A stretch of 63,657 bases of DNA from Clostridiaceae bacterium BRH_c20a (GTDB taxonomy: Bacteria > Bacillota > Peptococcia > Peptococcales > BICA1-8), in NCBI GenBank assembly GCA_000961765.1, contig LADT01000082.1, positions 1-63,657 of the forward strand, in the 5' to 3' direction. The notes under the pieces are model-generated. The model made no database searches, was not told the origin of the DNA, and saw only the letters and a program-made list of their open reading frames with translations. Position numbers and translations under genes: made by a program. The first letter of the stretch is position 1. Each line of letters opens with the position of its first letter. This document shows positions 1 through 63,657 of this stretch, one piece after another.

Positions 1-904
1 CGCATTCTCTAGTCATGTCTGTCCTAGTTTCTAAAGTAGAGGAGCCGATGTGGGGTGTTACAACTATATTATCTAAGCTTAATAATCCTTCTGCAACTTT
101 AGGCTCAAATTCAAATACATCTAGGGCCGCACCTTTAATTTCCCCTGTTTTAAGTGCCCCTAATAAAGCATTTTCATCAACTACCGGTCCCCGGGCAGTA
201 TTAATTAAATATGAAGAAGGCTTCATGGCCTTCAATCTCTCTTCGTTGATCAAGTGATAGGTTTCAGGAGTTAGTGGACAGTGCACAGATATAACATCTG
301 CTTTTTGGATTAATTCATCTAAAGGCATGTATTTTAGATTTAATTCTTCCTCTTCTCTAGGTGAATAGGGAGTCCGCTTTTGATAGACAACATTCATTCC
401 AAAGGCTTGAGCTAATTTTGCTGTCCTTAAACCAATCCGCCCCATACCTACAATTCCTAGGGTTTTATCTGTTAGACCATCTCCTAAGAAATGAGTAGGC
501 CCTCCCCAGGCTTGACGATCTTTAGCTCGCAATTTTCTGTCACCTTCAATTACCCTGCGCAATAACGAAATAATCAGACCTATGGTTAATTCAGCTGTGG
601 ACTGAGTAACGGTATTAGGGATATTTGTGACCATAATTCCCTTTTCAGTAGCGTATTTGACATCAACGTTATCAAAGCCTGCGCCGAAATTGCTAATGAT
701 TTCTAGTTTATTTCCCGCATCAATAATCTCCTTGCTTACTCTAAAAGCAGCAGACAAGAACCCATGACACTCGGGAATAAGCTCAATAACCTCTTCTTTT
801 GTAAACCTCGTATCCTTAGGTGCGATTACATCAAAGTAATTGTATAATTCCACCAGACCATTTTTGGGCAGAATATTGTTTACTAAAATTTTTTTCCTTT
901 CCAT
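1..904 (-). CDS. D-isomer-specific 2-hydroxyacid dehydrogenase (3' end outside window)
   Basis: NAD-dependent oxidoreductase of the D-2-hydroxyacid dehydrogenase family (glyoxylate/hydroxypyruvate reductase or phosphoglycerate dehydrogenase type). The frame is open from ATG at 904 to the window edge, about 301 residues, so only some 15-25 C-terminal residues are missing from the usual ~320. Translation shows the Rossmann motif GMGRIG near residue 153, the catalytic Arg in NTARGPVVDE near 235, the Glu in DVFEFEP near 264 and the catalytic His in TPHIGSS near 283. AGGAGG lies about 8 bases before the ATG. It is divergent from trmB. The substrate cannot be read from sequence. The nearby sugar cluster makes a hydroxypyruvate-type or sugar-acid substrate possible, but this is inference. 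Confidence 0.88.
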   Translation of the reverse strand, partial: MERKKILVNNILPKNGLVELYNYFDVIAPKDTRFTKEEVIELIPECHGFLSAAFRVSKEIIDAGNKLEIISNFGAGFDNVDVKYATEKGIMVTNIPNTVTQSTAELTIGLIISLLRRVIEGDRKLRAKDRQAWGGPTHFLGDGLTDKTLGIVGMGRIGLRTAKLAQAFGMNVVYQKRTPYSPREEEELNLKYMPLDELIQKADVISVHCPLTPETYHLINEERLKAMKPSSYLINTARGPVVDENALLGALKTGEIKGAALDVFEFEPKVAEGLLSLDNIVVTPHIGSSTLETRTDMTREC

Positions 905-1072
905 TATTGAATACCTCCTGATTTTGAACTTTGTGTATTATAATCATAAGTTCTTACAGTAAAGTAGTTTTTCCTGCCTGCCATTTATTATAAATTTTAA
1001 TATACTTTTATTAATAAAGTGGTAAAATAAAAAAATAATTACACAATTGGAAGAAAGCTTTCGATGAAAGAT

Positions 1073-1212
1073 CGCTTTTGGGATGAATCGCTTTTAGGTC
1101 AAACTGCATGATGCATCTGATGAATGACAAATCATTTTGATGCATCCTTGAAGCTAAACCCAGGTGCAGATGCCTCATACAATTTAACATGCATGGGATG
1201 CATCCCTTAATA
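1073..1212. repeat. Mirrored repeat array A, keyword GATGCATC
   Basis: The gap between the divergent dehydrogenase and trmB holds GATGCATC-type words at 1082 (GATGAATC), 1110, 1139, 1168 (GATGC) and 1198, spaced 28-30 bases. Words such as GATGAATGACA lie between them. The sequence after about 1150 reads as a partial inverted copy of the first half. The same family recurs at 27203-27500. No ORF with coding character is present on either strand. Confidence 0.65.
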
Positions 1213-1259
1213 TTGACCTTTAAGTAAAAAAAGACTTTTTTGGGAAAATGAGGTGAATT

Positions 1260-1910
1260 ATGAGTAGGGTACGCAGAAAGGCAGGCACCAAAGAGGCTTT
1301 GTTGGTCCTTGCCCCTCCTCTTGTCGTAGATCCAAAGGCTAATCGGGGAAACTGGCGGGGGTATTTTAAGAATAATAACCAAATTCATATTGAGCTAGGA
1401 ATGGGCAGGGGCATTTTTTTATTTACATTAGCCCAGAAAAATCCTGATATTAACTTTATTGGGATAGAGATAAAGGAAGAGGTTTTGCTTTCGGGAGTTA
1501 AAAAAAATTTAGCTTATAATTTGCCTAATTTAGCCTACGTTTGGGGAGATATTGGAGATTTAGCCGGTTTTTTTGCAAATGAGGAAGTAGCAAGAATGTA
1601 TATTAACTTCTGTGATCCTTGGCCAAAAATCAGGCATGCTAAAAGGAGATTAACACACGGTAATTTTTTAGACATTTACCGGGCTATCCTGCAAGAGAGC
1701 GGGGAAGTGCATTTCAAAACAGATAATGAGGACTTATTTGAGTTTTCTCTAAATCAGTTCTGCGCAAAGAATTGGGGACTTGAAAATATAAGCTTAGACC
1801 TTTACCGAAACTTGCTTGTGGATAATGTGCCCACAGAATACGAGTTGAAGTTTGTGGAGCAAGGACTAAAAATATATAGGTTGGAAGCTATAAAAAATAA
1901 ACACAAGTGA
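1260..1910 (+). CDS. trmB: tRNA (guanine-N7-)-methyltransferase TrmB
   Basis: SAM-dependent enzyme making m7G46 in the variable loop of tRNAs. The 216 residues match the family length. The SAM-binding motif HIELGMGRG lies near residues 43-51, the acidic IGIEIKEE follows strand 2, and the TrmB signature NFCDPWPKIRHAKRRL lies near 117-132. GAGGTG precedes the ATG by about 6 bases. It is a single gene between repeat array A and the gntR promoter and appears unrelated to the sugar genes beyond it. Confidence 0.95.
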   Translation: MSRVRRKAGTKEALLVLAPPLVVDPKANRGNWRGYFKNNNQIHIELGMGRGIFLFTLAQKNPDINFIGIEIKEEVLLSGVKKNLAYNLPNLAYVWGDIGDLAGFFANEEVARMYINFCDPWPKIRHAKRRLTHGNFLDIYRAILQESGEVHFKTDNEDLFEFSLNQFCAKNWGLENISLDLYRNLLVDNVPTEYELKFVEQGLKIYRLEAIKNKHK

Positions 1911-1916
1911 ATGTTG

Positions 1917-1976
1917 TTGAATTTTTCAAATTAAACAAATATAATAAAGCCATCGATTATTGTAATATTGTAATCT
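1917..1976 (+). promoter_or_regulatory. gntR promoter with partial GntR operator
   Basis: TTGAAT (1917-1922), a 17-base spacer and TATAAT (1940-1945) form a near-consensus sigma-A promoter. About 10 bases after the -10 box lies GATTATTGTAATATTGTAATC-like sequence (1955-1975) containing TTGTAATATT, the reverse complement of the core of the perfect palindromes at 2911-2940 and 5493-5508. One half-site is well conserved and the other degenerate. The position at the expected start of transcription suggests autoregulation by GntR; this is inference. Confidence 0.65.
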
Positions 1977-1991
1977 ACCGGAGGTGTAACA

Positions 1992-2765
1992 ATGCACGAT
2001 GCGGCGCCGCTTCATTATAAAATTGCTCATGAACTTAGAGATGGTTTGAAAAAAGGTCAGTGGAAAGCGGGCGATTTATTTCCAACTGATAAACAATTGA
2101 TGGAAAAATATAGTGTCAGTAGCACAACTGTTCGAAGAGCTATTTATGAACTAGTAAAAGAAGGATGGTTGGATAGGAAACCGGGAAAAGGAACCTTTGT
2201 CAAAGGCGAGATGATTGAAACTTTAAAAAGGCTGACAGGCTTTTTTGAAGAAATAAGAGCAAAAGGTATGGTTCCTAGTGCCAAACTGGTTAAGGTGGTA
2301 GAGGTAGAGATCACAGATGAGCTCTTAGAGGAAGTCCCGGAACTTAAGGATTTTGATGAGACAAGGCTTATCTTAATTAGAAAAGTTCAGCAAATGAATG
2401 GTATTCCAGTAGTATATTTAGATAGCTATTGGCCCTACGAAATTGGTCTTGAACTTACTAAACATGACCTAACATCTAAAGGGATGTACGAAATTCTTCA
2501 GAGCAGCCTGGGCATTTCCTTAGAAAAGGCTGATCAAATAATTTCCGCATCTATTGCTGATGAAGTTGTAGCAAAGGCCTTAAATATCTCTTTGGGGACA
2601 CCCCTTTTAGTCATGAGCAGGACTGTTTTTAGTGGAGAAAATGCCTTAGAGGTTTCTATTAACAAATATAGGGCAGATATGTATAGCTACAGGGTTCAGC
2701 TTGATAGTTCGGTCAGTATGGGGGACGAGGGATTAGTAATTGGGACAACAAATTTCGATACATAG
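1992..2765 (+). CDS. GntR-family regulator, HutC/UTRA subfamily
   Basis: One-component transcription factor. Residues 8-75 form the winged helix-turn-helix (PLHYKIAHELRDGLKKGQ, then VSSTTVRRAIYELVKEGW and the wing RKPGKGTFV). Residues ~95-240 form a UTRA effector-binding domain, usually for a phosphorylated sugar or related metabolite. At 257 residues it is a typical length. GGAGGTG precedes the ATG. It sits directly upstream of the aldolase, phosphofructokinase and ABC transporter genes. All three local promoters carry a shared palindrome, so it is the obvious local repressor. The inducer is unknown. Confidence 0.92.
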   Translation: MHDAAPLHYKIAHELRDGLKKGQWKAGDLFPTDKQLMEKYSVSSTTVRRAIYELVKEGWLDRKPGKGTFVKGEMIETLKRLTGFFEEIRAKGMVPSAKLVKVVEVEITDELLEEVPELKDFDETRLILIRKVQQMNGIPVVYLDSYWPYEIGLELTKHDLTSKGMYEILQSSLGISLEKADQIISASIADEVVAKALNISLGTPLLVMSRTVFSGENALEVSINKYRADMYSYRVQLDSSVSMGDEGLVIGTTNFDT

Positions 2766-2775
2766 GGGCAGGTTA

Positions 2776-2806
2776 AAAATGGTCGACATAGTCGGCCATT
2801 TTTTTG
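2776..2806 (+). terminator. Rho-independent terminator after gntR
   Basis: AAAATGG-T-CGAC pairs with GTCG-G-CCATTTT around a three-base ATA loop and runs into seven T residues. It begins about 10 bases after the gntR stop and separates gntR from the aldolase promoter. Confidence 0.85.
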
Positions 2807-2872
2807 GTTTGGTTGATACACCCATTGACATAACTTTTAACTCGGTCATTTATAAAATTAAAAAAGTTCTTA

Positions 2873-2940
2873 TTGACATTGTCCTAAGTAAAAAAATATA
2901 ATAAAAGCTGAAATATATAATATTACAATATTATATATTT
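2873..2940 (+). promoter_or_regulatory. Aldolase promoter with perfect 30-bp palindromic operator
   Basis: TTGACA (2873-2878), an 18-base spacer and TATAAT (2897-2902) match both consensus hexamers exactly. Immediately after lies a perfect inverted repeat: arms 2911-2924 and 2927-2940 (14 bp each) around the dinucleotide AC, with core TAATATTACAATATTA. The operator covers the predicted start of transcription, a repressor-type position. The same core occurs at 5493-5508 and in part at 1955-1975. Assignment to the adjacent GntR protein is inference from position and recurrence. Confidence 0.82.
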
Positions 2941-2994
2941 GTTAAAAAAATTATTATTAAATAAATCATCAGAATAGTTTGGAGGTAATTTTTC

Positions 2995-3843
2995 ATGGGT
3001 TTAGTTACATTAAAAGAAATTTTAAAAATACACGATGGTGCGGTTGGTGCATTTAGCACGTATGATCAATATTCTGCCCAGGGTATTATAGAGGGGGCAG
3101 AAGAAGCGGGTCTGCCTGTAATCTTAATGATTGGTTCTGGACCTTTGAATAAACCTGGAAATGACTATGTTGGACAAATTATGGTGCAACTGGCAAAAGA
3201 AGCTAGTGTTCCTGTATGTGTCTTCCTTGACCATTCAAAGGATTATAAAACCTGTTTAAAAGCCATTAAACTTGGTTTTAGTGCAGTTATGATTGACGGT
3301 TCCCATTTATCTTTAGAGGAAAATATAGCTATTACCAATAAAGTAACAGAAGCTGCCCAGGCTTTAGGTGTTTCCGTTGAAGCTGAACTAGGTGCCTTAG
3401 CTGGAATCGAGGACGGAGAAGAAGTAAAACAAGCTAAAATGACCGACCCGACCCATGTTGAAGAATTTTTGGGCAAAACAGATGTAGATGGACTAGCGGT
3501 ATCTATAGGTAATGCTCATGGTCTCTACAAAGGTGAACCAAAACTTGATTTTGAGCGACTACAAACTATTGCTGGCATATCCCAAGATGTACCTCTAATT
3601 CTCCATGGAGGAACTGGGCTGACCCTGGCTCAATTTGCAAAAGGTGTTGAGTTGGGCATTAAAAAGATAAATATTGGTACTGAAGTTAAGAAAACATACA
3701 TTGAGGCATTTATAAACACCCATGAAAAGAATGTATCCTCTTATGATATGGTTGAAATTCCCCAAGCATGTAAAAAAGCAGTGGCCAAAATGGTCAAAGA
3801 AAACTTAGAGTTCTTTGCTAACGGGTGGAGAAAGCTGATTTAG
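2995..3843 (+). CDS. Class II ketose-bisphosphate aldolase (cluster-specific paralog)
   Basis: Zinc-dependent aldolase cleaving a ketose bisphosphate to DHAP plus an aldehyde. The 282 residues carry the class II zinc ligands: His in VFLDHSKDY (~81), Glu in VEAELG (~133), His in GNAHGLYKG (~177) and His in LILHGGTGL (~204). Also seen are MIDGSH and KINIGTEVK. DHS replaces the DHG or DHH seen in the housekeeping fba at 45023 or in GatY/KbaY, so a substrate other than fructose-1,6-bisphosphate is possible. GGAGG lies 8 bases before the ATG. It has its own consensus promoter and operator and is probably induced with the phosphofructokinase downstream. Confidence 0.88.
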   Translation: MGLVTLKEILKIHDGAVGAFSTYDQYSAQGIIEGAEEAGLPVILMIGSGPLNKPGNDYVGQIMVQLAKEASVPVCVFLDHSKDYKTCLKAIKLGFSAVMIDGSHLSLEENIAITNKVTEAAQALGVSVEAELGALAGIEDGEEVKQAKMTDPTHVEEFLGKTDVDGLAVSIGNAHGLYKGEPKLDFERLQTIAGISQDVPLILHGGTGLTLAQFAKGVELGIKKINIGTEVKKTYIEAFINTHEKNVSSYDMVEIPQACKKAVAKMVKENLEFFANGWRKLI

Positions 3844-3844
3844 A

Positions 3845-4175
3845 ATTGGGCGTGACGTCTATGGGGTAAAATATTGAGTCAGCATGACGTCTATAAGGAT
3901 GCATTTGGGGTCGGTGTGACGTCTTAGTGGTTAATATTAGGGTCGGCATGACGTCAATGAGGATGCACTTTGGGTTGGTTTGACGACTTAAATAGTTTGT
4001 GTTGAAGGGTGTCCTTATCAAAAGAGTATAAAATACCGACGGAATAGTATGGCCCATGAGACGTAATACCGCCATTCAGATTAGCACATAAGTCGTAATG
4101 CAGACCTAAAATAATACCCGAAAGTTGTCATGCCGACATGCAGTAAAGCCATTTAGTTGTCATGCCGACGCAATA
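3845..4175. repeat. Mirrored repeat array C, keyword GTCGGCATGACGTC, exact 32-bp period
   Basis: TGACGTC-type words fall at 3853, 3885, 3917, 3949 and 3981 (TGACGAC), each exactly 32 bases from the next. The fuller unit is GGGTCGGCATGACGTC plus about 16 bases. From about 4035 the inverse word (GCCGAC and variants) appears with the same period, ending near 4040, 4073, 4105, 4137 and 4169. The left half is thus five direct units and the right half five inverted units around a centre near 4010-4030. It fills the whole aldolase to phosphofructokinase gap. A related array lies at 31045-31372. Confidence 0.9.
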
Positions 4176-4200
4176 ATTATCCATAAAGGAAGTGAAACAC

Positions 4201-5418
4201 ATGCCCAAACTTAAAGGTAATCTTCTAATCGGTCAATCCGGTGGGCCTACCCCTGTTATTAATGCCAGCCTAGCCGGAGTACTGAGTGAAGCTAAAAAAA
4301 TACCGGAGATTGAAAAAATATATGGTATGAAAAACGGCATTGAAGGTGCACTAAATAAAGAGGTATATGATTTAACCCAAGAGCCCGAAGACTTAGTAAA
4401 AAAGCTTTTATATACACCTGCTTCAGTTTTAGGCAGCTGCCGTCATAAGTTAAGCAAAGATGAAGAATATGAACAATTATTAGACCTGTTTAAGGCTAAC
4501 AATATTAGATATTTTGTCTATATTGGCGGTAATGACAGCATGGATACATGCCATAAAATATCTAAACTAGCTCAAGAAAGAAACTATGATATGCAGGTAG
4601 TTGGCGTTCCTAAGACAATAGACAATGACCTGCCTATTACTGATCACTGTCCTGGTTTTGGAAGTGCCGCCAGGTTTGTTGCCCTAAGTACTATAGAATC
4701 AGGTCGTGACCTGGAGGCTATGAAGACCTTTGATGATGTGGCCATTTTTGAAATTATGGGTCGTCATGCCGGCTGGCTTACTGCTGCTAGTGTTTTAGGT
4801 AAAAGATGTGATGAGGATGCCCCCCATTTAGTTTACCTGCCGGAGCGTAACTTTGATGAAGTACAGTTTCTTGCGGACGTTAAAGCTGTGTACGATAAAC
4901 TCGGTTATGTTTATGTAGCTTTAAGTGAAGGTGTTAGAGATAAAGATGGGGAATTTATTGGGGCTAAGGATGCAGCAACAGATGCCTTTGGGCATAAAGC
5001 TATTTCTTTAAGTGATGGACCTGGTGCATATCTGGCTAAGTTAATTAAGGAAAAACTAGGCATTAAAACCCGGGTTAATAGACCGGGGACAATCCAAAGG
5101 GCAATGGCTGCGTTAGCTTCCAAAACAGATGTGGACGAGGCTTTTCGGGCAGGTCAAGCTGCTGTGGAATACTTTTCACAAGGTATTACTGATGTTATGG
5201 TTACTTTAGATAGAATACCTGGTGCAGAATATAAAATTGAAATCGGCAAAGCACCTTTGGAGAAGGTAGCTAATGTCGAAAACTTTATACCGGATCATTT
5301 TATAAACGAAGCCGGGAACTTTGTAACTAAGGAATTTTTTGATTATTGTTTACCATTGATAGGCGACCCGATCCCTGACTATGCCAGATTAGTTGGGATG
5401 TCAATAAAACTTAAGTAG
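4201..5418 (+). CDS. pfp: Phosphofructokinase, probably PPi-dependent
   Basis: PfkA-superfamily kinase phosphorylating fructose 6-phosphate or a related ketose phosphate. ATP-type PFK has GGDGS and PGTIDND. Here the motifs are IGGNDSMDT and GVPKTIDND: Asp replaces the Gly next to the nucleotide and Lys replaces the second Gly, the combination known for pyrophosphate-dependent enzymes. Also seen are IMGRHAGWL and LSEGVRD. The length is 405 residues from ATG 4201, 7 bases after AAAGGAAG. A GTG at 4192 is in frame but overlaps that site. The aldolase and PFK together form the lower half of a ketose pathway. The PPi assignment and exact sugar are inference. Confidence 0.8.
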   Translation: MPKLKGNLLIGQSGGPTPVINASLAGVLSEAKKIPEIEKIYGMKNGIEGALNKEVYDLTQEPEDLVKKLLYTPASVLGSCRHKLSKDEEYEQLLDLFKANNIRYFVYIGGNDSMDTCHKISKLAQERNYDMQVVGVPKTIDNDLPITDHCPGFGSAARFVALSTIESGRDLEAMKTFDDVAIFEIMGRHAGWLTAASVLGKRCDEDAPHLVYLPERNFDEVQFLADVKAVYDKLGYVYVALSEGVRDKDGEFIGAKDAATDAFGHKAISLSDGPGAYLAKLIKEKLGIKTRVNRPGTIQRAMAALASKTDVDEAFRAGQAAVEYFSQGITDVMVTLDRIPGAEYKIEIGKAPLEKVANVENFIPDHFINEAGNFVTKEFFDYCLPLIGDPIPDYARLVGMSIKLK

Positions 5419-5448
5419 ATCTAAAGTTAAGTTAAAGTTAATTTTATA

Positions 5449-5509
5449 TTGACACACGTTTCGGGTTATACCATAATAAAGTTGCAATTAAGTAATATTA
5501 CAATATTAT
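5449..5509 (+). promoter_or_regulatory. ABC-transporter promoter with GntR-type operator
   Basis: TTGACA (5449-5454), 17 bases and CATAAT (5472-5477) form a strong promoter. The core palindrome TAATATTACAATATTA lies at 5493-5508, 15 bases after the -10 box, identical in 16 bases to the core of the aldolase operator. The leader from here to 5717 is AT-rich with no further structure that I could support. Confidence 0.8.
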
Positions 5510-5717
5510 ATTGAGGCCTTTATGCTATTAGTTATTTTACCAAATTTTACACTATTTTATTCAGATTATTAGAAATATTCAACAAGAAATTCTTTCCTTT
5601 TTCAATCTTTTAAAAGAAAGTCTGTAAAAGCATACATTATACATTTTTGAGGCATTTTAATCAACAACAAAATATTGTATCTTTAGCTGTAATAATGCTT
5701 GAGAGGGGTGTCAGGTT

Positions 5718-6833
5718 GTGGCGGGTGTAAAAATAGAAAATGTTTATAAGTATTATAATAAGAATACTATTGCAGTTTCCGATTTCTCTTTAGAAATTAA
5801 GGATGGGGAGTTTTTAGTTCTTGTTGGACCATCGGGGTGTGGTAAAAGTACTACCCTAAGAATGGTAGCGGGACTTGAAGAAGTAACAAAAGGCAATATT
5901 TATATTGGAGAAAAGAATGTTACTAATATGGAACCTAAAGATAGGGATATAGCTATGGTTTTCCAGGATTATGCTTTATATCCCCATATGTCTGTTTATG
6001 AAAATATGGCTTTTGGTTTGAAATTAAGGAAATATCCCAAAGATGAAATAATACAAAGAGTGGAAAATGCTGCAGAAATATTAGGTATTACCCATTTATT
6101 TGAGAGACAGCCTCGACAGCTTTCGGGGGGACAAAGGCAAAGGGTAGCTTTAGGACGAGCCATCGTACGGAAACCGCAAGTCTTTTTAATGGATGAGCCC
6201 CTCAGTAATTTAGACGCTAAACTAAGGGTGCAAATGCGGGCCGAGTTAGTAAAACTACAGCGCAAACTTGCTACAACAACAATCTATGTAACTCATGATC
6301 AAACAGAAGCCATGACAATGGGTGATAGAATAGTTATTATGAAAGATGGATTTATGCAACAGGCGGGTACACCTGAAGAGATATATCATAACCCTATAAA
6401 TTTATTTGTTGCTGATTTTATAGGATCTCCTAGCATGAATTTTGTTGAAGGTTCGTTAGTTACTGAAGACGACCAGGTTGAATTTGAAACAGATGGATTT
6501 AAAATTGGCTTTAACAGTCTTATAAAACTAGGTCAAATTAATGAAAAAGAGGTAATCCTTGGCTTTAGACCAGAGAATATTAGTTTGGATACTAAGAATA
6601 AAGGCAGTTGGTCGAAGCCTATTAATTGTCAAATCGAACTGATTGAAGACTTGGGTGCAGAAAAAATATTATTCATGAAGGCAGAAAATCAGGAATTTCA
6701 AGTTAAGCTTTTTGATAGTAACTTTGAGGGCAAAGTTGGACAATCACTTCAAGTATACTTGGATTTGAGTCGTATTCATATTTTTAGTAAAGACAGCGGT
6801 CAAAAAATCTGGAATGCGGGGGGTGGTAGATAG
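5718..6833 (+). CDS. Sugar ABC transporter ATPase, MsmK/UgpC/MalK type
   Basis: Cytoplasmic ATPase energising a CUT1 carbohydrate importer. Walker A is GPSGCGKSTT (~38-47), the signature LSGGQRQRVALGRAI (~134), Walker B VFLMDEPLSNLDAKLR (~155) and the switch His in YVTHDQTEAM. Residues ~240-371 form the MalK-like TOBE regulatory domain. It starts at GTG 5718 after GAGAGGGG. At 371 residues it is full length. It is the first gene of the operator-controlled transport operon, with its binding protein and two permeases immediately after. Confidence 0.93.
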   Translation: MAGVKIENVYKYYNKNTIAVSDFSLEIKDGEFLVLVGPSGCGKSTTLRMVAGLEEVTKGNIYIGEKNVTNMEPKDRDIAMVFQDYALYPHMSVYENMAFGLKLRKYPKDEIIQRVENAAEILGITHLFERQPRQLSGGQRQRVALGRAIVRKPQVFLMDEPLSNLDAKLRVQMRAELVKLQRKLATTTIYVTHDQTEAMTMGDRIVIMKDGFMQQAGTPEEIYHNPINLFVADFIGSPSMNFVEGSLVTEDDQVEFETDGFKIGFNSLIKLGQINEKEVILGFRPENISLDTKNKGSWSKPINCQIELIEDLGAEKILFMKAENQEFQVKLFDSNFEGKVGQSLQVYLDLSRIHIFSKDSGQKIWNAGGGR

Positions 6834-6911
6834 AAAATTAATGTAGTTTGATTTTAGTATATATAAGTAATAATTTAATGTTTCGTAAAAAACTAAAAGG
6901 AGTGGGGATTC

Positions 6912-8186
6912 TTGAAAAAGTTTAGATTTTTTTCTGCTTTATTAGCTGTATTACTAGTGTTAAGCCTAGTTGTTGTGGGTTGTGCGCCGAAAGAAGAACC
7001 TAAAGGCGACACAGCAAAAGATGAAAAAGTTACTTTGCGTTTTGCCCATTGGCGTGGTGAAGACAGAGATGCCTTTAATGAAATTGCTAAAAAGTTTACA
7101 GCAGAAAATCCTAACATTACAATAGAACAAGATATATCAAATTCACAACAGTATCAAACTAAAATACAGGCTGAAGTACGGGCCCAGGGTGGGCCAGATA
7201 TTTTCACTGCCATGCCTGGTGCGGTTTTTGCGGGATTATTAACTACTCAGGTATTTTACGAACTTAATGGTGAAGACTTTATAAGCCGTGTCCCTGATCA
7301 ATTATTGCTGCCAGGTCAGGATGGAGACAAACAATATGCAATTCCTTACCAATTAGTATTTAATATTCCTGTTTTTAACAAGGCTATCCTAGAAGAAATC
7401 GGCTATACAGAAGATAAACTTCCGAAAGACTGGGCTGGGTTTTTAGAAATGGCCGAAAAAATAAAGGCAAAAGGTATTACACCAATTATTTTTGACAGTG
7501 AAATTGGGCCAGGTCAGTTTATAAATCCAATGTTAATGAACAATATGCCCGAAGATGATACTTTAAGTAAGGTAGAAACTGGAGAAACAAAGCTTACTGA
7601 TGAGTGGTTTGTAAAAACCTTAGAACAATTCAAGGAACTAAATGATAAAGGATATTTCCAAAAAGATGTTTTAGGAACGAAGAAAGCCGGTGCAGCCGCC
7701 TTATTTGCCCAAGGAAAAGGTGCCTTGCTTGCTCAAGGCTCTTACATGATGGCAACTAATAAAGAAGCTAATCCGGATTTAAAACAGGGTTTATATGCTC
7801 CAATCACTGTACCAGCGGATAAAATGAAATATGAAGGTATCCACACAGCAACATTTATGATTGGTCTTAATAAAAATTCTAAAAATCTTGAGGCAGCTAA
7901 AAAGTTTATGGAGTTCCTGTTTAGACCAGAAATTGCTGCAGATTACGCGAAAGCAACAGGTCAAATGTTGACCATAAAAGATGTTAAATATGAAAGTGAA
8001 GAATTAGCCGCTCAAACAACCTGGTTAGATAAGAAAACATTATTCCAACCACGGTATACTTTAAAAATTACTGAAGTATCAAAAGCTACCTTAGATGCAG
8101 TTACTGATGTAATTGGCGGAATGTCACCGGAAGATGCTGCGCAGAAAGCGCAAGCTGAAGTAGAACGAGCATTAAAGAATAAATAG
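6912..8186 (+). CDS. Extracellular sugar-binding lipoprotein of the ABC importer
   Basis: Family 1 extracellular solute-binding protein. It starts at TTG 6912 after AGGAGTGGGG. Residues 1-23 are a lipoprotein signal ending in a lipobox-like VVVGC, so Cys24 would be lipidated and the protein anchored outside the membrane. The mature part shows the family pattern (VTLRFAHWRGEDR, then MPGAVFAGLL, DKQYAIPYQLVFN and KNLEAAKKFMEFLF). The length is 424 residues. Its ligand sets the specificity of the cluster but cannot be read from sequence. Confidence 0.92.
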   Translation: MKKFRFFSALLAVLLVLSLVVVGCAPKEEPKGDTAKDEKVTLRFAHWRGEDRDAFNEIAKKFTAENPNITIEQDISNSQQYQTKIQAEVRAQGGPDIFTAMPGAVFAGLLTTQVFYELNGEDFISRVPDQLLLPGQDGDKQYAIPYQLVFNIPVFNKAILEEIGYTEDKLPKDWAGFLEMAEKIKAKGITPIIFDSEIGPGQFINPMLMNNMPEDDTLSKVETGETKLTDEWFVKTLEQFKELNDKGYFQKDVLGTKKAGAAALFAQGKGALLAQGSYMMATNKEANPDLKQGLYAPITVPADKMKYEGIHTATFMIGLNKNSKNLEAAKKFMEFLFRPEIAADYAKATGQMLTIKDVKYESEELAAQTTWLDKKTLFQPRYTLKITEVSKATLDAVTDVIGGMSPEDAAQKAQAEVERALKNK

Positions 8187-8207
8187 ACAAAAGTCAGTTG
8201 ATAGGAT

Positions 8208-8230
8208 AGAGAGAGGGTAGTCCTCTCTCT
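8208..8230 (+). promoter_or_regulatory. Intercistronic stem-loop between binding protein and permease
   Basis: AGAGAGAGG (8208-8216) pairs perfectly with CCTCTCTCT (8222-8230) around five bases. There is no T tract, so it is more likely an RNA-stabilising or partial attenuation hairpin. Such hairpins commonly let the binding protein be made in excess of the permeases. Confidence 0.6.
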
Positions 8231-8260
8231 TCTCCGCATAATAGGCAAGGAGGGAAAATT

Positions 8261-9136
8261 ATGAAAAAATACAAAGCTTTATCCTTTTTCATCCTCCCGG
8301 GCATAATTTTTTATATTCTGTTTTTTATTTTTCCTACAATTTCTGCCCTAGGGTTAAGTTTTACCGACTGGAATGGGTTGTCCCCTGATTATAATTTTGT
8401 TGGATTTAAAAATTATAAGCTTTTATTAACAGATGACCCTATTTTTATAAAATCTGTTAGTAATAACCTCAAGTATATGTTTTCAGTGGTAGTTTTTCAG
8501 ACTCTGATATCATTGGTTTTTGCCATCTTGCTTGCCAAGAATACAAAACTAAATGTCTTTTACCGGGCAGTATTGTTTTTACCAACAATAATATCATCTG
8601 TATCTGTGGCATTTGTCTGGATATTTGTCTATGAACCCAGCATTGGTTCGTTAAATGCCGTCCTATCTGCCTTAGGTTTAGATTTTCTAATTAAATCATG
8701 GCTAGGTGATAAAAATATTGCTATATACAGCTTGGCCTTTGTTCAGGTTTGGGCTCATGCCGGACAGGTAATGATTATCTTTATTGCCGGATTACATGCA
8801 ATTCCTAAGTCTTTATATGAAGTAGCTCGGATTGAAGGAGCTACTAAATGGCAAACTTTTCGTAATGTAACTTGGCCATTACTTGCGCCATCAGCTACTA
8901 TTGTAATAGCTTACACTACCCTACAATCTTTTAAAGCTTTTGATTTAATTCTAGCAACAACAGATGGTGGTCCATCTTATGCAACTGAAATTTTATCTCT
9001 ATTCCTGTATCATGAAGCTTTTAATAACTTTAAATTTGGTTATTCCTCGGCTATTGCTGTAGTTTTCATGCTAATAATTGCGGTAATTACTATTGTGCAA
9101 TTCAGACTGCTCAAATCTAATAAGGTTAATTACTAG
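8261..9136 (+). CDS. Sugar ABC transporter permease, MalF/UgpA type
   Basis: Inner-membrane subunit of the CUT1 importer. The 291 residues contain about six hydrophobic segments, the first at residues 8-30. The EAA loop that docks on the ATPase is EVARIEGATKWQTFRNVTWP near residue 187. AAGGAGGG precedes the ATG. It is co-transcribed with the binding protein upstream and the second permease downstream. Confidence 0.92.
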   Translation: MKKYKALSFFILPGIIFYILFFIFPTISALGLSFTDWNGLSPDYNFVGFKNYKLLLTDDPIFIKSVSNNLKYMFSVVVFQTLISLVFAILLAKNTKLNVFYRAVLFLPTIISSVSVAFVWIFVYEPSIGSLNAVLSALGLDFLIKSWLGDKNIAIYSLAFVQVWAHAGQVMIIFIAGLHAIPKSLYEVARIEGATKWQTFRNVTWPLLAPSATIVIAYTTLQSFKAFDLILATTDGGPSYATEILSLFLYHEAFNNFKFGYSSAIAVVFMLIIAVITIVQFRLLKSNKVNY

Positions 9137-9146
9137 GGGGTGCAGT

Positions 9147-10019
9147 ATGATTAGAAAAAATACAGAGACCGATGTAACTATGGAAAATATAAAACCTATA
9201 AATATAAATGAAAGAATTTCAAGACAGGTCCCTTTAGTAGCCTATACTTTATTGATACTGCTTCCTTTAACTCTGGTATTTTTTGCCAGTTTTAAAACCT
9301 TAAAGCAGTTATATAATGATCCATTAGGAATTCCCGAAAAGTGGAGCATACTTAATTATATTCGCCTTTTTGCCAATGAAAATATGTTAATCTATTTTAA
9401 AAATAGCTTTTTTGTTACTTTTACTTCTGTTTTCTTTATTTTGCTTTTAGGAAGCATGATCTCCTATGCGATAATTAGGATGCCCAATGTGGTAGGAAAT
9501 ATTTTATTTGGGTTTGTGACTCTGGGGATGATGGTGCCTACCCAGGTAAAAATGATTCCAACTTATGTATTATTGTCTGATTTAAATTTATTAAATAAAC
9601 ATTCTGGCTTGATACTAGTAACCATTGCCACTTTGATACCTATTTGTGTTTTTATTCTTACTGGTTTTATGAAGACATTACCCAAAGGGTTGCTTGAAGC
9701 AGCTATGATTGACGGTGCTTCACACTGGCAGGTATACAGTAAAATTGTTATACCGTTGTCATTACCGGCTATAGCTTCTACGGCTATCTTTTCGTTCGTA
9801 ATCACCTGGAATGACTTATTGCATCCATTACTATTCATCAAATCATCTAGCTTAAAAACTTTGCCTTTAGCATTACTGCAATTTCAGGGTGAATATTTAA
9901 CTGACTATCCTATGATCTTTGCGGGTGTTGTTGCTGCATCCATACCAATGATAATAATCTATATATTCTTCCAACGTTGGTTTATTCAAGGTATGACTGC
10001 CGGCTCTATGAAAGGATAG
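9147..10019 (+). CDS. Sugar ABC transporter permease, MalG/UgpE type
   Basis: Partner permease of the CUT1 importer, 290 residues from ATG 9147, which follows GGGGGTG by 6 bases and clears the stop of the preceding gene at 9136. An in-frame ATG at 9093 would put 44 bases inside the upstream gene and is less likely. The EAA loop EAAMIDGASHWQVYSKIVIP lies near residue 188. The C-terminus QGMTAGSMKG is the usual ending of this subfamily. Confidence 0.9.
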   Translation: MIRKNTETDVTMENIKPININERISRQVPLVAYTLLILLPLTLVFFASFKTLKQLYNDPLGIPEKWSILNYIRLFANENMLIYFKNSFFVTFTSVFFILLLGSMISYAIIRMPNVVGNILFGFVTLGMMVPTQVKMIPTYVLLSDLNLLNKHSGLILVTIATLIPICVFILTGFMKTLPKGLLEAAMIDGASHWQVYSKIVIPLSLPAIASTAIFSFVITWNDLLHPLLFIKSSSLKTLPLALLQFQGEYLTDYPMIFAGVVAASIPMIIIYIFFQRWFIQGMTAGSMKG

Positions 10020-10064
10020 GTTATTATCTCTTTAAACTTTCAATAAATTGGAGCGTGTTCTGCG

Positions 10065-11399
10065 ATGAGTATTAAAGTAGCCTTTTTACCAATTGGGCGA
10101 GTCAATTTTCATATGGAAAGTGCCAACGATAGCTTTCAAAAGTCCCGGGAGATGTTTAAAAAAATATATCCCAAGGTTCTAATGCCAAAGGAACTATTAA
10201 CATCACTGGATATGCTTGCTGATTACCTTAAAAATATTGAAAAGCCAGATTTAATTATTTTACAAAATACCACCTTTGTAGATTCTACCTTTGCTGCAGA
10301 AGTGGTGCGTTTATATGATTGCCCGATTCTTTTGTGGACTTTAAGGGAACCAGTTATTGATGGCGGCAGACTTCGCCTAAACTCCCTAACCGGAGCCTTC
10401 TCGGCGGGCAACCTATTTTTTAATAGAAGCAAAAAATTTGAATACATTTTTGGCAGTCCAGAAGAAGCAAAAGTGCAGCAGAAAATTTCTGCTGTAATTA
10501 AAGCCTGCCAGGTTCAATACAGTCTTATAAATCTGACGGTTGGCGTAATAGGGAATGCTCCTTCCGGTTTTTATTTCTCCAACGCCCTTGATACCGAGGT
10601 GCAAAATGCTGTGGGAGCAAAGCTTGAGTATATTGAGGTCAGAGATATTATTAACAAAGCAAAGTCCTTGGAAGAAAAGGATTTCCAAAATCATTTGGCT
10701 GGCGCCCATGAAAACATTAAAGGCCTAGATCAAATCCCTGCAGAAAATTTAGATAAATTCGGTCGTTTGGCTGCAGCATATCACGCTTTTGTTGAAGAAA
10801 AAGGGATTAAAGCCTTGGCTTCTAGGTGCTGGCCTGATTTCTTTGTCGAATACTCAACACCTGTCTGCAGCGTACTATCAGGCTTAACAGAAAGTGGTGT
10901 AGTCTCCTCCTGTGAAGCTGATGTTTATGGTGCTATTTCCATGTTTATTCTAAAGGAGTGCACAGGTACTGCGCCCTATTTTGGTGACCCTGTATCCTTA
11001 GATGAAAATAAAAATGCAATTACCTTCTGGCATTGTGGTGCAGGAGCCTGCTCCTTAGCCCGTAAAGATACCGGTGCAAGGGCAGGGGTTCATCCCAACC
11101 GGAAAATTGGGCCTACTATGGAGTTTGGCCTCAAAGAAGGCAGAGTGACAGTAATCAGATTAGGCAGGAAACCCGATGGTACCTTCCGAATGTTCCTTAT
11201 GACCGGTGAGGCTTTAGATGAACCACAACAATTCCTAGGAACCTCAGTAGTTGTTAAAGCCGATAAAGATGCCGCTGAAATTGTTAATAAAGCAGTAACT
11301 GCAGGATGGGAACCCCATTTTGCCTTAGTATATGGTGATGTTAAAGAAGAAATTAAAATTTTATGTAACCTCTTAAATTTAGAAGTAGTGGAATATTAA
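10065..11399 (+). CDS. L-fucose/arabinose isomerase-like protein
   Basis: Member of the fucose-isomerase-related family (COG2407 type), 444 residues. Visible family features are the acidic metal-site region SSCEADVYGAISMFIL near residue 285 and TFWHCGAGACSLA near residue 325, followed by a C-terminal barrel-like domain with EFGLKEGRVTVIRLGR. These proteins interconvert aldoses and ketoses using a divalent metal. It follows the ABC permeases by 45 bases and is probably in the same transcript. Together with the kinase and aldolase it completes an isomerase-kinase-aldolase route. The sugar (pentose, deoxy-, sulfo- or other) is not determinable here. Confidence 0.82.
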   Translation: MSIKVAFLPIGRVNFHMESANDSFQKSREMFKKIYPKVLMPKELLTSLDMLADYLKNIEKPDLIILQNTTFVDSTFAAEVVRLYDCPILLWTLREPVIDGGRLRLNSLTGAFSAGNLFFNRSKKFEYIFGSPEEAKVQQKISAVIKACQVQYSLINLTVGVIGNAPSGFYFSNALDTEVQNAVGAKLEYIEVRDIINKAKSLEEKDFQNHLAGAHENIKGLDQIPAENLDKFGRLAAAYHAFVEEKGIKALASRCWPDFFVEYSTPVCSVLSGLTESGVVSSCEADVYGAISMFILKECTGTAPYFGDPVSLDENKNAITFWHCGAGACSLARKDTGARAGVHPNRKIGPTMEFGLKEGRVTVIRLGRKPDGTFRMFLMTGEALDEPQQFLGTSVVVKADKDAAEIVNKAVTAGWEPHFALVYGDVKEEIKILCNLLNLEVVEY

Positions 11400-11585
11400 T
11401 CTTAACTCAAGGGCCTATACAGGATGTCAGTGCTACAGTGTTACAGAAAAAGATTACACTCCACTTCGTTGCGTTAGATTAAGATTTCGCTTTGCTAGAT
11501 TAAAGAGCTTTTCGGGCACTGGGCACTGAGCACGACACCCAATAATATAACTATATCATTTACACACTATCACACTCACACACTG
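11400..11585. repeat. Mixed short-repeat gap
   Basis: This stretch holds one piece each of several families found elsewhere in the window: GTCAGTGCTACAGTG (CTGTAGCA family, inverted), a TTAGATTAAGATTTCGCTTTGC hairpin-type piece (GCGAAA family), GGGCACTGGGCACTGAGCACG (GTGACCAGTGC family) and a CACACTATCACACTCACACAC run. No coding frame was found. Confidence 0.6.
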
Positions 11586-11605
11586 AAAAAAGAGGAGATA
11601 TGGTG

Positions 11606-12721
11606 ATGGAAATAAGTCAACACCTTTTACAAGAGGAGCTTAGTATTAAAGAAAAGCGGGTACGGGACTTAGCAGATAGGCTGAATTTGGATGGAATCTG
11701 TCTATTTAAATATATGAACTATGCTTGGTTTACAGGCGGTGGAACCAATAGGGTTGTAACCGGTTCAGAACGGGGCTGTTCCATTCTTTTAATCCTGAAA
11801 GATAAAAAATATGTTTTTGCCCCTCGGAATGAAATTGAACGGATTACAACAGAACAGGTCTATGGTCAAGATTTTGAGCCTGTAACCTATGATTGGTTCA
11901 GTAACCCTGTCCAGGCTATTAAAGAGGTAGTAGGAGAAGCCAAAATTGGCAGTGATCTTCCTATTGCCGGTATGGAATCCATTAGTGATGATATAGACCG
12001 TTTAAGATTTTCCTTAACAGAGGCAGAAGTCTTAAAGGCTAAAGAAATTGCCCAAGTATGTTCAGACGAAACCGCTGTTTTTATTGCCGGAATGAAACCG
12101 GGAATAACGGAACAGCAGATGGCTGCAGAATTAAACTGCAGACTTCTTTGGCAAGGGATTAAACCAGCGGTACTTTTAATTGGTACCGATGAAAGAGTAT
12201 TTACCTGCCGCCATCCCGTCGTAACTGACAAAAAACTGGAACAGTATGGTTTAGTGAGCCTCGTAGGCGAAAAGTGGGGTATTCACATTACTTTGACTAG
12301 GTCTTTTTACTTTGGAAATATACCACAAGAATTGAAGGAAAAGCAGATAAAAGTAAACCAAGTAGATGCTTTTATGATTGCTAATACCATATTAGGAAAA
12401 CATAGCGATTTGGCCTTTGAAGCTTGTAAAAAGGAATATGCTGATTTAGGTTATCCTAATGAATGGAAATTACACCATCAGGGTGGAGCAATAGGCTATG
12501 CTCCCAGGGAATTTAGAGCAGGGGAGAGAAATGAATTAGTTCAAGCAAATCAAATGTTTGGTTGGAACCCCACATTACAAGGAACTAAAAGCGAAAGTAC
12601 AATTTTAGTGCAAAAAGAAGGCGGGCCATTAATTTTGGACACTGTGCCCAAATGGTGGCCTACTCAGGAGATAGAAGTAAATGGTCAGGTTATTGCAAGG
12701 CCCATTGTTTTAGAAATGTGA
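11606..12721 (+). CDS. M24 (creatinase/aminopeptidase P-fold) protein lacking most metal ligands
   Basis: Pita-bread-fold protein, 371 residues from ATG 11606 (AGAGGAG 8 bases upstream; ATG 11600 is too close). Residues ~1-135 resemble the creatinase N-terminal domain and the rest the M24 catalytic domain. Active M24 peptidases have Asp in LDxG and sDiTR, then His, Glu, Glu. Here those regions read SLVGEKWG, HITLTRSFYFG, HHQGGAIGYAPRE, MFGWNPTL and TKSESTILV: both Asp and the first Glu are replaced. It is therefore unlikely to be a dinuclear metallopeptidase and may be a metal-free lyase or hydrolase like creatinase. It lies between the isomerase and the MFS carrier. Confidence 0.78.
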   Translation: MEISQHLLQEELSIKEKRVRDLADRLNLDGICLFKYMNYAWFTGGGTNRVVTGSERGCSILLILKDKKYVFAPRNEIERITTEQVYGQDFEPVTYDWFSNPVQAIKEVVGEAKIGSDLPIAGMESISDDIDRLRFSLTEAEVLKAKEIAQVCSDETAVFIAGMKPGITEQQMAAELNCRLLWQGIKPAVLLIGTDERVFTCRHPVVTDKKLEQYGLVSLVGEKWGIHITLTRSFYFGNIPQELKEKQIKVNQVDAFMIANTILGKHSDLAFEACKKEYADLGYPNEWKLHHQGGAIGYAPREFRAGERNELVQANQMFGWNPTLQGTKSESTILVQKEGGPLILDTVPKWWPTQEIEVNGQVIARPIVLEM

Positions 12722-12733
12722 CGCAGTATAGTG

Positions 12734-12788
12734 CAAGTTAGGGACGGCTTACTTGCCTGATTAGCAAGCAAGGACCGTCCTTAACTTG
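12734..12788. repeat. CCGTCCC-type REP hairpin
   Basis: CAAGTTAGGGACGG (12734-12747) pairs with CCGTCCTTAACTTG (12775-12788) at 13 of 14 positions plus a G-T wobble. An inner stem (12748-12756 with 12764-12772) extends the hairpin almost to its loop. It belongs to the GTCAAGAACCGTCCCC family also seen at 27565 and 50877, a REP-like word common in clostridial genomes. It may serve as a bidirectional terminator after the M24 gene. Confidence 0.65.
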
Positions 12789-12815
12789 TTTTAACTTAAT
12801 TAATGGAGAATAAGT

Positions 12816-15481
<2,666 letters not shown>

Positions 15482-15493
15482 GGAGGCATAAAA

Positions 15494-17014
15494 ATGACTA
15501 ATAAAGTTCAGGTGGTAGTTATTGGTGGAGGGGCCACTGGAACCGGAATACTAAGGGATTTGGCCCTAAGAGGAATTGATAGTTTATTGGTAGAACAAAA
15601 TGATCTGGCCACAGGAACTAGCGGTCGTTTTCATGGGCTATTGCATAGTGGAGCTAGGTATGTAGTAAAAGACCTGCATTCAGCGGAAGAATGTATCCAG
15701 GAAAATATAATACTAAAAGAAATTGCTCCCGATTGTATTGAAGATACTGGAGGTATGTTTATCGCCACCAAAAACGATGATTTATCTTATGTTAATCAGT
15801 GGTTAGAGGGGTGTGAAAAAGCGGGTATAAATACTGGAGAAGTTTCAGCTCAGGAGCTTTTAAAAGAAGAACCCGCCCTTACTCCTGATATAGTTAAGGC
15901 TTATTATGTACCTGATGCAGCAGTAGATGGCTTTACCTTGGCTGCCGCTAATGTCCTTTCAGCAAATAAAGCCGGTGCACAGGTTAAAACCTATACTAAA
16001 GTAGTAGGCTTTAAGCTAGAGCAAAATAAGGTCCGTGGTGTTTATTTACAAAATAAGCGTACGGGAAAGGAAGAACTAGTAGGGTGTGACTATGTTATAA
16101 ATGCCGGAGGAGCCTGGGCTGGTCAAATTGCGGCCCTAGCAGGACAGAATATAAATATTAGTCCTGATAAAGGAGTATTGGTCATCTTTAATCATCGGAT
16201 AACAAATAGGGTTCTAAATCACCTCAGGCCGCCGGGCGATGGTGATATTTTCGTACCCCACGGTAGTGTTACTGTTTTCGGGACAACATCGCGGCTTACC
16301 AGTAGCCCTGATGATAATGAGGCTACCCGAGGGGAAGTATTGGAGCTTTTAGCGGAAGGCAGTAATCTAGTGCCTGACTTAAAAGAGATGAGATTGATTA
16401 GAGCTTTTGCCGGGGTACGTCCCATTTATCAGCCTGAAGGCGGAGAGGTAGGTCGGGAAGCCACAAGGGACTTCACCCTCATTGACCATAGCCGGTTTAC
16501 AGGATTACAAGGAATGGTTTCTGTAGTGGGCGGTAAATTAACAACTTTCCGCTTAATGGCCAAGGTTGCGGTTGATATGGTGGCAGGCCGTTTAGGTATT
16601 GATAAACCCTGCATTACCCACCTGGAAAAGATTTATGCCCCGGTTCCCAGAAATGGAGCTAAGCCTGGTGAGTATCTTTGTCAGTGTGAAATGGTTACTA
16701 AAAAGATGCTGGATCAAGCTGTTCTTGAAAAAGAACAATTTTCTTTAAGTGATGTACGACGTTTAACCCGTTTAGGAATGGGTCCCTGCCAGGGTACCTT
16801 TTGTACCTTTCGGGCGGCAGGTTATTACCATGAAAGCAGGGGTTTAAAAGTAAAAGCTGCCAATAAACTTCTAAAAGATCACATCGAGGAACGCTGGAAA
16901 GGCAGTAAGGCTGTTTTATGGGGTCAACAGGCTCAAGAGGCCCAGTTAACAAGGGGTATTTATCTGGGACTTTTAAACCTAGAAAGATTGGATAGTGATA
17001 GACATGATGTATGA
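15494..17014 (+). CDS. glpA: Anaerobic glycerol-3-phosphate dehydrogenase subunit A
   Basis: FAD-containing catalytic subunit oxidising glycerol 3-phosphate to DHAP. N-terminal FAD motif VVIGGGATGTGILRD (~8-22), then LVEQNDLATGTSGRFHG and GARYVVKD, as in GlpA/GlpD. The C-terminal ~110 residues add a BFD-like [2Fe-2S] region with CQCE and GMGPCQGTFC, diagnostic of GlpA rather than GlpD. It has 506 residues and AAGGAGG before the ATG, 12 bases after glpK. It overlaps glpB, indicating translational coupling. Confidence 0.95.
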   Translation: MTNKVQVVVIGGGATGTGILRDLALRGIDSLLVEQNDLATGTSGRFHGLLHSGARYVVKDLHSAEECIQENIILKEIAPDCIEDTGGMFIATKNDDLSYVNQWLEGCEKAGINTGEVSAQELLKEEPALTPDIVKAYYVPDAAVDGFTLAAANVLSANKAGAQVKTYTKVVGFKLEQNKVRGVYLQNKRTGKEELVGCDYVINAGGAWAGQIAALAGQNINISPDKGVLVIFNHRITNRVLNHLRPPGDGDIFVPHGSVTVFGTTSRLTSSPDDNEATRGEVLELLAEGSNLVPDLKEMRLIRAFAGVRPIYQPEGGEVGREATRDFTLIDHSRFTGLQGMVSVVGGKLTTFRLMAKVAVDMVAGRLGIDKPCITHLEKIYAPVPRNGAKPGEYLCQCEMVTKKMLDQAVLEKEQFSLSDVRRLTRLGMGPCQGTFCTFRAAGYYHESRGLKVKAANKLLKDHIEERWKGSKAVLWGQQAQEAQLTRGIYLGLLNLERLDSDRHDV

Positions 17015-18269
17015 TGTAGTAGTAATAGGGGCAGGACTAGCTGGCTTTAGCGCAGCATTAGCCGCTTCAGAAAGCGGAAAAAAGGTTATCGTTGTTGCTC
17101 AAGGTATGGGTAATTTGTATTCCGCCTCTGGCTATATTGACTTCCTAGGATATTATCCTACTACTTCCTCCAAACCGGTCCTCAACCCAGGAAAAGCCTT
17201 AGAACAGCTCATTGTGGAAAAAACAGATCATCCTTATGCCCGTATCGGCAAGGAAAATATTAGCCGTTCTTTTGCAGCTTTTATTAAGGCAAGCAGGGAA
17301 ATGGGTCTTCCTTATACAGGTTCTTTAGAAACTAATTTATTGATGCCTACAGCCGTTGGAGCCTTGGTTCCGACTACTCTTTATCCCCAATCTGCGGAGA
17401 AAGATGTCGTATTTTCCCGGGAAATAGTTGTAGTAGGTATTAAGGAATTGGTTGATTTTTACCCCGCTTATGCTGCGGAAAACCTGGAACGGCAGTTGGG
17501 TCGAAAAATAAGGTCAGTCTGGGTTGATTTAGGGCTTAATGTTGGTCGAGAGTTGAACAGCTATGATTTAGCATTAACTTTAGAAAAGCCAGATATAAGA
17601 AACAGACTAATTTTAAAGCTCAAAGAAGCAGATGTACAAAACAAGCTAGTGCTGATTCCAGCTGTTTTGGGAGTTAATCGCTGGCAGGAAGTAATAAGTG
17701 AGATAGAAGAAAAGCTCCAATGCCAAGTTTTGGAGATCCCTACCTTACCACCCTCGGTTATGGGCTATCGCTTAGCTCAAAGCTTTAAATTGTATTTAAA
17801 GAAAAAAGGTGTAGAATTTATTATTGGTTTCCCGGTTTCTTATGTCAAGTGTACTGACCGAAGGTGTGAAGAGGTCGGTATTATAGCCAACGAGCGTGTG
17901 AAAAAAATAAAAGGTTATAATTATTGCTTGGCTACAGGGGGTATCCTAGGTGAAGGCCTAAAGGTACTGCCGGATGAAATTAAGGAACAGGTTTTTAATC
18001 TGCCAATAAAAAAATCTAAGGAACAATTATTGAACGATTTCTTTAACTCAGAGGGGCAGCCTCTATCTCATGCCGGAGTAATGGTCAATGATAATCTACA
18101 GCCTGTCAATCCTCAGACCCAAGCAGTAATTTTAACAAACGTATTTGTTGCTGGTGCTACTTTAGCCAGCTATGATCCCTTTGTAGAAAAGAGTGGTAAT
18201 GGAGTCGCTTTAGCATCAGGTTATAAGGCGGGGGTTTTAGCAGCTAAGGGGGGATTCTCTGATGAGTAA
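17004..18269 (+). CDS. glpB: Anaerobic glycerol-3-phosphate dehydrogenase subunit B
   Basis: Flavoprotein subunit of GlpABC passing electrons from GlpA towards GlpC. N-terminal dinucleotide motif VVVIGAGLAGFSAALA, total about 421 residues (family ~420). It overlaps the end of glpA. GTG 16995, ATG 17004 and ATG 17007 are all in frame and none has a clear Shine-Dalgarno site, so coupled re-initiation is likely and the start is uncertain by four codons. The C-terminus has the expected FVAGATLAS and KSGNGVALASG. Confidence 0.9.
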   Translation: MMYDVVVIGAGLAGFSAALAASESGKKVIVVAQGMGNLYSASGYIDFLGYYPTTSSKPVLNPGKALEQLIVEKTDHPYARIGKENISRSFAAFIKASREMGLPYTGSLETNLLMPTAVGALVPTTLYPQSAEKDVVFSREIVVVGIKELVDFYPAYAAENLERQLGRKIRSVWVDLGLNVGRELNSYDLALTLEKPDIRNRLILKLKEADVQNKLVLIPAVLGVNRWQEVISEIEEKLQCQVLEIPTLPPSVMGYRLAQSFKLYLKKKGVEFIIGFPVSYVKCTDRRCEEVGIIANERVKKIKGYNYCLATGGILGEGLKVLPDEIKEQVFNLPIKKSKEQLLNDFFNSEGQPLSHAGVMVNDNLQPVNPQTQAVILTNVFVAGATLASYDPFVEKSGNGVALASGYKAGVLAAKGGFSDE

Positions 18270-19449
18270 AGGTGATGAACGTAATTTAGACCACTGCCTA
18301 AAATGCAGTACATGTCATACTCAATGTCCGGTAGTAGCAAATTACCTAGCCTTCCCCGGTCCTAAACAGCTAGGGCCTGAGCTAGAAAGGTTGCGTCTAG
18401 CTCGAGGTGGTAAAGCACCTTTTGAAATAGATGAAGCCTTGAATTACTGTACTAACTGTAAAAGATGTGATATTGCCTGTCCCCACGGTGTTAAGCCATC
18501 TTATTATAATATAAAAAACAAAGCTAAACTAAAGGGTAAATCTCTAAATAAATTTAGAGATTGGATTTTAGCTCACAACGTGTGGTGGGGTAAAATTGGC
18601 AGCCAAATACCTTCCTTGACCAATTTTGGCCTCAAATTTCCCCTTACAAGGCTGAGTATGGGATTAGTGGGTGTAGCCAATCGGCACTTTCCTAAATATG
18701 AGAAGAAGAAGGTCATAATTAGCAAGGAAAAAAAGGAAAAGAAGGCTCTGTATTATGCCGGCTGCTATGCTTCATATAATGAACCCCAGATCATTCAGGC
18801 TGCCGTTAACATATTAGAAGCCTGTGGCTATCAGGTTGAGCTGGCCCCTGCTGCCTGCTGTGGTACACCAATGGTCAGCAACGGCCTCTTAGAGGAAGCA
18901 GGCAAATTAGCAGAAAAAAACACGGATATTTTCCTAAAATACATCCAGCAAGGATTTAAGATAATCACAACCTGCTCTAGCTGCGGCCTGGCTTTAAAGG
19001 AGGAGTATGCCCACATGCTGCCTGGTGAGAAAAGCAACCGGCTCAGGAAAAATATCTGGGACTTATTTGAGATTTTAGATGAAGAAGGGATTCTTCCCTT
19101 TAGCTCCAGTCAAAAAATAGCTAAGGCTTATTATCATGTTCCCTGTCACTTAAAAGCGCAAGGCATCGGTGTGCCGGCTGCTAATCTTTTAAAGGCTATT
19201 GCCATAAAAGAACTAATTATTGAAGACAGCTATTGCTGTGGTATATCAGGCACCTATGGATTTAAAAAGGAAAAGTATGCTCTGTCTATGGCCATCGGGG
19301 GCCCGTTGTTTCAGGATATTAAGGAAAGCCAGGTACCCTTAGTAATCACTGACTGCGGAACATGTAAGCTTCAGATTGAACATGGTACAGGGGTTACAGT
19401 GAATCATCCGGCAGTAATTCTAGAAAACTATCTAAAAAAAACACAATAG
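18262..19449 (+). CDS. glpC: Anaerobic glycerol-3-phosphate dehydrogenase subunit C (Fe-S)
   Basis: Membrane-associated iron-sulfur subunit delivering electrons to the quinone pool. Two [4Fe-4S] motifs, CLKCSTCHTQCPV (~14-26) and CTNCKRCDIACPHG (~66-79), are followed by two cysteine-rich CCG domains (YYAGCYASYNEPQ with ACCGTPM and CSSCG; then CHLKAQGIG, YCCGISGTYG and DCGTCKLQI). The length of 395 residues equals the known GlpC. It overlaps glpB by 8 bases after AGGGGGG. It implies anaerobic growth on glycerol or glycerophosphodiesters with a respiratory electron sink. Confidence 0.95.
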   Translation: MSKGDERNLDHCLKCSTCHTQCPVVANYLAFPGPKQLGPELERLRLARGGKAPFEIDEALNYCTNCKRCDIACPHGVKPSYYNIKNKAKLKGKSLNKFRDWILAHNVWWGKIGSQIPSLTNFGLKFPLTRLSMGLVGVANRHFPKYEKKKVIISKEKKEKKALYYAGCYASYNEPQIIQAAVNILEACGYQVELAPAACCGTPMVSNGLLEEAGKLAEKNTDIFLKYIQQGFKIITTCSSCGLALKEEYAHMLPGEKSNRLRKNIWDLFEILDEEGILPFSSSQKIAKAYYHVPCHLKAQGIGVPAANLLKAIAIKELIIEDSYCCGISGTYGFKKEKYALSMAIGGPLFQDIKESQVPLVITDCGTCKLQIEHGTGVTVNHPAVILENYLKKTQ

Positions 19450-19497
19450 CTACTGTGTTTTAGTAGAGCAATGCTATAAAAGCTACTAATTGTTGGT

Positions 19498-19615
19498 GTC
19501 ATCCTGAGGAAGGTACGACCGAAGGATCTGAGTCTTCAGTACGTAAGATACTTCGCTATCGCTCAGGTAAGCAGGGTATCAAAATCATGTGTTTCGATTT
19601 TGATACCCTTGCTTA
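19498..19615. repeat. GGATCT-type REP element plus 19-bp stem-loop
   Basis: 19498-19566 carries the CATCCTGAGGA ... GTACGACCGAAGGATCTGAG ... CGCTATCGCTCAGG family, which folds on itself. Directly after it, TAAGCAGGGTATCAAAATC (19568-19586) pairs with GATTTTGATACCCTTGCTTA (19596-19615) with a single bulge. It sits between convergent glpC and the aminotransferase gene and could stop transcription from both sides, although no T tract follows. The rest of this gap (19616-19722) holds a TCACTGGTCACAGAGCACTGGGC-type piece. Confidence 0.65.
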
Positions 19616-19722
19616 GTTTGTTCGATTAATGACAATCTTGGATCTTTGTCATATTAAAGTGTTTTTCTGGTCACTGGTCACAGAGCACTGGGCACGAAAC
19701 CCGAAAAGTTACCCGAGCTAAT

Positions 19723-20889
19723 TTAGAGCCTTTTTAGTAAGCGCCCCATCCGCTCTAGGGCCTCATTAATATTGTTTACAGACGCAGCATAGCAGCAGCG
19801 AATAAAGCCCTGCCCGCTTTCACCAAAGGCATTGCCTGGTACGACAGCAACTTTTTCCTCCGTCAATAATCTTTCAGCAAATTCTTCAGAAGAGAGTCCT
19901 GTTTCCTTAATGGAAGGAAAGGCATAGAAAGAGCCCTTTGGTTCAAAGCATGACAGGCCAAGCTCCCGTAGTCCGTTTACCATCAAGTTGCGGCGCTGAT
20001 TAAAGGATTGAACCATTTTTTTCATTTCACTTTCCCCATTTTTTAAGGCTTCTAATGCCGCTTTTTGGCCCATGATAGGGGCACACATGATGCTGTATTG
20101 GTGAATTTTCATCATGGCACTAATTATTTCCCTAGGACCTGCGGCATAGCCTATCCGCCATCCGGTCATGGCAAAGGCCTTAGAAAACCCGTTTAAGATA
20201 ACTGTCCTCTCCCACATTCCGGGCAGGGCCGCAAAGGAAAAGTGCTTCCCTTCATAAGTAAGTTCACTATAAATTTCATCGGATATTACCACCAGGTTAT
20301 TCTCCTCAACAACTTGAGCAATCACTTCCAGATCTTCTTTAGTCATAATCGCACCAGTAGGATTATTAGGAAAGGTTAATAGCAAAACCTTGGAACGGGA
20401 AGTTATCTTTGATCTCAATTCCTCCCCCGTTAGTTTAAAATTATCCTTTTCAAATGTACCTAGGGGTATGGGGATTCCATCAGCCAGCAGTGCCCCCGGA
20501 GCATATGAGACAAAGGACGGATCAGGAATTAAGACCTCGTCGCCTGCTGATATCAGAGCCCTTAACGCCAGGTCTACAGCTTCACTTACACCTACTGTAA
20601 CCAAAATTTCATCTTCCGGGTTATATTCGGTCTGGTACTTTTTTAGGTAATTACTAATTGCCTTCCTTAATTCGGGCATCCCATAATTGGAGGTATACAT
20701 AGTAAAGCCTTTTTCTAATGAATAGTAACAGGCTTCCCTAATATGCCAGGGAGTAACGAAATCCGGCTCTCCAACGCCGAGGGATATAACCCCTTCCGTT
20801 TGACTTACCAGATCAAAAAACTTTCTTATGCCTGAGGGAGGTAATTTTCTAACCTTTTCATTAATAAATGAATTTGGATTTACTGTCAT
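19723..20889 (-). CDS. Class I/II aminotransferase, likely for alanine
   Basis: PLP-dependent fold-type I aminotransferase, 388 residues. PLP-Lys motif GFSKAFAMTGWRIGY (~235), NNPTGA (~175), YGMPELRKAI (~65) and the C-terminal RCCYA with the substrate-carboxylate Arg. It resembles the PatA/YugH-type aspartate/alanine transaminases rather than HisC. The start overlaps the end of lrp (ATGA). The operon lies behind a T-box whose specifier reads as the alanine codon GCC, so the best inference is pyruvate plus glutamate to alanine; the specificity is not proven. Confidence 0.88.
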   Translation of the reverse strand: MTVNPNSFINEKVRKLPPSGIRKFFDLVSQTEGVISLGVGEPDFVTPWHIREACYYSLEKGFTMYTSNYGMPELRKAISNYLKKYQTEYNPEDEILVTVGVSEAVDLALRALISAGDEVLIPDPSFVSYAPGALLADGIPIPLGTFEKDNFKLTGEELRSKITSRSKVLLLTFPNNPTGAIMTKEDLEVIAQVVEENNLVVISDEIYSELTYEGKHFSFAALPGMWERTVILNGFSKAFAMTGWRIGYAAGPREIISAMMKIHQYSIMCAPIMGQKAALEALKNGESEMKKMVQSFNQRRNLMVNGLRELGLSCFEPKGSFYAFPSIKETGLSSEEFAERLLTEEKVAVVPGNAFGESGQGFIRCCYAASVNNINEALERMGRLLKRL

Positions 20890-21377
20890 GGGGAAACCAC
20901 CAGCCTTTTGTCGCTTTCTTCACCGCTAAAGATAACACCGTCTTCTTTATAGCGCTTCATTACAAAATGGGTTCGTGTGCCGTTTACGTACTCTAATGTT
21001 GCCAGCTTTTCTGATAAAAAAAAGGAAATATCATGCATGGTTTCTCCTTCAATAATTACACATAAATCATAGGAGCCAGACATTAGATAGACTGATTTAA
21101 CCTGGGGGAAACGGTAAATACGCTCTGCAATCTTATCAAAGCCAAATTCCCTTTGAGGAGTTATTGTTACTTCGATTAATGCTCTCACCCGGGGAGAAGA
21201 CTGCTTGTCCCAGTTTATTACAGTGTGGTATTTTAAAATAACACTATCCTGCTCCAGTTCTTCAATGATCTGGGCAATATCCTCTTTGGAGACATTAAGC
21301 ATTTTAGCTAACTGTTCCTTTGATAGCCGGCTGTCATTTTCTAATAGCTGCAAAACCTCTCGTTTTAAATCACCCAT
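20886..21377 (-). CDS. Lrp/AsnC-family regulator
   Basis: Feast-famine regulator, 163 residues. Residues ~5-60 form the helix-turn-helix (VLQLLENDSRLSKEQLAKML and SKEDIAQIIEELEQD). Residues ~75-155 form the RAM effector domain (VRALIEVTITPQ, VKSVYLMSGSYDLCVIIEGE). The first gene of the T-box operon, it is translationally coupled to the aminotransferase. In this arrangement it probably senses an amino acid and tunes the transaminase; that role is inference. Confidence 0.9.
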   Translation of the reverse strand: MGDLKREVLQLLENDSRLSKEQLAKMLNVSKEDIAQIIEELEQDSVILKYHTVINWDKQSSPRVRALIEVTITPQREFGFDKIAERIYRFPQVKSVYLMSGSYDLCVIIEGETMHDISFFLSEKLATLEYVNGTRTHFVMKRYKEDGVIFSGEESDKRLVVSP

Positions 21378-21469
21378 TAATTCAAAAACCTCCTATTTTT
21401 GTTATTTTTATATTGTTTTTAAAAGCGAATAGACGAATGGGTTAGTAAATCGTCACTAAGAAAATAAAA

Positions 21470-21734
21470 AACCCCCGCCCCTAAAAAAAATAGGGACGAG
21501 AGGCTTATCTCGCGGTACCACCCTAGTTGGTCTTATACAGACCCCCTCAGTAAAACTCACTCTCCATAACGGTGGAGACCGGTTCTGCTTACTCAACCTC
21601 GATTGGTTTTTCAGAAGAACACTCTAGAGTGGCTTCATTGGATTGCTGCATCGGATTTTCACCATCACCGATTCTCTGAGGTCAGCAGGTGACCAATTAC
21701 TCTTCTCTTTCACAGTGTTTATACTTATGTAATT
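21470..21734 (-). ncRNA. T-box riboswitch leader, specifier GCC (alanine)
   Basis: On the minus strand the leader contains the T-box core AGGGTGGTACCGCG (21511-21524), preceded by a Stem I beginning AGAGAAGAGTAATTGG. Its specifier loop reads CCAATGAAGCCACTC, where GCC after GAA (21631-21633) is the specifier codon. The bulge UGGU fits a tRNA with discriminator A, as tRNA-Ala has. In the alternative terminator, TAGGG and GCGAGA pair with TCTCG and CCCTA, followed by eight T residues (ending near 21483). Uncharged tRNA-Ala would allow read-through into lrp and the aminotransferase gene. Confidence 0.9.
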
Positions 21735-21740
21735 TTAGTA

Positions 21741-21770
21741 ATTTTAGCATCATCTACTACAGAGTGTCAA
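21741..21770 (-). promoter_or_regulatory. Promoter of the T-box/lrp/aminotransferase operon
   Basis: Read on the minus strand, TTGACA (21765-21770), 18 bases and TAAAAT (21741-21746). It predicts transcription starting near 21734, just ahead of Stem I of the T-box. Confidence 0.75.
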
Positions 21771-21995
21771 GTAAAAATTAGGATAATCAGGGGTGCAGAA
21801 TAACCAGGGGAATTTCCTCTGGTTTCTCCTAGCTAGCCAGTTTTGCAAAGACTATTAATTTCATAAGAGTTTTCATCATTCTGAGACTATGGACCATCGG
21901 CCATAAACCCAATAATTTGCTATTTCTAAATGTAGCCACATTATATATGCTCTGTTAAAATATAAGAGTTGGAGTCAAGGGAAGGTGAGACTTAA

Positions 21996-22553
21996 TTGCG
22001 GACTTTTAAATATGTACTTATATATCTGCTTATAATTCAATTTGCCCTTTATTATATTGTTCCTTTAGATATGGTTTACGGTTATAGGATGGATTATGAG
22101 CTTGTAAAAAATAATATTCATAATATCGATACCATATTAGAGCAGATATCTAAAGAGGTAAAAAATAAAGATTTAAAGGAGTATGTGATTATCCTTGGCG
22201 ATTCAGTAGCTTTTAGTGGTCCGGGTGATTCGCAGCAGTCTATAGGCTATTATTTAGAAGAAATTAACCGGGAGAAAAATGGGGAAAATGCTACTCGTTT
22301 TTTCAACCTTTCTATGCCTGCTATGCAGGTAGGAGATATTTATACTATGCTCTTAAAGTTGGATAAATACGGTATTTCTACGGATAATGTTATTTTAAAT
22401 ATAACTTATGCCGGATTTGTGAAAAGAGACCCAGATCCTCCTATTGTATTTTGGTTTCGCGATAACTTGAAAAATATGGATCAGGAAGCTATGCTGAAGT
22501 TCAGGTTAATCTTACTGCAAATGATTACTCTAAAGGCAAAAAGAATTTTGTGA
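21996..22553 (+). CDS. SGNH-hydrolase-like protein, N-terminal part (probable frameshift)
   Basis: 185 residues from TTG 21996, preceded by GGGAAGGTGAG. Residues 6-24 form a membrane anchor or uncleaved signal. VIILGDSVAFSG near residue 67 is the catalytic GDS block I of SGNH/GDSL esterases. It stops at 22553 without the Asp-His block, which is found in the overlapping next frame (22550-23062). The pair lies directly before an MBOAT acyltransferase, the usual partner in extracellular polymer O-acetylation (AlgX/DltD-like). See the frameshift finding. Confidence 0.7.
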   Translation: MRTFKYVLIYLLIIQFALYYIVPLDMVYGYRMDYELVKNNIHNIDTILEQISKEVKNKDLKEYVIILGDSVAFSGPGDSQQSIGYYLEEINREKNGENATRFFNLSMPAMQVGDIYTMLLKLDKYGISTDNVILNITYAGFVKRDPDPPIVFWFRDNLKNMDQEAMLKFRLILLQMITLKAKRIL

Positions 22554-23062
22554 GCTATCTTAGCAGTTTTTTGGAAAGTAGAATATATCCATCTCTACGC
22601 CTTTTTCAATATAAAGACTTCCTGAAAAAAGCAGTAAGTGGTGAACATCAAAGTGATGCTTTAGGAGATGCTCGGGTCTGGTCTGAAAAAGAGGGTTTAA
22701 GGGAGCTATTAAAGGAATATGAGTATCAAAGAGGATTCTCTGCAAAGCCTTTTGATATGAGCACTACTAATCCTCAAATTTATTTTCTGGAAAAAATTAT
22801 GGAACGTCAGCAGGATAAAAATACTCTAATATTCCTGGCAGCTGTCAATGAGGTATTGATGGAAGAGGAAGTAAATAAGGATGGCTACCAGGAAAATCTA
22901 AAGAAAATAGATAATTATTTTAGGATAAAAGATAGCAAATACTTGAATCTTCAGGGAAAAATAGGAGAGTCAAGTTTCTCTGATCATATTCATTTGACCT
23001 CAGAAGGCTACCGAATGCTTGCGGAAATACTCTATGAAGAATTATTAGTGACTAGTGACTAG
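22550..23062 (+). CDS. SGNH-hydrolase-like protein, C-terminal part (probable frameshift)
   Basis: 170 residues starting nominally at GTG 22550, a 4-base overlap with the preceding stop. It contains FSDHIHLTSEGYRMLAE near its end: DHIH is the Asp-x-x-His catalytic pair that completes an SGNH triad with the GDS motif of the upstream frame. It has no signal peptide of its own. Reading this frame back across the junction gives GKKNFVSYLSSFLESR, a smooth continuation. One broken gene is therefore more likely than two proteins. Its last codons run into a GTGACTAGTGACTAG repeat that supplies the stop. Confidence 0.65.
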   Translation: MSYLSSFLESRIYPSLRLFQYKDFLKKAVSGEHQSDALGDARVWSEKEGLRELLKEYEYQRGFSAKPFDMSTTNPQIYFLEKIMERQQDKNTLIFLAAVNEVLMEEEVNKDGYQENLKKIDNYFRIKDSKYLNLQGKIGESSFSDHIHLTSEGYRMLAEILYEELLVTSD

Positions 23063-23120
23063 TGACTAGTGGATTAAGTGTAATCTTTTGCTGTAGCACT
23101 GTAGCACTGTAGCACTGACC
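23046..23120. repeat. GTGACTA and CTGTAGCA minisatellites
   Basis: Three copies of GTGACTA at 23046-23070 are followed by CTGTAGCACTGTAGCACTG at 23089-23118. The same CTGTAGCA word recurs at 40842-40862 and 49505-49542, and ACTAGCCACTAG-like words recur at 36818 and 43733. Confidence 0.7.
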
Positions 23121-23155
23121 TTCAGTATACCCCATAAGTAAAAGAGAGGTGCACC

Positions 23156-24586
23156 ATGCTTTTTCATACACCGGAATTTATGATTATGTTGACGATGAGC
23201 TTGATAATATTTTATTTATTTCCTGCCTGGCGGATATATACTTTAGCCTTCGCTAATATTATTTTTTATGGAGCCAGTGGTCTAGGGTATCTAGTATTGT
23301 TTATTGTCATAGCAATATTAACATATGTAGTCTCTCTATTCTTGAAAGGCACTTATGGGGAGATTTTTTTGTGGCTGGGAATAGTATTAAATGTTGGGAA
23401 CTTAGCCTTCTTTAAGTACTCGGTATTTCTCCTTAAGAACCTTGAGAACTTTTTGTCTGTAAATCTGATATGGGAAGGCTCAGTTTTTACAAAATTGCTT
23501 CTTCCCATAGGGATTTCTTTTTATACCTTTCAGATGATAGCTTACCTTGTTGATGTTTATAAAGGTAAGATTGAGTCTTGTAAGTCCTGGCTGGATTTTT
23601 GGGTATTTATATCTTTTTTTGCTCAACTCATTGCCGGACCCATTATGCGGGGCAAAGATTTAATACCACAGGTTGAAAGGCTGCAAAAAATCAGCCTGGA
23701 TTACGGCAGAATAAAGTTAGGCATCACCTATTTAGCATTAGGATTATTTAAAAAAATTGTCCTAGCCGATAATATATCTGTCTATGCCGACAGTTTTTTT
23801 AATAGAGGTGCTGCACTAAGTAGTGGTGAAATATGGATTGCAGCTTATTTATTTGCTTTTCAAATATACTTTGATTTTTCGGCATACAGTGAAATGGCTT
23901 TAGGAATTGGACACTTATTTGGAATCAAGTTGGACTTGAATTTTAAAACACCTTACTTAAGTAAAAATCCCACTGAATTTTGGAGAAGATGGCATATTAC
24001 TCTTTCTAACTGGATAAAGGATTATATATATATTCCTTTAGGGGGATCCCGAGTAGGGGAAGTACGCCAGCAGATAAACCTGTTTTTGGCTATGGCAATC
24101 TCCGGGCTTTGGCATGGAGCGGCCTGGACCTTTATAGCTTGGGGTATGTTTCACGGACTTTTGTTAATAGCCCATAAAATTTATGTACGTATAACAAATA
24201 ACCTGGGTTTTAAAGATCTAAAGGATAATAGACTATATGGTTGTCTTGAGGCTTTTGTCTTTTTCCACTTAACTTGTATTGGATGGGTTTTCTTTAGGGC
24301 AAAGGGTGTGGGTAGTGCAATAAATATGGTGCAAGAGATGCTGACACTTAATCCTATGATATTTTTGACGGATAAAGTTTTATTGAAATATTTTGTGCTT
24401 AGCGCTATGTTATTTGCACTTCATATCGTAGAGTATTTACTGCGGGAAAAACATAATCTGGTTACCCAAATTTGGTATCAATATTTCCCCGCACCACTTA
24501 GAGGCTTAGCTTACACCGTGTTTATAGTGATATTAGTTATTTTTATGCAAAATGAGCAAAACAGCTTTATATATTTCCAATTTTAA
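23156..24586 (+). CDS. MBOAT-family O-acyltransferase (AlgI/DltB-like)
   Basis: Polytopic membrane acyltransferase, 476 residues with about 10-12 hydrophobic segments. Family motifs are LLPIGISFYTFQMIAYLVD (~115-133), FFAQLIAGPIMRG (~153), FWRRWHITLSNWIKDYIYIP (~280) and ISGLWHGAAWTFIAWG (~315) with the catalytic His. It transfers an acyl group across the membrane to a cell-surface polymer, probably with the SGNH protein upstream. GAGAGGTG precedes the ATG. The substrate (polysaccharide or teichoic acid) is not known. Confidence 0.92.
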   Translation: MLFHTPEFMIMLTMSLIIFYLFPAWRIYTLAFANIIFYGASGLGYLVLFIVIAILTYVVSLFLKGTYGEIFLWLGIVLNVGNLAFFKYSVFLLKNLENFLSVNLIWEGSVFTKLLLPIGISFYTFQMIAYLVDVYKGKIESCKSWLDFWVFISFFAQLIAGPIMRGKDLIPQVERLQKISLDYGRIKLGITYLALGLFKKIVLADNISVYADSFFNRGAALSSGEIWIAAYLFAFQIYFDFSAYSEMALGIGHLFGIKLDLNFKTPYLSKNPTEFWRRWHITLSNWIKDYIYIPLGGSRVGEVRQQINLFLAMAISGLWHGAAWTFIAWGMFHGLLLIAHKIYVRITNNLGFKDLKDNRLYGCLEAFVFFHLTCIGWVFFRAKGVGSAINMVQEMLTLNPMIFLTDKVLLKYFVLSAMLFALHIVEYLLREKHNLVTQIWYQYFPAPLRGLAYTVFIVILVIFMQNEQNSFIYFQF

Positions 24587-24633
24587 ATATAAGAATCTAT
24601 ATTTTTTTGCCAATATTGGCAAAGAGGTTTTGG

Positions 24634-24677
24634 AAGAAAGACGCGCGCAGAAGGAACTAATAAGGCGCGTCTTTCTT
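24634..24677 (+). terminator. Hairpin terminator after the MBOAT gene
   Basis: AAGAAAGACGCGC (24634-24646) pairs perfectly with GCGCGTCTTTCTT (24665-24677) around an 18-base loop. A second short palindrome TTGCCAATATTGGCAA lies at 24608-24623. It closes the acyltransferase unit before the his promoter. Confidence 0.75.
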
Positions 24678-24717
24678 AATTTCTAGGGCAAACTTTTTTA
24701 ATATTACGCAAATTCCG

Positions 24718-24746
24718 TTGACCTTTTAAATAACTTATGGTATCAT
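24718..24746 (+). promoter_or_regulatory. his operon promoter
   Basis: TTGACC (24718-24723), 17 bases and TATCAT (24741-24746), about 50 bases before hisZ. No His T-box or attenuator was recognised in the short leader. Confidence 0.6.
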
Positions 24747-24799
24747 TAATGCAATACATTGACGCTTTATTATAATGAAGTGATAACGGGGTGATGCTT

Positions 24800-25951
24800 G
24801 TGCCATTGAATTTTGAAAAACCCACAGGGACTAGAGATGTTCTGCCCGAAAAGCTATTACTGATCAGGCAAATATCTGCTGAGATAATTGAACTTCTGGC
24901 AAAATGGGGTTATGAAGAAATAGAAACGCCCCTTGTTGAATACCACCAGACAGTAGGACTGTTTTCAAAAATCCAGGATGACAGGTTGATTAAATTTTTG
25001 GATCCCTTAGGTAAGAATGTAATATTGAGACCGGATTTTACGACACCTATTGCTAGATTAGCGGCTTCAATTTATAAGGATATTGATTTTCCAATCAGGC
25101 TAATGTATCAAGGCAAAGTTTACCGTAATTCTGGAAGTAAAGGTATAGCTGAAGTTAACCAGATTGGTATGGAACTTATAGGCCTGGCATCTTTGGAAGG
25201 CGATGCTGAGGTTATTACCCTAGCCATTCAGACAATATTAAAATGTACTAATAAAAACTTTAAGGTTGCGGTGGGCCATACCAAGTTCTTAAAGCTTTTG
25301 CTTAAAGAGATAGGCTGTGACCCTTCCTGGCAGGATCAGCTATTCCAGTATTTATTAGACAATGACTATGTAGGCTATAAAAACCTAGTAAATACTCTTG
25401 AGATAGATGAGTCTTATAAAGAATATTTAGTTAAGATTTTAAAAATCCGGGGTTCATTTGCTACTGTTATTGAAGCCGAAAATTGGTTTGACTCCCCGGA
25501 ATGGCGGGATATTTTTCAAGAGCTATCCCAATTATGGAGTATTCTTACCCAATATCAAGTAACTGATTATGTCAGCCTGGATTTGAGCCTGGTTGGCAGA
25601 CAGTATTATTATACAGGGATGATTTATCATGTTTACTGTGAGGGGCATCCTTACCCTATTTGCTCTGGGGGACGTTATGATAATCTTTTGGAGAATTTTG
25701 GAAGGGACGGAACAGCCACCGGATTTGCAGTAAATGTTGACGACCTCCTTGGGGTAGTTATTAAAGAGAATGGACAAAATTACCCCGAAGGCAAAACTCT
25801 TTTAGTATACTCCCCAGACCAACGCCAGGAGGCTATCCGGCAAGCCGATCTACTGAGGGCACAGGGAAGGGTTGTCGTCATGGCTCAAGAAGGAACGGTA
25901 ACGGAGAAATTCCAATCCGATTTTGACCAAATAATAGATTTAGATAATTAA
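24800..25951 (+). CDS. hisZ: ATP phosphoribosyltransferase regulatory subunit HisZ
   Basis: Catalytically inactive histidyl-tRNA synthetase paralog that activates short-form HisG. About 383 residues. [16 protein letters not shown] near the start and motif 2 [15 protein letters not shown] (~75) are class II synthetase-like, and the C-terminal anticodon domain is absent. GTG 24800 is chosen because GGGGTGAT ends 4 bases before it; GTG 24791 and ATG 24794 overlap that site. First gene of the his cluster; the short hisG follows 17 bases later. Confidence 0.92.
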
Positions 25952-25968
25952 AGGAAGTGGGTTATAGA

Positions 25969-26589
25969 ATGCTTACAATAGCAGTTCCGAAAGGGCGCAT
26001 ATTAGAAGAAGCAAATATATTGCTGCGCCAATCAGGAATTATTAATAAAGAGGTTCAAGAAACCAGAAAACTTATTTTAGAAGATGTTGATGATGGAATC
26101 AGGTTTATCCTGGCCAAACCTCAAGATGTACCGACATATGTTAGATATGGAGTAGCCGATGTAGGTATAGTTGGTAAAGATGTCCTCTTAGAGGAGGGAG
26201 AAGGCTTTTATGAGCTGATGGACCTTGGTATAGGTCTGTGCAGGCTTTCAATCTGCTCAAAGCCCGGCAAGACCTGTCAGCGAGGGGAATTACCAAGGGT
26301 TGCTACTAAATACCCTAAAGTGACAGCCAATTATTTTCGGGAAAAAGGCGAACAGGTAGAAATTATTAAGCTCAATGGTTCGGTAGAGCTGGCACCCTTA
26401 TTGGGCCTGAGTCATTATATTGTAGATATTGTATCGACCGGTCAGACTTTAGAGGAAAACGGTCTAGTTGAATTAGAAGTTATAGCCCATGTTTCCTGCC
26501 GGCTAATTGTTAACCAGACAATGTTTCACCTGAAAAATTCTGTTATTGAAGAATTGGTAAGTAAACTAGAGGCGGGTATACAGATATGA
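25969..26589 (+). CDS. hisG: ATP phosphoribosyltransferase, short form HisG
   Basis: First step of histidine synthesis: ATP plus PRPP to phosphoribosyl-ATP. It has 206 residues from ATG 25969 (AAGGAAGTG 9 bases before), so it lacks the C-terminal regulatory domain of long HisG and needs HisZ. Motifs: [14 protein letters not shown] (1-14), [16 protein letters not shown] (~62) and the PRPP loop [14 protein letters not shown] (~152). It ends in an ATGA overlap with hisH. Confidence 0.95.
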
Positions 26590-27200
26590 TTGGGATAATT
26601 GATTATGACTCCGGCAATATTTTTAGTTTAGCGGCCGCTTTTAACCGTTTAGACGCCAATCACAGGCTTGTTACAGCACCCACAGAAATCAATAACTGTA
26701 CAGCACTGGTATTACCCGGGGTGGGAGCCTTCGGTGATGCAATAAATAACCTAAAGGCCAAGGGCTTAAATGAGGCAATCCTCCACTGGGTAAATGCCGG
26801 AAAACCATTATTGGGGATCTGCTTAGGAATGCAGTTATTATTTGAAAAAAGTGAAGAACATGGAATTTATCAGGGGCTAGGGATTCTGCCTGGAACTATT
26901 AGGCGGATTACGGGCCAGGTTAAAGTTCCCCACATGGGTTGGAACAAACTTCACATTATTAGTAACCATAACCTTCTTCAAAATATCTCTGATGGATATG
27001 TGTATTTTGTTCATTCCTATTACGCTGCTGAAGCTTCGGAAGTTGTCTTGGCCTCTACCTTTTATGGTGAAGAAATACCAGCTGTTGTAGGTAAAAATAA
27101 TGTGCTGGGAATGCAGTTTCACCCAGAAAAAAGCGGCCCCGTGGGAATGACGCTGCTAAAGAATTGGGTCGAATTGATAGAGGCTTCAGATAAAAGGTAA
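26586..27200 (+). CDS. hisH: Imidazole glycerol phosphate synthase glutaminase subunit HisH
   Basis: Class I glutamine amidotransferase giving ammonia to HisF. 204 residues, with [12 protein letters not shown] at the start, oxyanion region [10 protein letters not shown], nucleophile Cys in [13 protein letters not shown] (~80) and the His-Glu pair in [10 protein letters not shown] (~178). It overlaps hisG by 4 bases. Its partner hisF lies downstream beyond a repeat-filled 445-base gap and hisA. Confidence 0.95.
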
Positions 27201-27202
27201 AA

Positions 27203-27500
27203 TATTGGGATGCATCTGCTTATCTGCTTTTTTGCATGATGTATCCGATGAATGGCAGTCTTCTGGGATGCATCTACTTTAATGTTAGACTGCATGATCC
27301 ATCAATGAAGGTCAGTTTATTTTGAAGCATCCTATTCAAGATGCAGGAAGCAGGAAGCATGAGTCAAGATAAGGGCTATATATTAGTTCTTGCTTCTTAC
27401 CTCCTGTTTCTTGCCTCCTGTGCTGCAGATGCCTCAGGTGATATTCACATGCATAGGATGCATCCTATGATGTTCACCCGTAAGCAGATGTCAAACAAAT
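27203..27500. repeat. Mirrored repeat array B, keyword GATGCATC, with inserted minisatellite
   Basis: Left half: GATGCATC (27209), GATGTATC (27238), GATGCATC (27267), GATCCATC (27296) and GAAGCATC (27324), spaced 28-29 bases. Right half (about 27415-27500): GCAGATGCC, CATAGGATGCATCC and GCAGATGTC in inverted context with TTCACCCGTAAG. The centre (27340-27415) holds a GCAGGAAGCAGGAAGC minisatellite and its complement-like partner GCTTCTTACCTCCTG. It separates hisH from hisA. It is the same family as the 1073-1212 array. Confidence 0.8.
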
Positions 27501-27504
27501 GTTT

Positions 27505-27600
27505 TTTCCGCACTGGAATACTGGGAACAGGACTCTGAGCAACCGAGCACGATTCACAAATGATCACGCAAGTCAAGAACCGTCCCCAAAATGCTGGTCA
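27505..27600. repeat. GAGCACG and CCGTCCCC repeat pieces before hisA
   Basis: ACTGGAATACTGGGAACAGG and CTGAGCAACCGAGCACG belong to the GTGACCAGTGCTCAG family. GTCAAGAACCGTCCCC (27565-27580) is the REP-type word also seen at 50877 and, in altered form, at 12734-12788. Confidence 0.6.
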
Positions 27601-27645
27601 CGTGACCCTAAGAATCACCCATAAGTAAAAAAACGGAGGTGCAAA

Positions 27646-28383
27646 ATGTCTTTTACGATCTATCCTGCTATTGATATTAGAGGCGGGAAATGTGTACGGC
27701 TCTATCAAGGGGATTATAGTCTCGAAAGCACATATTATGAAAACCCTGTAGAGCCGGCTCAAAAGTGGTATGAAGCAGGGGCCCATTGGCTTCATATTAT
27801 TGATTTGGATGGGGCTAAGACAGGTAAACCGGAAAACCTGCAAATAATTACAGAAATATTAGAAAAGTTTAAGATAAATATCCAGGTTGGAGGAGGCATA
27901 AGAACCTTAGAGGCTGCTCAGGCCTATCTAAATAGTGGTGCTGCTAGGATTATCATTGGGTCACAGGCTTTAAAGGATAATAGATTTGTAGAAAACCTGT
28001 TAAATATACATGGTCCTGAGAAGATTGTTGTATCGTTGGATGGCCGTAGTGATCAGGTTTATAGTGACGGATGGCTAAAAGAATCGGGAAGGGATCTATC
28101 CACTGCTGCCCTAGAATTGGCTCAAACGGGAGTGAATACGTTCATTTATACAGATATTGAAAAGGATGGTACACTCTCAGGTCCAAACATTACTCAAGCT
28201 CTAAACCTTGCTGCTTTGACAAAGAAAGAGGTTATTGTTGCTGGTGGAATAGCTACAGCTGATGATGTATTGTATTTGGCACGGCAGCAAGACTTGGGAA
28301 TTAAAGGAACAGTAATTGGTCGGGCCCTCTATACCGGTGGTGTAAACTTAAAGAGCTTAATATCCTGGCTGAGGAGGGCTTAG
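27646..28383 (+). CDS. hisA: ProFAR isomerase HisA
   Basis: Isomerises the aminoimidazole carboxamide ribotide intermediate (ProFAR to PRFAR), TIM barrel. 245 residues. The catalytic Asp pair is in [19 protein letters not shown] (Asp9) and [15 protein letters not shown] (~168). The half-barrel phosphate sites are VGGGIRT and VAGGIAT. GGAGGTG precedes the ATG. It is followed within 2 bases by hisF. Confidence 0.96.
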
Positions 28384-28384
28384 T

Positions 28385-29152
28385 ATGCTGACTAAGAGGA
28401 TTATCCCCTGTTTAGATGTTAAAGAGGGCAGGGTTGTTAAAGGTGTTAGCTTTGTTAATCTGCGGGATGCCGGAGATCCAGTAGAGCTAGCGGCATATTA
28501 TGATACCAGCGGGGCTGATGAGCTGGTTTTTTTGGATATTTCAGCAAGTGTTGAAGGTAGGAAAACTATGCTGGGAATAGTCCAAAAAACAGCGGAGACT
28601 ATCAGTATTCCTTTTACAGTCGGTGGCGGCATCAACAGCACCGAGGACATAAAAAGGGTTTTGAGATCAGGTGCTGATAAGGTTAGCTTAAATACTGCAG
28701 CAGTGTTCAATCCTAAGCTTATTGAAGAAAGTGCTCGTATCTTTGGCAATCAATGTATAGTAATTGCCATTGATGCCAAATTTAATGGACCATGGGGTAC
28801 CTGGGAAGTATATACCCACGGAGGAACCCGTGCCACAGGGATAAAAGTATTGGAATGGGCTCGGGAGGCAGAAAAAAATGGTGCCGGAGAAATTTTATTA
28901 ACAAGTATGGATTGTGATGGGCATAAAAAGGGCTTTGATCTAAAGCTTACTGGGGAAGTAGCCCAGGCGGTTTCTATCCCTGTTATAGCATCAGGTGGCG
29001 CAGGCGCTAAAGAGGATTTCGAAGATGTTTTCGTCCAGGCTAATGCCGATGCAGCCCTAGCGGCCTCAATCTTTCATTATCAGGAAACTTCAATAAAGCA
29101 GATAAAAATATACCTAAAGGAAAGGGGGATACCAATTCGGTGGACAGATTAG
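28385..29152 (+). CDS. hisF: Imidazole glycerol phosphate synthase cyclase subunit HisF
   Basis: TIM-barrel cyclase using ammonia from HisH to make imidazole glycerol phosphate and AICAR. 255 residues. The catalytic Asp residues are in [16 protein letters not shown] (Asp11) and [14 protein letters not shown] (~130), with [10 protein letters not shown] and FTVGGGINS as expected. AGGAGGG precedes the ATG. The 3' end overlaps hisIE by 13 bases. Confidence 0.97.
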
Positions 29153-29739
29153 AAGATATAGAAATAAAGTGGAATCAGGAAAAGCTATTGCCTGCTGTTA
29201 TCCAGGATTATCTTACGGGCAAGGTGTTAATGGTAGCTTATATGAACCGGGAAGCTTTAGAGAAAACTATAGAAACAAAGGAAGCCTGGTTTTGGAGCAG
29301 ATCCCGGCAGGAATTGTGGCACAAAGGTGCTACTTCCGGGAATATTCAAAAGGTGCTTAAACTTTCCTTAGATTGTGATCAAGACACTTTACTGGTTCAA
29401 GTAGACCCTCAAGGTCCTGCCTGTCATTTAGGTACTGAGAGCTGCTTTAATCAAGGCAGTGATATATTTCCAGACCATTTGAGAAAAGTTATTGAGCAAA
29501 GATATCAAGAAAGACCGGAAGGTTCCTATACGACTTATCTATTTAATACGGGCCTAGATAAAATCTTAAAAAAAGTAGGTGAAGAGGCTGCAGAGGTTAT
29601 TATCGCTGCGAAAAACTCTAGTGACCAAGAACTGGCTTCAGAGACAGCTGATCTCATCTACCATTTGCTAGTCCTTTTTCAAGAACGGCAGCTTGATTTC
29701 CATGAGGTGCTTAATGTTTTAAGGGAAAGAAGGGGTTAA
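29140..29739 (+). CDS. hisIE: Bifunctional PR-AMP cyclohydrolase / PR-ATP pyrophosphatase HisIE
   Basis: Fusion catalysing steps 2 and 3 of the pathway. 199 residues from GTG 29140 after AAAGGAAAGGGGG, inside the 3' end of hisF. HisI part (~1-105): [33 protein letters not shown], and zinc Cys residues in SLDCDQDT and GPACHLG. HisE part (~112-199): [16 protein letters not shown]. The fusion is common in Firmicutes. Confidence 0.95.
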
Positions 29740-29742
29740 AAG

Positions 29743-31032
29743 ATGAATATCTATCAATGGAATAATATGGATATAAATGCCAAGGCTAGCTTATTAAGAA
29801 GGGCTGAAAAGGATATCAGTGAGCAGATGGAAGTAGCTTTAGGGATCATAAATGAGGTAAAAAAAGGCGGAGATGAGGCTGTCTGCCGCTTTACTGAGAA
29901 GTTTGACGGTGCTCACCTAACACCTCAATCCTTAAGGGTTACAGAAGAAGAGATAGATGAGGGATATGAAAGGATAGGAGATGCATTTAAAGAAACCCTC
30001 TGGTTTGCTGCAAAAAATATCAGAACCTTTCATACTCGTCAGATGCCGGAGCCCCTTTGGTTTACTGAGACTGTACCTGGTGTAATGGTAGGTGAACAAA
30101 CAAACCCTATTCCCGATGTTTGTATCTATGTTCCTAGAGGTAAGGGCAGTTTTCCCTCAGTATTATTAATGCTTGCAATACCTGCTATAGTGGCAAAAGT
30201 ACCTCGTATAGTTGTTGTTACACCTCCTAACTCTCAAGGAAAGCTTGATGATAGTGTTTTAGCGGCGGCCAAAGTAGCCGGCGTTAGTGAAATATATAAA
30301 GCTGGGGGTGTCCAGGCAGTAGCTGCTGTAGCGTATGGTACTCAAACAATTCCCCGGTGCAGTAAAATTATTGGTCCGGGCAATTCCTATGTTACTGCTG
30401 CTAAAAGAATCTTAAACGGTGTCTTGGACGTGGGTCCTCCGGCAGGTCCTAGTGAAGCAATCATTCTAGCTGATGAAACAGCAGATGCCAAAAAGGCAGC
30501 CTTGGACTTAATGATAGAAGCAGAACATGGCCCTGATTCTGCTAGTTTGCTAGTTACCCATGTTGCTGAGTTGGCAGAGCAAGTAAAGAAAATTATTGAG
30601 AAGCAATTACCAAAGCTTTCTGAGAAGAGGAGAAGCTTTGTTAACACTGTTTTTAACAATTACGGGGGAATAATTTTAACACAAAGCTTAGAGGAGTCCA
30701 TAGATGTTGTTAATCAATACGGGCCCGAGCACATGGAATTAATGGTTAAGGACCCCTGGGGGATTTTACCCAGAATTAAAAATGCCGGAGAAATTCTGCT
30801 GGGACATAATGCTCCCATAACCTTAGCAAATTTCCTATTGGGGCCAAATGCTATTTTACCTACGGGAGGTTCCGCTAAAACCTATTCCAGCGTTTCAGTT
30901 TTTGACTTTATAAAACGTTCCTCAGTAGGTTATGTCACAGAAGAAGGCTATCAAAAGGTAAAAGACATGGCCGCCCTCTTCGCCCGAGAAGAAGGCTTCG
31001 AAACCCACGCCCTGGCGATCGAAGATCGCTGA
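29743..31032 (+). CDS. hisD: Histidinol dehydrogenase HisD, with altered zinc ligands
   Basis: Belongs to the HisD family (429 residues; IIGPGNSYVTAAKRIL, EAEHGPDSASLLVT and YGPEHMELMV visible). In canonical HisD the zinc ligands are Gln, His, Asp and His, with a further conserved His. Here QAEHG is EAEHG (Gln to Glu), the Asp of GDYxSG is Asn in LANFLLG, and the His of NHVLPT is Ala in NAILPT. The C-terminal His (FETHAL) and the Glu-His of GPEH remain. It may be a divergent functional HisD or a HisD-like dehydrogenase for another alcohol; its place in the his operon favours the former. Confidence 0.85.
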   Translation: MNIYQWNNMDINAKASLLRRAEKDISEQMEVALGIINEVKKGGDEAVCRFTEKFDGAHLTPQSLRVTEEEIDEGYERIGDAFKETLWFAAKNIRTFHTRQMPEPLWFTETVPGVMVGEQTNPIPDVCIYVPRGKGSFPSVLLMLAIPAIVAKVPRIVVVTPPNSQGKLDDSVLAAAKVAGVSEIYKAGGVQAVAAVAYGTQTIPRCSKIIGPGNSYVTAAKRILNGVLDVGPPAGPSEAIILADETADAKKAALDLMIEAEHGPDSASLLVTHVAELAEQVKKIIEKQLPKLSEKRRSFVNTVFNNYGGIILTQSLEESIDVVNQYGPEHMELMVKDPWGILPRIKNAGEILLGHNAPITLANFLLGPNAILPTGGSAKTYSSVSVFDFIKRSSVGYVTEEGYQKVKDMAALFAREEGFETHALAIEDR

Positions 31033-31044
31033 GGCTAATGGGTG

Positions 31045-31372
31045 AAGATAATCAGTCGGCATTATTACTTTAGGGGCAGTATTTAGGTCAGCATTACGGC
31101 TTACAAGATTAATTTTTGGGTCGGCGTGACGGCTAAGAAGAGCTTTTTTAGGTCGGCTTGACGTCTTCTACGCTAGATTTTGGGTCCGCATGACGTCTAT
31201 TAGGTAAACACTTTAGGTCGGCATGATAACTTTATAGACAATTTATTTCGTCAGCATTTTTAATGCCGACGTGCAGTTTAACCCACGAGACGTAATGCCG
31301 TCCGAATATGAATCCCAATAGCCGTCATGCCGACTTCATGATTATCCCAGTAGACGTCATGCCAAAGTCAGT
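31045..31372. repeat. Mirrored repeat array D, keyword GTCGGCATGACG
   Basis: GTCGGC-type words at 31055, 31087, 31120, 31152, 31184, 31217 and 31250 (spacing 32-33) form seven direct units. GCCGAC-type inverse words at 31265, 31297, 31329 and 31361 (spacing 32) form four inverted units. It uses the same keyword as 3845-4175. It fills the hisD to hisB gap, followed by a CTGAGCAACCGAGCCCTGG piece. Confidence 0.9.
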
Positions 31373-31452
31373 CTGTTACTGAACCCTGAGCAACCGAGCC
31401 CTGGTCACGCGACCAAAAAGCTAGACCAAAAAGCAAAAAGGATGTGAAAAAT

Positions 31453-32088
31453 ATGAAAGTAAACGTTGAACGGCAAACCTTAGAGTCAAGAATAACTGTT
31501 ATTCTCGATGATGGTCCTCGAAATCCTGAGGGAAAGAAAAAAATTAATACTCCCCTAGCTTTTTTTAATCATATGCTGGAGCAAATCGCCTGGCGGTGTG
31601 AATTAAATATTGAGGTAGAAGTGGAATTGGATCACTTTTTCTTAAATCATGTTGTTTGCGAAGATGTGGGAATTACCATGGGGAGGGCTTTTAAAGAACT
31701 TTTAGAAAAGCGATTAATTGATGGCTCAAAGGGCTATGGGCAAGCTGTGGCAGCAATTGATGAATCTTTGGCTCGAGCAGTGTTCAGCTTTGAGAGTAGA
31801 GCTTACTTAGACTTGAATTTTAATAATATTAATGTACCGGTAACAACAGAGGGAATCCACTCCGAGGATTTAGTTGCCTTTTGGGAAGGCTTTGTTCAGG
31901 GTGCCCAAGCCACTTTGCATCTGGATTTATTAAAGGGTCGAGATAATCACGGACATCACCATTGGGAGAGCCTCTTTAGGGCAGCAGGGCAGGCATTGTT
32001 GGATAGTCTTTCTATCCATGCGTGGAGAAAAAATATGGCCGCCGGCGTAGCAGGCAAAATTGGCTTTAAAATTGTAACAGAAGAATAG
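31453..32088 (+). CDS. hisB: Imidazoleglycerol-phosphate dehydratase HisB, divergent
   Basis: Manganese-dependent dehydratase family, 211 residues from ATG 31453 (GGATGTG upstream; GTG 31444 too close). Recognisable blocks: FFNHMLEQIAW, CEDVGITMGRAF, AAIDESLARAVFSFESRAYL, TLHLDLLKGRDNHGHHHWES. Compared with the family, FLDHML has Asp to Asn and the first metal motif DHHTVED reads NHVVCED, so one of two adjacent His ligands is Val. The second HHxxE motif is kept within an expanded HGHHHWE. Activity is uncertain. It is separated from hisD by array D. Confidence 0.8.
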   Translation: MKVNVERQTLESRITVILDDGPRNPEGKKKINTPLAFFNHMLEQIAWRCELNIEVEVELDHFFLNHVVCEDVGITMGRAFKELLEKRLIDGSKGYGQAVAAIDESLARAVFSFESRAYLDLNFNNINVPVTTEGIHSEDLVAFWEGFVQGAQATLHLDLLKGRDNHGHHHWESLFRAAGQALLDSLSIHAWRKNMAAGVAGKIGFKIVTEE

Positions 32089-32205
32089 ACTTATGGGTTA
32101 TACAGTATGTTGGTGCCCAGTGACCTGTGAACAGTGAATTGATTAATATCTTAGCCTAACGAAACGTAGTTGAGTGAAACCTTAACCTAGCGAAGCGTAA
32201 CCTTT

Positions 32206-32234
32206 AAAAAAGCACCTTTAAATAGGTGCTTTTT
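32206..32234 (+). terminator. Terminator of the his unit
   Basis: AAAAAAGCACCT pairs with AGGTGCTTTTT around six bases, with the T tract at the 3' end. It lies after a GCGAAA-family repeat piece (32150-32205), about 120 bases past hisB. Confidence 0.85.
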
Positions 32235-32323
32235 AACTGGAAACATCTGCCTCTAATTTTTTTAAATGCATGTTCAAATAATAAAAAAGCATATATTTGT
32301 TATTTGAAAGGATGGATTAATTA

Positions 32324-32605
32324 ATGCAGCAAAATTTTGGTCAACAGCAGCGATCAGGACAGCAAATAATGGCGGAACCCCCTACAACTATTACCTCCAA
32401 AGACTTAGCATATCTAAAGGATGCTTTATCTTGGGAGCTAACTGCCTTTAAGAAATGCCAGCATTTTGCCCAGGAGTGTACAAGTCCCCAAATTAGCCAG
32501 GCTATTGATACAGCAGGTCAAATGCATTTACGGCATTATCAGCGATTATTATATCAGGTAGACCCTAAAAGTGCATTAAGAAATACTAGTCAAATTTTGC
32601 AGTAG
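32324..32605 (+). CDS. Small CotF-like spore coat protein
   Basis: 93 residues, Gln-rich at the N-terminus, then a helical region (SKDLAYLKDALSWELTAFKK, HFAQECTSPQIS) of the kind found in ferritin-like CotF coat proteins. GAAAGGATGG precedes the ATG. It is 13 bases upstream of a clearer CotF homolog and probably co-transcribed. The structural coat role is inferred. Confidence 0.75.
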   Translation: MQQNFGQQQRSGQQIMAEPPTTITSKDLAYLKDALSWELTAFKKCQHFAQECTSPQISQAIDTAGQMHLRHYQRLLYQVDPKSALRNTSQILQ

Positions 32606-32618
32606 GGAGGTTACAAGT

Positions 32619-32960
32619 ATGAACTTTCAACAGCAGCAAAATGTTATCAAAAATCCACAGTCCAATATTTTGCCTAAAGTTAAAGGACCAGAAATGAATG
32701 ATCGTGACCGTTGTAATGATATCCTTGCAACAGAGAAGTACATGACCGACAATTTCAATGTTTTTTTGAGGGAAGCAAGTAACCAACAGCTTTACAATGA
32801 AATAAAGCAAATTCTTAATGAAAGCCATGACTGTGCCCGGGATTTATTTAATACCATGTTTCAAGAGGGATGGTATAAGCTTACACCCGCTTCTCAGCAA
32901 GAAATTCAACAGACTCAACAGCAATTTGCCAACTATTTGGAAACGCAAAATCCATATTAA
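32619..32960 (+). CDS. Spore coat protein CotF family
   Basis: 113 residues. The coat F signature is seen in MNDRDRCNDILATEKYMTD (~32-50), the FLREASNQQLYNEI segment and LFNTMFQEGWYKL near residue 93. Asn/Gln-rich ends. GGGAGG precedes the ATG. Known family members are small helical proteins of the inner or outer coat. Its location just before sleB-ypeB fits a spore-gene neighbourhood. Confidence 0.88.
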   Translation: MNFQQQQNVIKNPQSNILPKVKGPEMNDRDRCNDILATEKYMTDNFNVFLREASNQQLYNEIKQILNESHDCARDLFNTMFQEGWYKLTPASQQEIQQTQQQFANYLETQNPY

Positions 32961-32962
32961 GG

Positions 32963-33097
32963 AAAGGGGACACACCTCATTTTGGGATTCACTTTATGTT
33001 GAGGAATGTCCCCAACGAATGAAAGGGGACACACCTCATTTTGGGATTCACTTTATGTTGAGGAATGTCCCCAACGAATGAAAGGGGACACACCTCC
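32963..33097. repeat. 59-bp tandem repeat with GGGGACA/TGTCCCC ends
   Basis: Two complete identical 59-bp units start at 32963 and 33022 and a third begins at 33081 but is cut after about 17 bases by a GCAGGAAGCAGG minisatellite (33098-33130). Each unit begins AAAGGGGACACACC and contains AATGTCCCC, so it can fold end to end. Confidence 0.9.
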
Positions 33098-33154
33098 TGC
33101 AGGAAGCAGGATGCACGAGGCAGGGTGCAGGACATTAATGTCTACAGTAGCTAC

Positions 33155-33176
33155 AAAAACGCCTTCGGGCGTTTTT
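33155..33176 (+). terminator. Terminator of the coat-protein unit
   Basis: AAAAACGCC and GGCGTTTTT pair around a TTCG tetraloop. A GCGAAA-family piece follows (33190-33240). Confidence 0.88.
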
Positions 33177-33326
33177 CTTCTATAATAGACACTTAACCTT
33201 AACCTAGCGTAATGAAATGAAGCGAAACCTCAACCTTGCACGGGGGATGATTGTTATTGATATTTTCTGTTAATACTATAGGTATTAATTGGGGACATTG
33301 TCCCCATTCCTATGGAGGTTTTATTC

Positions 33327-33674
33327 TTGGAAAGTATGTATTTTATTACTACAATAATTACCATATTTGGTGGTTTTACAATCGCCATTCTAGCAATATT
33401 AACAGATCATAAGCAAAAAATGTTATTAATTGAGAGGGGGCTAATTGAAGAAAAAAAGCCATATCCTGGCTTAAGAAGTGGCTTAACCTTTACATTATTA
33501 GGTATTATCTCTTTACTAATTTTCCGGAGTTGGACAAGTATTTTTCAAGTAATTCCTTGGTATTCACCGGGAGCAGTATTTTTAGCTTTTGGAGTAGCTC
33601 AGCTTAGCTATTATTTTTTAATAAAGCGAGATGCCAATAAGCTAGATAAAACATATTCTGATAGAGCCCTATAA
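33327..33674 (+). CDS. Small membrane protein, DUF6249-like
   Basis: About 115 residues from TTG 33327 (GGAGG 8 bases upstream; ATG 33336 possible; ATG 33312 overlaps the ribosome site). Three hydrophobic segments (about residues 4-25, 48-65, 76-95) flank a basic stretch DHKQKMLLIERGLIEEKK, the pattern of DUF6249-type proteins, which lack a firm function. It is monocistronic, with its own terminator. Confidence 0.72.
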   Translation: MESMYFITTIITIFGGFTIAILAILTDHKQKMLLIERGLIEEKKPYPGLRSGLTFTLLGIISLLIFRSWTSIFQVIPWYSPGAVFLAFGVAQLSYYFLIKRDANKLDKTYSDRAL

Positions 33675-33687
33675 CTTAAACGGTAAA

Positions 33688-33716
33688 AACTATGCCTCTG
33701 AGGCATAGTTTTTTTT
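33688..33716 (+). terminator. Terminator after the DUF6249-like gene
   Basis: AACTATGCCTC pairs with GAGGCATAGTT almost without a loop and is followed by T residues. Confidence 0.88.
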
Positions 33717-33768
33717 AATTTACAAATAATATTTTTGAAAAGATTTAATTTGAAGGGAGGTAGAGTTT

Positions 33769-34467
33769 TTGTTTGCTAATAAAAGAATAAAAGCATTGAC
33801 CTTTATTTTGATTTTGGCCACCTTTATAGCTTTAGTAGCTATGGATTTTGTTAGTGTAATAGGAAATAGAACACTTGTCTATGGTTCTACAGGTCAGGAT
33901 GTGAAGACACTGCAGAGCAAGTTGAAAGGATTAGGCTTTCATAAGGGCAAAGCCGATGGTGTTTATGGTTGGGAAACCCTTCGCTCTGTGAAATGGTTTC
34001 AAGATCAATTTGGTTTAAAGAATGATGGTGTAGTAGGAGCATCAACCTGGGCTGCCTTAAATAAAGCTAAACCGGGAGTGATAACCGCCCAAAAGGGAGG
34101 TAATACAGCTACCAGCAGTAATGATGTAGCAATATTGGCTAAAATGATAAGTGGTGAAGCTAGAGGGGAACCTTACATAGGCCAGGTTGCTGTAGGTGCC
34201 GTAATTATGAACAGGGTAAAAGACAGCAAATTTCCGAATACTGTATATGGAGTATGCTTTCAACCGGGAGCATTTGATGCTGTAAGAGATGGTCAATATT
34301 TTAATCCACCTTCCGCATCATCGTTGAAAGCTGCAAGGTCAGCAATTACTGGTTATGACCCTACTTATGGTGCGTTATATTACTGGAACCCTGTTACTGC
34401 TACATCCAAGTGGATTTGGAGCAGAAGAATTATGCTGCGTCTAGGCAAACATGTTTTTGGTATATGA
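33769..34467 (+). CDS. sleB: Spore cortex-lytic enzyme SleB
   Basis: Germination-specific lytic transglycosylase acting on spore cortex muramic-delta-lactam peptidoglycan. 232 residues from TTG 33769 (GGGAGG 8 bases before). Signal or anchor at ~8-28, a peptidoglycan-binding repeat at ~42-95 (GSTGQDVKTLQSKLKGLGFH), then the Hydrolase_2 domain ~118-232 with the catalytic Glu in KMISGEARGEPYIGQVAVGA. It pairs with ypeB 16 bases later, the conserved order. Confidence 0.94.
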   Translation: MFANKRIKALTFILILATFIALVAMDFVSVIGNRTLVYGSTGQDVKTLQSKLKGLGFHKGKADGVYGWETLRSVKWFQDQFGLKNDGVVGASTWAALNKAKPGVITAQKGGNTATSSNDVAILAKMISGEARGEPYIGQVAVGAVIMNRVKDSKFPNTVYGVCFQPGAFDAVRDGQYFNPPSASSLKAARSAITGYDPTYGALYYWNPVTATSKWIWSRRIMLRLGKHVFGI

Positions 34468-34483
34468 AAGGAGGGATTAAGCT

Positions 34484-35836
34484 TTGCGTAAGATTCTAAT
34501 TCCCATATTGACAGTAGCCTTACTTGTCACAGGTTATTTTGCATATAATCAGTACAGGGCAAATGAAGATTTAATGCGGAGGGCAGAAAGCCAGTATCAA
34601 AGGAGTTTCCATGAATTAGTTTTTAATGTAGATACAATTAATTCTCAGCTAGCTCAAACATTAATCAGCTCCAGCCCCGAACAGGTTATGCTTAGTTTAA
34701 CAAACCTCTGGCGGGAATCCTTTGCTGCCAACTCCAACCTAGGCGGAATACCGATTTCTATGGTGGAACTGGACAAAACTGACAAGCTAATCAATGATAT
34801 TGCTGAGTATAGCTACTACATATTGAAAACCAATAATTTGCAAAAACAAAAATTGACGTCAAAAGAGTGGGACAAACTACAGGAATTCTATGAAAGGTCT
34901 AAAGTTGTTAGAAATGAACTGCAAAGTGTTGAAGCGGCGGTATTAGACAGGGATTTGAGCTTTGTAGAAGTGGAAACAGTAGTTATGCGTAGAGGCCAGG
35001 ATTTAGCTGATAATACAATTGTAGACGGTTTTAGGATAATTGAAGATAAAGTAAAGGCATTTCCAGACTTGCAGTTTGATGAAGGGGTACAGAAAATTGA
35101 ACCGGAGCCGAGGCCCATTGCTGGGAAGGAAATTTCTGAAGAGGAAGCAGTGGCTATTGCCAAGGAGTTCATGAATAATCATGATGGTCCTATTACCAAA
35201 GCGGAAATTTCTTTTAGTGCCGAGGGAAAGATTCCTATCTTTGGAGTAAGAACATTTAAGGAGGGCCAAGATATCCCTACCTATATAGAGGTAACTAAAA
35301 AGGGTGGCCATGTTATACAAATGTATATGGAGAGGTCAATTAAAGAAGCGAACATTGACTTCCAGGCAGCAGAGGAAAATGCACAGGATTTCTTAAAGGA
35401 GCATAACCTTACTGGGATGGAGCTAGTAGATATAGATACGGATACAAATACAGCTGTATTTACATTTGTGCCTACTGAAAAGCAGATAAGATTGTATTCT
35501 GACATGGTCAAAACCCATGTAGCTTTAGACACTGGTCAAATTATAAGCTTTGATCAGACCAGTTATCTTGCCTATCACCATGAGAGGACAATACCCGCTC
35601 CGACTATTGCAGAGGAACAAGTAACCGGCAGCATGAATTCGAATTTTGAAGTACAGCAGGTAAATCTAGCAATGGTACCAGAGGAATTTAAGGAAAACCA
35701 AGAAGTTTTATGCTATGAAGTTCGAGGTAAAATGAAGGAAGAAAAGTTCATCTTATTTATTAATGCCGACACAGGTGAGGATTTCCGTATAGTCCGCTTA
35801 ACGAAGCCCCGAGAGTTCGAAATAACTGTTAGATAA
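34484..35836 (+). CDS. ypeB: Germination protein YpeB
   Basis: Partner needed for SleB stability and localisation in the spore. 450 residues from TTG 34484 after AAGGAGGG. An N-terminal membrane segment (~5-22) is followed by a long helical N-domain and PepSY-like C-terminal repeats (for example ISEEEAVAIAKEFMNNH, the FQAAEENAQDFLKEHNL region). Coupled with sleB; a terminator follows at once. Confidence 0.94.
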   Translation: MRKILIPILTVALLVTGYFAYNQYRANEDLMRRAESQYQRSFHELVFNVDTINSQLAQTLISSSPEQVMLSLTNLWRESFAANSNLGGIPISMVELDKTDKLINDIAEYSYYILKTNNLQKQKLTSKEWDKLQEFYERSKVVRNELQSVEAAVLDRDLSFVEVETVVMRRGQDLADNTIVDGFRIIEDKVKAFPDLQFDEGVQKIEPEPRPIAGKEISEEEAVAIAKEFMNNHDGPITKAEISFSAEGKIPIFGVRTFKEGQDIPTYIEVTKKGGHVIQMYMERSIKEANIDFQAAEENAQDFLKEHNLTGMELVDIDTDTNTAVFTFVPTEKQIRLYSDMVKTHVALDTGQIISFDQTSYLAYHHERTIPAPTIAEEQVTGSMNSNFEVQQVNLAMVPEEFKENQEVLCYEVRGKMKEEKFILFINADTGEDFRIVRLTKPREFEITVR

Positions 35837-35866
35837 AAAAATGCTCCGCAAAGCGGGGCATTTTTT
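35836..35866 (+). terminator. Terminator of sleB-ypeB
   Basis: AAAAAATGCTCCGC pairs with GCGGGGCATTTTTT (with G-T pairs) around AAA. Confidence 0.88.
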
Positions 35867-35978
35867 CATCTAAATAGTGGGCGAGAAAATAATTGGAGAA
35901 ACGGAAGAGATAAAACTGAGAGCATTAATTTGGAATCGGATTAAGGTTATTTTTGATTGCTAAATTAAAAAAATGTAA

Positions 35979-36100
35979 GGGCTGTTTAAAAGCGGATGAT
36001 TGCAAGGCGCTTAAAAAGCCTGAGACCGGAGGCGTATATAGATACGTTGAGGATATCAGGCTTTTTAAGGAATGCAGCAAGGGCCGCTTTTAGGCAGCCC
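35979..36100. repeat. 122-bp nested-hairpin element
   Basis: GGGCTG...AAAAGCGG (35979-35995) pairs with CCGCTTTTA...CAGCCC (36084-36100). Inside, CTTAAAAAGCCTGA (36010-36023) pairs perfectly with TCAGGCTTTTTAAG (36056-36069). The apex GGCGTATATAGATACG forms a third stem. It looks like a MITE-sized or structured-RNA element. It abuts the 3' end of the minus-strand gene at 36101 and may end its transcript. Confidence 0.75.
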
Positions 36101-36457
36101 TCATACAAAACCTTTGTGGTTTTTGATAATACGGACACACTCATCAATCCTATCCTCTGACGTAACTATGGTCAGTAGAATATTCCTAGACCCAACACGG
36201 TCTCCACCATAACCGCTGCTAGCGGGAGAGGCGCTTAGAAGTGGTCCTACATCCCCGGCTAAGCCGCTGCCTCCTGTATTTGTGAGGGCTGCTAAGGAGG
36301 TGGCATTATTGATAGGATTGTTATAGCCTCCGGAATTTTGAATAGGCATTTCACTTATCCGATCAATTTGTAGAGTTTCTACACCTTTTTTCTCCAGTAT
36401 TTCTTTCACCTTTTGGGCAGCTGCTGTTGTTTCAAAATAGGCAAGTATTGAGGGCAT
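36101..36457 (-). CDS. Uncharacterised 118-residue protein
   Basis: Not recognised with confidence. Residues 1-35 (ILAYFETTAAAQKVKEILEKK...) and 90-118 (LLTIVTSEDRIDECVRIIKN) could form a small beta-alpha-beta fold. The middle (~42-85) is rich in Gly, Ser and Asn and is probably disordered. No signal peptide. GGGAGG precedes the ATG on the minus strand. Codon use and the ribosome site support a real gene. It resembles stress-protein-like small folds only loosely. Confidence 0.72.
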   Translation of the reverse strand: MPSILAYFETTAAAQKVKEILEKKGVETLQIDRISEMPIQNSGGYNNPINNATSLAALTNTGGSGLAGDVGPLLSASPASSGYGGDRVGSRNILLTIVTSEDRIDECVRIIKNHKGFV

Positions 36458-36499
36458 ATTCGTTTCCTCCCATACTAAAATGAAAATGGCTAAAAGCTA

Positions 36500-36563
36500 T
36501 CGACCATAAACCATAAACCATAGACCATAAACCATAGACCATAAACCATAGACCATAAACCAT
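36500..36563. repeat. CCATAGA/CCATAAA minisatellite
   Basis: Seven to eight tandem copies of ACCATAA/ACCATAG (7-bp unit, alternating as a 14-mer). Shorter relatives at 43676-43715 and 60699-60735. The rest of the 36564-36863 gap is AT-rich, with TTGACA at 36753 as a possible argS -35 box but no convincing -10, and an ACTAGCCACTAGTTACTAG piece at 36820. Confidence 0.8.
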
Positions 36564-36863
36564 TTACTAATAGCTGCTTTTTTAGATTTCCCCCATCTTT
36601 AGAAATTATGATAATATAAACTTATAAATAAAATATAACTTTGCGGTACAGAGGGTAATTATATGTACAATAGTGGCTGACGGTGACTTGACTAATTTAG
36701 GATCAGTATTTTTGGGAAACCTATTAGGAAAGATTGAACTTTTTAAAATATGTTGACATGACAACAGCTAAATATTAATCTAAATAATATTATTGGTTTT
36801 ACTGTTAACGTATTCTATCCACTAGCCACTAGTTACTAGCACTTATTGAAACGAGGTATTATT

Positions 36864-38540
36864 ATGAGTCTTGTGGAAAGTTTAAAGGAAAATATCAGAA
36901 AAGAAATAATCAACGCTCTGGAAGTAAATAAAGCTGAAGGTAAGCTTCAATACAGTGAAGTCCCTAACTTTGTGATAGAGGTTCCCCGGGAAAAAACCCA
37001 CGGTGATTTTGCTGTTAACATTGCTATGCTTATGTCAAAAGAGGCAAAAATGAATCCCCGGCAAATTGCTCAACTAATAGCAGATAAATATAGACAGGCA
37101 GGAACCTGCGTAGAAAAAGTGGAAATTGCCGGACCAGGATTTATTAATTTCTACCTAAATTCCCAATGGTTATATGAAGTTTTACCTTTAGTTGAAGAAG
37201 AAGATAGTAATTACGGGTCAAGTGCAGCAGGTAAAAATATTAAAGTGCAGGTAGAGTTTGTTAGTGCCAACCCAACAGGGCTATTACATATGGGTAATGC
37301 CAGGGGAGCAGCATTAGGAGATTCATTGGCTAATCTTTTAGCTAAAGCAGGATATTCCGTTACCAAAGAATTTTATATCAACGATACCGGCAACCAAATT
37401 GAGAACTTTGGCAAATCTTTGGAAGCACGTTATTTTCAAGAATTAGGTCTTGAATTCCCCTTCCCTGAAGAAGGGTATCATGGTAAGGATATTATTGATA
37501 CTGTACATCGTATTATCGCAAATGAGGGTAAAGCTTATTTAGATTTAGAACAGGATGAAAGAAGGCAAAAGCTTGTTGCGATTGCTTTAGATGAAAAGAT
37601 TAATGCTATCCGAGCGGGCTTGCGCAATTTTGGTGTTGAGTATGACGTGTGGTTTAAGGAAACCACACTACATGATTCAGGAGCTATAAATGAAGTTATA
37701 GAGCAGTTAAAAGAACAGGACTTGATTTATGAACACGAGGGTGCTTTGTGGTTTCGATCCAGCCGTTTCGGCTCAGAGGATAAAGATGAAGTAGTTGTTC
37801 GCTCCAATGGAACACCAACATATTTTGCTGCTGATATAGCCTATCATAAAAATAAGTTTGACAGGGGCTTTGATTGGGTTATAAATATTTGGGGTGCTGA
37901 CCACCATGGTCACGTGGACAGGATGAAGGGAGCCGTACAAGCGGTAGGCTATAATCCCGATAACCTGACTGTAATTCTGATGCAGCTAGTTCGCCTATTC
38001 CGAGGTGGCGATATCGTGAGGATGTCCAAACGCACCGGACAGTATATAACCTTGATGGAATTGGTTGAGGAAGTTGGGAAGGATGCTGCCAGGTACTTTT
38101 TTGTCCTGCGTAACCCTGACAGCCACCTTGACTTTGACCTTGATTTAGCTAAACAGGAGTCATCGGAAAATCCTGTCTACTATGTGCAATATGCCCATGC
38201 CAGGATTTGCAGTATCTTAAGTGCATCAGGCGAAGAATTGCCGATTGCCCATAGGTCCCAGCTTAGCTTATTAAAGGAAAAGGCTGAACTGGATCTGATC
38301 AGGAAAATAGCTGATTTGCCTGATGAAATTGCTCAAGCAGCAAAAGCTTTAGAGCCTCACCGTTTAGCTAGGTATGCCCATGATTTGGCCAGTAATTTTC
38401 ACACCTTCTATAACAATTGTCGGGTATTGACTGATGACCAGGAACTGAAAAAAGCCCGTCTGGGATTAGTTAATGCTACCCGGATAACTCTGCGTAATGT
38501 TCTCACCTTGTTAGGAGTAAGCGCACCGGAGAGGATGTAG
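36864..38540 (+). CDS. argS: Arginyl-tRNA synthetase
   Basis: Class I aminoacyl-tRNA synthetase charging tRNA-Arg. 558 residues from ATG 36864 (ACGAGG 8 bases before). N-terminal Add1 domain (~1-95), HIGH-type motif as PTGLLHMGNARGAALGD (~128), KMSK-type motif VRMSKRTGQYITL (~390) and the DALR anticodon domain (~435-558). Bacillus has ywiB and rpoE between argS and pyrG; here only a 368-base repeat-bearing gap separates them. Confidence 0.97.
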   Translation: MSLVESLKENIRKEIINALEVNKAEGKLQYSEVPNFVIEVPREKTHGDFAVNIAMLMSKEAKMNPRQIAQLIADKYRQAGTCVEKVEIAGPGFINFYLNSQWLYEVLPLVEEEDSNYGSSAAGKNIKVQVEFVSANPTGLLHMGNARGAALGDSLANLLAKAGYSVTKEFYINDTGNQIENFGKSLEARYFQELGLEFPFPEEGYHGKDIIDTVHRIIANEGKAYLDLEQDERRQKLVAIALDEKINAIRAGLRNFGVEYDVWFKETTLHDSGAINEVIEQLKEQDLIYEHEGALWFRSSRFGSEDKDEVVVRSNGTPTYFAADIAYHKNKFDRGFDWVINIWGADHHGHVDRMKGAVQAVGYNPDNLTVILMQLVRLFRGGDIVRMSKRTGQYITLMELVEEVGKDAARYFFVLRNPDSHLDFDLDLAKQESSENPVYYVQYAHARICSILSASGEELPIAHRSQLSLLKEKAELDLIRKIADLPDEIAQAAKALEPHRLARYAHDLASNFHTFYNNCRVLTDDQELKKARLGLVNATRITLRNVLTLLGVSAPERM

Positions 38541-38566
38541 TAAATAGCCAAAGGCTATTTACTACA

Positions 38567-38757
38567 TCAGGTTAAGGTTGAGGTTAAGGCTGAGGAGGTT
38601 TTAAATAATTTTCTTAACCTTAACCTAACGAACGGAGTGAGCGGAACCTTAACCTTAGTAATGCACTAGCATTACTACTTAGCCTTAACCTAGCGAACGG
38701 AGTGAGCGAAACCTTAACCTTAGTGATGCGTTAGCATTACTACTTAACCTCAACCTA
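38567..38757. repeat. TTAACCT/GCGAAA repeat cluster
   Basis: Repeated CTTAACCTAACGAACGG / AGTGAGCGAAACCTTAACC units with intervening GTAATGCACTAGCATTAC and GTGATGCGTTAGCATTAC palindromes. The same family occurs at 32150, 33190, 42208, 45887, 46650, 47815, 48000 and 63055. Confidence 0.85.
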
Positions 38758-38809
38758 AAGTAGAGTATACTTCAAAACAACAGATGTGTTTTGAAGTATA
38801 CTCTACTTT
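38757..38809. repeat. 23-bp perfect stem-loop between argS and pyrG
   Basis: Arms 38757-38779 and 38787-38809 are perfectly complementary over 23 bp around a 7-base loop. There is no T tract, but it is strong enough to act as a processing site or terminator. Confidence 0.85.
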
Positions 38810-38829
38810 CTTGTAGCGTAAACTACCCC

Positions 38830-38858
38830 TTGACAGGCTAAATTCATAAAGATAAAAT
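38830..38858 (+). promoter_or_regulatory. pyrG promoter
   Basis: TTGACA (38830-38835), 17 bases and TAAAAT (38853-38858). The predicted start region does not begin with the GGGC that controls pyrG by reiterative transcription in Bacillus, so that mechanism is not supported here. Confidence 0.75.
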
Positions 38859-38863
38859 TGTAA

Positions 38864-40519
<1,656 letters not shown>

Positions 40520-40526
40520 TTTAAGG

Positions 40527-40553
40527 CCCTGGGGGAGCTCCCCGGGGTTTTTC
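40527..40553 (+). terminator. pyrG terminator
   Basis: A GC-rich palindrome centred on GGGGAGCTCCCC, extended by CCC/GGG, followed by TTTTT. Confidence 0.85.
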
Positions 40554-40579
40554 GCAGTTTAGATTATGTACATTAGAGC

Positions 40580-40915
40580 AAGACTATGGGTGAAAGTATA
40601 ATCTGAATGTCTCGTGCTCAGTGACCTGTGACCAGTGCTCAGTAAGAACTTAATAAAATGCTGATAAAAATACACAAACATGAGATTGCTTCGCTCCACT
40701 CGCAATGACGGGACAAATATTGTTTCGCTTTTTGGTATAACTGGATAAGTAGTATGGATATCTCACAATGACGATCAGAGACAGGAATCGATAAAATTTG
40801 TCATTGCGAAGGAGGTACGACTGAAGCAATCCCATCTTTTTCTGTAGCACTGTAGCACTGTCATGCAGAGTTGCCTATTAGCCGCCACACTGACCTAAAA
40901 GCTTAACCCAATAGT
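40580..40915. repeat. Mixed REP-like repeats between pyrG and femX
   Basis: In order: GTGACCTGTGACCAGTGCTCAG (GTGACCAGTGC family), GAGATTGCTTCGCTCCACTCGCAATGAC and CATTGCGAAGGAGGTACGAC/TGAAGCAATC (GCAATC family, 40683-40830), CTGTAGCACTGTAGCACTG (40842-40861), then an ACCCAATAGTAAAAG scaffold-like word just before the femX ribosome site. No gene is seen. Confidence 0.75.
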
Positions 40916-40931
40916 AAAAGAGGTGATAGAA

Positions 40932-42008
40932 TTGCAAGCCCGACTGATAACCGAAAATGAAAGAGAGTATTATAACAGTTTCATTGCTTCCATACCTAAA
41001 GGACACATTCTTCAGTCATATGAATGGGGCGAGATAAAGGCTAAAACCGGATGGAAGCCTTTGCGTTTGCTTATTGAGGAAAACGGAAAGCCAATTGCAG
41101 CTATTTCTGTGCTAAAACGAATAATCCCGGGACTAAAGAAGGCAATTTTTTATGCACCCAGAGGTCCTGTTTTTGATATAGAAAATAAAGAGGTTTTTGG
41201 TTTTTTACTAGCAGAAGTAGAGAAGCTGGCTAAGGACCATAATGCCATTTTCTTAAAGATTGACCCTGATATTCCGGCAGATAATAAAGAGTTTAAGCAA
41301 CTACTTTTAACAAAGGGCTTTCGTTCAGCCGAAAAAGGTGATAGGTTTGAAGGGGTACAGCCCAAATACGTATTTCGCTTAGACATAACCCCTGATGAGG
41401 AAACCCTTTTGGCAAACATGCATACTAAAACCAGATATAATATCCGTTTGGCTGAGCGGAAGGGTGTAACAATAAATACCGAATGCCCTAAAAGTGATTT
41501 AAAAGATTTTTATCATATATTACAAGAAACCTGTGAGCGAGATAATTTCCTCGTTCGTTCTTATGGATATTTCGAAGATATGTGGGATTATTTGGTGGAG
41601 CGAGGTTATGCCAAACTTTTTATGGCCGAGCATGAAGGCCGCTATATAGCAGGGACTTTGGCGTTCATCTTTGGAGAAAAGGCTTGGTACATTTATGGTG
41701 CATCAAGCAATAGTTATCGTAATGTTATGCCAAACTACTTAATACAATGGACTATGATTCAGTGGGCTAAGGAAAAGGGCTGTACCTTGTATGATTTCAG
41801 AGGGGTTCCGGGAAATCTGACAGAGGACAACCCTCTTTATGGGCTGTTTAAATTTAAAAAAGGTTTTAACGGTGTATATTCCGAATTTATAGGTGAGTTC
41901 GATCTAGTATATTCGCCCTTTTATTATTGGTTATGGCATACTGCCGAACCAGTATATCAAAAGGGAATCAGGAAGCTTATTGCTCTGAAGAAGAGATTAC
42001 GCGCTTGA
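40932..42008 (+). CDS. FemAB/FemX-type peptidoglycan bridge aminoacyltransferase
   Basis: Transfers amino acids from aminoacyl-tRNA to the lipid II stem peptide, making interpeptide branches. 358 residues from TTG 40932 (AGAGGTGAT directly upstream). Two GNAT-like halves are apparent: KGHILQSYEWGEIKAKTGW (~22), then ANMHTKTRYNIRLAERKGV (~163) and GTLAFIFGEKAWYIYGASS (~240) with YDFRGVPGN. No long coiled-coil arm as in staphylococcal FemA. It lies next to an alanine racemase homolog, consistent with cell-wall peptide work. The amino acid added is unknown. The stop codon falls in the first unit of array E. Confidence 0.85.
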   Translation: MQARLITENEREYYNSFIASIPKGHILQSYEWGEIKAKTGWKPLRLLIEENGKPIAAISVLKRIIPGLKKAIFYAPRGPVFDIENKEVFGFLLAEVEKLAKDHNAIFLKIDPDIPADNKEFKQLLLTKGFRSAEKGDRFEGVQPKYVFRLDITPDEETLLANMHTKTRYNIRLAERKGVTINTECPKSDLKDFYHILQETCERDNFLVRSYGYFEDMWDYLVERGYAKLFMAEHEGRYIAGTLAFIFGEKAWYIYGASSNSYRNVMPNYLIQWTMIQWAKEKGCTLYDFRGVPGNLTEDNPLYGLFKFKKGFNGVYSEFIGEFDLVYSPFYYWLWHTAEPVYQKGIRKLIALKKRLRA

Positions 42009-42420
42009 CAATTGCTCGTAGGTTAAGCTTACGCGTCTGATATACTCACAGGTTAAAATTTTGCGTCTGACATTTCTTTGAGGTTAGTTTTATTGTCTGA
42101 CAATGCTTTGGGGACAACCTCATGCGTCTGACATTACTCATGGGACTAGCTTTTGCGTCTGACACCAACTTTGCGGTAGTTTTATGGGTCTGAAACTTGG
42201 TTCTAAAAAACCTTAACCTTAACCTAGCGAAATGAAATGTAGCGAAACCTCAACCCTGCATTTCTGAATACTGGTCACTGGGCGCTGGGCACGATTTTTT
42301 ATCAGACGCAAAATGTTCACCCCGATGTACTGTCAGACGCGTAATATTCGCCCAGAAGTAAATCAGACGCCATATCTTCACCCAGAAGTTAATATCAGAC
42401 AAGCAATCTTCACCCGGAAG
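42001..42420. repeat. Mirrored repeat array E, keyword GCGTCTGACA
   Basis: Direct half: GTCTGA-type words at 42003 (GCTTGA), 42035, 42065, 42095, 42126, 42157 and 42188, spacing 30-32. Inverted half: TCAGAC at 42302, 42333, 42363 and 42395, spacing 30-32, each followed by a TTCACCCAGAAGTAAAT-like scaffold. The centre (42205-42295) is occupied by a TTAACCT/GCGAAA repeat and a CACTGGGCGCTGGGCACG piece. The last scaffold copy, CACCCGGAAGG, supplies the ribosome site of alr. Confidence 0.9.
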
Positions 42421-42431
42421 GATGTTTCAAA

Positions 42432-43607
42432 TTGTACAAATGGGTTGAAATTGATTTAGATGCCATAGAAAGCAATTTTATAAAGATAAAAGAAAAAGTG
42501 GGCCCAGAGACTAAAGTTTTGGGCGTTGTCAAAGCAGACGCTTATGGACATGGAATAATTGAAGTAAGTCGAGCGCTGGCCCGTAGTGGAGTAGACTATT
42601 TAGGTGTGACAGAAATTGCTGAGGGGATAAAGCTGCGGGAAGCTGGAATTAAGACACCTATACTGGTTTTTGGACCTTTTTTGCCGGAAGATGCTTTTTA
42701 TTTTCAAGAGTTTGTCCTCACTGCAACCTTATCCGACTTGACTACTATTAGAAATATAGTTACCCAAGGGTTTAGTATTGCAGTCCATCTGAAAATAGAA
42801 ACAGGCTTTGGTCGGACAGGTTTTAAGTATAACGAATTGGCTGAGCTTGTTCAAATGGTAAAAAATAATGATAATATCATGGTTCAAGGTATTTATTCTC
42901 ACCTGGCAACCAGTATGTATTCCGATAGCTCCTTTGCCTACAGACAGTTTGAGAAATTTATTGAAGCAGTAAAGTTCCTCGAAAAGGAAGATTTAAAGAT
43001 ACCAATTAAACATATATGTAATAGTGCTGCTTTGGTCAAGTTCCCCCAAATGCATCTGGATATGGTAAGAGCAGGCACCATATTGTATGGACAAGAGGTT
43101 GCAGGAAACCAGAGCCTTCAGGGTGGGCTAAAAAACGCCTGGAGTTTAAAAGGGCAGATTACCTATATTAATGACCTGCCCAAAGGGCATTCAATAGGAT
43201 ATGAGCGTGCCCACTTTTTAAAATCCGCTGCCAAAACTGCAGTTGTTCCCATTGGATTTCATCACGGTTTTTCTGTAGAGCCAATCCCACGTCCCAAAGG
43301 TTTGTTGGATTTAATTAAGGTGTTAGCTAAGGTTCTATTGCGCTTTATTGACCACCCACGAGTGAAAACGTATGTACGGATTAGAGATAAGGAAGTTCCC
43401 GTTATTGGGAAGGTTGGAATGCAAATGACCATTTTAGATGTAACATCTATTCCGGATTTAGTGATAGGAGAGACGGTGGAGATGCCTGGCAGGAGGACTA
43501 ATATTAGTCCTGAGTTACCTAAAGTGTATTTGCGAGATGGCAAACCTTTTAAAATAATAAAAGATAGTGAAAAAAATGAAGAATTTCTCAATAACCTTTC
43601 AGGTTAA
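42432..43607 (+). CDS. alr: Alanine racemase-family protein
   Basis: PLP-dependent fold-type III racemase giving D-alanine. 391 residues from TTG 42432 (GGAAGG 8 bases before). The PLP Lys is in VLGVVKADAYGHG (~33), RAGTILYGQ and the Tyr of SIGYERAHF are present, and the C-terminal domain has GKVGMQMTILDVT where typical Alr has GRVCMDQ. An insert at ~285-310 (GLLDLIKVLAKVLLRFIDHP) is unusual. Could be Alr or a racemase for another amino acid. Neighbouring femX suggests a peptidoglycan role. Confidence 0.82.
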   Translation: MYKWVEIDLDAIESNFIKIKEKVGPETKVLGVVKADAYGHGIIEVSRALARSGVDYLGVTEIAEGIKLREAGIKTPILVFGPFLPEDAFYFQEFVLTATLSDLTTIRNIVTQGFSIAVHLKIETGFGRTGFKYNELAELVQMVKNNDNIMVQGIYSHLATSMYSDSSFAYRQFEKFIEAVKFLEKEDLKIPIKHICNSAALVKFPQMHLDMVRAGTILYGQEVAGNQSLQGGLKNAWSLKGQITYINDLPKGHSIGYERAHFLKSAAKTAVVPIGFHHGFSVEPIPRPKGLLDLIKVLAKVLLRFIDHPRVKTYVRIRDKEVPVIGKVGMQMTILDVTSIPDLVIGETVEMPGRRTNISPELPKVYLRDGKPFKIIKDSEKNEEFLNNLSG

Positions 43608-43784
43608 TCTTGCAGGATTAATAATATTTATCAAGAATAGAACAAGTAAAATAAAAACAAAAAATCCATAGGCTATCGTCCATCGACTACAAACCATAGT
43701 TAAATAGACCATCGACAAATATTCACTTAGAAATTAGCCATTAGCCACTAATATCTAGCCACTTAATTAGGGGAGGGGATTTGC
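43608..43784. repeat. Short repeats before spo0F
   Basis: AT-rich leader with CTATCGTCCATCGACTACAAACC (CCATAGA family) and TTAGCCACTAATATCTAGCCAC (ACTAGCCA family). No sigma-H-like promoter was identified with confidence. Confidence 0.5.
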
Positions 43785-44150
43785 ATGTCTGGTAAAAAGA
43801 AAGTTCTTGTTGTTGATGACCAATATGGGATTCGGACGCTTCTAACCCTTGCTCTGGAAAAACATGATATTAAGGAGGCGGTGAACGGTCAACAGGCTAT
43901 AGAGCTTGCTAAATCATGGGAACCCCATTTGATTATTATTGATATGAAGATGCCAATATTAAATGGTCTTGATACAATATCCAGCCTTAAAGAAATGAAA
44001 CTAAAATCTAAAATATTACTCATGACAGCTTATGAAGATGATCTTGAATATGATAAAACATATATTGCCGGTTTAATTAGCAAGCCATTTGACCTCGATA
44101 AGCTAATTTTACTAGTGGATGATATACTGCTAAAAAACCCTAATACCTGA
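43785..44150 (+). CDS. spo0F: Sporulation phosphorelay response regulator Spo0F
   Basis: Single-domain receiver (121 residues) carrying phosphate in the sporulation relay. The acidic pocket is Asp11-Asp12, the phospho-acceptor Asp53 (IIIDMKMP), Thr81 and Lys100 (SKPFD). There is no output domain. GGGGAGGGG precedes the ATG. Position upstream of fba and tal matches spo0F-fbaA-ywjH in Bacillus, which strengthens the assignment over a generic CheY-like protein. Confidence 0.9.
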   Translation: MSGKKKVLVVDDQYGIRTLLTLALEKHDIKEAVNGQQAIELAKSWEPHLIIIDMKMPILNGLDTISSLKEMKLKSKILLMTAYEDDLEYDKTYIAGLISKPFDLDKLILLVDDILLKNPNT

Positions 44151-44240
44151 TGCAGGATTTTTACTTATCTACGAAGAAATATTTATTTGCCAGTGAAAAT
44201 TTAATTTAGTAATTTGTCCCGAAAGGAGGATACCATCCTA

Positions 44241-44909
44241 ATGGTAATATCAACATATACAACAGCTGCTTTGCGTTGTCCGGTCTGCGGCAAAATGGAG
44301 TTTTATGCTTTATCCCGTTTTAGCATGAGTGATACGGAGAGGGCTTCAATAAATTGCGAATGTGGTGCTAACCTCCTGGCTATGGGGCGCAATAAAGGGA
44401 AAACTTATTGGCTTCAAGTAGAATGCAGTATGTGTGAGGATACACATTTCTTTGCATTTAACTATAAAGAGCTATGGTCTGAAAAACTTCTTACATTAGT
44501 ATGCGAAGAGACAGGAGTTGAAATAGGCTTTCTTGGTTCCCGAGACCAGGTCCGCAAGAACGTGCAAAATATGGACAAGTCTGTCCAGGACATGGCTGAG
44601 GAGTTAGGGTATGGTGAATACTTTAATAATCCTGAAATAATGTACAAAGTCTTAGAACATCTGCACTTTATTGCTGATGAAGGCAAACTTTATTGTAGCT
44701 GTGGCAATCAAAACCTGGATGTAGAGGTATACCCAGACCGTATGGAACTGCATTGTAATGACTGTGAAGCATCTGGTATAGTTTTTGCCGAGTCCTTTAA
44801 GGATTGGGAGACAGTGAGGCATATGCAAGAGGTTGTTCTAAAGGAAGGAATTTTTAAATACATTGATGGTAAGAAGCCCAAAAAACGCAGCACAAGAATA
44901 AAAAAATAA
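44241..44909 (+). CDS. Conserved Cys-rich (zinc-ribbon-like) protein
   Basis: 222 residues from ATG 44241 (AAAGGAGG 11 bases before; no closer start). Cys pairs occur as CPVCG (~12), CECG (~39), CSMC (~62), CSCG (~161) and CNDC (~180), suggesting at least two zinc ribbons around a helical middle (~95-150). I do not recognise a named family. It follows spo0F by 90 bases and is probably in the same transcript, so a sporulation-linked regulatory role is possible but unproven. Confidence 0.75.
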   Translation: MVISTYTTAALRCPVCGKMEFYALSRFSMSDTERASINCECGANLLAMGRNKGKTYWLQVECSMCEDTHFFAFNYKELWSEKLLTLVCEETGVEIGFLGSRDQVRKNVQNMDKSVQDMAEELGYGEYFNNPEIMYKVLEHLHFIADEGKLYCSCGNQNLDVEVYPDRMELHCNDCEASGIVFAESFKDWETVRHMQEVVLKEGIFKYIDGKKPKKRSTRIKK

Positions 44910-44940
44910 AATTGTTAAAATGACATATAATACCTAACGA

Positions 44941-44969
44941 GAAAAGGGGCTATCATAAAGCCTCTTTCG
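44941..44969 (+). terminator. Stem-loop after the Cys-rich gene
   Basis: AAAAGGGGCT pairs with AGCCTCTTT (G-T pairs) around ATCATAA. There is no long T tract, so it is only a probable terminator. Confidence 0.55.
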
Positions 44970-45022
44970 TATGTGCGACACGGAGAAGGTTCTGTATTAA
45001 ATTAATAATAGGGGGAAGAAGA

Positions 45023-45877
45023 ATGCCATTAGTGAGTGTTGATGAATTATTAAAGAAGGCGGAGGCTGAAGGGTATGCGGTAGGAGCATTTAACTGCAAT
45101 AACATGGAAATAGTCCAAGCGATAGTTGCGGCTGCTGAAGCAGAAAAAGCACCGGTAATTATTCAGGCCAGTCAAGGAGCAATTAAATATGCAGGGTTAA
45201 ATTACATAGTTAAGTTAGTAGAAATAGCTGCTGATAGTGTTTCGGTTCCGGTGGCTCTCCATTTAGACCATGGAACCAGTTTTGAGCAGGTAATTAAATG
45301 TATCAGATATGGGTTTTCCTCAGTTATGATTGATGGTTCAAAATTGCCCTTAGAGGATAATATTGCTATAACAAAAAAAATAATAGAAATTGCTAAACCT
45401 CTTGGTATATCAGTAGAAGCAGAGTTAGGTAAAATAGGTGGGACAGAAGATGATATCACTGTATCAGAAAAAGAAGCAATGTTTACAGATCCAGATGAAG
45501 TAAAAACCTTTGTTGAAGCAACTGGTGTAGGTTCCTTGGCTATTGCAATTGGAACGGCCCATGGCCAATATAAGGGTAAGCCGGAATTAGATTTTCCACG
45601 GCTGCAAAAAATAAAAGAGTTAGTGGGTATACCCATTGTATTGCATGGATCTTCTGGCGTTGCAGATGAAGATATCCAAAAGGCCATTCAACTTGGTGTC
45701 AGAAAAGTAAATATTGATACTAATATTCGGGAAGCCTTTATGAAGGGTGTAAAGGATGCTTTAGCCAAAAATTCAGAAGAGATTGACCCAAGAAAGGTTT
45801 TAGGCCTAGCCCGTGAAGAAATGACAGCTATAGTTCGGGGAAAAATCCGTATATTCGGAAGCAGCGGAAAGGCGTAG
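45023..45877 (+). CDS. fba: Class II fructose-1,6-bisphosphate aldolase
   Basis: Glycolytic/gluconeogenic zinc aldolase. 284 residues. Zinc ligands: His in ALHLDHGTSFEQ (~82), Glu in VEAELGKIGG (~134), His in GTAHGQYKG (~178) and His in IVLHGSSGV (~207). The DHG form and its synteny (spo0F-fba-tal) mark this as the housekeeping copy, unlike the DHS paralog at 2995. AGGGGGAAG precedes the ATG. Together with glpX nearby it supports both directions of the FBP step. Confidence 0.95.
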   Translation: MPLVSVDELLKKAEAEGYAVGAFNCNNMEIVQAIVAAAEAEKAPVIIQASQGAIKYAGLNYIVKLVEIAADSVSVPVALHLDHGTSFEQVIKCIRYGFSSVMIDGSKLPLEDNIAITKKIIEIAKPLGISVEAELGKIGGTEDDITVSEKEAMFTDPDEVKTFVEATGVGSLAIAIGTAHGQYKGKPELDFPRLQKIKELVGIPIVLHGSSGVADEDIQKAIQLGVRKVNIDTNIREAFMKGVKDALAKNSEEIDPRKVLGLAREEMTAIVRGKIRIFGSSGKA

Positions 45878-45884
45878 TAATGCA

Positions 45885-45972
45885 AAGCATTACAAGGTTA
45901 AGGTTTCGCTTCGCTAGGTTAAGATTAAGTTAATATCTTTCTTAGCCTCAACCTTAACCTCAACCTGTCCCG
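45885..45972. repeat. TTAAGG/GCGAAA repeat between fba and tal
   Basis: GTAATGCAAAGCATTAC palindrome at the fba stop, then AAGGTTAAGGTTTCGCTTCGC/TAGGTTAAG and CTCAACCTTAACCTCAACC in opposite sense, forming a long imperfect hairpin. Confidence 0.8.
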
Positions 45973-46000
45973 TTAGGGACAAAAAACAAGGAGGAAGTTT

Positions 46001-46648
46001 ATGAAACTCTTTTTAGATACCGCAAATGTGGAAGAAATTCGTCAGGCAGCTGAATTAGGTGTTATTTGTGGTGTAACAACCAATCCCACCTTAATCGCTA
46101 GAGAGGGGCGCAACTTTCAGGAGGTCATTAAAGAGATTGCCCAAATCATTGATGGTCCAATAAGTGCTGAGGTGGTAGGAATAACAAAGGAAGAAATGGT
46201 TTTAGAAGCTAAAGAATTGGCAAAAATACATAAAAATATAATAATTAAAATTCCTCTTATTCCGGAAGGCTTAAAGGCCATTAAAGTATTATCTTCCCTG
46301 GGGATAAAAACTAACGCAACTTTAATCTTTAGCGTCAACCAAGCTATTTTAGCCGCTAATGCAGGAGCAACATATGTTAGCCCTTTCATAGGCAGACTTG
46401 ATGATATCAGTCATGATGGGATGGAACTTGTGTCAGATATTTGCCAAGTTTTTGTAAATTATAATTATGAGACGGAAATAATAGCTGCAAGTGTGCGTCA
46501 TCCTATCCATGTTGCTCAGAGTGCTAAGCTGGGGGCCCATATAGCTACTGTTCCGTATAAACTCATATTACAGATGTGCAAACATCCTCTGACGGATTTA
46601 GGCCTAGAAAATTTCCTTAAAGACTGGGAAAAGGTTAAAAACAAATAG
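46001..46648 (+). CDS. tal: Transaldolase / fructose-6-phosphate aldolase family (YwjH/TalC)
   Basis: Small-form transaldolase, 215 residues, of the pentose phosphate pathway. [14 protein letters not shown] start, [14 protein letters not shown] (~30) and the Schiff-base Lys in [14 protein letters not shown] (~83), [10 protein letters not shown] (~127). AAGGAGG precedes the ATG. Small-form enzymes can be transaldolases or fructose-6-phosphate aldolases. Synteny with Bacillus ywjH favours transaldolase. Confidence 0.92.
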
Positions 46649-46649
46649 T

Positions 46650-46825
46650 AATGTTAACGCATTACTAAGGTTAAGTAGCAATGCTAACGCATTACTAAGG
46701 TTAAGGTTTCGCTCACTCTGTTCGCTAGGTTAAGGTTAAGGAAACAGTCTAAAAAACTTACTAAATCTTAACCTCAGCCTCAACCTTAATTATCAATGAG
46801 CCTCAGCCTTAACCTTAGTTATTGA
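46650..46825. repeat. TTAAGG repeat cluster between tal and glpX
   Basis: Direct copies of TAATGTTAACGCATTACTAAGG and GCAATGCTAACGCATTACTAAGG, then GTTTCGCTCACTCTGTTCGC/TAGGTTAAGG and an inverted CTTAACCTCAGCCTCAACC half. It fills the whole gap. Confidence 0.85.
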
Positions 46826-46843
46826 GTAGGAGGAGATAGAGAA

Positions 46844-47815
46844 ATGGATAGAGAATTAGCCCTGGAATTTGCCCGGGTAACAGAAGCAGCAGCTTTAAAT
46901 TCTGCCCGTTGGATGGGCAGAGGAGATAAAATAGCCGCTGATGATGCTGCAGTTAAAGCCATGCGTTCCATGTTTGATACGATGAACATCGAAGGTACTG
47001 TGGTAATAGGTGAGGGGGAAATGGATGAGGCCCCCATGCTTTATATTGGTGAAAAAGTAGGTTTAGGCAAGGGGTCTAAGGTTGATATTGCTGTAGATCC
47101 ACTAGAAGGGACAAACCTTGTTGCCAAAGGGATGAATGGGGCTATAGCAGTGCTCGCTGTAGCTGAGGAAGGTTGCTTATTACATGCACCTGATATGTAT
47201 ATGGAAAAGCTGGCAGTAGGGCCAGGTGCTAAGGGTGTTATCAGTCTAGAGCTTAGTGTCGAGGAGAATATAATTAATGTGGCTAAGGCTCTGGGTAAGC
47301 AAGTGGAAGATGTAACAGTGGTTATTCTAGACCGGCCCCGACATGGGAAACAAATTATGGCCATTAGAAGGCTAGGAGCCCGAATTAGACTAATTACTGA
47401 TGGTGATGTTTCTCCTGCTGTTGCTACCGCCTTACCTGATTCAGGTGTTGATATGGTGATGGGTGTCGGTGGTGCACCTGAGGGTGTTTTAGCTGCAGCT
47501 GCTCTAAAGTGTATGGGTGGTGATATGCAGGGCAGGCTTGTCCCGGAGAACGATGCAGATATGGCTCGGGCCCAAAAGTTAGGCATAGAAGATGTATCGA
47601 AAATTCTAACCTTAGATGATCTAGTGAAGAATGACGATGTAATTTTTGCTGCTACCGGTATTACAGATAGTGAATTGCTAAAAGGCGTCCGCTTTTATAA
47701 GGATCGGGCCACTACCCACACGGTAGTTATGCGGGGCCAGACAGGCACAGTGCGATTTATTGAAGCCCAGCACTTCTTTGCTAAAAAACCCAAATATGTA
47801 AAAATGGAAGGGTAA
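46844..47815 (+). CDS. glpX: Class II fructose-1,6-bisphosphatase GlpX
   Basis: Metal-dependent FBPase for gluconeogenesis. 323 residues. Metal/substrate motifs VVIGEGEMDEAPMLYIGE (~45-62), DIAVDPLEGTNLVAKG (~78-93) and MGVGGAPEGVLAAAALKCMG (~205) are diagnostic. AGGAGGAG precedes the ATG. It lies between tal and rho as in several Firmicutes. Confidence 0.96.
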   Translation: MDRELALEFARVTEAAALNSARWMGRGDKIAADDAAVKAMRSMFDTMNIEGTVVIGEGEMDEAPMLYIGEKVGLGKGSKVDIAVDPLEGTNLVAKGMNGAIAVLAVAEEGCLLHAPDMYMEKLAVGPGAKGVISLELSVEENIINVAKALGKQVEDVTVVILDRPRHGKQIMAIRRLGARIRLITDGDVSPAVATALPDSGVDMVMGVGGAPEGVLAAAALKCMGGDMQGRLVPENDADMARAQKLGIEDVSKILTLDDLVKNDDVIFAATGITDSELLKGVRFYKDRATTHTVVMRGQTGTVRFIEAQHFFAKKPKYVKMEG

Positions 47816-48060
47816 CCTTAGACTTAAAGCTAAGGTTAAGGTTAAGGCTAAGGTTTCGCTCCATTTCATTTCGCTAGGTTAAGAATAGAACACTTTTACA
47901 CCTGTTTGACTATTCATCTTGCGGTATTAGTCAATGGACATTCCTTTCCCAAGATGAATTAATTTGTTGGTCTCTCCTTTTTTTAGATATTTCTTAATCT
48001 AGCGCAGCGAAACCTTAACCTAACGTAGTGAAACCTAAAATTGCTATAGGCAATTTTTAA
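47816..48060. repeat. rho leader with repeats and inverted repeat
   Basis: TAAGGTTAAGG/GCTAAGGTTTCGCTCC family piece (47818-47880), then ATTCATCTTG (47912-47921) pairing with CAAGATGAAT (47950-47959), and CAGCGAAACCTTAACC near 48005. The hairpin could be part of a rho leader but has no T tract. Confidence 0.6.
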
Positions 48061-48074
48061 GAGGAGGTATGATA

Positions 48075-49331
48075 GTGGCTTTAAACATGGCTGAGCTCGA
48101 AGCTAAGACTATTGCCGAGCTCTATAAAATAGCCCGAGAAATGGATTTAGCGGGCTACTCTAAACTTAGAAAAAAAGAATTAGTTTTTGAGATTCAAAAG
48201 GCAAGCACTAAGAAGGATGGGCAGCTTCAAGCCCAAGGGGTTTTAGAAATAATGCCAGATGGTTATGGCTTTTTACGGCCCTTTGCTTATTTGCCCAGTC
48301 AGGATGATATATATATATCACCATCTCAAATTCGGAAATTTGACCTGAGGACTGGTGATAGAGTTTCAGGACTGGCCCGTAAACCAAAAGATAGTGAACG
48401 ATATTTTGCGTTATTGCGTGTGGAAAATGTTAATGGAGACCCCCCCGAAAAATCTCCCGAACGGCTACACTTCGACGGACTTACCCCAATTTATCCACTT
48501 AAAAAGCTCTATCTTGAGTCAGGTAACGAACATATTTCTCCCCGGATAATAGATCTTGTTTCTCCTGTAGGAAAAGGACAAAGAGGACTTATTGTCTCAC
48601 CACCTAAAGCTGGGAAAACTGAACTCTTAAAAGAAATTGCTAATAGCATAGCCAACAATCACCCTGAAGTTGAAATTCTAATATTATTAATTGATGAGAG
48701 ACCGGAAGAGGTTACCGACATGCAGCGTTCAGTAAAAGGAGAGGTTATTAGCTCTACTTTTGATGAGCCACCGGAAAATCATATTAAAGTTGCGGAAATG
48801 GTTTTAGAGAGAGCCAAAAGATTAGTTGAGCATAAAAGGGATGTTGTAATACTAATGGATAGCATCACCCGCTTGGCTAGAGCGTATAATCTTGTAATTC
48901 CATCTAGCGGCCGTACTTTATCAGGTGGAGTTGACCCTAATGCCCTGCATAAGCCAAAGCGTTTTTTCGGAGCTGCCCGTAATATCGAGGAAGGAGGCAG
49001 CTTGACTATACTAGCTACAGCCTTAGTAGAGACAGGCAGCAGGATGGATGATGTTATTTTTGAAGAATTTAAAGGAACTGGAAATATGGAACTTATTCTT
49101 GATCGCAAACTCTCTGATAGGAGAATTTTTCCGGCCATTGACGTTAAAAGGTCAGGAACCAGGAAAGAAGAGCTGCTCTTATCTAAAGAAGAAGTGGCCT
49201 TTGTTTGGCAGTTTAGAAAGACATTTAGCACTGGCGATACCTCTGAAGTAGCAGAAATGCTCATAGATGCTTTAAAAAAGGTCAAGACCAATAAAGACCT
49301 GGTCAGGGCGTGGCCGAAGCTGACAAAATAA
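48075..49331 (+). CDS. rho: Transcription termination factor Rho
   Basis: Hexameric RNA-dependent ATPase ending transcripts. 418 residues from GTG 48075 (AAGAGGAGG 8 bases before; ATG 48069 too close). N-terminal Rho_N helices, RNA-binding [15 protein letters not shown] (~55), Walker [13 protein letters not shown] (~175), [12 protein letters not shown] (~205) and the R-loop region [20 protein letters not shown] (~278). No large N-terminal insert of the high-GC type. Confidence 0.97.
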
Positions 49332-49334
49332 AGT

Positions 49335-49560
49335 GTGTAAGGGAAAAGACGTGACCAGTGCTCTGTACCCAGAAAAGGATATAGATAAAGTCGATAGTCG
49401 ATGGTCTATAGAAAATGTCATAGAAAACATCAAAATACTTTTTGAATCTAGCATAGCGAAATCTCAATCTAACGAAACGAATGTGAGTGTAATCTTTATC
49501 TTTTTCTGTAGAACTGTAGAACTGTAGAACTGTAGCACTGACGTTCTGAATATCCAGTAA
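49335..49560. repeat. Mixed short repeats between rho and the M23 gene
   Basis: GTGACCAGTGCTCTGTACCC, AGTCGATAGTCGATGGTCTATAG (CCATAGA family), GCATAGCGAAATCTCAATC (GCGAAA family) and four CTGTAGAACTGTAGAACTG-type units (49505-49542). Confidence 0.7.
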
Positions 49561-49601
49561 GCAAGAATAATTTACCAGAGAGAAAATTGCATAAAATTCC
49601 C

Positions 49602-49662
49602 TTACTTCACCCCAAAATATTTAAGATTAGCTATTAATTTTAAAAAAATTGGAGTGAAGTAA
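49602..49662 (+). promoter_or_regulatory. Hairpin sequestering the M23 ribosome-binding site
   Basis: TTACTTCACCCCAA (49602-49615) pairs with TTGGAGTGAAGTAA (49649-49662) at 13 of 14 positions. The 3' arm contains the GGAGTG ribosome site and ends 3 bases before the ATG at 49666, so translation could be switched by folding. No ligand or protein is known. Confidence 0.6.
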
Positions 49663-49665
49663 TTA

Positions 49666-50547
49666 ATGAATGTTCAAAAGCTGAAAAGCAAGGGGATAGT
49701 TGTTCTTTTAACCCTATTTATTTTGGCTGGGCCATTAAGCGTACAAGCAACAGAGTATAAGCCATTAGTTTTAGACCTGCCTGTAGATAGCCTAGGTGAG
49801 ACTGGCACAACTCCATATTTAATAATAAAAGGTGATACCCTATATAGCATAGGTAGGCGGTTTAACAGCGAAGCAGGGTTAATTGCTGCCCTTAATAATA
49901 TAAAAAATCCAAAGCTTATTAAACCGGGTCAAAGGATTTTGGTGCCTAGAATACTGGAAATACCTCACGAAGTTGCAGTGGGTGATACCATTTGGAGCAT
50001 TGCTAGTATTTATGGCATTTTACCTCAACAAATTCTCCTCGCTAATGACATCTGGGCTCCTAATAAGTTAGTCCGAGGTACAGTCTTATCTATACCCGGA
50101 ATAACCGCACAGGTGACTATCACCAGCAATACCGCTAATAAGGTTTCATCCCGTGATTTTAGGAACTTTATGTATTCACCAACTACAGGTGTATTAACCT
50201 CATTGTTTGGGCTAAGAAAAAATGAATATCATACTGGGATTGATTTAGCTAATAAGGTGGGTACGCCAATTATGGCTGCACAGTCTGGTCGAGTTATTTT
50301 TGTGGGCAGTAAGGGTAATTATGGTCGAACTGTAATCATTGAACATGGAAATGGATTTAAAACTCTTTATGGTCATGCCAGTAAAATACTCGTACGGGAA
50401 GGTCAATGGGTCCAAGCCAGGGTAACTATTGCACTGATGGGGAATACCGGACGCTCCACAGGTTCCCACCTGCACTTTGAAATTTACAAAGACGGCAAAG
50501 TTGTAGACCCATTAAAGTATGTGTATATAGTGGGGAGTGAATATTAA
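49666..50547 (+). CDS. Secreted LysM-M23 peptidoglycan endopeptidase
   Basis: Cell-wall hydrolase or amidase activator. 293 residues. A signal peptide (~8-29, ending near VQATE) is followed by two LysM modules (~48-97 LIIKGDTLYSIGRRFNSEAG; ~101-145 HEVAVGDTIWSIASIYGILP) and an M23 domain (~170-293) with zinc motif HTGIDLANKVGTPI and GSHLHFEIY. Gly-Asp and HxH ligands are present, so it is probably active. Its ribosome site lies in a hairpin. Confidence 0.9.
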   Translation: MNVQKLKSKGIVVLLTLFILAGPLSVQATEYKPLVLDLPVDSLGETGTTPYLIIKGDTLYSIGRRFNSEAGLIAALNNIKNPKLIKPGQRILVPRILEIPHEVAVGDTIWSIASIYGILPQQILLANDIWAPNKLVRGTVLSIPGITAQVTITSNTANKVSSRDFRNFMYSPTTGVLTSLFGLRKNEYHTGIDLANKVGTPIMAAQSGRVIFVGSKGNYGRTVIIEHGNGFKTLYGHASKILVREGQWVQARVTIALMGNTGRSTGSHLHFEIYKDGKVVDPLKYVYIVGSEY

Positions 50548-50554
50548 CATAGGG

Positions 50555-50735
50555 GCTAGTTGTTAGTGGCTAGTTGTTATTTTGGGGAAATCTCTTGGGT
50601 TTTGTGCCCAGTGACCGGTGCTCAGTGTCCAGCGCTCAGAATTTTGGGTTAGAATATGGAGTTTGACAAATACTTCAGGGGCATTTTATTGCGTCTAACA
50701 GTACTTCTGGGCAAATATTTTACGTCTGACACAGG
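50555..50735. repeat. Repeat gap containing direct half-array F (GCGTCTGACA)
   Basis: GGCTAGTTGTTAGTGGCTAG and GTGACCGGTGCTCAGTGTCC pieces are followed by three direct units of the GTCTGA keyword at 50661 (GTTTGA), 50693 (GTCTAA) and 50724, spacing 31-32, with the scaffold GTACTTCTGGGCAAATATTT between. Only the direct orientation is present. Inverted units of the same keyword lie at 60965-61080. Confidence 0.8.
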
Positions 50736-50749
50736 CTTTGCAAGGCATT

Positions 50750-50895
50750 GCTAAGGGATTTCTATTTCTTTGTCATTGCGAAAGAGGTACGATTGAAGCA
50801 ATCTCTGCCCCCATAGATTGTCGTGTTCACAATGACATTAGGATATTACGGGGTGTGCTAAAACAATAAGCGCAAGTCAAGAACCGTCCCCGGCT
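50750..50895. repeat. GCAATC-type REP and CCGTCCCC word
   Basis: TCATTGCGAAAGAGGTACGA...GAAGCAATCTC pairs with GATTGTCGTGTTCACAATGAC (50780-50840). GTCAAGAACCGTCCCC lies at 50875-50892. Confidence 0.7.
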
Positions 50896-50938
50896 TGTGC
50901 TAGCCGCTTGACCCTAGCGAATGTCGGAGGAGTTAGAT

Positions 50939-52180
50939 ATGTTTCATTTTGTTTATGCTGATGAAGAAGGAAATGCATTTGACCATGAAAATTTATATGT
51001 ATTGGGCAGACTTGGCAATTCTTTTGTTGAGCCAACTGAGGAAGAACTTATTCCTTTGCCTCAAGGTGCTGGGCTGACTATAATCCCAAATCGAACTGCA
51101 GTGGTAATGGACAGACAGGGTGAATTTAAAAAGTACCGAGGCCCTGGCTTTGTGGTGGGAGCCCTTTTGCCTCAGGGTTATACCCGAACCCTATTGCCCG
51201 CTTTTATAAATGAGCAAAGGGCACAACAGTTACCTTTATTTGGCTATACTGCAGTAGGTTATAAAAATGGTAAGCTTTATGCTGCTGCCCGAGCTACCGA
51301 TATTGATGATAAGTGGAATCCCAAGCATTTTAATACTGTTCAGCTAGCGGAAAAGGTTCATAGCCTAAGGGAAAAGCTTCCTCAAAACCGGATTATCAAG
51401 CAGTTAAGCTATTGTGCATTAGAATATAGCTGTTTTACAGCTCAAAACATTTTTTATGGGAGATGGGAGGGAGGCATCCCTGTCTCTCCTGCCTGCAATG
51501 CTCGCTGCCTAGGTTGTATTTCCCTTCAGCCTGCTGAATGTTGCCCTTCACCCCAAAGCCGAATTGATTTCCTGCCAAATGTAGAAGAAGTAGTGCAATT
51601 AGGTCTGCATCACCTAGGTAATGAACGGGAACCTATTATCAGTTTTGGGCAGGGCTGTGAAGGTGAACCAAGTATCCAGGCTGATTTGATAGCGGAAGCT
51701 ATTATTCAGATTAGGAATAAGACTAATTGCGGCACAATCAATATGAATACCAATGGCGGCAATACTTTTGGGATACAAAAGGTCTGTTTGGCAGGTATAG
51801 ATTCTTTAAGAGTAAGCTTAAATAGTGCAAAGCCCGGCGCTTATACTGCTTATTATCAGCCGCAAAACTATACTCTGGAAAATGTAAAAGAATCTTTGCG
51901 AACTGCAAGTGCCCAAGGAGTATATACTTATCTAAACCTATTATTTTTTCCTGGGATAAATGATTGTGAAGATGAGGTAGAGGCACTAATTCAATTAATT
52001 ATTGACACCGATGTCAAGGCGGTCCAGCTCAGGAACTTGAATATTGATCCTGATGTCCTCCTTGATAAAATCCCCTCTCCAAAAGGAGAACCCTTGGGTG
52101 TCCCCGCCTTTTTAGAGGTCCTATCCCAGGAACTGCCCACAGTGGAAGTGGGGAATTATACGAAACCAATAAATAAATAA
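50939..52180 (+). CDS. Radical SAM protein of unknown substrate
   Basis: 413 residues from ATG 50939 (CGGAGGAG 6 bases before). The [4Fe-4S]-SAM motif is CNARCLGC, Cys186, Cys190 and Cys193, unusual in lying after a ~185-residue N-terminal region (GLTIIPNRTAVVMDRQGEF and others) with no recognised domain. FGQGCEGEPSIQAD and NMNTNGG follow the usual SAM-barrel pattern. Further Cys residues in PAECCPSPQSR could bind a second cluster. Substrate unknown. Confidence 0.85.
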   Translation: MFHFVYADEEGNAFDHENLYVLGRLGNSFVEPTEEELIPLPQGAGLTIIPNRTAVVMDRQGEFKKYRGPGFVVGALLPQGYTRTLLPAFINEQRAQQLPLFGYTAVGYKNGKLYAAARATDIDDKWNPKHFNTVQLAEKVHSLREKLPQNRIIKQLSYCALEYSCFTAQNIFYGRWEGGIPVSPACNARCLGCISLQPAECCPSPQSRIDFLPNVEEVVQLGLHHLGNEREPIISFGQGCEGEPSIQADLIAEAIIQIRNKTNCGTINMNTNGGNTFGIQKVCLAGIDSLRVSLNSAKPGAYTAYYQPQNYTLENVKESLRTASAQGVYTYLNLLFFPGINDCEDEVEALIQLIIDTDVKAVQLRNLNIDPDVLLDKIPSPKGEPLGVPAFLEVLSQELPTVEVGNYTKPINK

Positions 52181-52385
52181 GTGTCATCATGCATGTTTAG
52201 CTTCCATGACGTGTCACGATGAATGGCAATTTACTAGGATGTGTCACCGTGTCATCGATTTTTAAATGCCTTTTCGGTGGCACGATCGCACGGACATGTG
52301 GAATTACTAATAAGCCATGACACAGACCTACTGTATAGCCCCTGAGCTTACACACTAACGTGCTGATTATCCCTTGAGCGAAAAT
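52181..52385. repeat. Mirrored repeat array H, keyword GTGTCAC
   Basis: GTGTCA words at 52181, 52211 and 52241 (spacing 30) precede a GGTGGCACGATCGCACGG centre. Inverse-sense CATGACAC (52316), CTTACACAC (~52348) and scaffold words AGCCCCTGAG and GATTATCCCTTGAG follow at about 31-base spacing. The stretch GATGAATGGCAATTTACTAGG is shared almost exactly with array B, although the keyword differs. Confidence 0.75.
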
Positions 52386-52461
52386 CCTTGACTCATACAA
52401 ACAAAGAATATATAATGTAATAAGTGTTTAAGTGATACTGATGGAAAGAGGTGAACCCGAA

Positions 52462-52662
52462 ATGAAAGAAAAAATTCATCCAAAATATAGTACTGTAAAA
52501 GTTAGTTGTGCATGTGGTAATGAATTTGAAACAGGTTCTACTAAAAAGGAATTAAAGGTAGAAATTTGTTCCAAATGTCATCCTTTCTATACAGGAAAAC
52601 AACGTACTGTTGCAGTTGCCGGTCGGGTAGAAGCATTTAGAAAAAAACACGGCATTAAATAA
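52462..52662 (+). CDS. rpmE: Ribosomal protein L31 (zinc form)
   Basis: 66 residues, large-subunit protein bridging to the small subunit. The zinc Cys residues are in SCACGNEF and [13 protein letters not shown], so this is the C+ form rather than the zinc-free YtiA type. ATG 52462 follows AAAGAGGTG by 9 bases. The rho-rpmE neighbourhood is conserved, here with an M23 and a radical SAM gene between. Confidence 0.96.
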
Positions 52663-52681
52663 CAATAAATATGTTTAAAAC

Positions 52682-52712
52682 AACTGTCGATATTATATCG
52701 GCAGTTTTTTGC
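52682..52712 (+). terminator. rpmE terminator
   Basis: AACTGTCGATA pairs with TATCGGCAGTT (one G-T) around TTA, followed by TTTTTT. Confidence 0.9.
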
Positions 52713-52876
52713 TTTATAGACTTTGTATACTGTATTATCCAATAATTTACTTATAGTGACATTGCATAGCAAGTTTTTATAAAAATAAAGGGTTTTTTAA
52801 ATCATTAGCAAATTATTCTTTGGTAGAGATATTCTTCTGTTAAATTTTGCAATAAGTAGAATTTAGGCCAAAAACA

Positions 52877-52906
52877 TTGACGTGATATTAAGTTGTTTGC
52901 TATTCT
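52877..52906 (+). promoter_or_regulatory. Candidate promoter of the Mrp operon
   Basis: TTGACG (52877-52882), 18 bases and TATTCT (52901-52906), about 320 bases before mrpE. The intervening leader (52910-53227) is AT-rich and long enough for a riboswitch, but I could not match it to a known Na+ or other riboswitch. GAGGGGAGG at 53108 has no matching ORF. Confidence 0.4.
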
Positions 52907-53227
52907 ATAAAGGAATTTATACTGACTTAAGGAAAAATAAATTTTATAAGCTACAAACCAAAGATCTGCAGAGCAGGTTTTTCTTTGATGTTTAAATTAA
53001 AAATTAGGTGATAAGGCAAATTTATGTCTTCATACATTAGGTCGTCTAGCTACTTAGGTATAAACGGCAGCTAACTGTTTTAATTTTTGGAAATTTGGAG
53101 TAATTTTGAGGGGAGGTAGTTGCTAGGGTTTGCTGTTTATCAATTTGGATACAGTTAGATTAAAAGGATACAAACTTTGCTTAGAACTTATTATTGTAAA
53201 ACTACTTTTATTTTAGGTGGTATGCAG

Positions 53228-53806
53228 ATGAAAAATAACGTTAATAAAAAAGTTGGAACATCTCAAATAAAGCATTTTATAGTGTTAACAGCAGTTCTTT
53301 TTGCTTTCTGGATCTTGTTATCGGGAAAAATGGAGGCTAAGTATTTGGTAATAGGTTTTTTGACCTCCCTTATTTCCGCCTGGGTAACACTTCCTTTGCT
53401 TCGTCTACCTTCGGAAACTAATAAAGGATATTATTATCCCTTTGATTTTCCATACTTCAGGTATGCCTTTTATTGGCTATGGCTTTTAAAAGAGATTATT
53501 AAGGCAAATATTGATATAGCAATGGTTGTCTTAAGCCCGAAGTTGCCTATTAACCCTCAAATTGTCGAGTTTAAAAGGTCTATGTCTAATCCAATCGCCC
53601 ATGTTACCTTAGCTAATTCCATTACCCTTACTCCGGGGACAATAACAATGGATGTAGCAGATGGAGTATATACTATACATGCTCTAACAGATGGTGCTGG
53701 AGAAGCACTAGAAAATGGACAAGGTGAAATGATGGTTCGCATCAGCAGGATTTTTGGTGAAAAGGTTGAGGGAGAACCGGCGAAACAAAGGAGGGGTGAA
53801 ATCTAG
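53228..53806 (+). CDS. mrpE: Mrp antiporter subunit E
   Basis: Small membrane subunit of the multi-subunit Na+/H+ antiporter. 192 residues from ATG 53228 (AGGTGG 7 bases before). Two N-terminal hydrophobic segments (~20-60), then the MnhE pattern (ANIDIAMVVLSPKLPINPQ, ANSITLTPGTITMDVADG, YTIHALTD). First gene of an 11-gene unit with overlaps or gaps of 4 bases or less. Confidence 0.93.
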   Translation: MKNNVNKKVGTSQIKHFIVLTAVLFAFWILLSGKMEAKYLVIGFLTSLISAWVTLPLLRLPSETNKGYYYPFDFPYFRYAFYWLWLLKEIIKANIDIAMVVLSPKLPINPQIVEFKRSMSNPIAHVTLANSITLTPGTITMDVADGVYTIHALTDGAGEALENGQGEMMVRISRIFGEKVEGEPAKQRRGEI

Positions 53807-54084
53807 TGACAATGGATAGTTTGTTTATGGGCCTCATTATTGGTCTTGTTGTCGTAATTTTTGTTATGTTATATAGAGTTTTTGAAGGACCTAGTGTCTA
53901 TGATAGGCTAAATGGTTTAGGAGTAATCGGAACTGATACCATATTATTATTGGTCTTAATTGGTTATATTGATAAGCGGCCTGATATGTTTGTAGATATT
54001 GCCATCTCCTATGCTATCCTGGGTTTCATCAGCTTAGTAGTAATTGCTAAGTATATCGGGGGGAAAGGGGATATCAAAAAGTGA
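53806..54084 (+). CDS. mrpF: Mrp antiporter subunit F
   Basis: 92 residues, three hydrophobic segments and the MnhF signature FEGPSVYDRLNGLGVIGTDT. It starts at GTG 53806 inside the mrpE stop after GGAGGGGTGAA (ATG 53812 also possible). Confidence 0.93.
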   Translation: MTMDSLFMGLIIGLVVVIFVMLYRVFEGPSVYDRLNGLGVIGTDTILLLVLIGYIDKRPDMFVDIAISYAILGFISLVVIAKYIGGKGDIKK

Positions 54085-54380
54085 AAATACTAGCGAGTTT
54101 ATTTTTAATATCGGGTTTTTTCTTTATTCTAGTAGCTGCAATCGGAGTTATTCGTCTCCCTGATTTTTATACACGCTTACATGCTTCGGGTAAAAGTGAA
54201 ACCTTAGGGATGATTTTATGCTTTACCGGCCTGGCTATTTATGAGGGTTTCAATTTAACCAGTGCCAAACATTTAATCATAGTTATTTTTATATTGCTGG
54301 CTAATCCCATCGGTACCCATATCATTTGCCGTGAAGCTTATAGAAGTAATCTTAAGCCATGGACGCGGAAGGAGGAGTAA
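54081..54380 (+). CDS. mrpG: Mrp antiporter subunit G
   Basis: 99 residues, three hydrophobic segments. The MnhG signature is IGVIRLPDFYTRLHASGKSETLG (~22-44) and ANPIGTHIICREAYR. GTG start with a GTGA overlap on mrpF. Confidence 0.93.
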   Translation: MKILASLFLISGFFFILVAAIGVIRLPDFYTRLHASGKSETLGMILCFTGLAIYEGFNLTSAKHLIIVIFILLANPIGTHIICREAYRSNLKPWTRKEE

Positions 54381-54383
54381 GTA

Positions 54384-54626
54384 ATGCATATATTTATCCT
54401 ACAGACAATTCTTTTAATATTATTAGTTGGGACAGGCATTACTGCTTTAGCTGTTAAAGATCTTTTAGCCTCCGTTGTTCTATTTGGTGCTTTTAGCTTT
54501 TTTGCTGTACTTTTATATTTAATAATGGGTGCACCGGATGTGGCCTTTACGGAAGCTGTTATTGGTGTTGTTTCCACTGTGTTTTTTATTGCAGCCCTAA
54601 ATAAACTGAAACGGGGGTGCAGATAA
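54384..54626 (+). CDS. MbhD-like subunit (MrpA C-terminal segment, DUF4040)
   Basis: 80 residues, three hydrophobic segments, with the conserved MGAPDVAFTEAVIG Glu region. It corresponds to part of the C-terminal end of MrpA encoded as its own gene, as in the Mbh/Mrp modules of Thermococcales and some Clostridia. AAGGAGGAG precedes the ATG. Confidence 0.88.
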   Translation: MHIFILQTILLILLVGTGITALAVKDLLASVVLFGAFSFFAVLLYLIMGAPDVAFTEAVIGVVSTVFFIAALNKLKRGCR

Positions 54627-54907
54627 TGAAGAAAGTTTCAGCTTTACTAATGATTGTTCTAGCTTTTATGTTCTTTTATACTGCTAGCAGCCTGCCTCAG
54701 GTAGGTGATGTAAATTCGCCGGCATCCCAACATGTATCTCCTAGATATATTGAAAAAGGGAAAAAAGAGACGGGCTCTCCTAACTTAGTTACTGCAGTTC
54801 TGGCTGATTATCGTGGTTATGATACTTTAGGCGAAACTACCGTTATTTTTGTTGCTGGGATTGCAACGGTTATGATTCTGCGCGGTAAGAGAAAAGGGGA
54901 GGATTAG
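54626..54907 (+). CDS. MbhE-like subunit (MrpA C-terminal segment)
   Basis: 93 residues from ATG 54626, a TAATG overlap with the previous stop. N-terminal hydrophobic segment, then NLVTAVLADYRGYDTLGETT and VIFVAGIATVMI, typical of MbhE / distal MrpA. Confirms the split-A layout. Confidence 0.88.
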   Translation: MKKVSALLMIVLAFMFFYTASSLPQVGDVNSPASQHVSPRYIEKGKKETGSPNLVTAVLADYRGYDTLGETTVIFVAGIATVMILRGKRKGED

Positions 54908-54908
54908 G

Positions 54909-55349
54909 ATGAAAAAAGGCTTTGGGAGTATAGTTTTAGATGCGTCTTTTAGAGTTCTGGTTCCCTTCACTCTAGTTTACGGTGTATATGTATTAGTACA
55001 TGGTGAATATAGTCCTGGCGGAGGTTTCCAAGCAGGTGCTCTTTTGGCTGTAGGAATAATCCTATCTAGGCTTATTCAAGGAAACGAAAAGGCATTATTT
55101 AATATTAAGGGTAATGTGGCCCTAATTTTAGCGGGAATTGGTACAGCCCTCTATGCCCTTATCGGGTTTTCCACGATATTTTTAGGTGGCAAATTCCTTG
55201 AGTATGGTCGTTTACCTTTTAGTGTCCATGATCCCGCTGAGCTCCATGCTTTAGGCATGTTGGGAATTGAGATTGGCGTTACCCTTTGTGTTATGATGAC
55301 TATTGTAGCTATTTTCGATGCCCTTACAGGAGAGGAGGAAGGAATCTAA
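54909..55349 (+). CDS. mrpB: Mrp antiporter subunit B
   Basis: 146 residues, four hydrophobic segments. MnhB domain with VHGEYSPGGGFQAGALLAVGI (~34-54). ATG one base after the previous stop. In Mbh nomenclature this is MbhF. Confidence 0.93.
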   Translation: MKKGFGSIVLDASFRVLVPFTLVYGVYVLVHGEYSPGGGFQAGALLAVGIILSRLIQGNEKALFNIKGNVALILAGIGTALYALIGFSTIFLGGKFLEYGRLPFSVHDPAELHALGMLGIEIGVTLCVMMTIVAIFDALTGEEEGI

Positions 55350-55714
55350 TGGACAGTTTTATCACAGGTTCTTTAATATACTGGCTGGTTGCCGCACTCT
55401 TCCTATTGGGCGTTTATGGAATTTTAGCTAATAATAATCTAATGAAAAAGCTAATGGCTATGAACATAATGCAGGTTGCGGTAATAGTTTTTTTCTTGAT
55501 ACTAGGGCAAAAACTGGGGGGAACCCTGCCTATTTTAATGGGCAGTGATACCACAGTTGATCACTATATCAATCCACTACCCCATGCGTTAATGCTAACC
55601 GCTATAGTAGTAAGCTTAAGTACTACAGGTGTAGCTTTGGCTCTCCTAATGAGGATCCAAGAACGCTACGGGGAAATAGAGGAAGATGATATACTACGGA
55701 GGATGAACGAATGA
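55349..55714 (+). CDS. mrpC: Mrp antiporter subunit C (NuoK-like)
   Basis: 121 residues from ATG 55349, TAATG overlap with mrpB after GGAGGAAGG. Three hydrophobic segments, NuoK-like, with PLPHALMLTAIVVSLSTTGV near residue 70. Confidence 0.93.
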   Translation: MDSFITGSLIYWLVAALFLLGVYGILANNNLMKKLMAMNIMQVAVIVFFLILGQKLGGTLPILMGSDTTVDHYINPLPHALMLTAIVVSLSTTGVALALLMRIQERYGEIEEDDILRRMNE

Positions 55715-57204
55715 GAGAACAACTTCCAGCATTGATCGTCGTTGTGCCCCTTTTGGCTTCTCTTGTAGCTCCCCTTGTTGCCTATTTTTCCACGGCCTTG
55801 GTACGGTTAGTTGCAATTGCGGCTATTCTAGTGGCTAATATAAGTGCAATAGGTAGCTTAACCCATGCTTTGACAAAAGGTAATTGGCACTATCATTTTG
55901 GTGACTGGGCACCACCTTGGGGGATAGAGCTTGTTATTGACCCTCTAGCAGGAGCTATAGCAGTATTGATTTCTTTTGTCAGCCTGGTAGTTGTTATATA
56001 TGCAGGACCATATCTTAAAGAAGATGGCTGGTTAAAAAAAGGAATTTTCTATTCACTGTTTGCCTTACTTACTACTGGACTTTTAGGTATGGTAGTAACC
56101 GGTGACGTTTTTAACCTGTATGTATTTTTGGAGATTTCTTCTTTGGCGGGCTATGCTCTAATCGCATCAGGTGGCAATAAGGCTGTTGTTGCTGCTTTTC
56201 GATATTTGTTAATTGGTACTATTGGAGCTTCCTTCTATCTTTTAGGTATTGGTTATTTATATGCAGTAACAGGAACCTTGAATATGGTAGACTTGGCGGA
56301 AAAACTTCCCCTTTTGATGGACTCCCCGGCAGTTATTATAGCTATCGTTATGCTGGTAGTTGGATTAGGCACTAAAATGGCTCTATTTCCACTGCACGGC
56401 TGGCAGCCCGATGCCTATACCTATTCCCATCCGGCAGCTGCTGCCTTCATCGCCGGTGTAATGGGGAAGGTACCTGCGTATGCTGCTATACGATTCTTCT
56501 TCTTTATTATGGGAGCTGCTACCGGACCTGTCTATAAAGCTTTACAGATCATGGGCTGGTTGGCTGCCGCTGGAATTATCATCGGTTCGCTAATGGCTAT
56601 TGCTCAGAAGGATTTCAGAAGAATGCTGGCTTACTCTAGCGTGGCCCAAATTGGCTATGTTGTGGTAGGTCTGGCAATTGGAAATTCATTAGCCTTAATT
56701 GGTGCTGTCTTGCACATTATCAACCACGCTATTATGAAAAGCTGTCTGTTTTTAGTAGCAGGCGGTATCCAGTGGCGTACAGGTAATGTTTCAGTTGAGA
56801 AGTTTGCAGAGTTAAATAAAAAAATGCCCCTAACAATGGGGGCGTTGGTAATTGCCGCTCTTTCCATGGTTGGTTTACCGCCAACAGCAGGCTTCTTTAG
56901 CAAATGGTATCTAGTATTAGGTGCTATTGAAGCAGATATGTGGTTCTATGTGGTAGTTATTATCATCAGCAGCTTATTAAATGCAGTTTACTTCTTCCGG
57001 GTTATTGAAAACATCTATATGAAGAAAGCCTCTGAAGAAGCTAAAGATAAAGATAAAGATAAGGGCAAGGGAATGTTTGAGCTGCCTCTACAAATGCTAG
57101 TACCCATAGTTGTTTTGGGTTTAGGTATTTTAGTATTGGGGATTCTCAACGAACCCATTGTTTCACAGGTAATTCAGTTTGTTATTCCGGGGGGTGGACA
57201 ATAG
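55711..57204 (+). CDS. mrpD: Mrp antiporter subunit D (NuoN/M-like), first copy
   Basis: Ion-translocating subunit, 497 residues, about 14 hydrophobic segments. The proton-path Glu is in NLYVFLEISSLAGYALIA (~141) and the TM7 Lys in GLGTKMALFPLHGWQPDAY (~223). A cytoplasmic loop near 447 is lysine/aspartate rich and encoded by a short AAAGAT microsatellite (about 57043-57062), which could vary in length. ATGA overlap with mrpC. Confidence 0.93.
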   Translation: MREQLPALIVVVPLLASLVAPLVAYFSTALVRLVAIAAILVANISAIGSLTHALTKGNWHYHFGDWAPPWGIELVIDPLAGAIAVLISFVSLVVVIYAGPYLKEDGWLKKGIFYSLFALLTTGLLGMVVTGDVFNLYVFLEISSLAGYALIASGGNKAVVAAFRYLLIGTIGASFYLLGIGYLYAVTGTLNMVDLAEKLPLLMDSPAVIIAIVMLVVGLGTKMALFPLHGWQPDAYTYSHPAAAAFIAGVMGKVPAYAAIRFFFFIMGAATGPVYKALQIMGWLAAAGIIIGSLMAIAQKDFRRMLAYSSVAQIGYVVVGLAIGNSLALIGAVLHIINHAIMKSCLFLVAGGIQWRTGNVSVEKFAELNKKMPLTMGALVIAALSMVGLPPTAGFFSKWYLVLGAIEADMWFYVVVIIISSLLNAVYFFRVIENIYMKKASEEAKDKDKDKGKGMFELPLQMLVPIVVLGLGILVLGILNEPIVSQVIQFVIPGGGQ

Positions 57205-58722
57205 ATGGCACCAGAAATTTTGCTCGACTACAGGCCTCTGTGGGCAGTCTTAATATCTCTAGTTGCAGCAGTCCTGATTCTTTTCACCGGTGAACGCCGT
57301 TCTAACCTCCGGGAAGCCTGGACCCTCATCGCGGCCTTTGGTAAAGTAGCAATTGTATTTTCCATGCTGCCCCTAGTTTTAGGGGGACAGGTTATAGAAA
57401 TCGCTCCTATTCATGTTGCTCAAGGGATTACACTACAGTTAAGGGTTGATACAGCCGGAATGCTGTTTGCCGCCTTAGCCTCCTTTTTATGGGTTATTAC
57501 CTCTTTTTATTCTATTGGTTATATGCGGGGTCACCATGAAAAGCACCAAACAGGCTACTTTGCATCCTTTGCTGTTTGTTTATCAGCAACTATGGGTATC
57601 GCCTTTAGTGCAAACCTTTTAACCTTTTTCGTATTCTATGAGCTTTTGACTATTGCAACTTATCCCTTGGTTATTCATAAACGTAATGCTGAAGCTATTA
57701 AATCCGGCCGTAAATACCTGGCCTATACCCTGATTTCCGGTCAGTTATTTTTAATAGCTATTATTTGGACTTATATCACTGTTGGTAACGGTGATTTCCT
57801 AGCGGGAGGATTCTTAACTCTAGAGCATGGCTCTGCAGGATTGTTAGGCCTTATGTTTCTGCTCATGACTGTAGGTGCTGCCGTTAAGGCCGGTGTTATG
57901 CCTTTTCACGGCTGGCTGCCCGACGCTATGGTCGCTCCTACACCGGTTAGTGCGTTATTACATGCTGTTGCTGTTGTTAAAGCCGGAGCCTTTGGTATTT
58001 TAAGGGTTGTAGGTTATGTGTTTGGTCCAGAGCTATTAGGGCAAATTGGTGCAGCCGAAGTTTTAGCCTGGTTTGCAGCTTTTACTATTATAGTGTCTTC
58101 TTTAATCGCTATGAATCAAGATAATCTAAAAAGGAGATTGGCTTTTTCAACCGTTGGCCAATTATCCTATGTAGTTTTAGGCATATCCCTATTAACACCA
58201 CTAGGATTTTTAGGTGGGATGTATCATATTATCGCCCATGCTTTTATGAAGATTACCCTTTTCTTCTGTGCAGGTGCCATCTATGTTACCACCCATAAAG
58301 AAAATATCAGTGAGATGCATGGTATCGGTCGGCGAATGCCCATAACTATTGCAGCATATACCATAGCATCCTTTGGTATTGCAGGTGTCCCCTTTATAGT
58401 AGGCTTTATCAGTAAGTGGAATATAGCTTTAGGTGCCTTACAAGGGGGGTATGCCCTCTATGTGGTTGTCTTAATCGCAAGTGCTATGCTGGCTTCCACC
58501 TACTTACTGCCTTTAGCTTATCTGGGCTTTTTCAAAAAGTCGGATAAATTTACGGAGTACGGAGAGGCCCGGAAGGATATGCTGATTCCTATTGTTATAA
58601 CTGCTGTCCTTTCCGTAGTATTAGGTATCCTGCCTAACTTTGGCGCCAATTTCTATGACCTAGCAACCATGGCGGCTCAGAGTATAGTGCAGAGTATCGA
58701 GTTAGTAGGGGGAGGGTGGTAG
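57205..58722 (+). CDS. MrpD/HyfB-like antiporter subunit, second copy
   Basis: 505 residues, about 14 hydrophobic segments, Proton_antipo_M domain. Key Glu in FFVFYELLTIATYPLVIHK (~147) and TM7 Lys in VGAAVKAGVMPFHGWLPDAM (~230) are both present, so it is likely active in ion transfer. It begins directly after the mrpD stop. It could stand in for the large N-terminal part of MrpA, which is absent here as a single gene. Confidence 0.9.
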   Translation: MAPEILLDYRPLWAVLISLVAAVLILFTGERRSNLREAWTLIAAFGKVAIVFSMLPLVLGGQVIEIAPIHVAQGITLQLRVDTAGMLFAALASFLWVITSFYSIGYMRGHHEKHQTGYFASFAVCLSATMGIAFSANLLTFFVFYELLTIATYPLVIHKRNAEAIKSGRKYLAYTLISGQLFLIAIIWTYITVGNGDFLAGGFLTLEHGSAGLLGLMFLLMTVGAAVKAGVMPFHGWLPDAMVAPTPVSALLHAVAVVKAGAFGILRVVGYVFGPELLGQIGAAEVLAWFAAFTIIVSSLIAMNQDNLKRRLAFSTVGQLSYVVLGISLLTPLGFLGGMYHIIAHAFMKITLFFCAGAIYVTTHKENISEMHGIGRRMPITIAAYTIASFGIAGVPFIVGFISKWNIALGALQGGYALYVVVLIASAMLASTYLLPLAYLGFFKKSDKFTEYGEARKDMLIPIVITAVLSVVLGILPNFGANFYDLATMAAQSIVQSIELVGGGW

Positions 58723-58723
58723 A

Positions 58724-58960
58724 ATGAGTACAAAAAAAGTTATAACTATTGCTTCTCTTGTGATTATAATATCCCTAATTGTAGAAGCACTGTTTGTTGA
58801 CCACCATGGAGAGTTTTGGTGGCAGGAATTAATCGGCTTTGATGTTATTTATGGTTTCTTAGGCTGCCTCGTTTTGATCCTTGGAGCTAAAACCTTTGGC
58901 AAGGAATTTTTGCAGCGGTCTGAAGATTACTATGCTGGAGGTGAAGAAGACCATGACTAG
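58724..58960 (+). CDS. Small membrane protein in the Mrp operon
   Basis: 78 residues with two hydrophobic segments (~5-24, ~44-60) separated by FVDHHGEFWWQELIGFD and an acidic tail (RSEDYYAGGEEDHD). GGGGGAGGG precedes the ATG. I do not know a named family. Conserved placement between two antiporter subunits would suggest a linker or assembly subunit. It overlaps the next gene by 8 bases. Confidence 0.8.
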   Translation: MSTKKVITIASLVIIISLIVEALFVDHHGEFWWQELIGFDVIYGFLGCLVLILGAKTFGKEFLQRSEDYYAGGEEDHD

Positions 58961-60671
58961 TTTACATCCGGGCTTGATTATTATACTAGGTGCTATACTA
59001 GCTGGGATTCTACCCGGGCGCCTGCGCCAGGTGACTATGGTTTTGGCACCGGCTCTAGCCATCTTTGCTGTTTTCAATCTAGAAGTAAATACTGTATGGA
59101 CCATCCCTTTTATTAATAATTTAGAACTTACTTTCTTAAAAGTTGATCGCCTAGCTTGGGTCTTCTCTTTGATTTTTAGCATTATGGCTCTCCTAGGGAG
59201 TATTTATTCATTGCATAATGAAAATAAGGGAGAGGCAACAGCCAGCTTATTATATGCCGGTAGCTCCTTAGGCGTTGTTTTTGCCGGTGATTGGCTTACA
59301 CTTATTTTCTTCTGGGAGCTAATGGCTGTTTCTTCAGTGTTTCTTATCTGGTATAAAGGAACGGCCCAATCCCGTAAAGCCGGCTTTAGATATATTCTAA
59401 TGCATTTGTTCGGTGGAAACCTGCTTTTAGCGGGGATATTCCTAAAAGTTTCTGCCGGTCAGCCGGAGATTGTGAGCCTTACTGGAACAGGAGATGCAGC
59501 CTTTTGGCTGATTTTAGCCGGTGTTGCTATCAATGCCGCTATTCCGCCCCTGCATTCTTGGTTGGTGGATGCTTATCCAGAAGGTACTGTTACCGGTAGC
59601 GTATTTTTAAGCTCCTTTACAACAAAGGTTGCCGTGTACTGTTTAATAAGGATTTTCCCAGGTACTACCATGCTTTTATGGCTAGGGACTATTATGGCAC
59701 TGTATGGAGTTGTTTACGCCATTTTAGAGAACGATGTCCGTCGCCTGCTAGCCTATCATATAGTCAGCCAGGTCGGCTTCATGGTAGCGGGAGTAGGGAT
59801 GGGTTCGGAGCTCTCCCTTAATGGTTCTACCGCCCATGCTTATAGTCATATTCTGTACAAATCTCTGCTTTTCATGGGAGCTGGTGCAGTAATCTTTGCC
59901 ACCGGTAAACGGAAGCTATCGGAATTAGGTGGCTTATATAAGAAAATGCCCTGGGTCACCCTGTTCTTTGCAATTGCTGCTTTTTCAATATCCGGTTTGC
60001 CCCTCTTTAACGGATTTATCAGTAAGTCCATGATTATTTCAGCGGCGGGGTATGAACATCTGCCGGCGGCAGAGCTGCTGTTGTATTTAGCTAGTATTGG
60101 TACCTTTCTCTCCATTGCTTTAAAATTGCTTTACTTCATGTTCTTTGGTGAAGACAAGGGCTTAGAGCCGGCCAAGCTACCCACTAATATGTATATAGCT
60201 ATGGCAGGTGGAGCATTCTTGTGTGTACTATATGGAGTAGCACCTAACTTATTGTATAACGTGCTTCCATATCCCGTGAAATATGCCCCATATGCCTTGT
60301 ACCATATAATAGATACTGTACAGCTCTTGACAGCGGCCTTGATTGTTTTCTGGATTTTCTTACCCAAGATGGCAACCAAGATGATGATTTCTTTAGATAC
60401 CGATTGGTTCTATAGAAAACCTTTCAAGGTTTTAATCCACAGTCTTGTTGCTATTGTCTGTTGGATTCGGGAGTATTTGGCAGTCCAGTTAATGAGGGCC
60501 TTAAAGAGCACCCTGCCTTATTTCGCCAACCCTGTAAAATGGGCCGCCCAAACAGTAGAAGGTCCCAAACACGAATATAACGAGGACCGCTACCGCTTCC
60601 CAGTAGGGTTGACGGTAATGATGAGCATCGTGGTATTTTTGGTAACATTCTCATATATCTTGCTTGCATAA
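58953..60671 (+). CDS. MrpA/MrpD-like antiporter subunit, third copy, TM7 Lys replaced
   Basis: 572 residues from ATG 58953 (GGAGGTGAAG 7 bases before). Proton_antipo_M domain with about 14-16 hydrophobic segments and an extra C-terminal segment and amphipathic helix (~480-560). The TM5 Glu is kept (LIFFWELMAVSSVF, ~118), but the TM7 Lys position reads Asn in GVAINAAIPPLHSWLVDAY (~214). Ion transfer may be changed or lost. Last gene before a strong terminator. Confidence 0.88.
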   Translation: MTSLHPGLIIILGAILAGILPGRLRQVTMVLAPALAIFAVFNLEVNTVWTIPFINNLELTFLKVDRLAWVFSLIFSIMALLGSIYSLHNENKGEATASLLYAGSSLGVVFAGDWLTLIFFWELMAVSSVFLIWYKGTAQSRKAGFRYILMHLFGGNLLLAGIFLKVSAGQPEIVSLTGTGDAAFWLILAGVAINAAIPPLHSWLVDAYPEGTVTGSVFLSSFTTKVAVYCLIRIFPGTTMLLWLGTIMALYGVVYAILENDVRRLLAYHIVSQVGFMVAGVGMGSELSLNGSTAHAYSHILYKSLLFMGAGAVIFATGKRKLSELGGLYKKMPWVTLFFAIAAFSISGLPLFNGFISKSMIISAAGYEHLPAAELLLYLASIGTFLSIALKLLYFMFFGEDKGLEPAKLPTNMYIAMAGGAFLCVLYGVAPNLLYNVLPYPVKYAPYALYHIIDTVQLLTAALIVFWIFLPKMATKMMISLDTDWFYRKPFKVLIHSLVAIVCWIREYLAVQLMRALKSTLPYFANPVKWAAQTVEGPKHEYNEDRYRFPVGLTVMMSIVVFLVTFSYILLA

Positions 60672-60697
60672 AAAAACGCCTGCGGGCGTTTTTTTAT
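60669..60697 (+). terminator. Terminator of the Mrp operon
   Basis: AAAAAAACGCC pairs with GGCGTTTTTTT around TGC, directly at the end of the last antiporter gene. Confidence 0.92.
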
Positions 60698-60698
60698 G

Positions 60699-60840
60699 GG
60701 TCGATAGACCATAGACCATAGACCATAGACCATTGTCAGTCCTATTTCGTTGTTGCCTTGTCACCTGAGGGAGGAACGACCGAAGGATCTTAAGCTTCTT
60801 CACTACCTAAGATCCTTCGCTATCGCTCAGGATGACGGTA
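60699..60840. repeat. CCATAGA minisatellite and GGATCT-type REP
   Basis: Four ATAGACC units (60705-60733), then CACCTGAGGGAGGAACGACC/GAAGGATCTTAAG and its inverse CTAAGATCCTTCGCTATCGC/TCAGGATGAC (60760-60836), which fold together. The region 60841-60960 holds no feature I could support. Confidence 0.75.
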
Positions 60841-60964
60841 TGCTTGCTCACCTTTTCGCTGTATTTTCGCTGTATTCACTATTCCACTTGCAAATTGCAG
60901 GCAGAGAATATATACTATAGTTTAGATATTTATGCCCCAACTTATTTTAAGGTTAAGTCTTATA

Positions 60965-61080
60965 CTTTTATCAGCCTGTCGATATTCACCCAGAAGTAAA
61001 TGTCAGACGCCCAATATTAACCCATAAGCAGTTGTCAGACGCGTAATGTTTACCCAATAGAAATGTCAGCCCCGTGAATG
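60965..61080. repeat. Inverted half-array G, keyword TCAGACGC
   Basis: TCAGCC (60971), TCAGAC (61003), TCAGAC (61035) and TCAGCC (61066) at 31-32-base spacing, with scaffold copies GATATTCACCCAGAAGTAAA, AATATTAACCCATAAGCAG and AATGTTTACCCAATAG. Only the inverse orientation of the array E keyword is present. Confidence 0.85.
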
Positions 61081-61130
61081 TTACCTGTAAGTAAAGTAAC
61101 CACTCACTAAAACAAAGGTCGGTGAATTAA

Positions 61131-62198
61131 TTGTTAGATAAATTACAGCATCTTGAAGATAGATATGAAGAGTTAAATGCTCTAATGAGCGATCCTAAGG
61201 TTATTAATAACCCCGCTGACCTGCATAAGCATGGTAAGGCTCAGTCCGATTTAATAGATATTGTTGAGGCATATCGCACCTATAAAAAGGTTATCGAAGA
61301 ACTAAATGAGGCACAAGCGTTGTTAAATGACAAACTGGATTCGGATATGAAAGATATGGTTGAGCTGGAGATAGAGGAACTAGAGGATAAAAAAGAAAAG
61401 TTAGAAGAGGAACTGAAGGTTCTCCTTTTGCCTAAGGACCCTAATGATGAGAAGAACGTTATTTTGGAGATTAGGGCCGGAGCTGGTGGTGATGAGGCTG
61501 GTCTTTTTGCTGCAGAGCTGTATAGAATGTACACTCGTTATGCTGAAAATAAGGGCTGGAAGACTGAACTGATGAGTGCCTCCTATTCTGATGTGGGGGG
61601 TTTTAAGGAAGTTATTAGTCTAATTCAGGGCAATGGGGCTTACAGTAAGCTTAAGTTCGAGAGTGGTGCCCATAGAGTACAGCGGGTACCGACTACTGAA
61701 TCAGGGGGGAGAATCCACACCTCCACGGCTACAGTAGCTGTGCTGCCTGAAGCTGAAGAAGTGGATGTCCAAATTGACCCTAATGAACTAAGGATAGATG
61801 TATTTTGTTCTAGTGGACCCGGTGGGCAGTCCGTTAATACTACCCAGTCTGCCGTTAGAATAACCCATATACCTACTGGATTAGTAGTTTCCTGTCAGGA
61901 TGAAAAATCCCAGCATAAAAATAAGGATAAGGCTTTAAAGGTTTTACGGTCCAGACTTTTAGAGAAGGCTCAGGATGAGCAAATGGGGGAACAGGCCCAA
62001 GCTAGGAAAACCCAGGTGGGAACTGGTGACAGAAGTGAAAGAATTAGGACTTATAACTTCCCCCAAGGCAGGGTAACTGATCACCGTATTGGCTTAACCC
62101 TCCATAAATTAGACCAGGTTTTATTAGGTGTTATTGACGAAATAATTGATGCTTTGATTACTACAGATCAAGCAGAGAAATTAAAGCAGGTGGAATAA
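61131..62198 (+). CDS. prfA: Peptide chain release factor 1
   Basis: Releases peptides at UAA/UAG. 355 residues. Helical N-terminal domain, PCRF region [20 protein letters not shown] (~106), stop-codon recognition [20 protein letters not shown] (~185, PxT tripeptide) and catalytic GGQ in [17 protein letters not shown] (~227). TTG start at 61131 after a weak AGGTCGGTG. Paired with prmC, which methylates its GGQ Gln. Confidence 0.96.
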
Positions 62199-63058
62199 TG
62201 AATATTATTAATCAGCCGCAGACTGTGCAAGAGCTATTACAGTGGGCGGCCCTTTTTTTGGGAAAAGAGGGGCAAATGGAAGGGGAGCTTTTACTCTCGA
62301 AGGTTTCCGGATATTCTAGAGCAAAGCTCTGGGCATACCCTGAAGTGGAATTAAGTGAGAGCGACAGAAAATTCTTTACAGAACTTGTCAAATTACGACA
62401 TGCAGGGGAGCCGCTGCAGTATCTATTAGGAACCCAAAGCTTTATGGGATTGGACTTCTTGGTAAATAAAAATGTCCTTATACCACGGTCTGACACTGAA
62501 GTTTTGGTTGAAGAAACAATAAGTTTAGCCCGAAAATTGCAGTGGCCTTTACGCATACTGGATTTATGTACCGGCAGCGGGGCTATCGCTATTAGTTTAG
62601 CCAAATATCTGCTTGAGGCCGAGGTAACAGCTGTCGATATATCCAGGGAAGCTTTACAAACAGCTCAAGCAAATGCAGAACTCCATAACGTGGACCAACG
62701 AGTAAAAATTCTCCAGGGCGATCTATTTCACCCCATAGGTTGCGATACTTTTCATATAATTACCAGCAATCCCCCGTATATTACTACAGCAGAAATGGTA
62801 AAGCTCCCTGACGATGTAAAAAAAGAACCTTCCCTTGCCCTCTGGGGCGGTGAAGACGGTCTAGACTTTTATCGAAGAATTATTAAAGAAAGCCGCCAAT
62901 ATTTAAAAGCTCCAGGCTGGCTATTAGTAGAAATCGGCTGGCTGCAAGGTGAACGGGTAAAAGAGTTATTCGAAAAAAACGGCTTTACCGAGTGCCAAAT
63001 CATCAAAGATTGGGCAGGTCATGATCGTGTCGTTACAGGACGCAGCAGCGTCCTGTAG
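62198..63058 (+). CDS. prmC: Release factor glutamine methyltransferase
   Basis: SAM-dependent N5-methylation of the GGQ glutamine of RF1/RF2. 286 residues, starting in a TAATG overlap with prfA. N-terminal helical domain, ILDLCTGSGAIAISLA (SAM motif I, ~122), AVDISREAL and the catalytic NPPY in ITSNPPYIT (~190). The stop lies at the edge of a TTAAGG repeat. Confidence 0.96.
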   Translation: MNIINQPQTVQELLQWAALFLGKEGQMEGELLLSKVSGYSRAKLWAYPEVELSESDRKFFTELVKLRHAGEPLQYLLGTQSFMGLDFLVNKNVLIPRSDTEVLVEETISLARKLQWPLRILDLCTGSGAIAISLAKYLLEAEVTAVDISREALQTAQANAELHNVDQRVKILQGDLFHPIGCDTFHIITSNPPYITTAEMVKLPDDVKKEPSLALWGGEDGLDFYRRIIKESRQYLKAPGWLLVEIGWLQGERVKELFEKNGFTECQIIKDWAGHDRVVTGRSSVL

Positions 63059-63113
63059 GTTAAGGTTGAGGTTGAGGTTAAGAAGATATTAAAATAAGAT
63101 TACACTCCACTCC

Positions 63114-63657
63114 GTTTCGTTAGATTTAGATTTCGCTACGCTAGATTATAAAGACGTGTCACTCTTTAGACGGCAGAAAAATATTATGTTGTCATTGCGA
63201 AGGAGGTACGACTGAAGCAATCTTAGACCCAAGAGATTGCCACGCCCTCACGGGCTCGCAATGACGATTTGGGGTGATTACTTTACATGCGTTTCGTTAG
63301 ATTTAGATTTCGCTACGCTAGATTATAAAGACGTGTCATTCTTTAGACGGTAGAAAAATATTATGTTGTCATTGCGAAGGAGGTACGACTGAAGCAATCT
63401 CAGACCCAAGAGATTGCCACGCCCTCACGGGCTCGCAATGACGATTTGGGGTGATTACTTTACATGCGTTTCGTTAGATTTAGATTTCGCTACGCTAGAT
63501 TATAAAGACGTGTCATTCTTTAGACGGTAGAAAAATATTATGTTGTCATTGCGAAGGAGGTACGACTGAAGCAATCTCAGACCCAAGAGATTGCCACGCC
63601 CTCACGGGCTCGCAATGACGATTTGGGGTGATTACTTTACATGCGTTTCGTTAGATT
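63114..63657. repeat. 177-bp tandem satellite
   Basis: Units begin at 63114, 63291, 63468 and 63645 (GTTTCGTTAG), an exact 177-base period, and the array continues past the window end. Units 2 and 3 appear identical; unit 1 differs at a few positions. Each contains a GCGAAA-type piece (AGATTTCGCTACGCTAGATT) and a GCAATC-type REP whose halves (CATTGCGAAGGAGG... and ...GGGCTCGCAATGAC) can pair. A TTAAGG/GTTGAGG piece (63055-63080) leads in. Confidence 0.95.

Follow-up and report, generated by a model that had tools for sequence, protein, structure and literature searches.

Between an aldolase and a phosphofructokinase gene of Clostridiaceae bacterium BRH_c20a lies a gap filled by regularly spaced repeats that run in one direction and then in the other. 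What kind of element is this array, and from what does it derive? We addressed this question by analysing the array within a contiguous stretch of 63,657 nucleotides (hereafter, the window), together with its counterparts in related genomes.

Architecture of the array

In the array (3846–4185), five 32-bp units run in direct orientation and five more in the inverse one; it is flanked upstream by the gene for a class II fructose-bisphosphate aldolase (2995–3843, plus strand), whose stop codon lies 3 bp ahead of it, and downstream by the phosphofructokinase gene (4192–5418, plus strand; probable start at 4201). Its left (5′) arm (3846–4005, plus strand) is formed by direct units starting at 3846, 3878, 3910, 3942 and 3974, each composed of the core GTCGGCATGACGKC and an 18-bp spacer of the scaffold type TTAnGGGTTAAnTTTTGG, for which a version ending in CTGCAT occurs as an alternative. 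In the right (3′) arm (4036–4185, minus strand) the units are inverted; their cores end at 4041 (a degenerate one), 4073, 4105, 4137 and 4169, and an additional outer half unit reaches about 4185. The centre (4006–4035) is short and holds neither an ORF nor a remnant of a gene for the 23S rRNA intervening-sequence protein (IVP). By inspection, the core is a quasi-palindrome, GnCGnCATGnCGnC, palindromic at its fixed positions. Using GTCGGCATGACGTC with up to two mismatches, we found 12 matches in the window, whereas 100 shuffles predicted 0.10; six of them make up a second array at 31055–31366, and one is a stray match at 4760.

A preliminary description had placed TGACGTC-type words exactly 32 bp apart at five positions. 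Four of these (3853, 3885, 3917 and 3949) are exact, while the word at 3981 is the variant TGACGAC; similarly, inverse GCCGAC-type words do end at the five right-arm positions given above, with exact GCCGAC in the last two only. Of the readings it offered, that of a foldback element with tandem-repeat ends is right. The description was also right to set the array apart from CRISPR, with which it shares regularly spaced repeats: CRISPR repeats are identical, run one way and enclose unrelated spacers, whereas here the orientation flips, the spacers have a common consensus, the repeats are degenerate and blocks comprise 2–7 units only. We therefore ruled out a CRISPR array. An Rfam search returned no known RNA family matching at this position; elsewhere in the window, a T-box leader (RF00230) is located at 21489–21722 on the minus strand.

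Several further arrays occupy gaps in the window, none of them with an IVP remnant. The second array, between hisD and hisB (31032–31366), to which the preliminary description of the array at 3845–4175 does not refer, has the same keyword and comprises six direct and three or four inverted units. A related foldback array with the keyword GATGYATC lies between hisH and hisA (27199–27474), and a sister-family array with the keyword GCGTCTGACA and a period of 30–31 spans 42009–42420, with a half array of inverted GCGTCTGACA units at 60965–61095 (minus strand). GATGYATC and the type at 52181–52385 (GTGTCAyGATGAATG / GACGTGTC, read by eye) thus represent two further keyword types, the latter being the fourth. 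Other dispersed palindromes (TGTCATTGCGA... and TGTCATCCTGAG...) were observed at about 40680–40830 of the window and about 2000–2120 of locus L046, in the same gaps or nested in array centres.

Folding of the array and of the second array gave z-scores of -2.65 and -3.87, respectively, against shuffled sequences. The sense strand folded better than the antisense strand in 29 of 35 cases; the same bias was present in control genes (139 of 189), IVP arms showed none, and the arms of an array paired with each other no better than swapped arms. Given the bias in the controls and the lack of covariation within arrays, selection at the RNA level is unsupported; we do not count the sense-strand bias as evidence and attribute it to composition.

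Dispersal, site preference and turnover

The preliminary description had suggested a search with a profile of the unit in the genome and its relatives. This search showed that the arrays are dispersed: among loci fetched from five related genomes, which belong to a small family of uncultured Clostridia, we catalogued at least 92 arrays with two of the keywords (54 with the first and 38 with the second), a lower bound for the family. A 46-nt unit model of the first keyword type matched 41 times in G000, 113 in G001, 56 in G002 and 87 in G004, with no matches in G003 or in the 41 other genomes searched from this class. One unit in an alignment that served solely for building a search model carries a one-base error. 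The sister keyword GCGTCTGACA, which shares the scaffold with the first, yielded 48 and 107 blastn matches in G003 and G000, respectively. Nearly all arrays are direct then inverted, so that the keywords face the centre, or else single-armed. The exact 32-bp phasing reported for the array at 3845–4175 holds there only; over all arrays, units are mostly spaced by 32 or 33 bp (first keyword) and 31 or 32 bp (second keyword). In G000, first-keyword arrays were found on only six of 92 contigs (C6, C9, C13, C17, C32 and C72), which may reflect regional clustering or a mixed bin, and the sister keyword is found on many contigs. G001 carries a structured repeat of about 250 bp (ACTTGAGCGGCTATA...GATTATTCC) in two copies (L147, about 3180–3450, and L062, about 8110–8330). 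A viral origin was rejected, as no array was found in IMG/VR and the nine pattern matches of the sister keyword there resemble coding or simple repeats, several of the pentapeptide type. Our literature search on foldback or intergenic repeats in Clostridia retrieved nothing relevant.

The arrays show a marked site preference. For 84 arrays both neighbouring genes are defined; 78 of these arrays lie in codirectional gaps, 6 in convergent gaps and none in divergent gaps, although 10.7% of all gaps at the same loci are divergent (p = 8e-5). The median distance between the upstream stop codon and the start of an array is 33 bp, and the array itself often supplies that codon. This distribution bears on cooperative binding by a protein, the other reading in the preliminary description, with the arrays as sites for a regulator or a chromosome-organising protein, as the palindromic core, the three-turn helical phasing and the many copies per genome might suggest. 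The array of a regulator would be expected in many divergent gaps, where promoters lie; that none of the 84 arrays is found in such a gap counts against this function, as do positions that are unconserved between sister genomes and several unrelated keywords within one genome; we consider a binding array highly improbable.

The same niche is that of REP sequences, which reside between unidirectional or convergent genes, adjoin stop codons and sometimes supply the stop (PMC3733652). REP/BIME-like extragenic repeats, moved by a RAYT (Y1 transposase) and serving as transcribed operon spacers or stabilisers, would account for the many intergenic copies downstream of stop codons in codirectional gaps, and G000 has 19 Y1_Tnp matches. 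Unlike REPs, whose units are palindromes of 20–40 bp that form hairpins, single array units are not hairpins, their minimum free energy being no lower than that of shuffles (-4.73 versus -4.86; -2.88 versus -3.68 for the sister keyword), and they are arranged in convergent blocks, direct then inverted, rather than alternating. Nor does the number of Y1_Tnp matches follow the arrays, with one in G001 against 113 unit matches and none in G002 against 56. On the non-hairpin units and these counts we rejected identity with REP/RAYT systems, and regard a REP-like origin and role as improbable overall.

Sister genomes with contigs collinear with the window (G003:C27 and G004:C184) revealed that the arrays differ in presence and type at orthologous sites. 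The hisH–hisA gap, with a GATGYATC array in the window, measures 0 bp in G003 and 16–25 bp in G004. The hisD–hisB gap carries the first keyword in the window and an array with the sister keyword in G003, and measures 60–66 bp in G004, where a mini hairpin (GCTTTTTGG..CCAAAAGGC) is retained. The gap at 42008–42432 contains the sister keyword in both the window and G003 and GATGYATC in G004; that at 52180–52432 contains the fourth keyword type in the window, the first keyword in G004 and a remnant in G003. The aldolase–phosphofructokinase gap itself holds GATGYATC in G004. Since sister gaps are empty or filled with other keywords, the arrays come and go, and the same gaps are reused by different array types. 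These comparisons bear out the dispersal and presence/absence differences anticipated in the preliminary description, and the array does not recur in the orthologous gaps as a conserved, unique stretch.

The G004 mini hairpin, together with an internal block duplication in L046 (1762–2218), might point instead to growth of the word arrays in place, without mobility, where small hairpins downstream of stop codons prompt slippage and template switching. One keyword with one scaffold at 30 catalogued places in G000 is not expected from slippage at separate sites, and we judge in-place growth very unlikely.

Association of array arms with IVP genes

The decisive lead to the identity of the element came from a sister copy in G004 (contig C150; L055, 3782–4502), in which first-keyword arms (+++++ ... 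----) directly enclose an ORF of the IVP (S23) family (PF05635, 23S_rRNA_IVP; E = 1.2e-37), with no further word arms between them; the preliminary description had missed this link. The encoded protein is related to the solved proteins 2gsc and 2rld, and the folding energy of the entire element is -252 kcal/mol (z = -9.5). First-keyword arms flank an IVP gene on both sides at this single place, and adjoin two more, one on G004:C150 (upstream) and one on G001:C116 (downstream); most IVP genes have arms of short words. On G004:C150, less than 5 kb (4002–8790) accommodates four IVP genes, one with an internal stop, interleaved with array arms. PF05635 genes number 7 in G000, 3 in G001, 3 in G002 and 7 in G004, and are present in 31 of 199 genomes of the phylum; G003 has many sister-keyword arrays and no IVP gene.

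That the only recognisable gene inside the arms is an IVP gene weighs against a foldback MITE of a DNA transposase, which would bind the palindromic keyword cooperatively at a spacing of three helical turns, the different keywords corresponding to transposase specificities. The palindromic core, the 31–33 bp period, the several keywords on one scaffold and the presence/absence at orthologous sites would fit such an element. Foldback (FB) elements and MITEs that end in tandem repeats, best known from eukaryotes, resemble the arrays in their inverted arms of tandem units and lack of coding capacity. The arrays differ in that we saw no transposase, no autonomous transposase-bearing copy and, in array ends aligned by eye, no consistent target-site duplication. 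We consider a transposase-driven MITE unlikely.

Across Firmicutes, IVP genes tend to have inverted arms of degenerate tandem words on either side, mostly with a period of 7; CTAGTAA, GGAGAGT and GAGGTTA are examples. We compared the inverted complementarity of their 130-bp flanks with that of 776 control ORFs: it exceeded the 95th percentile of the controls for 6 of 16 IVP genes in the family (p = 1.5e-5) and 17 of 28 across the phylum (p = 3.8e-9), a contrast that is if anything understated, because the G004 element itself is in the control set. Two IVP elements lie inside 23S rRNA (L290 and L302), one between genes reading as atpG and atpD, and three, with arms of heptamer words, interrupt the RNase P RNA genes of three genomes (L266, 1317–2083; L275, 1311–2083; L297, 1229–2003). 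Arrays of degenerate 6–8 bp words resembling IVP arms (GACCATAAACCATA, GGTTAAGGTTGAGG and GGGCTCAGGGACCA) were also observed in the window (36495–36570, 38560–38780 and 46640–46790) and in L049 of the same genome (7253–7560).

Identity and significance of the element

The closest parallel is the intervening sequence (IVS) of 23S rRNA with an S23/IVP ORF, found in Coxiella, Leptospira and Salmonella. In Coxiella, the IVS has inverted complementary termini, and its S23 ORF is preceded by tandem heptamers in the 5′ arm, the number of which varies among strains; RNase III excises the IVS from the RNA in Coxiella and other bacteria (PMC4990558). Inverted complementary arms, tandem direct repeats within an arm, sporadic presence and, in one sister copy, the IVP ORF are shared by the arrays described here. 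They differ in being located between protein genes, in their high copy number, in lacking an ORF in most copies and in units of 31–33 bp compared with about 7 bp in the IVS.

On balance, we favour, by a little over even chances, the interpretation of the array as a MITE-like derivative, devoid of an ORF, of an IVS/IVP-type selfish foldback element, one with unusually long word units and spreading between operon genes; it probably acts like IVS/IVP elements and derives from them. A complete element would comprise inverted arms of degenerate tandem words around a gene whose product is IVP/S23 (PF05635), a four-helix-bundle protein, and would insert where DNA is transcribed and untranslated, namely into 23S rRNA, RNase P RNA or right behind the stop codons of operon genes. 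The window copy would have lost the IVP gene, leaving its two arms nearly touching; the converse, insertion of an IVP gene into a pre-existing array, might also explain the G004 copy. In favour of this interpretation are the enclosed IVP ORF in G004, the inverted tandem flanks of IVP genes, the Coxiella parallel, the turnover at orthologous sites and the niche in operon gaps that arrays and IVP elements share. Against it weigh the single two-sided enclosure by first-keyword arms, the short-word arms of most IVP genes, the many arrays of G003 despite its lack of an IVP gene, the missing IVP remnant in the window arrays, arms that pair no better with each other than with swapped ones, and the fact that no target-site duplication was seen by eye. 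By analogy with the rRNA IVS of other bacteria, the transcript of the window copy is expected to fold into an extended, interrupted hairpin, a potential substrate of RNase III, and the element may be moved by IVP or by another enzyme. The IVP gene is missing from the window copy, and of the sister copies whose arms carry this keyword one has it; we therefore treat the window copy as a derivative rather than a full member; lying outside rRNA and without the gene, it is not filed as a standard IVS/IVP element.

Although IVSs have been known in rRNA for more than 25 years, their origin and mobility are unexplained (PMC4990558). The same protein and the same inverted word arms are present within RNase P RNA and between operon genes, along with gene-less derivatives at high copy number, which suggests a general mobile element. 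Cyanobacterial STRR heptamer repeats, which we compared with the arrays by description only, offer a lead, since they too are degenerate tandem words. A 1997 title by Vioque reportedly places an STRR inside RNase P RNA, the location of three IVP elements here. It is conceivable, at somewhat less than even chances, that IVP genes mark a large class of foldback mobile elements in bacteria that has so far received little description. Such elements would assemble degenerate tandem words into arms, target operon gaps as well as structured RNA genes, and give rise to derivatives without the gene; many orphan word-repeat families, including the STRRs, may stem from them. An IVS-type reading of the arrays would further account for intergenic repeats of a kind that fragments genome assemblies.
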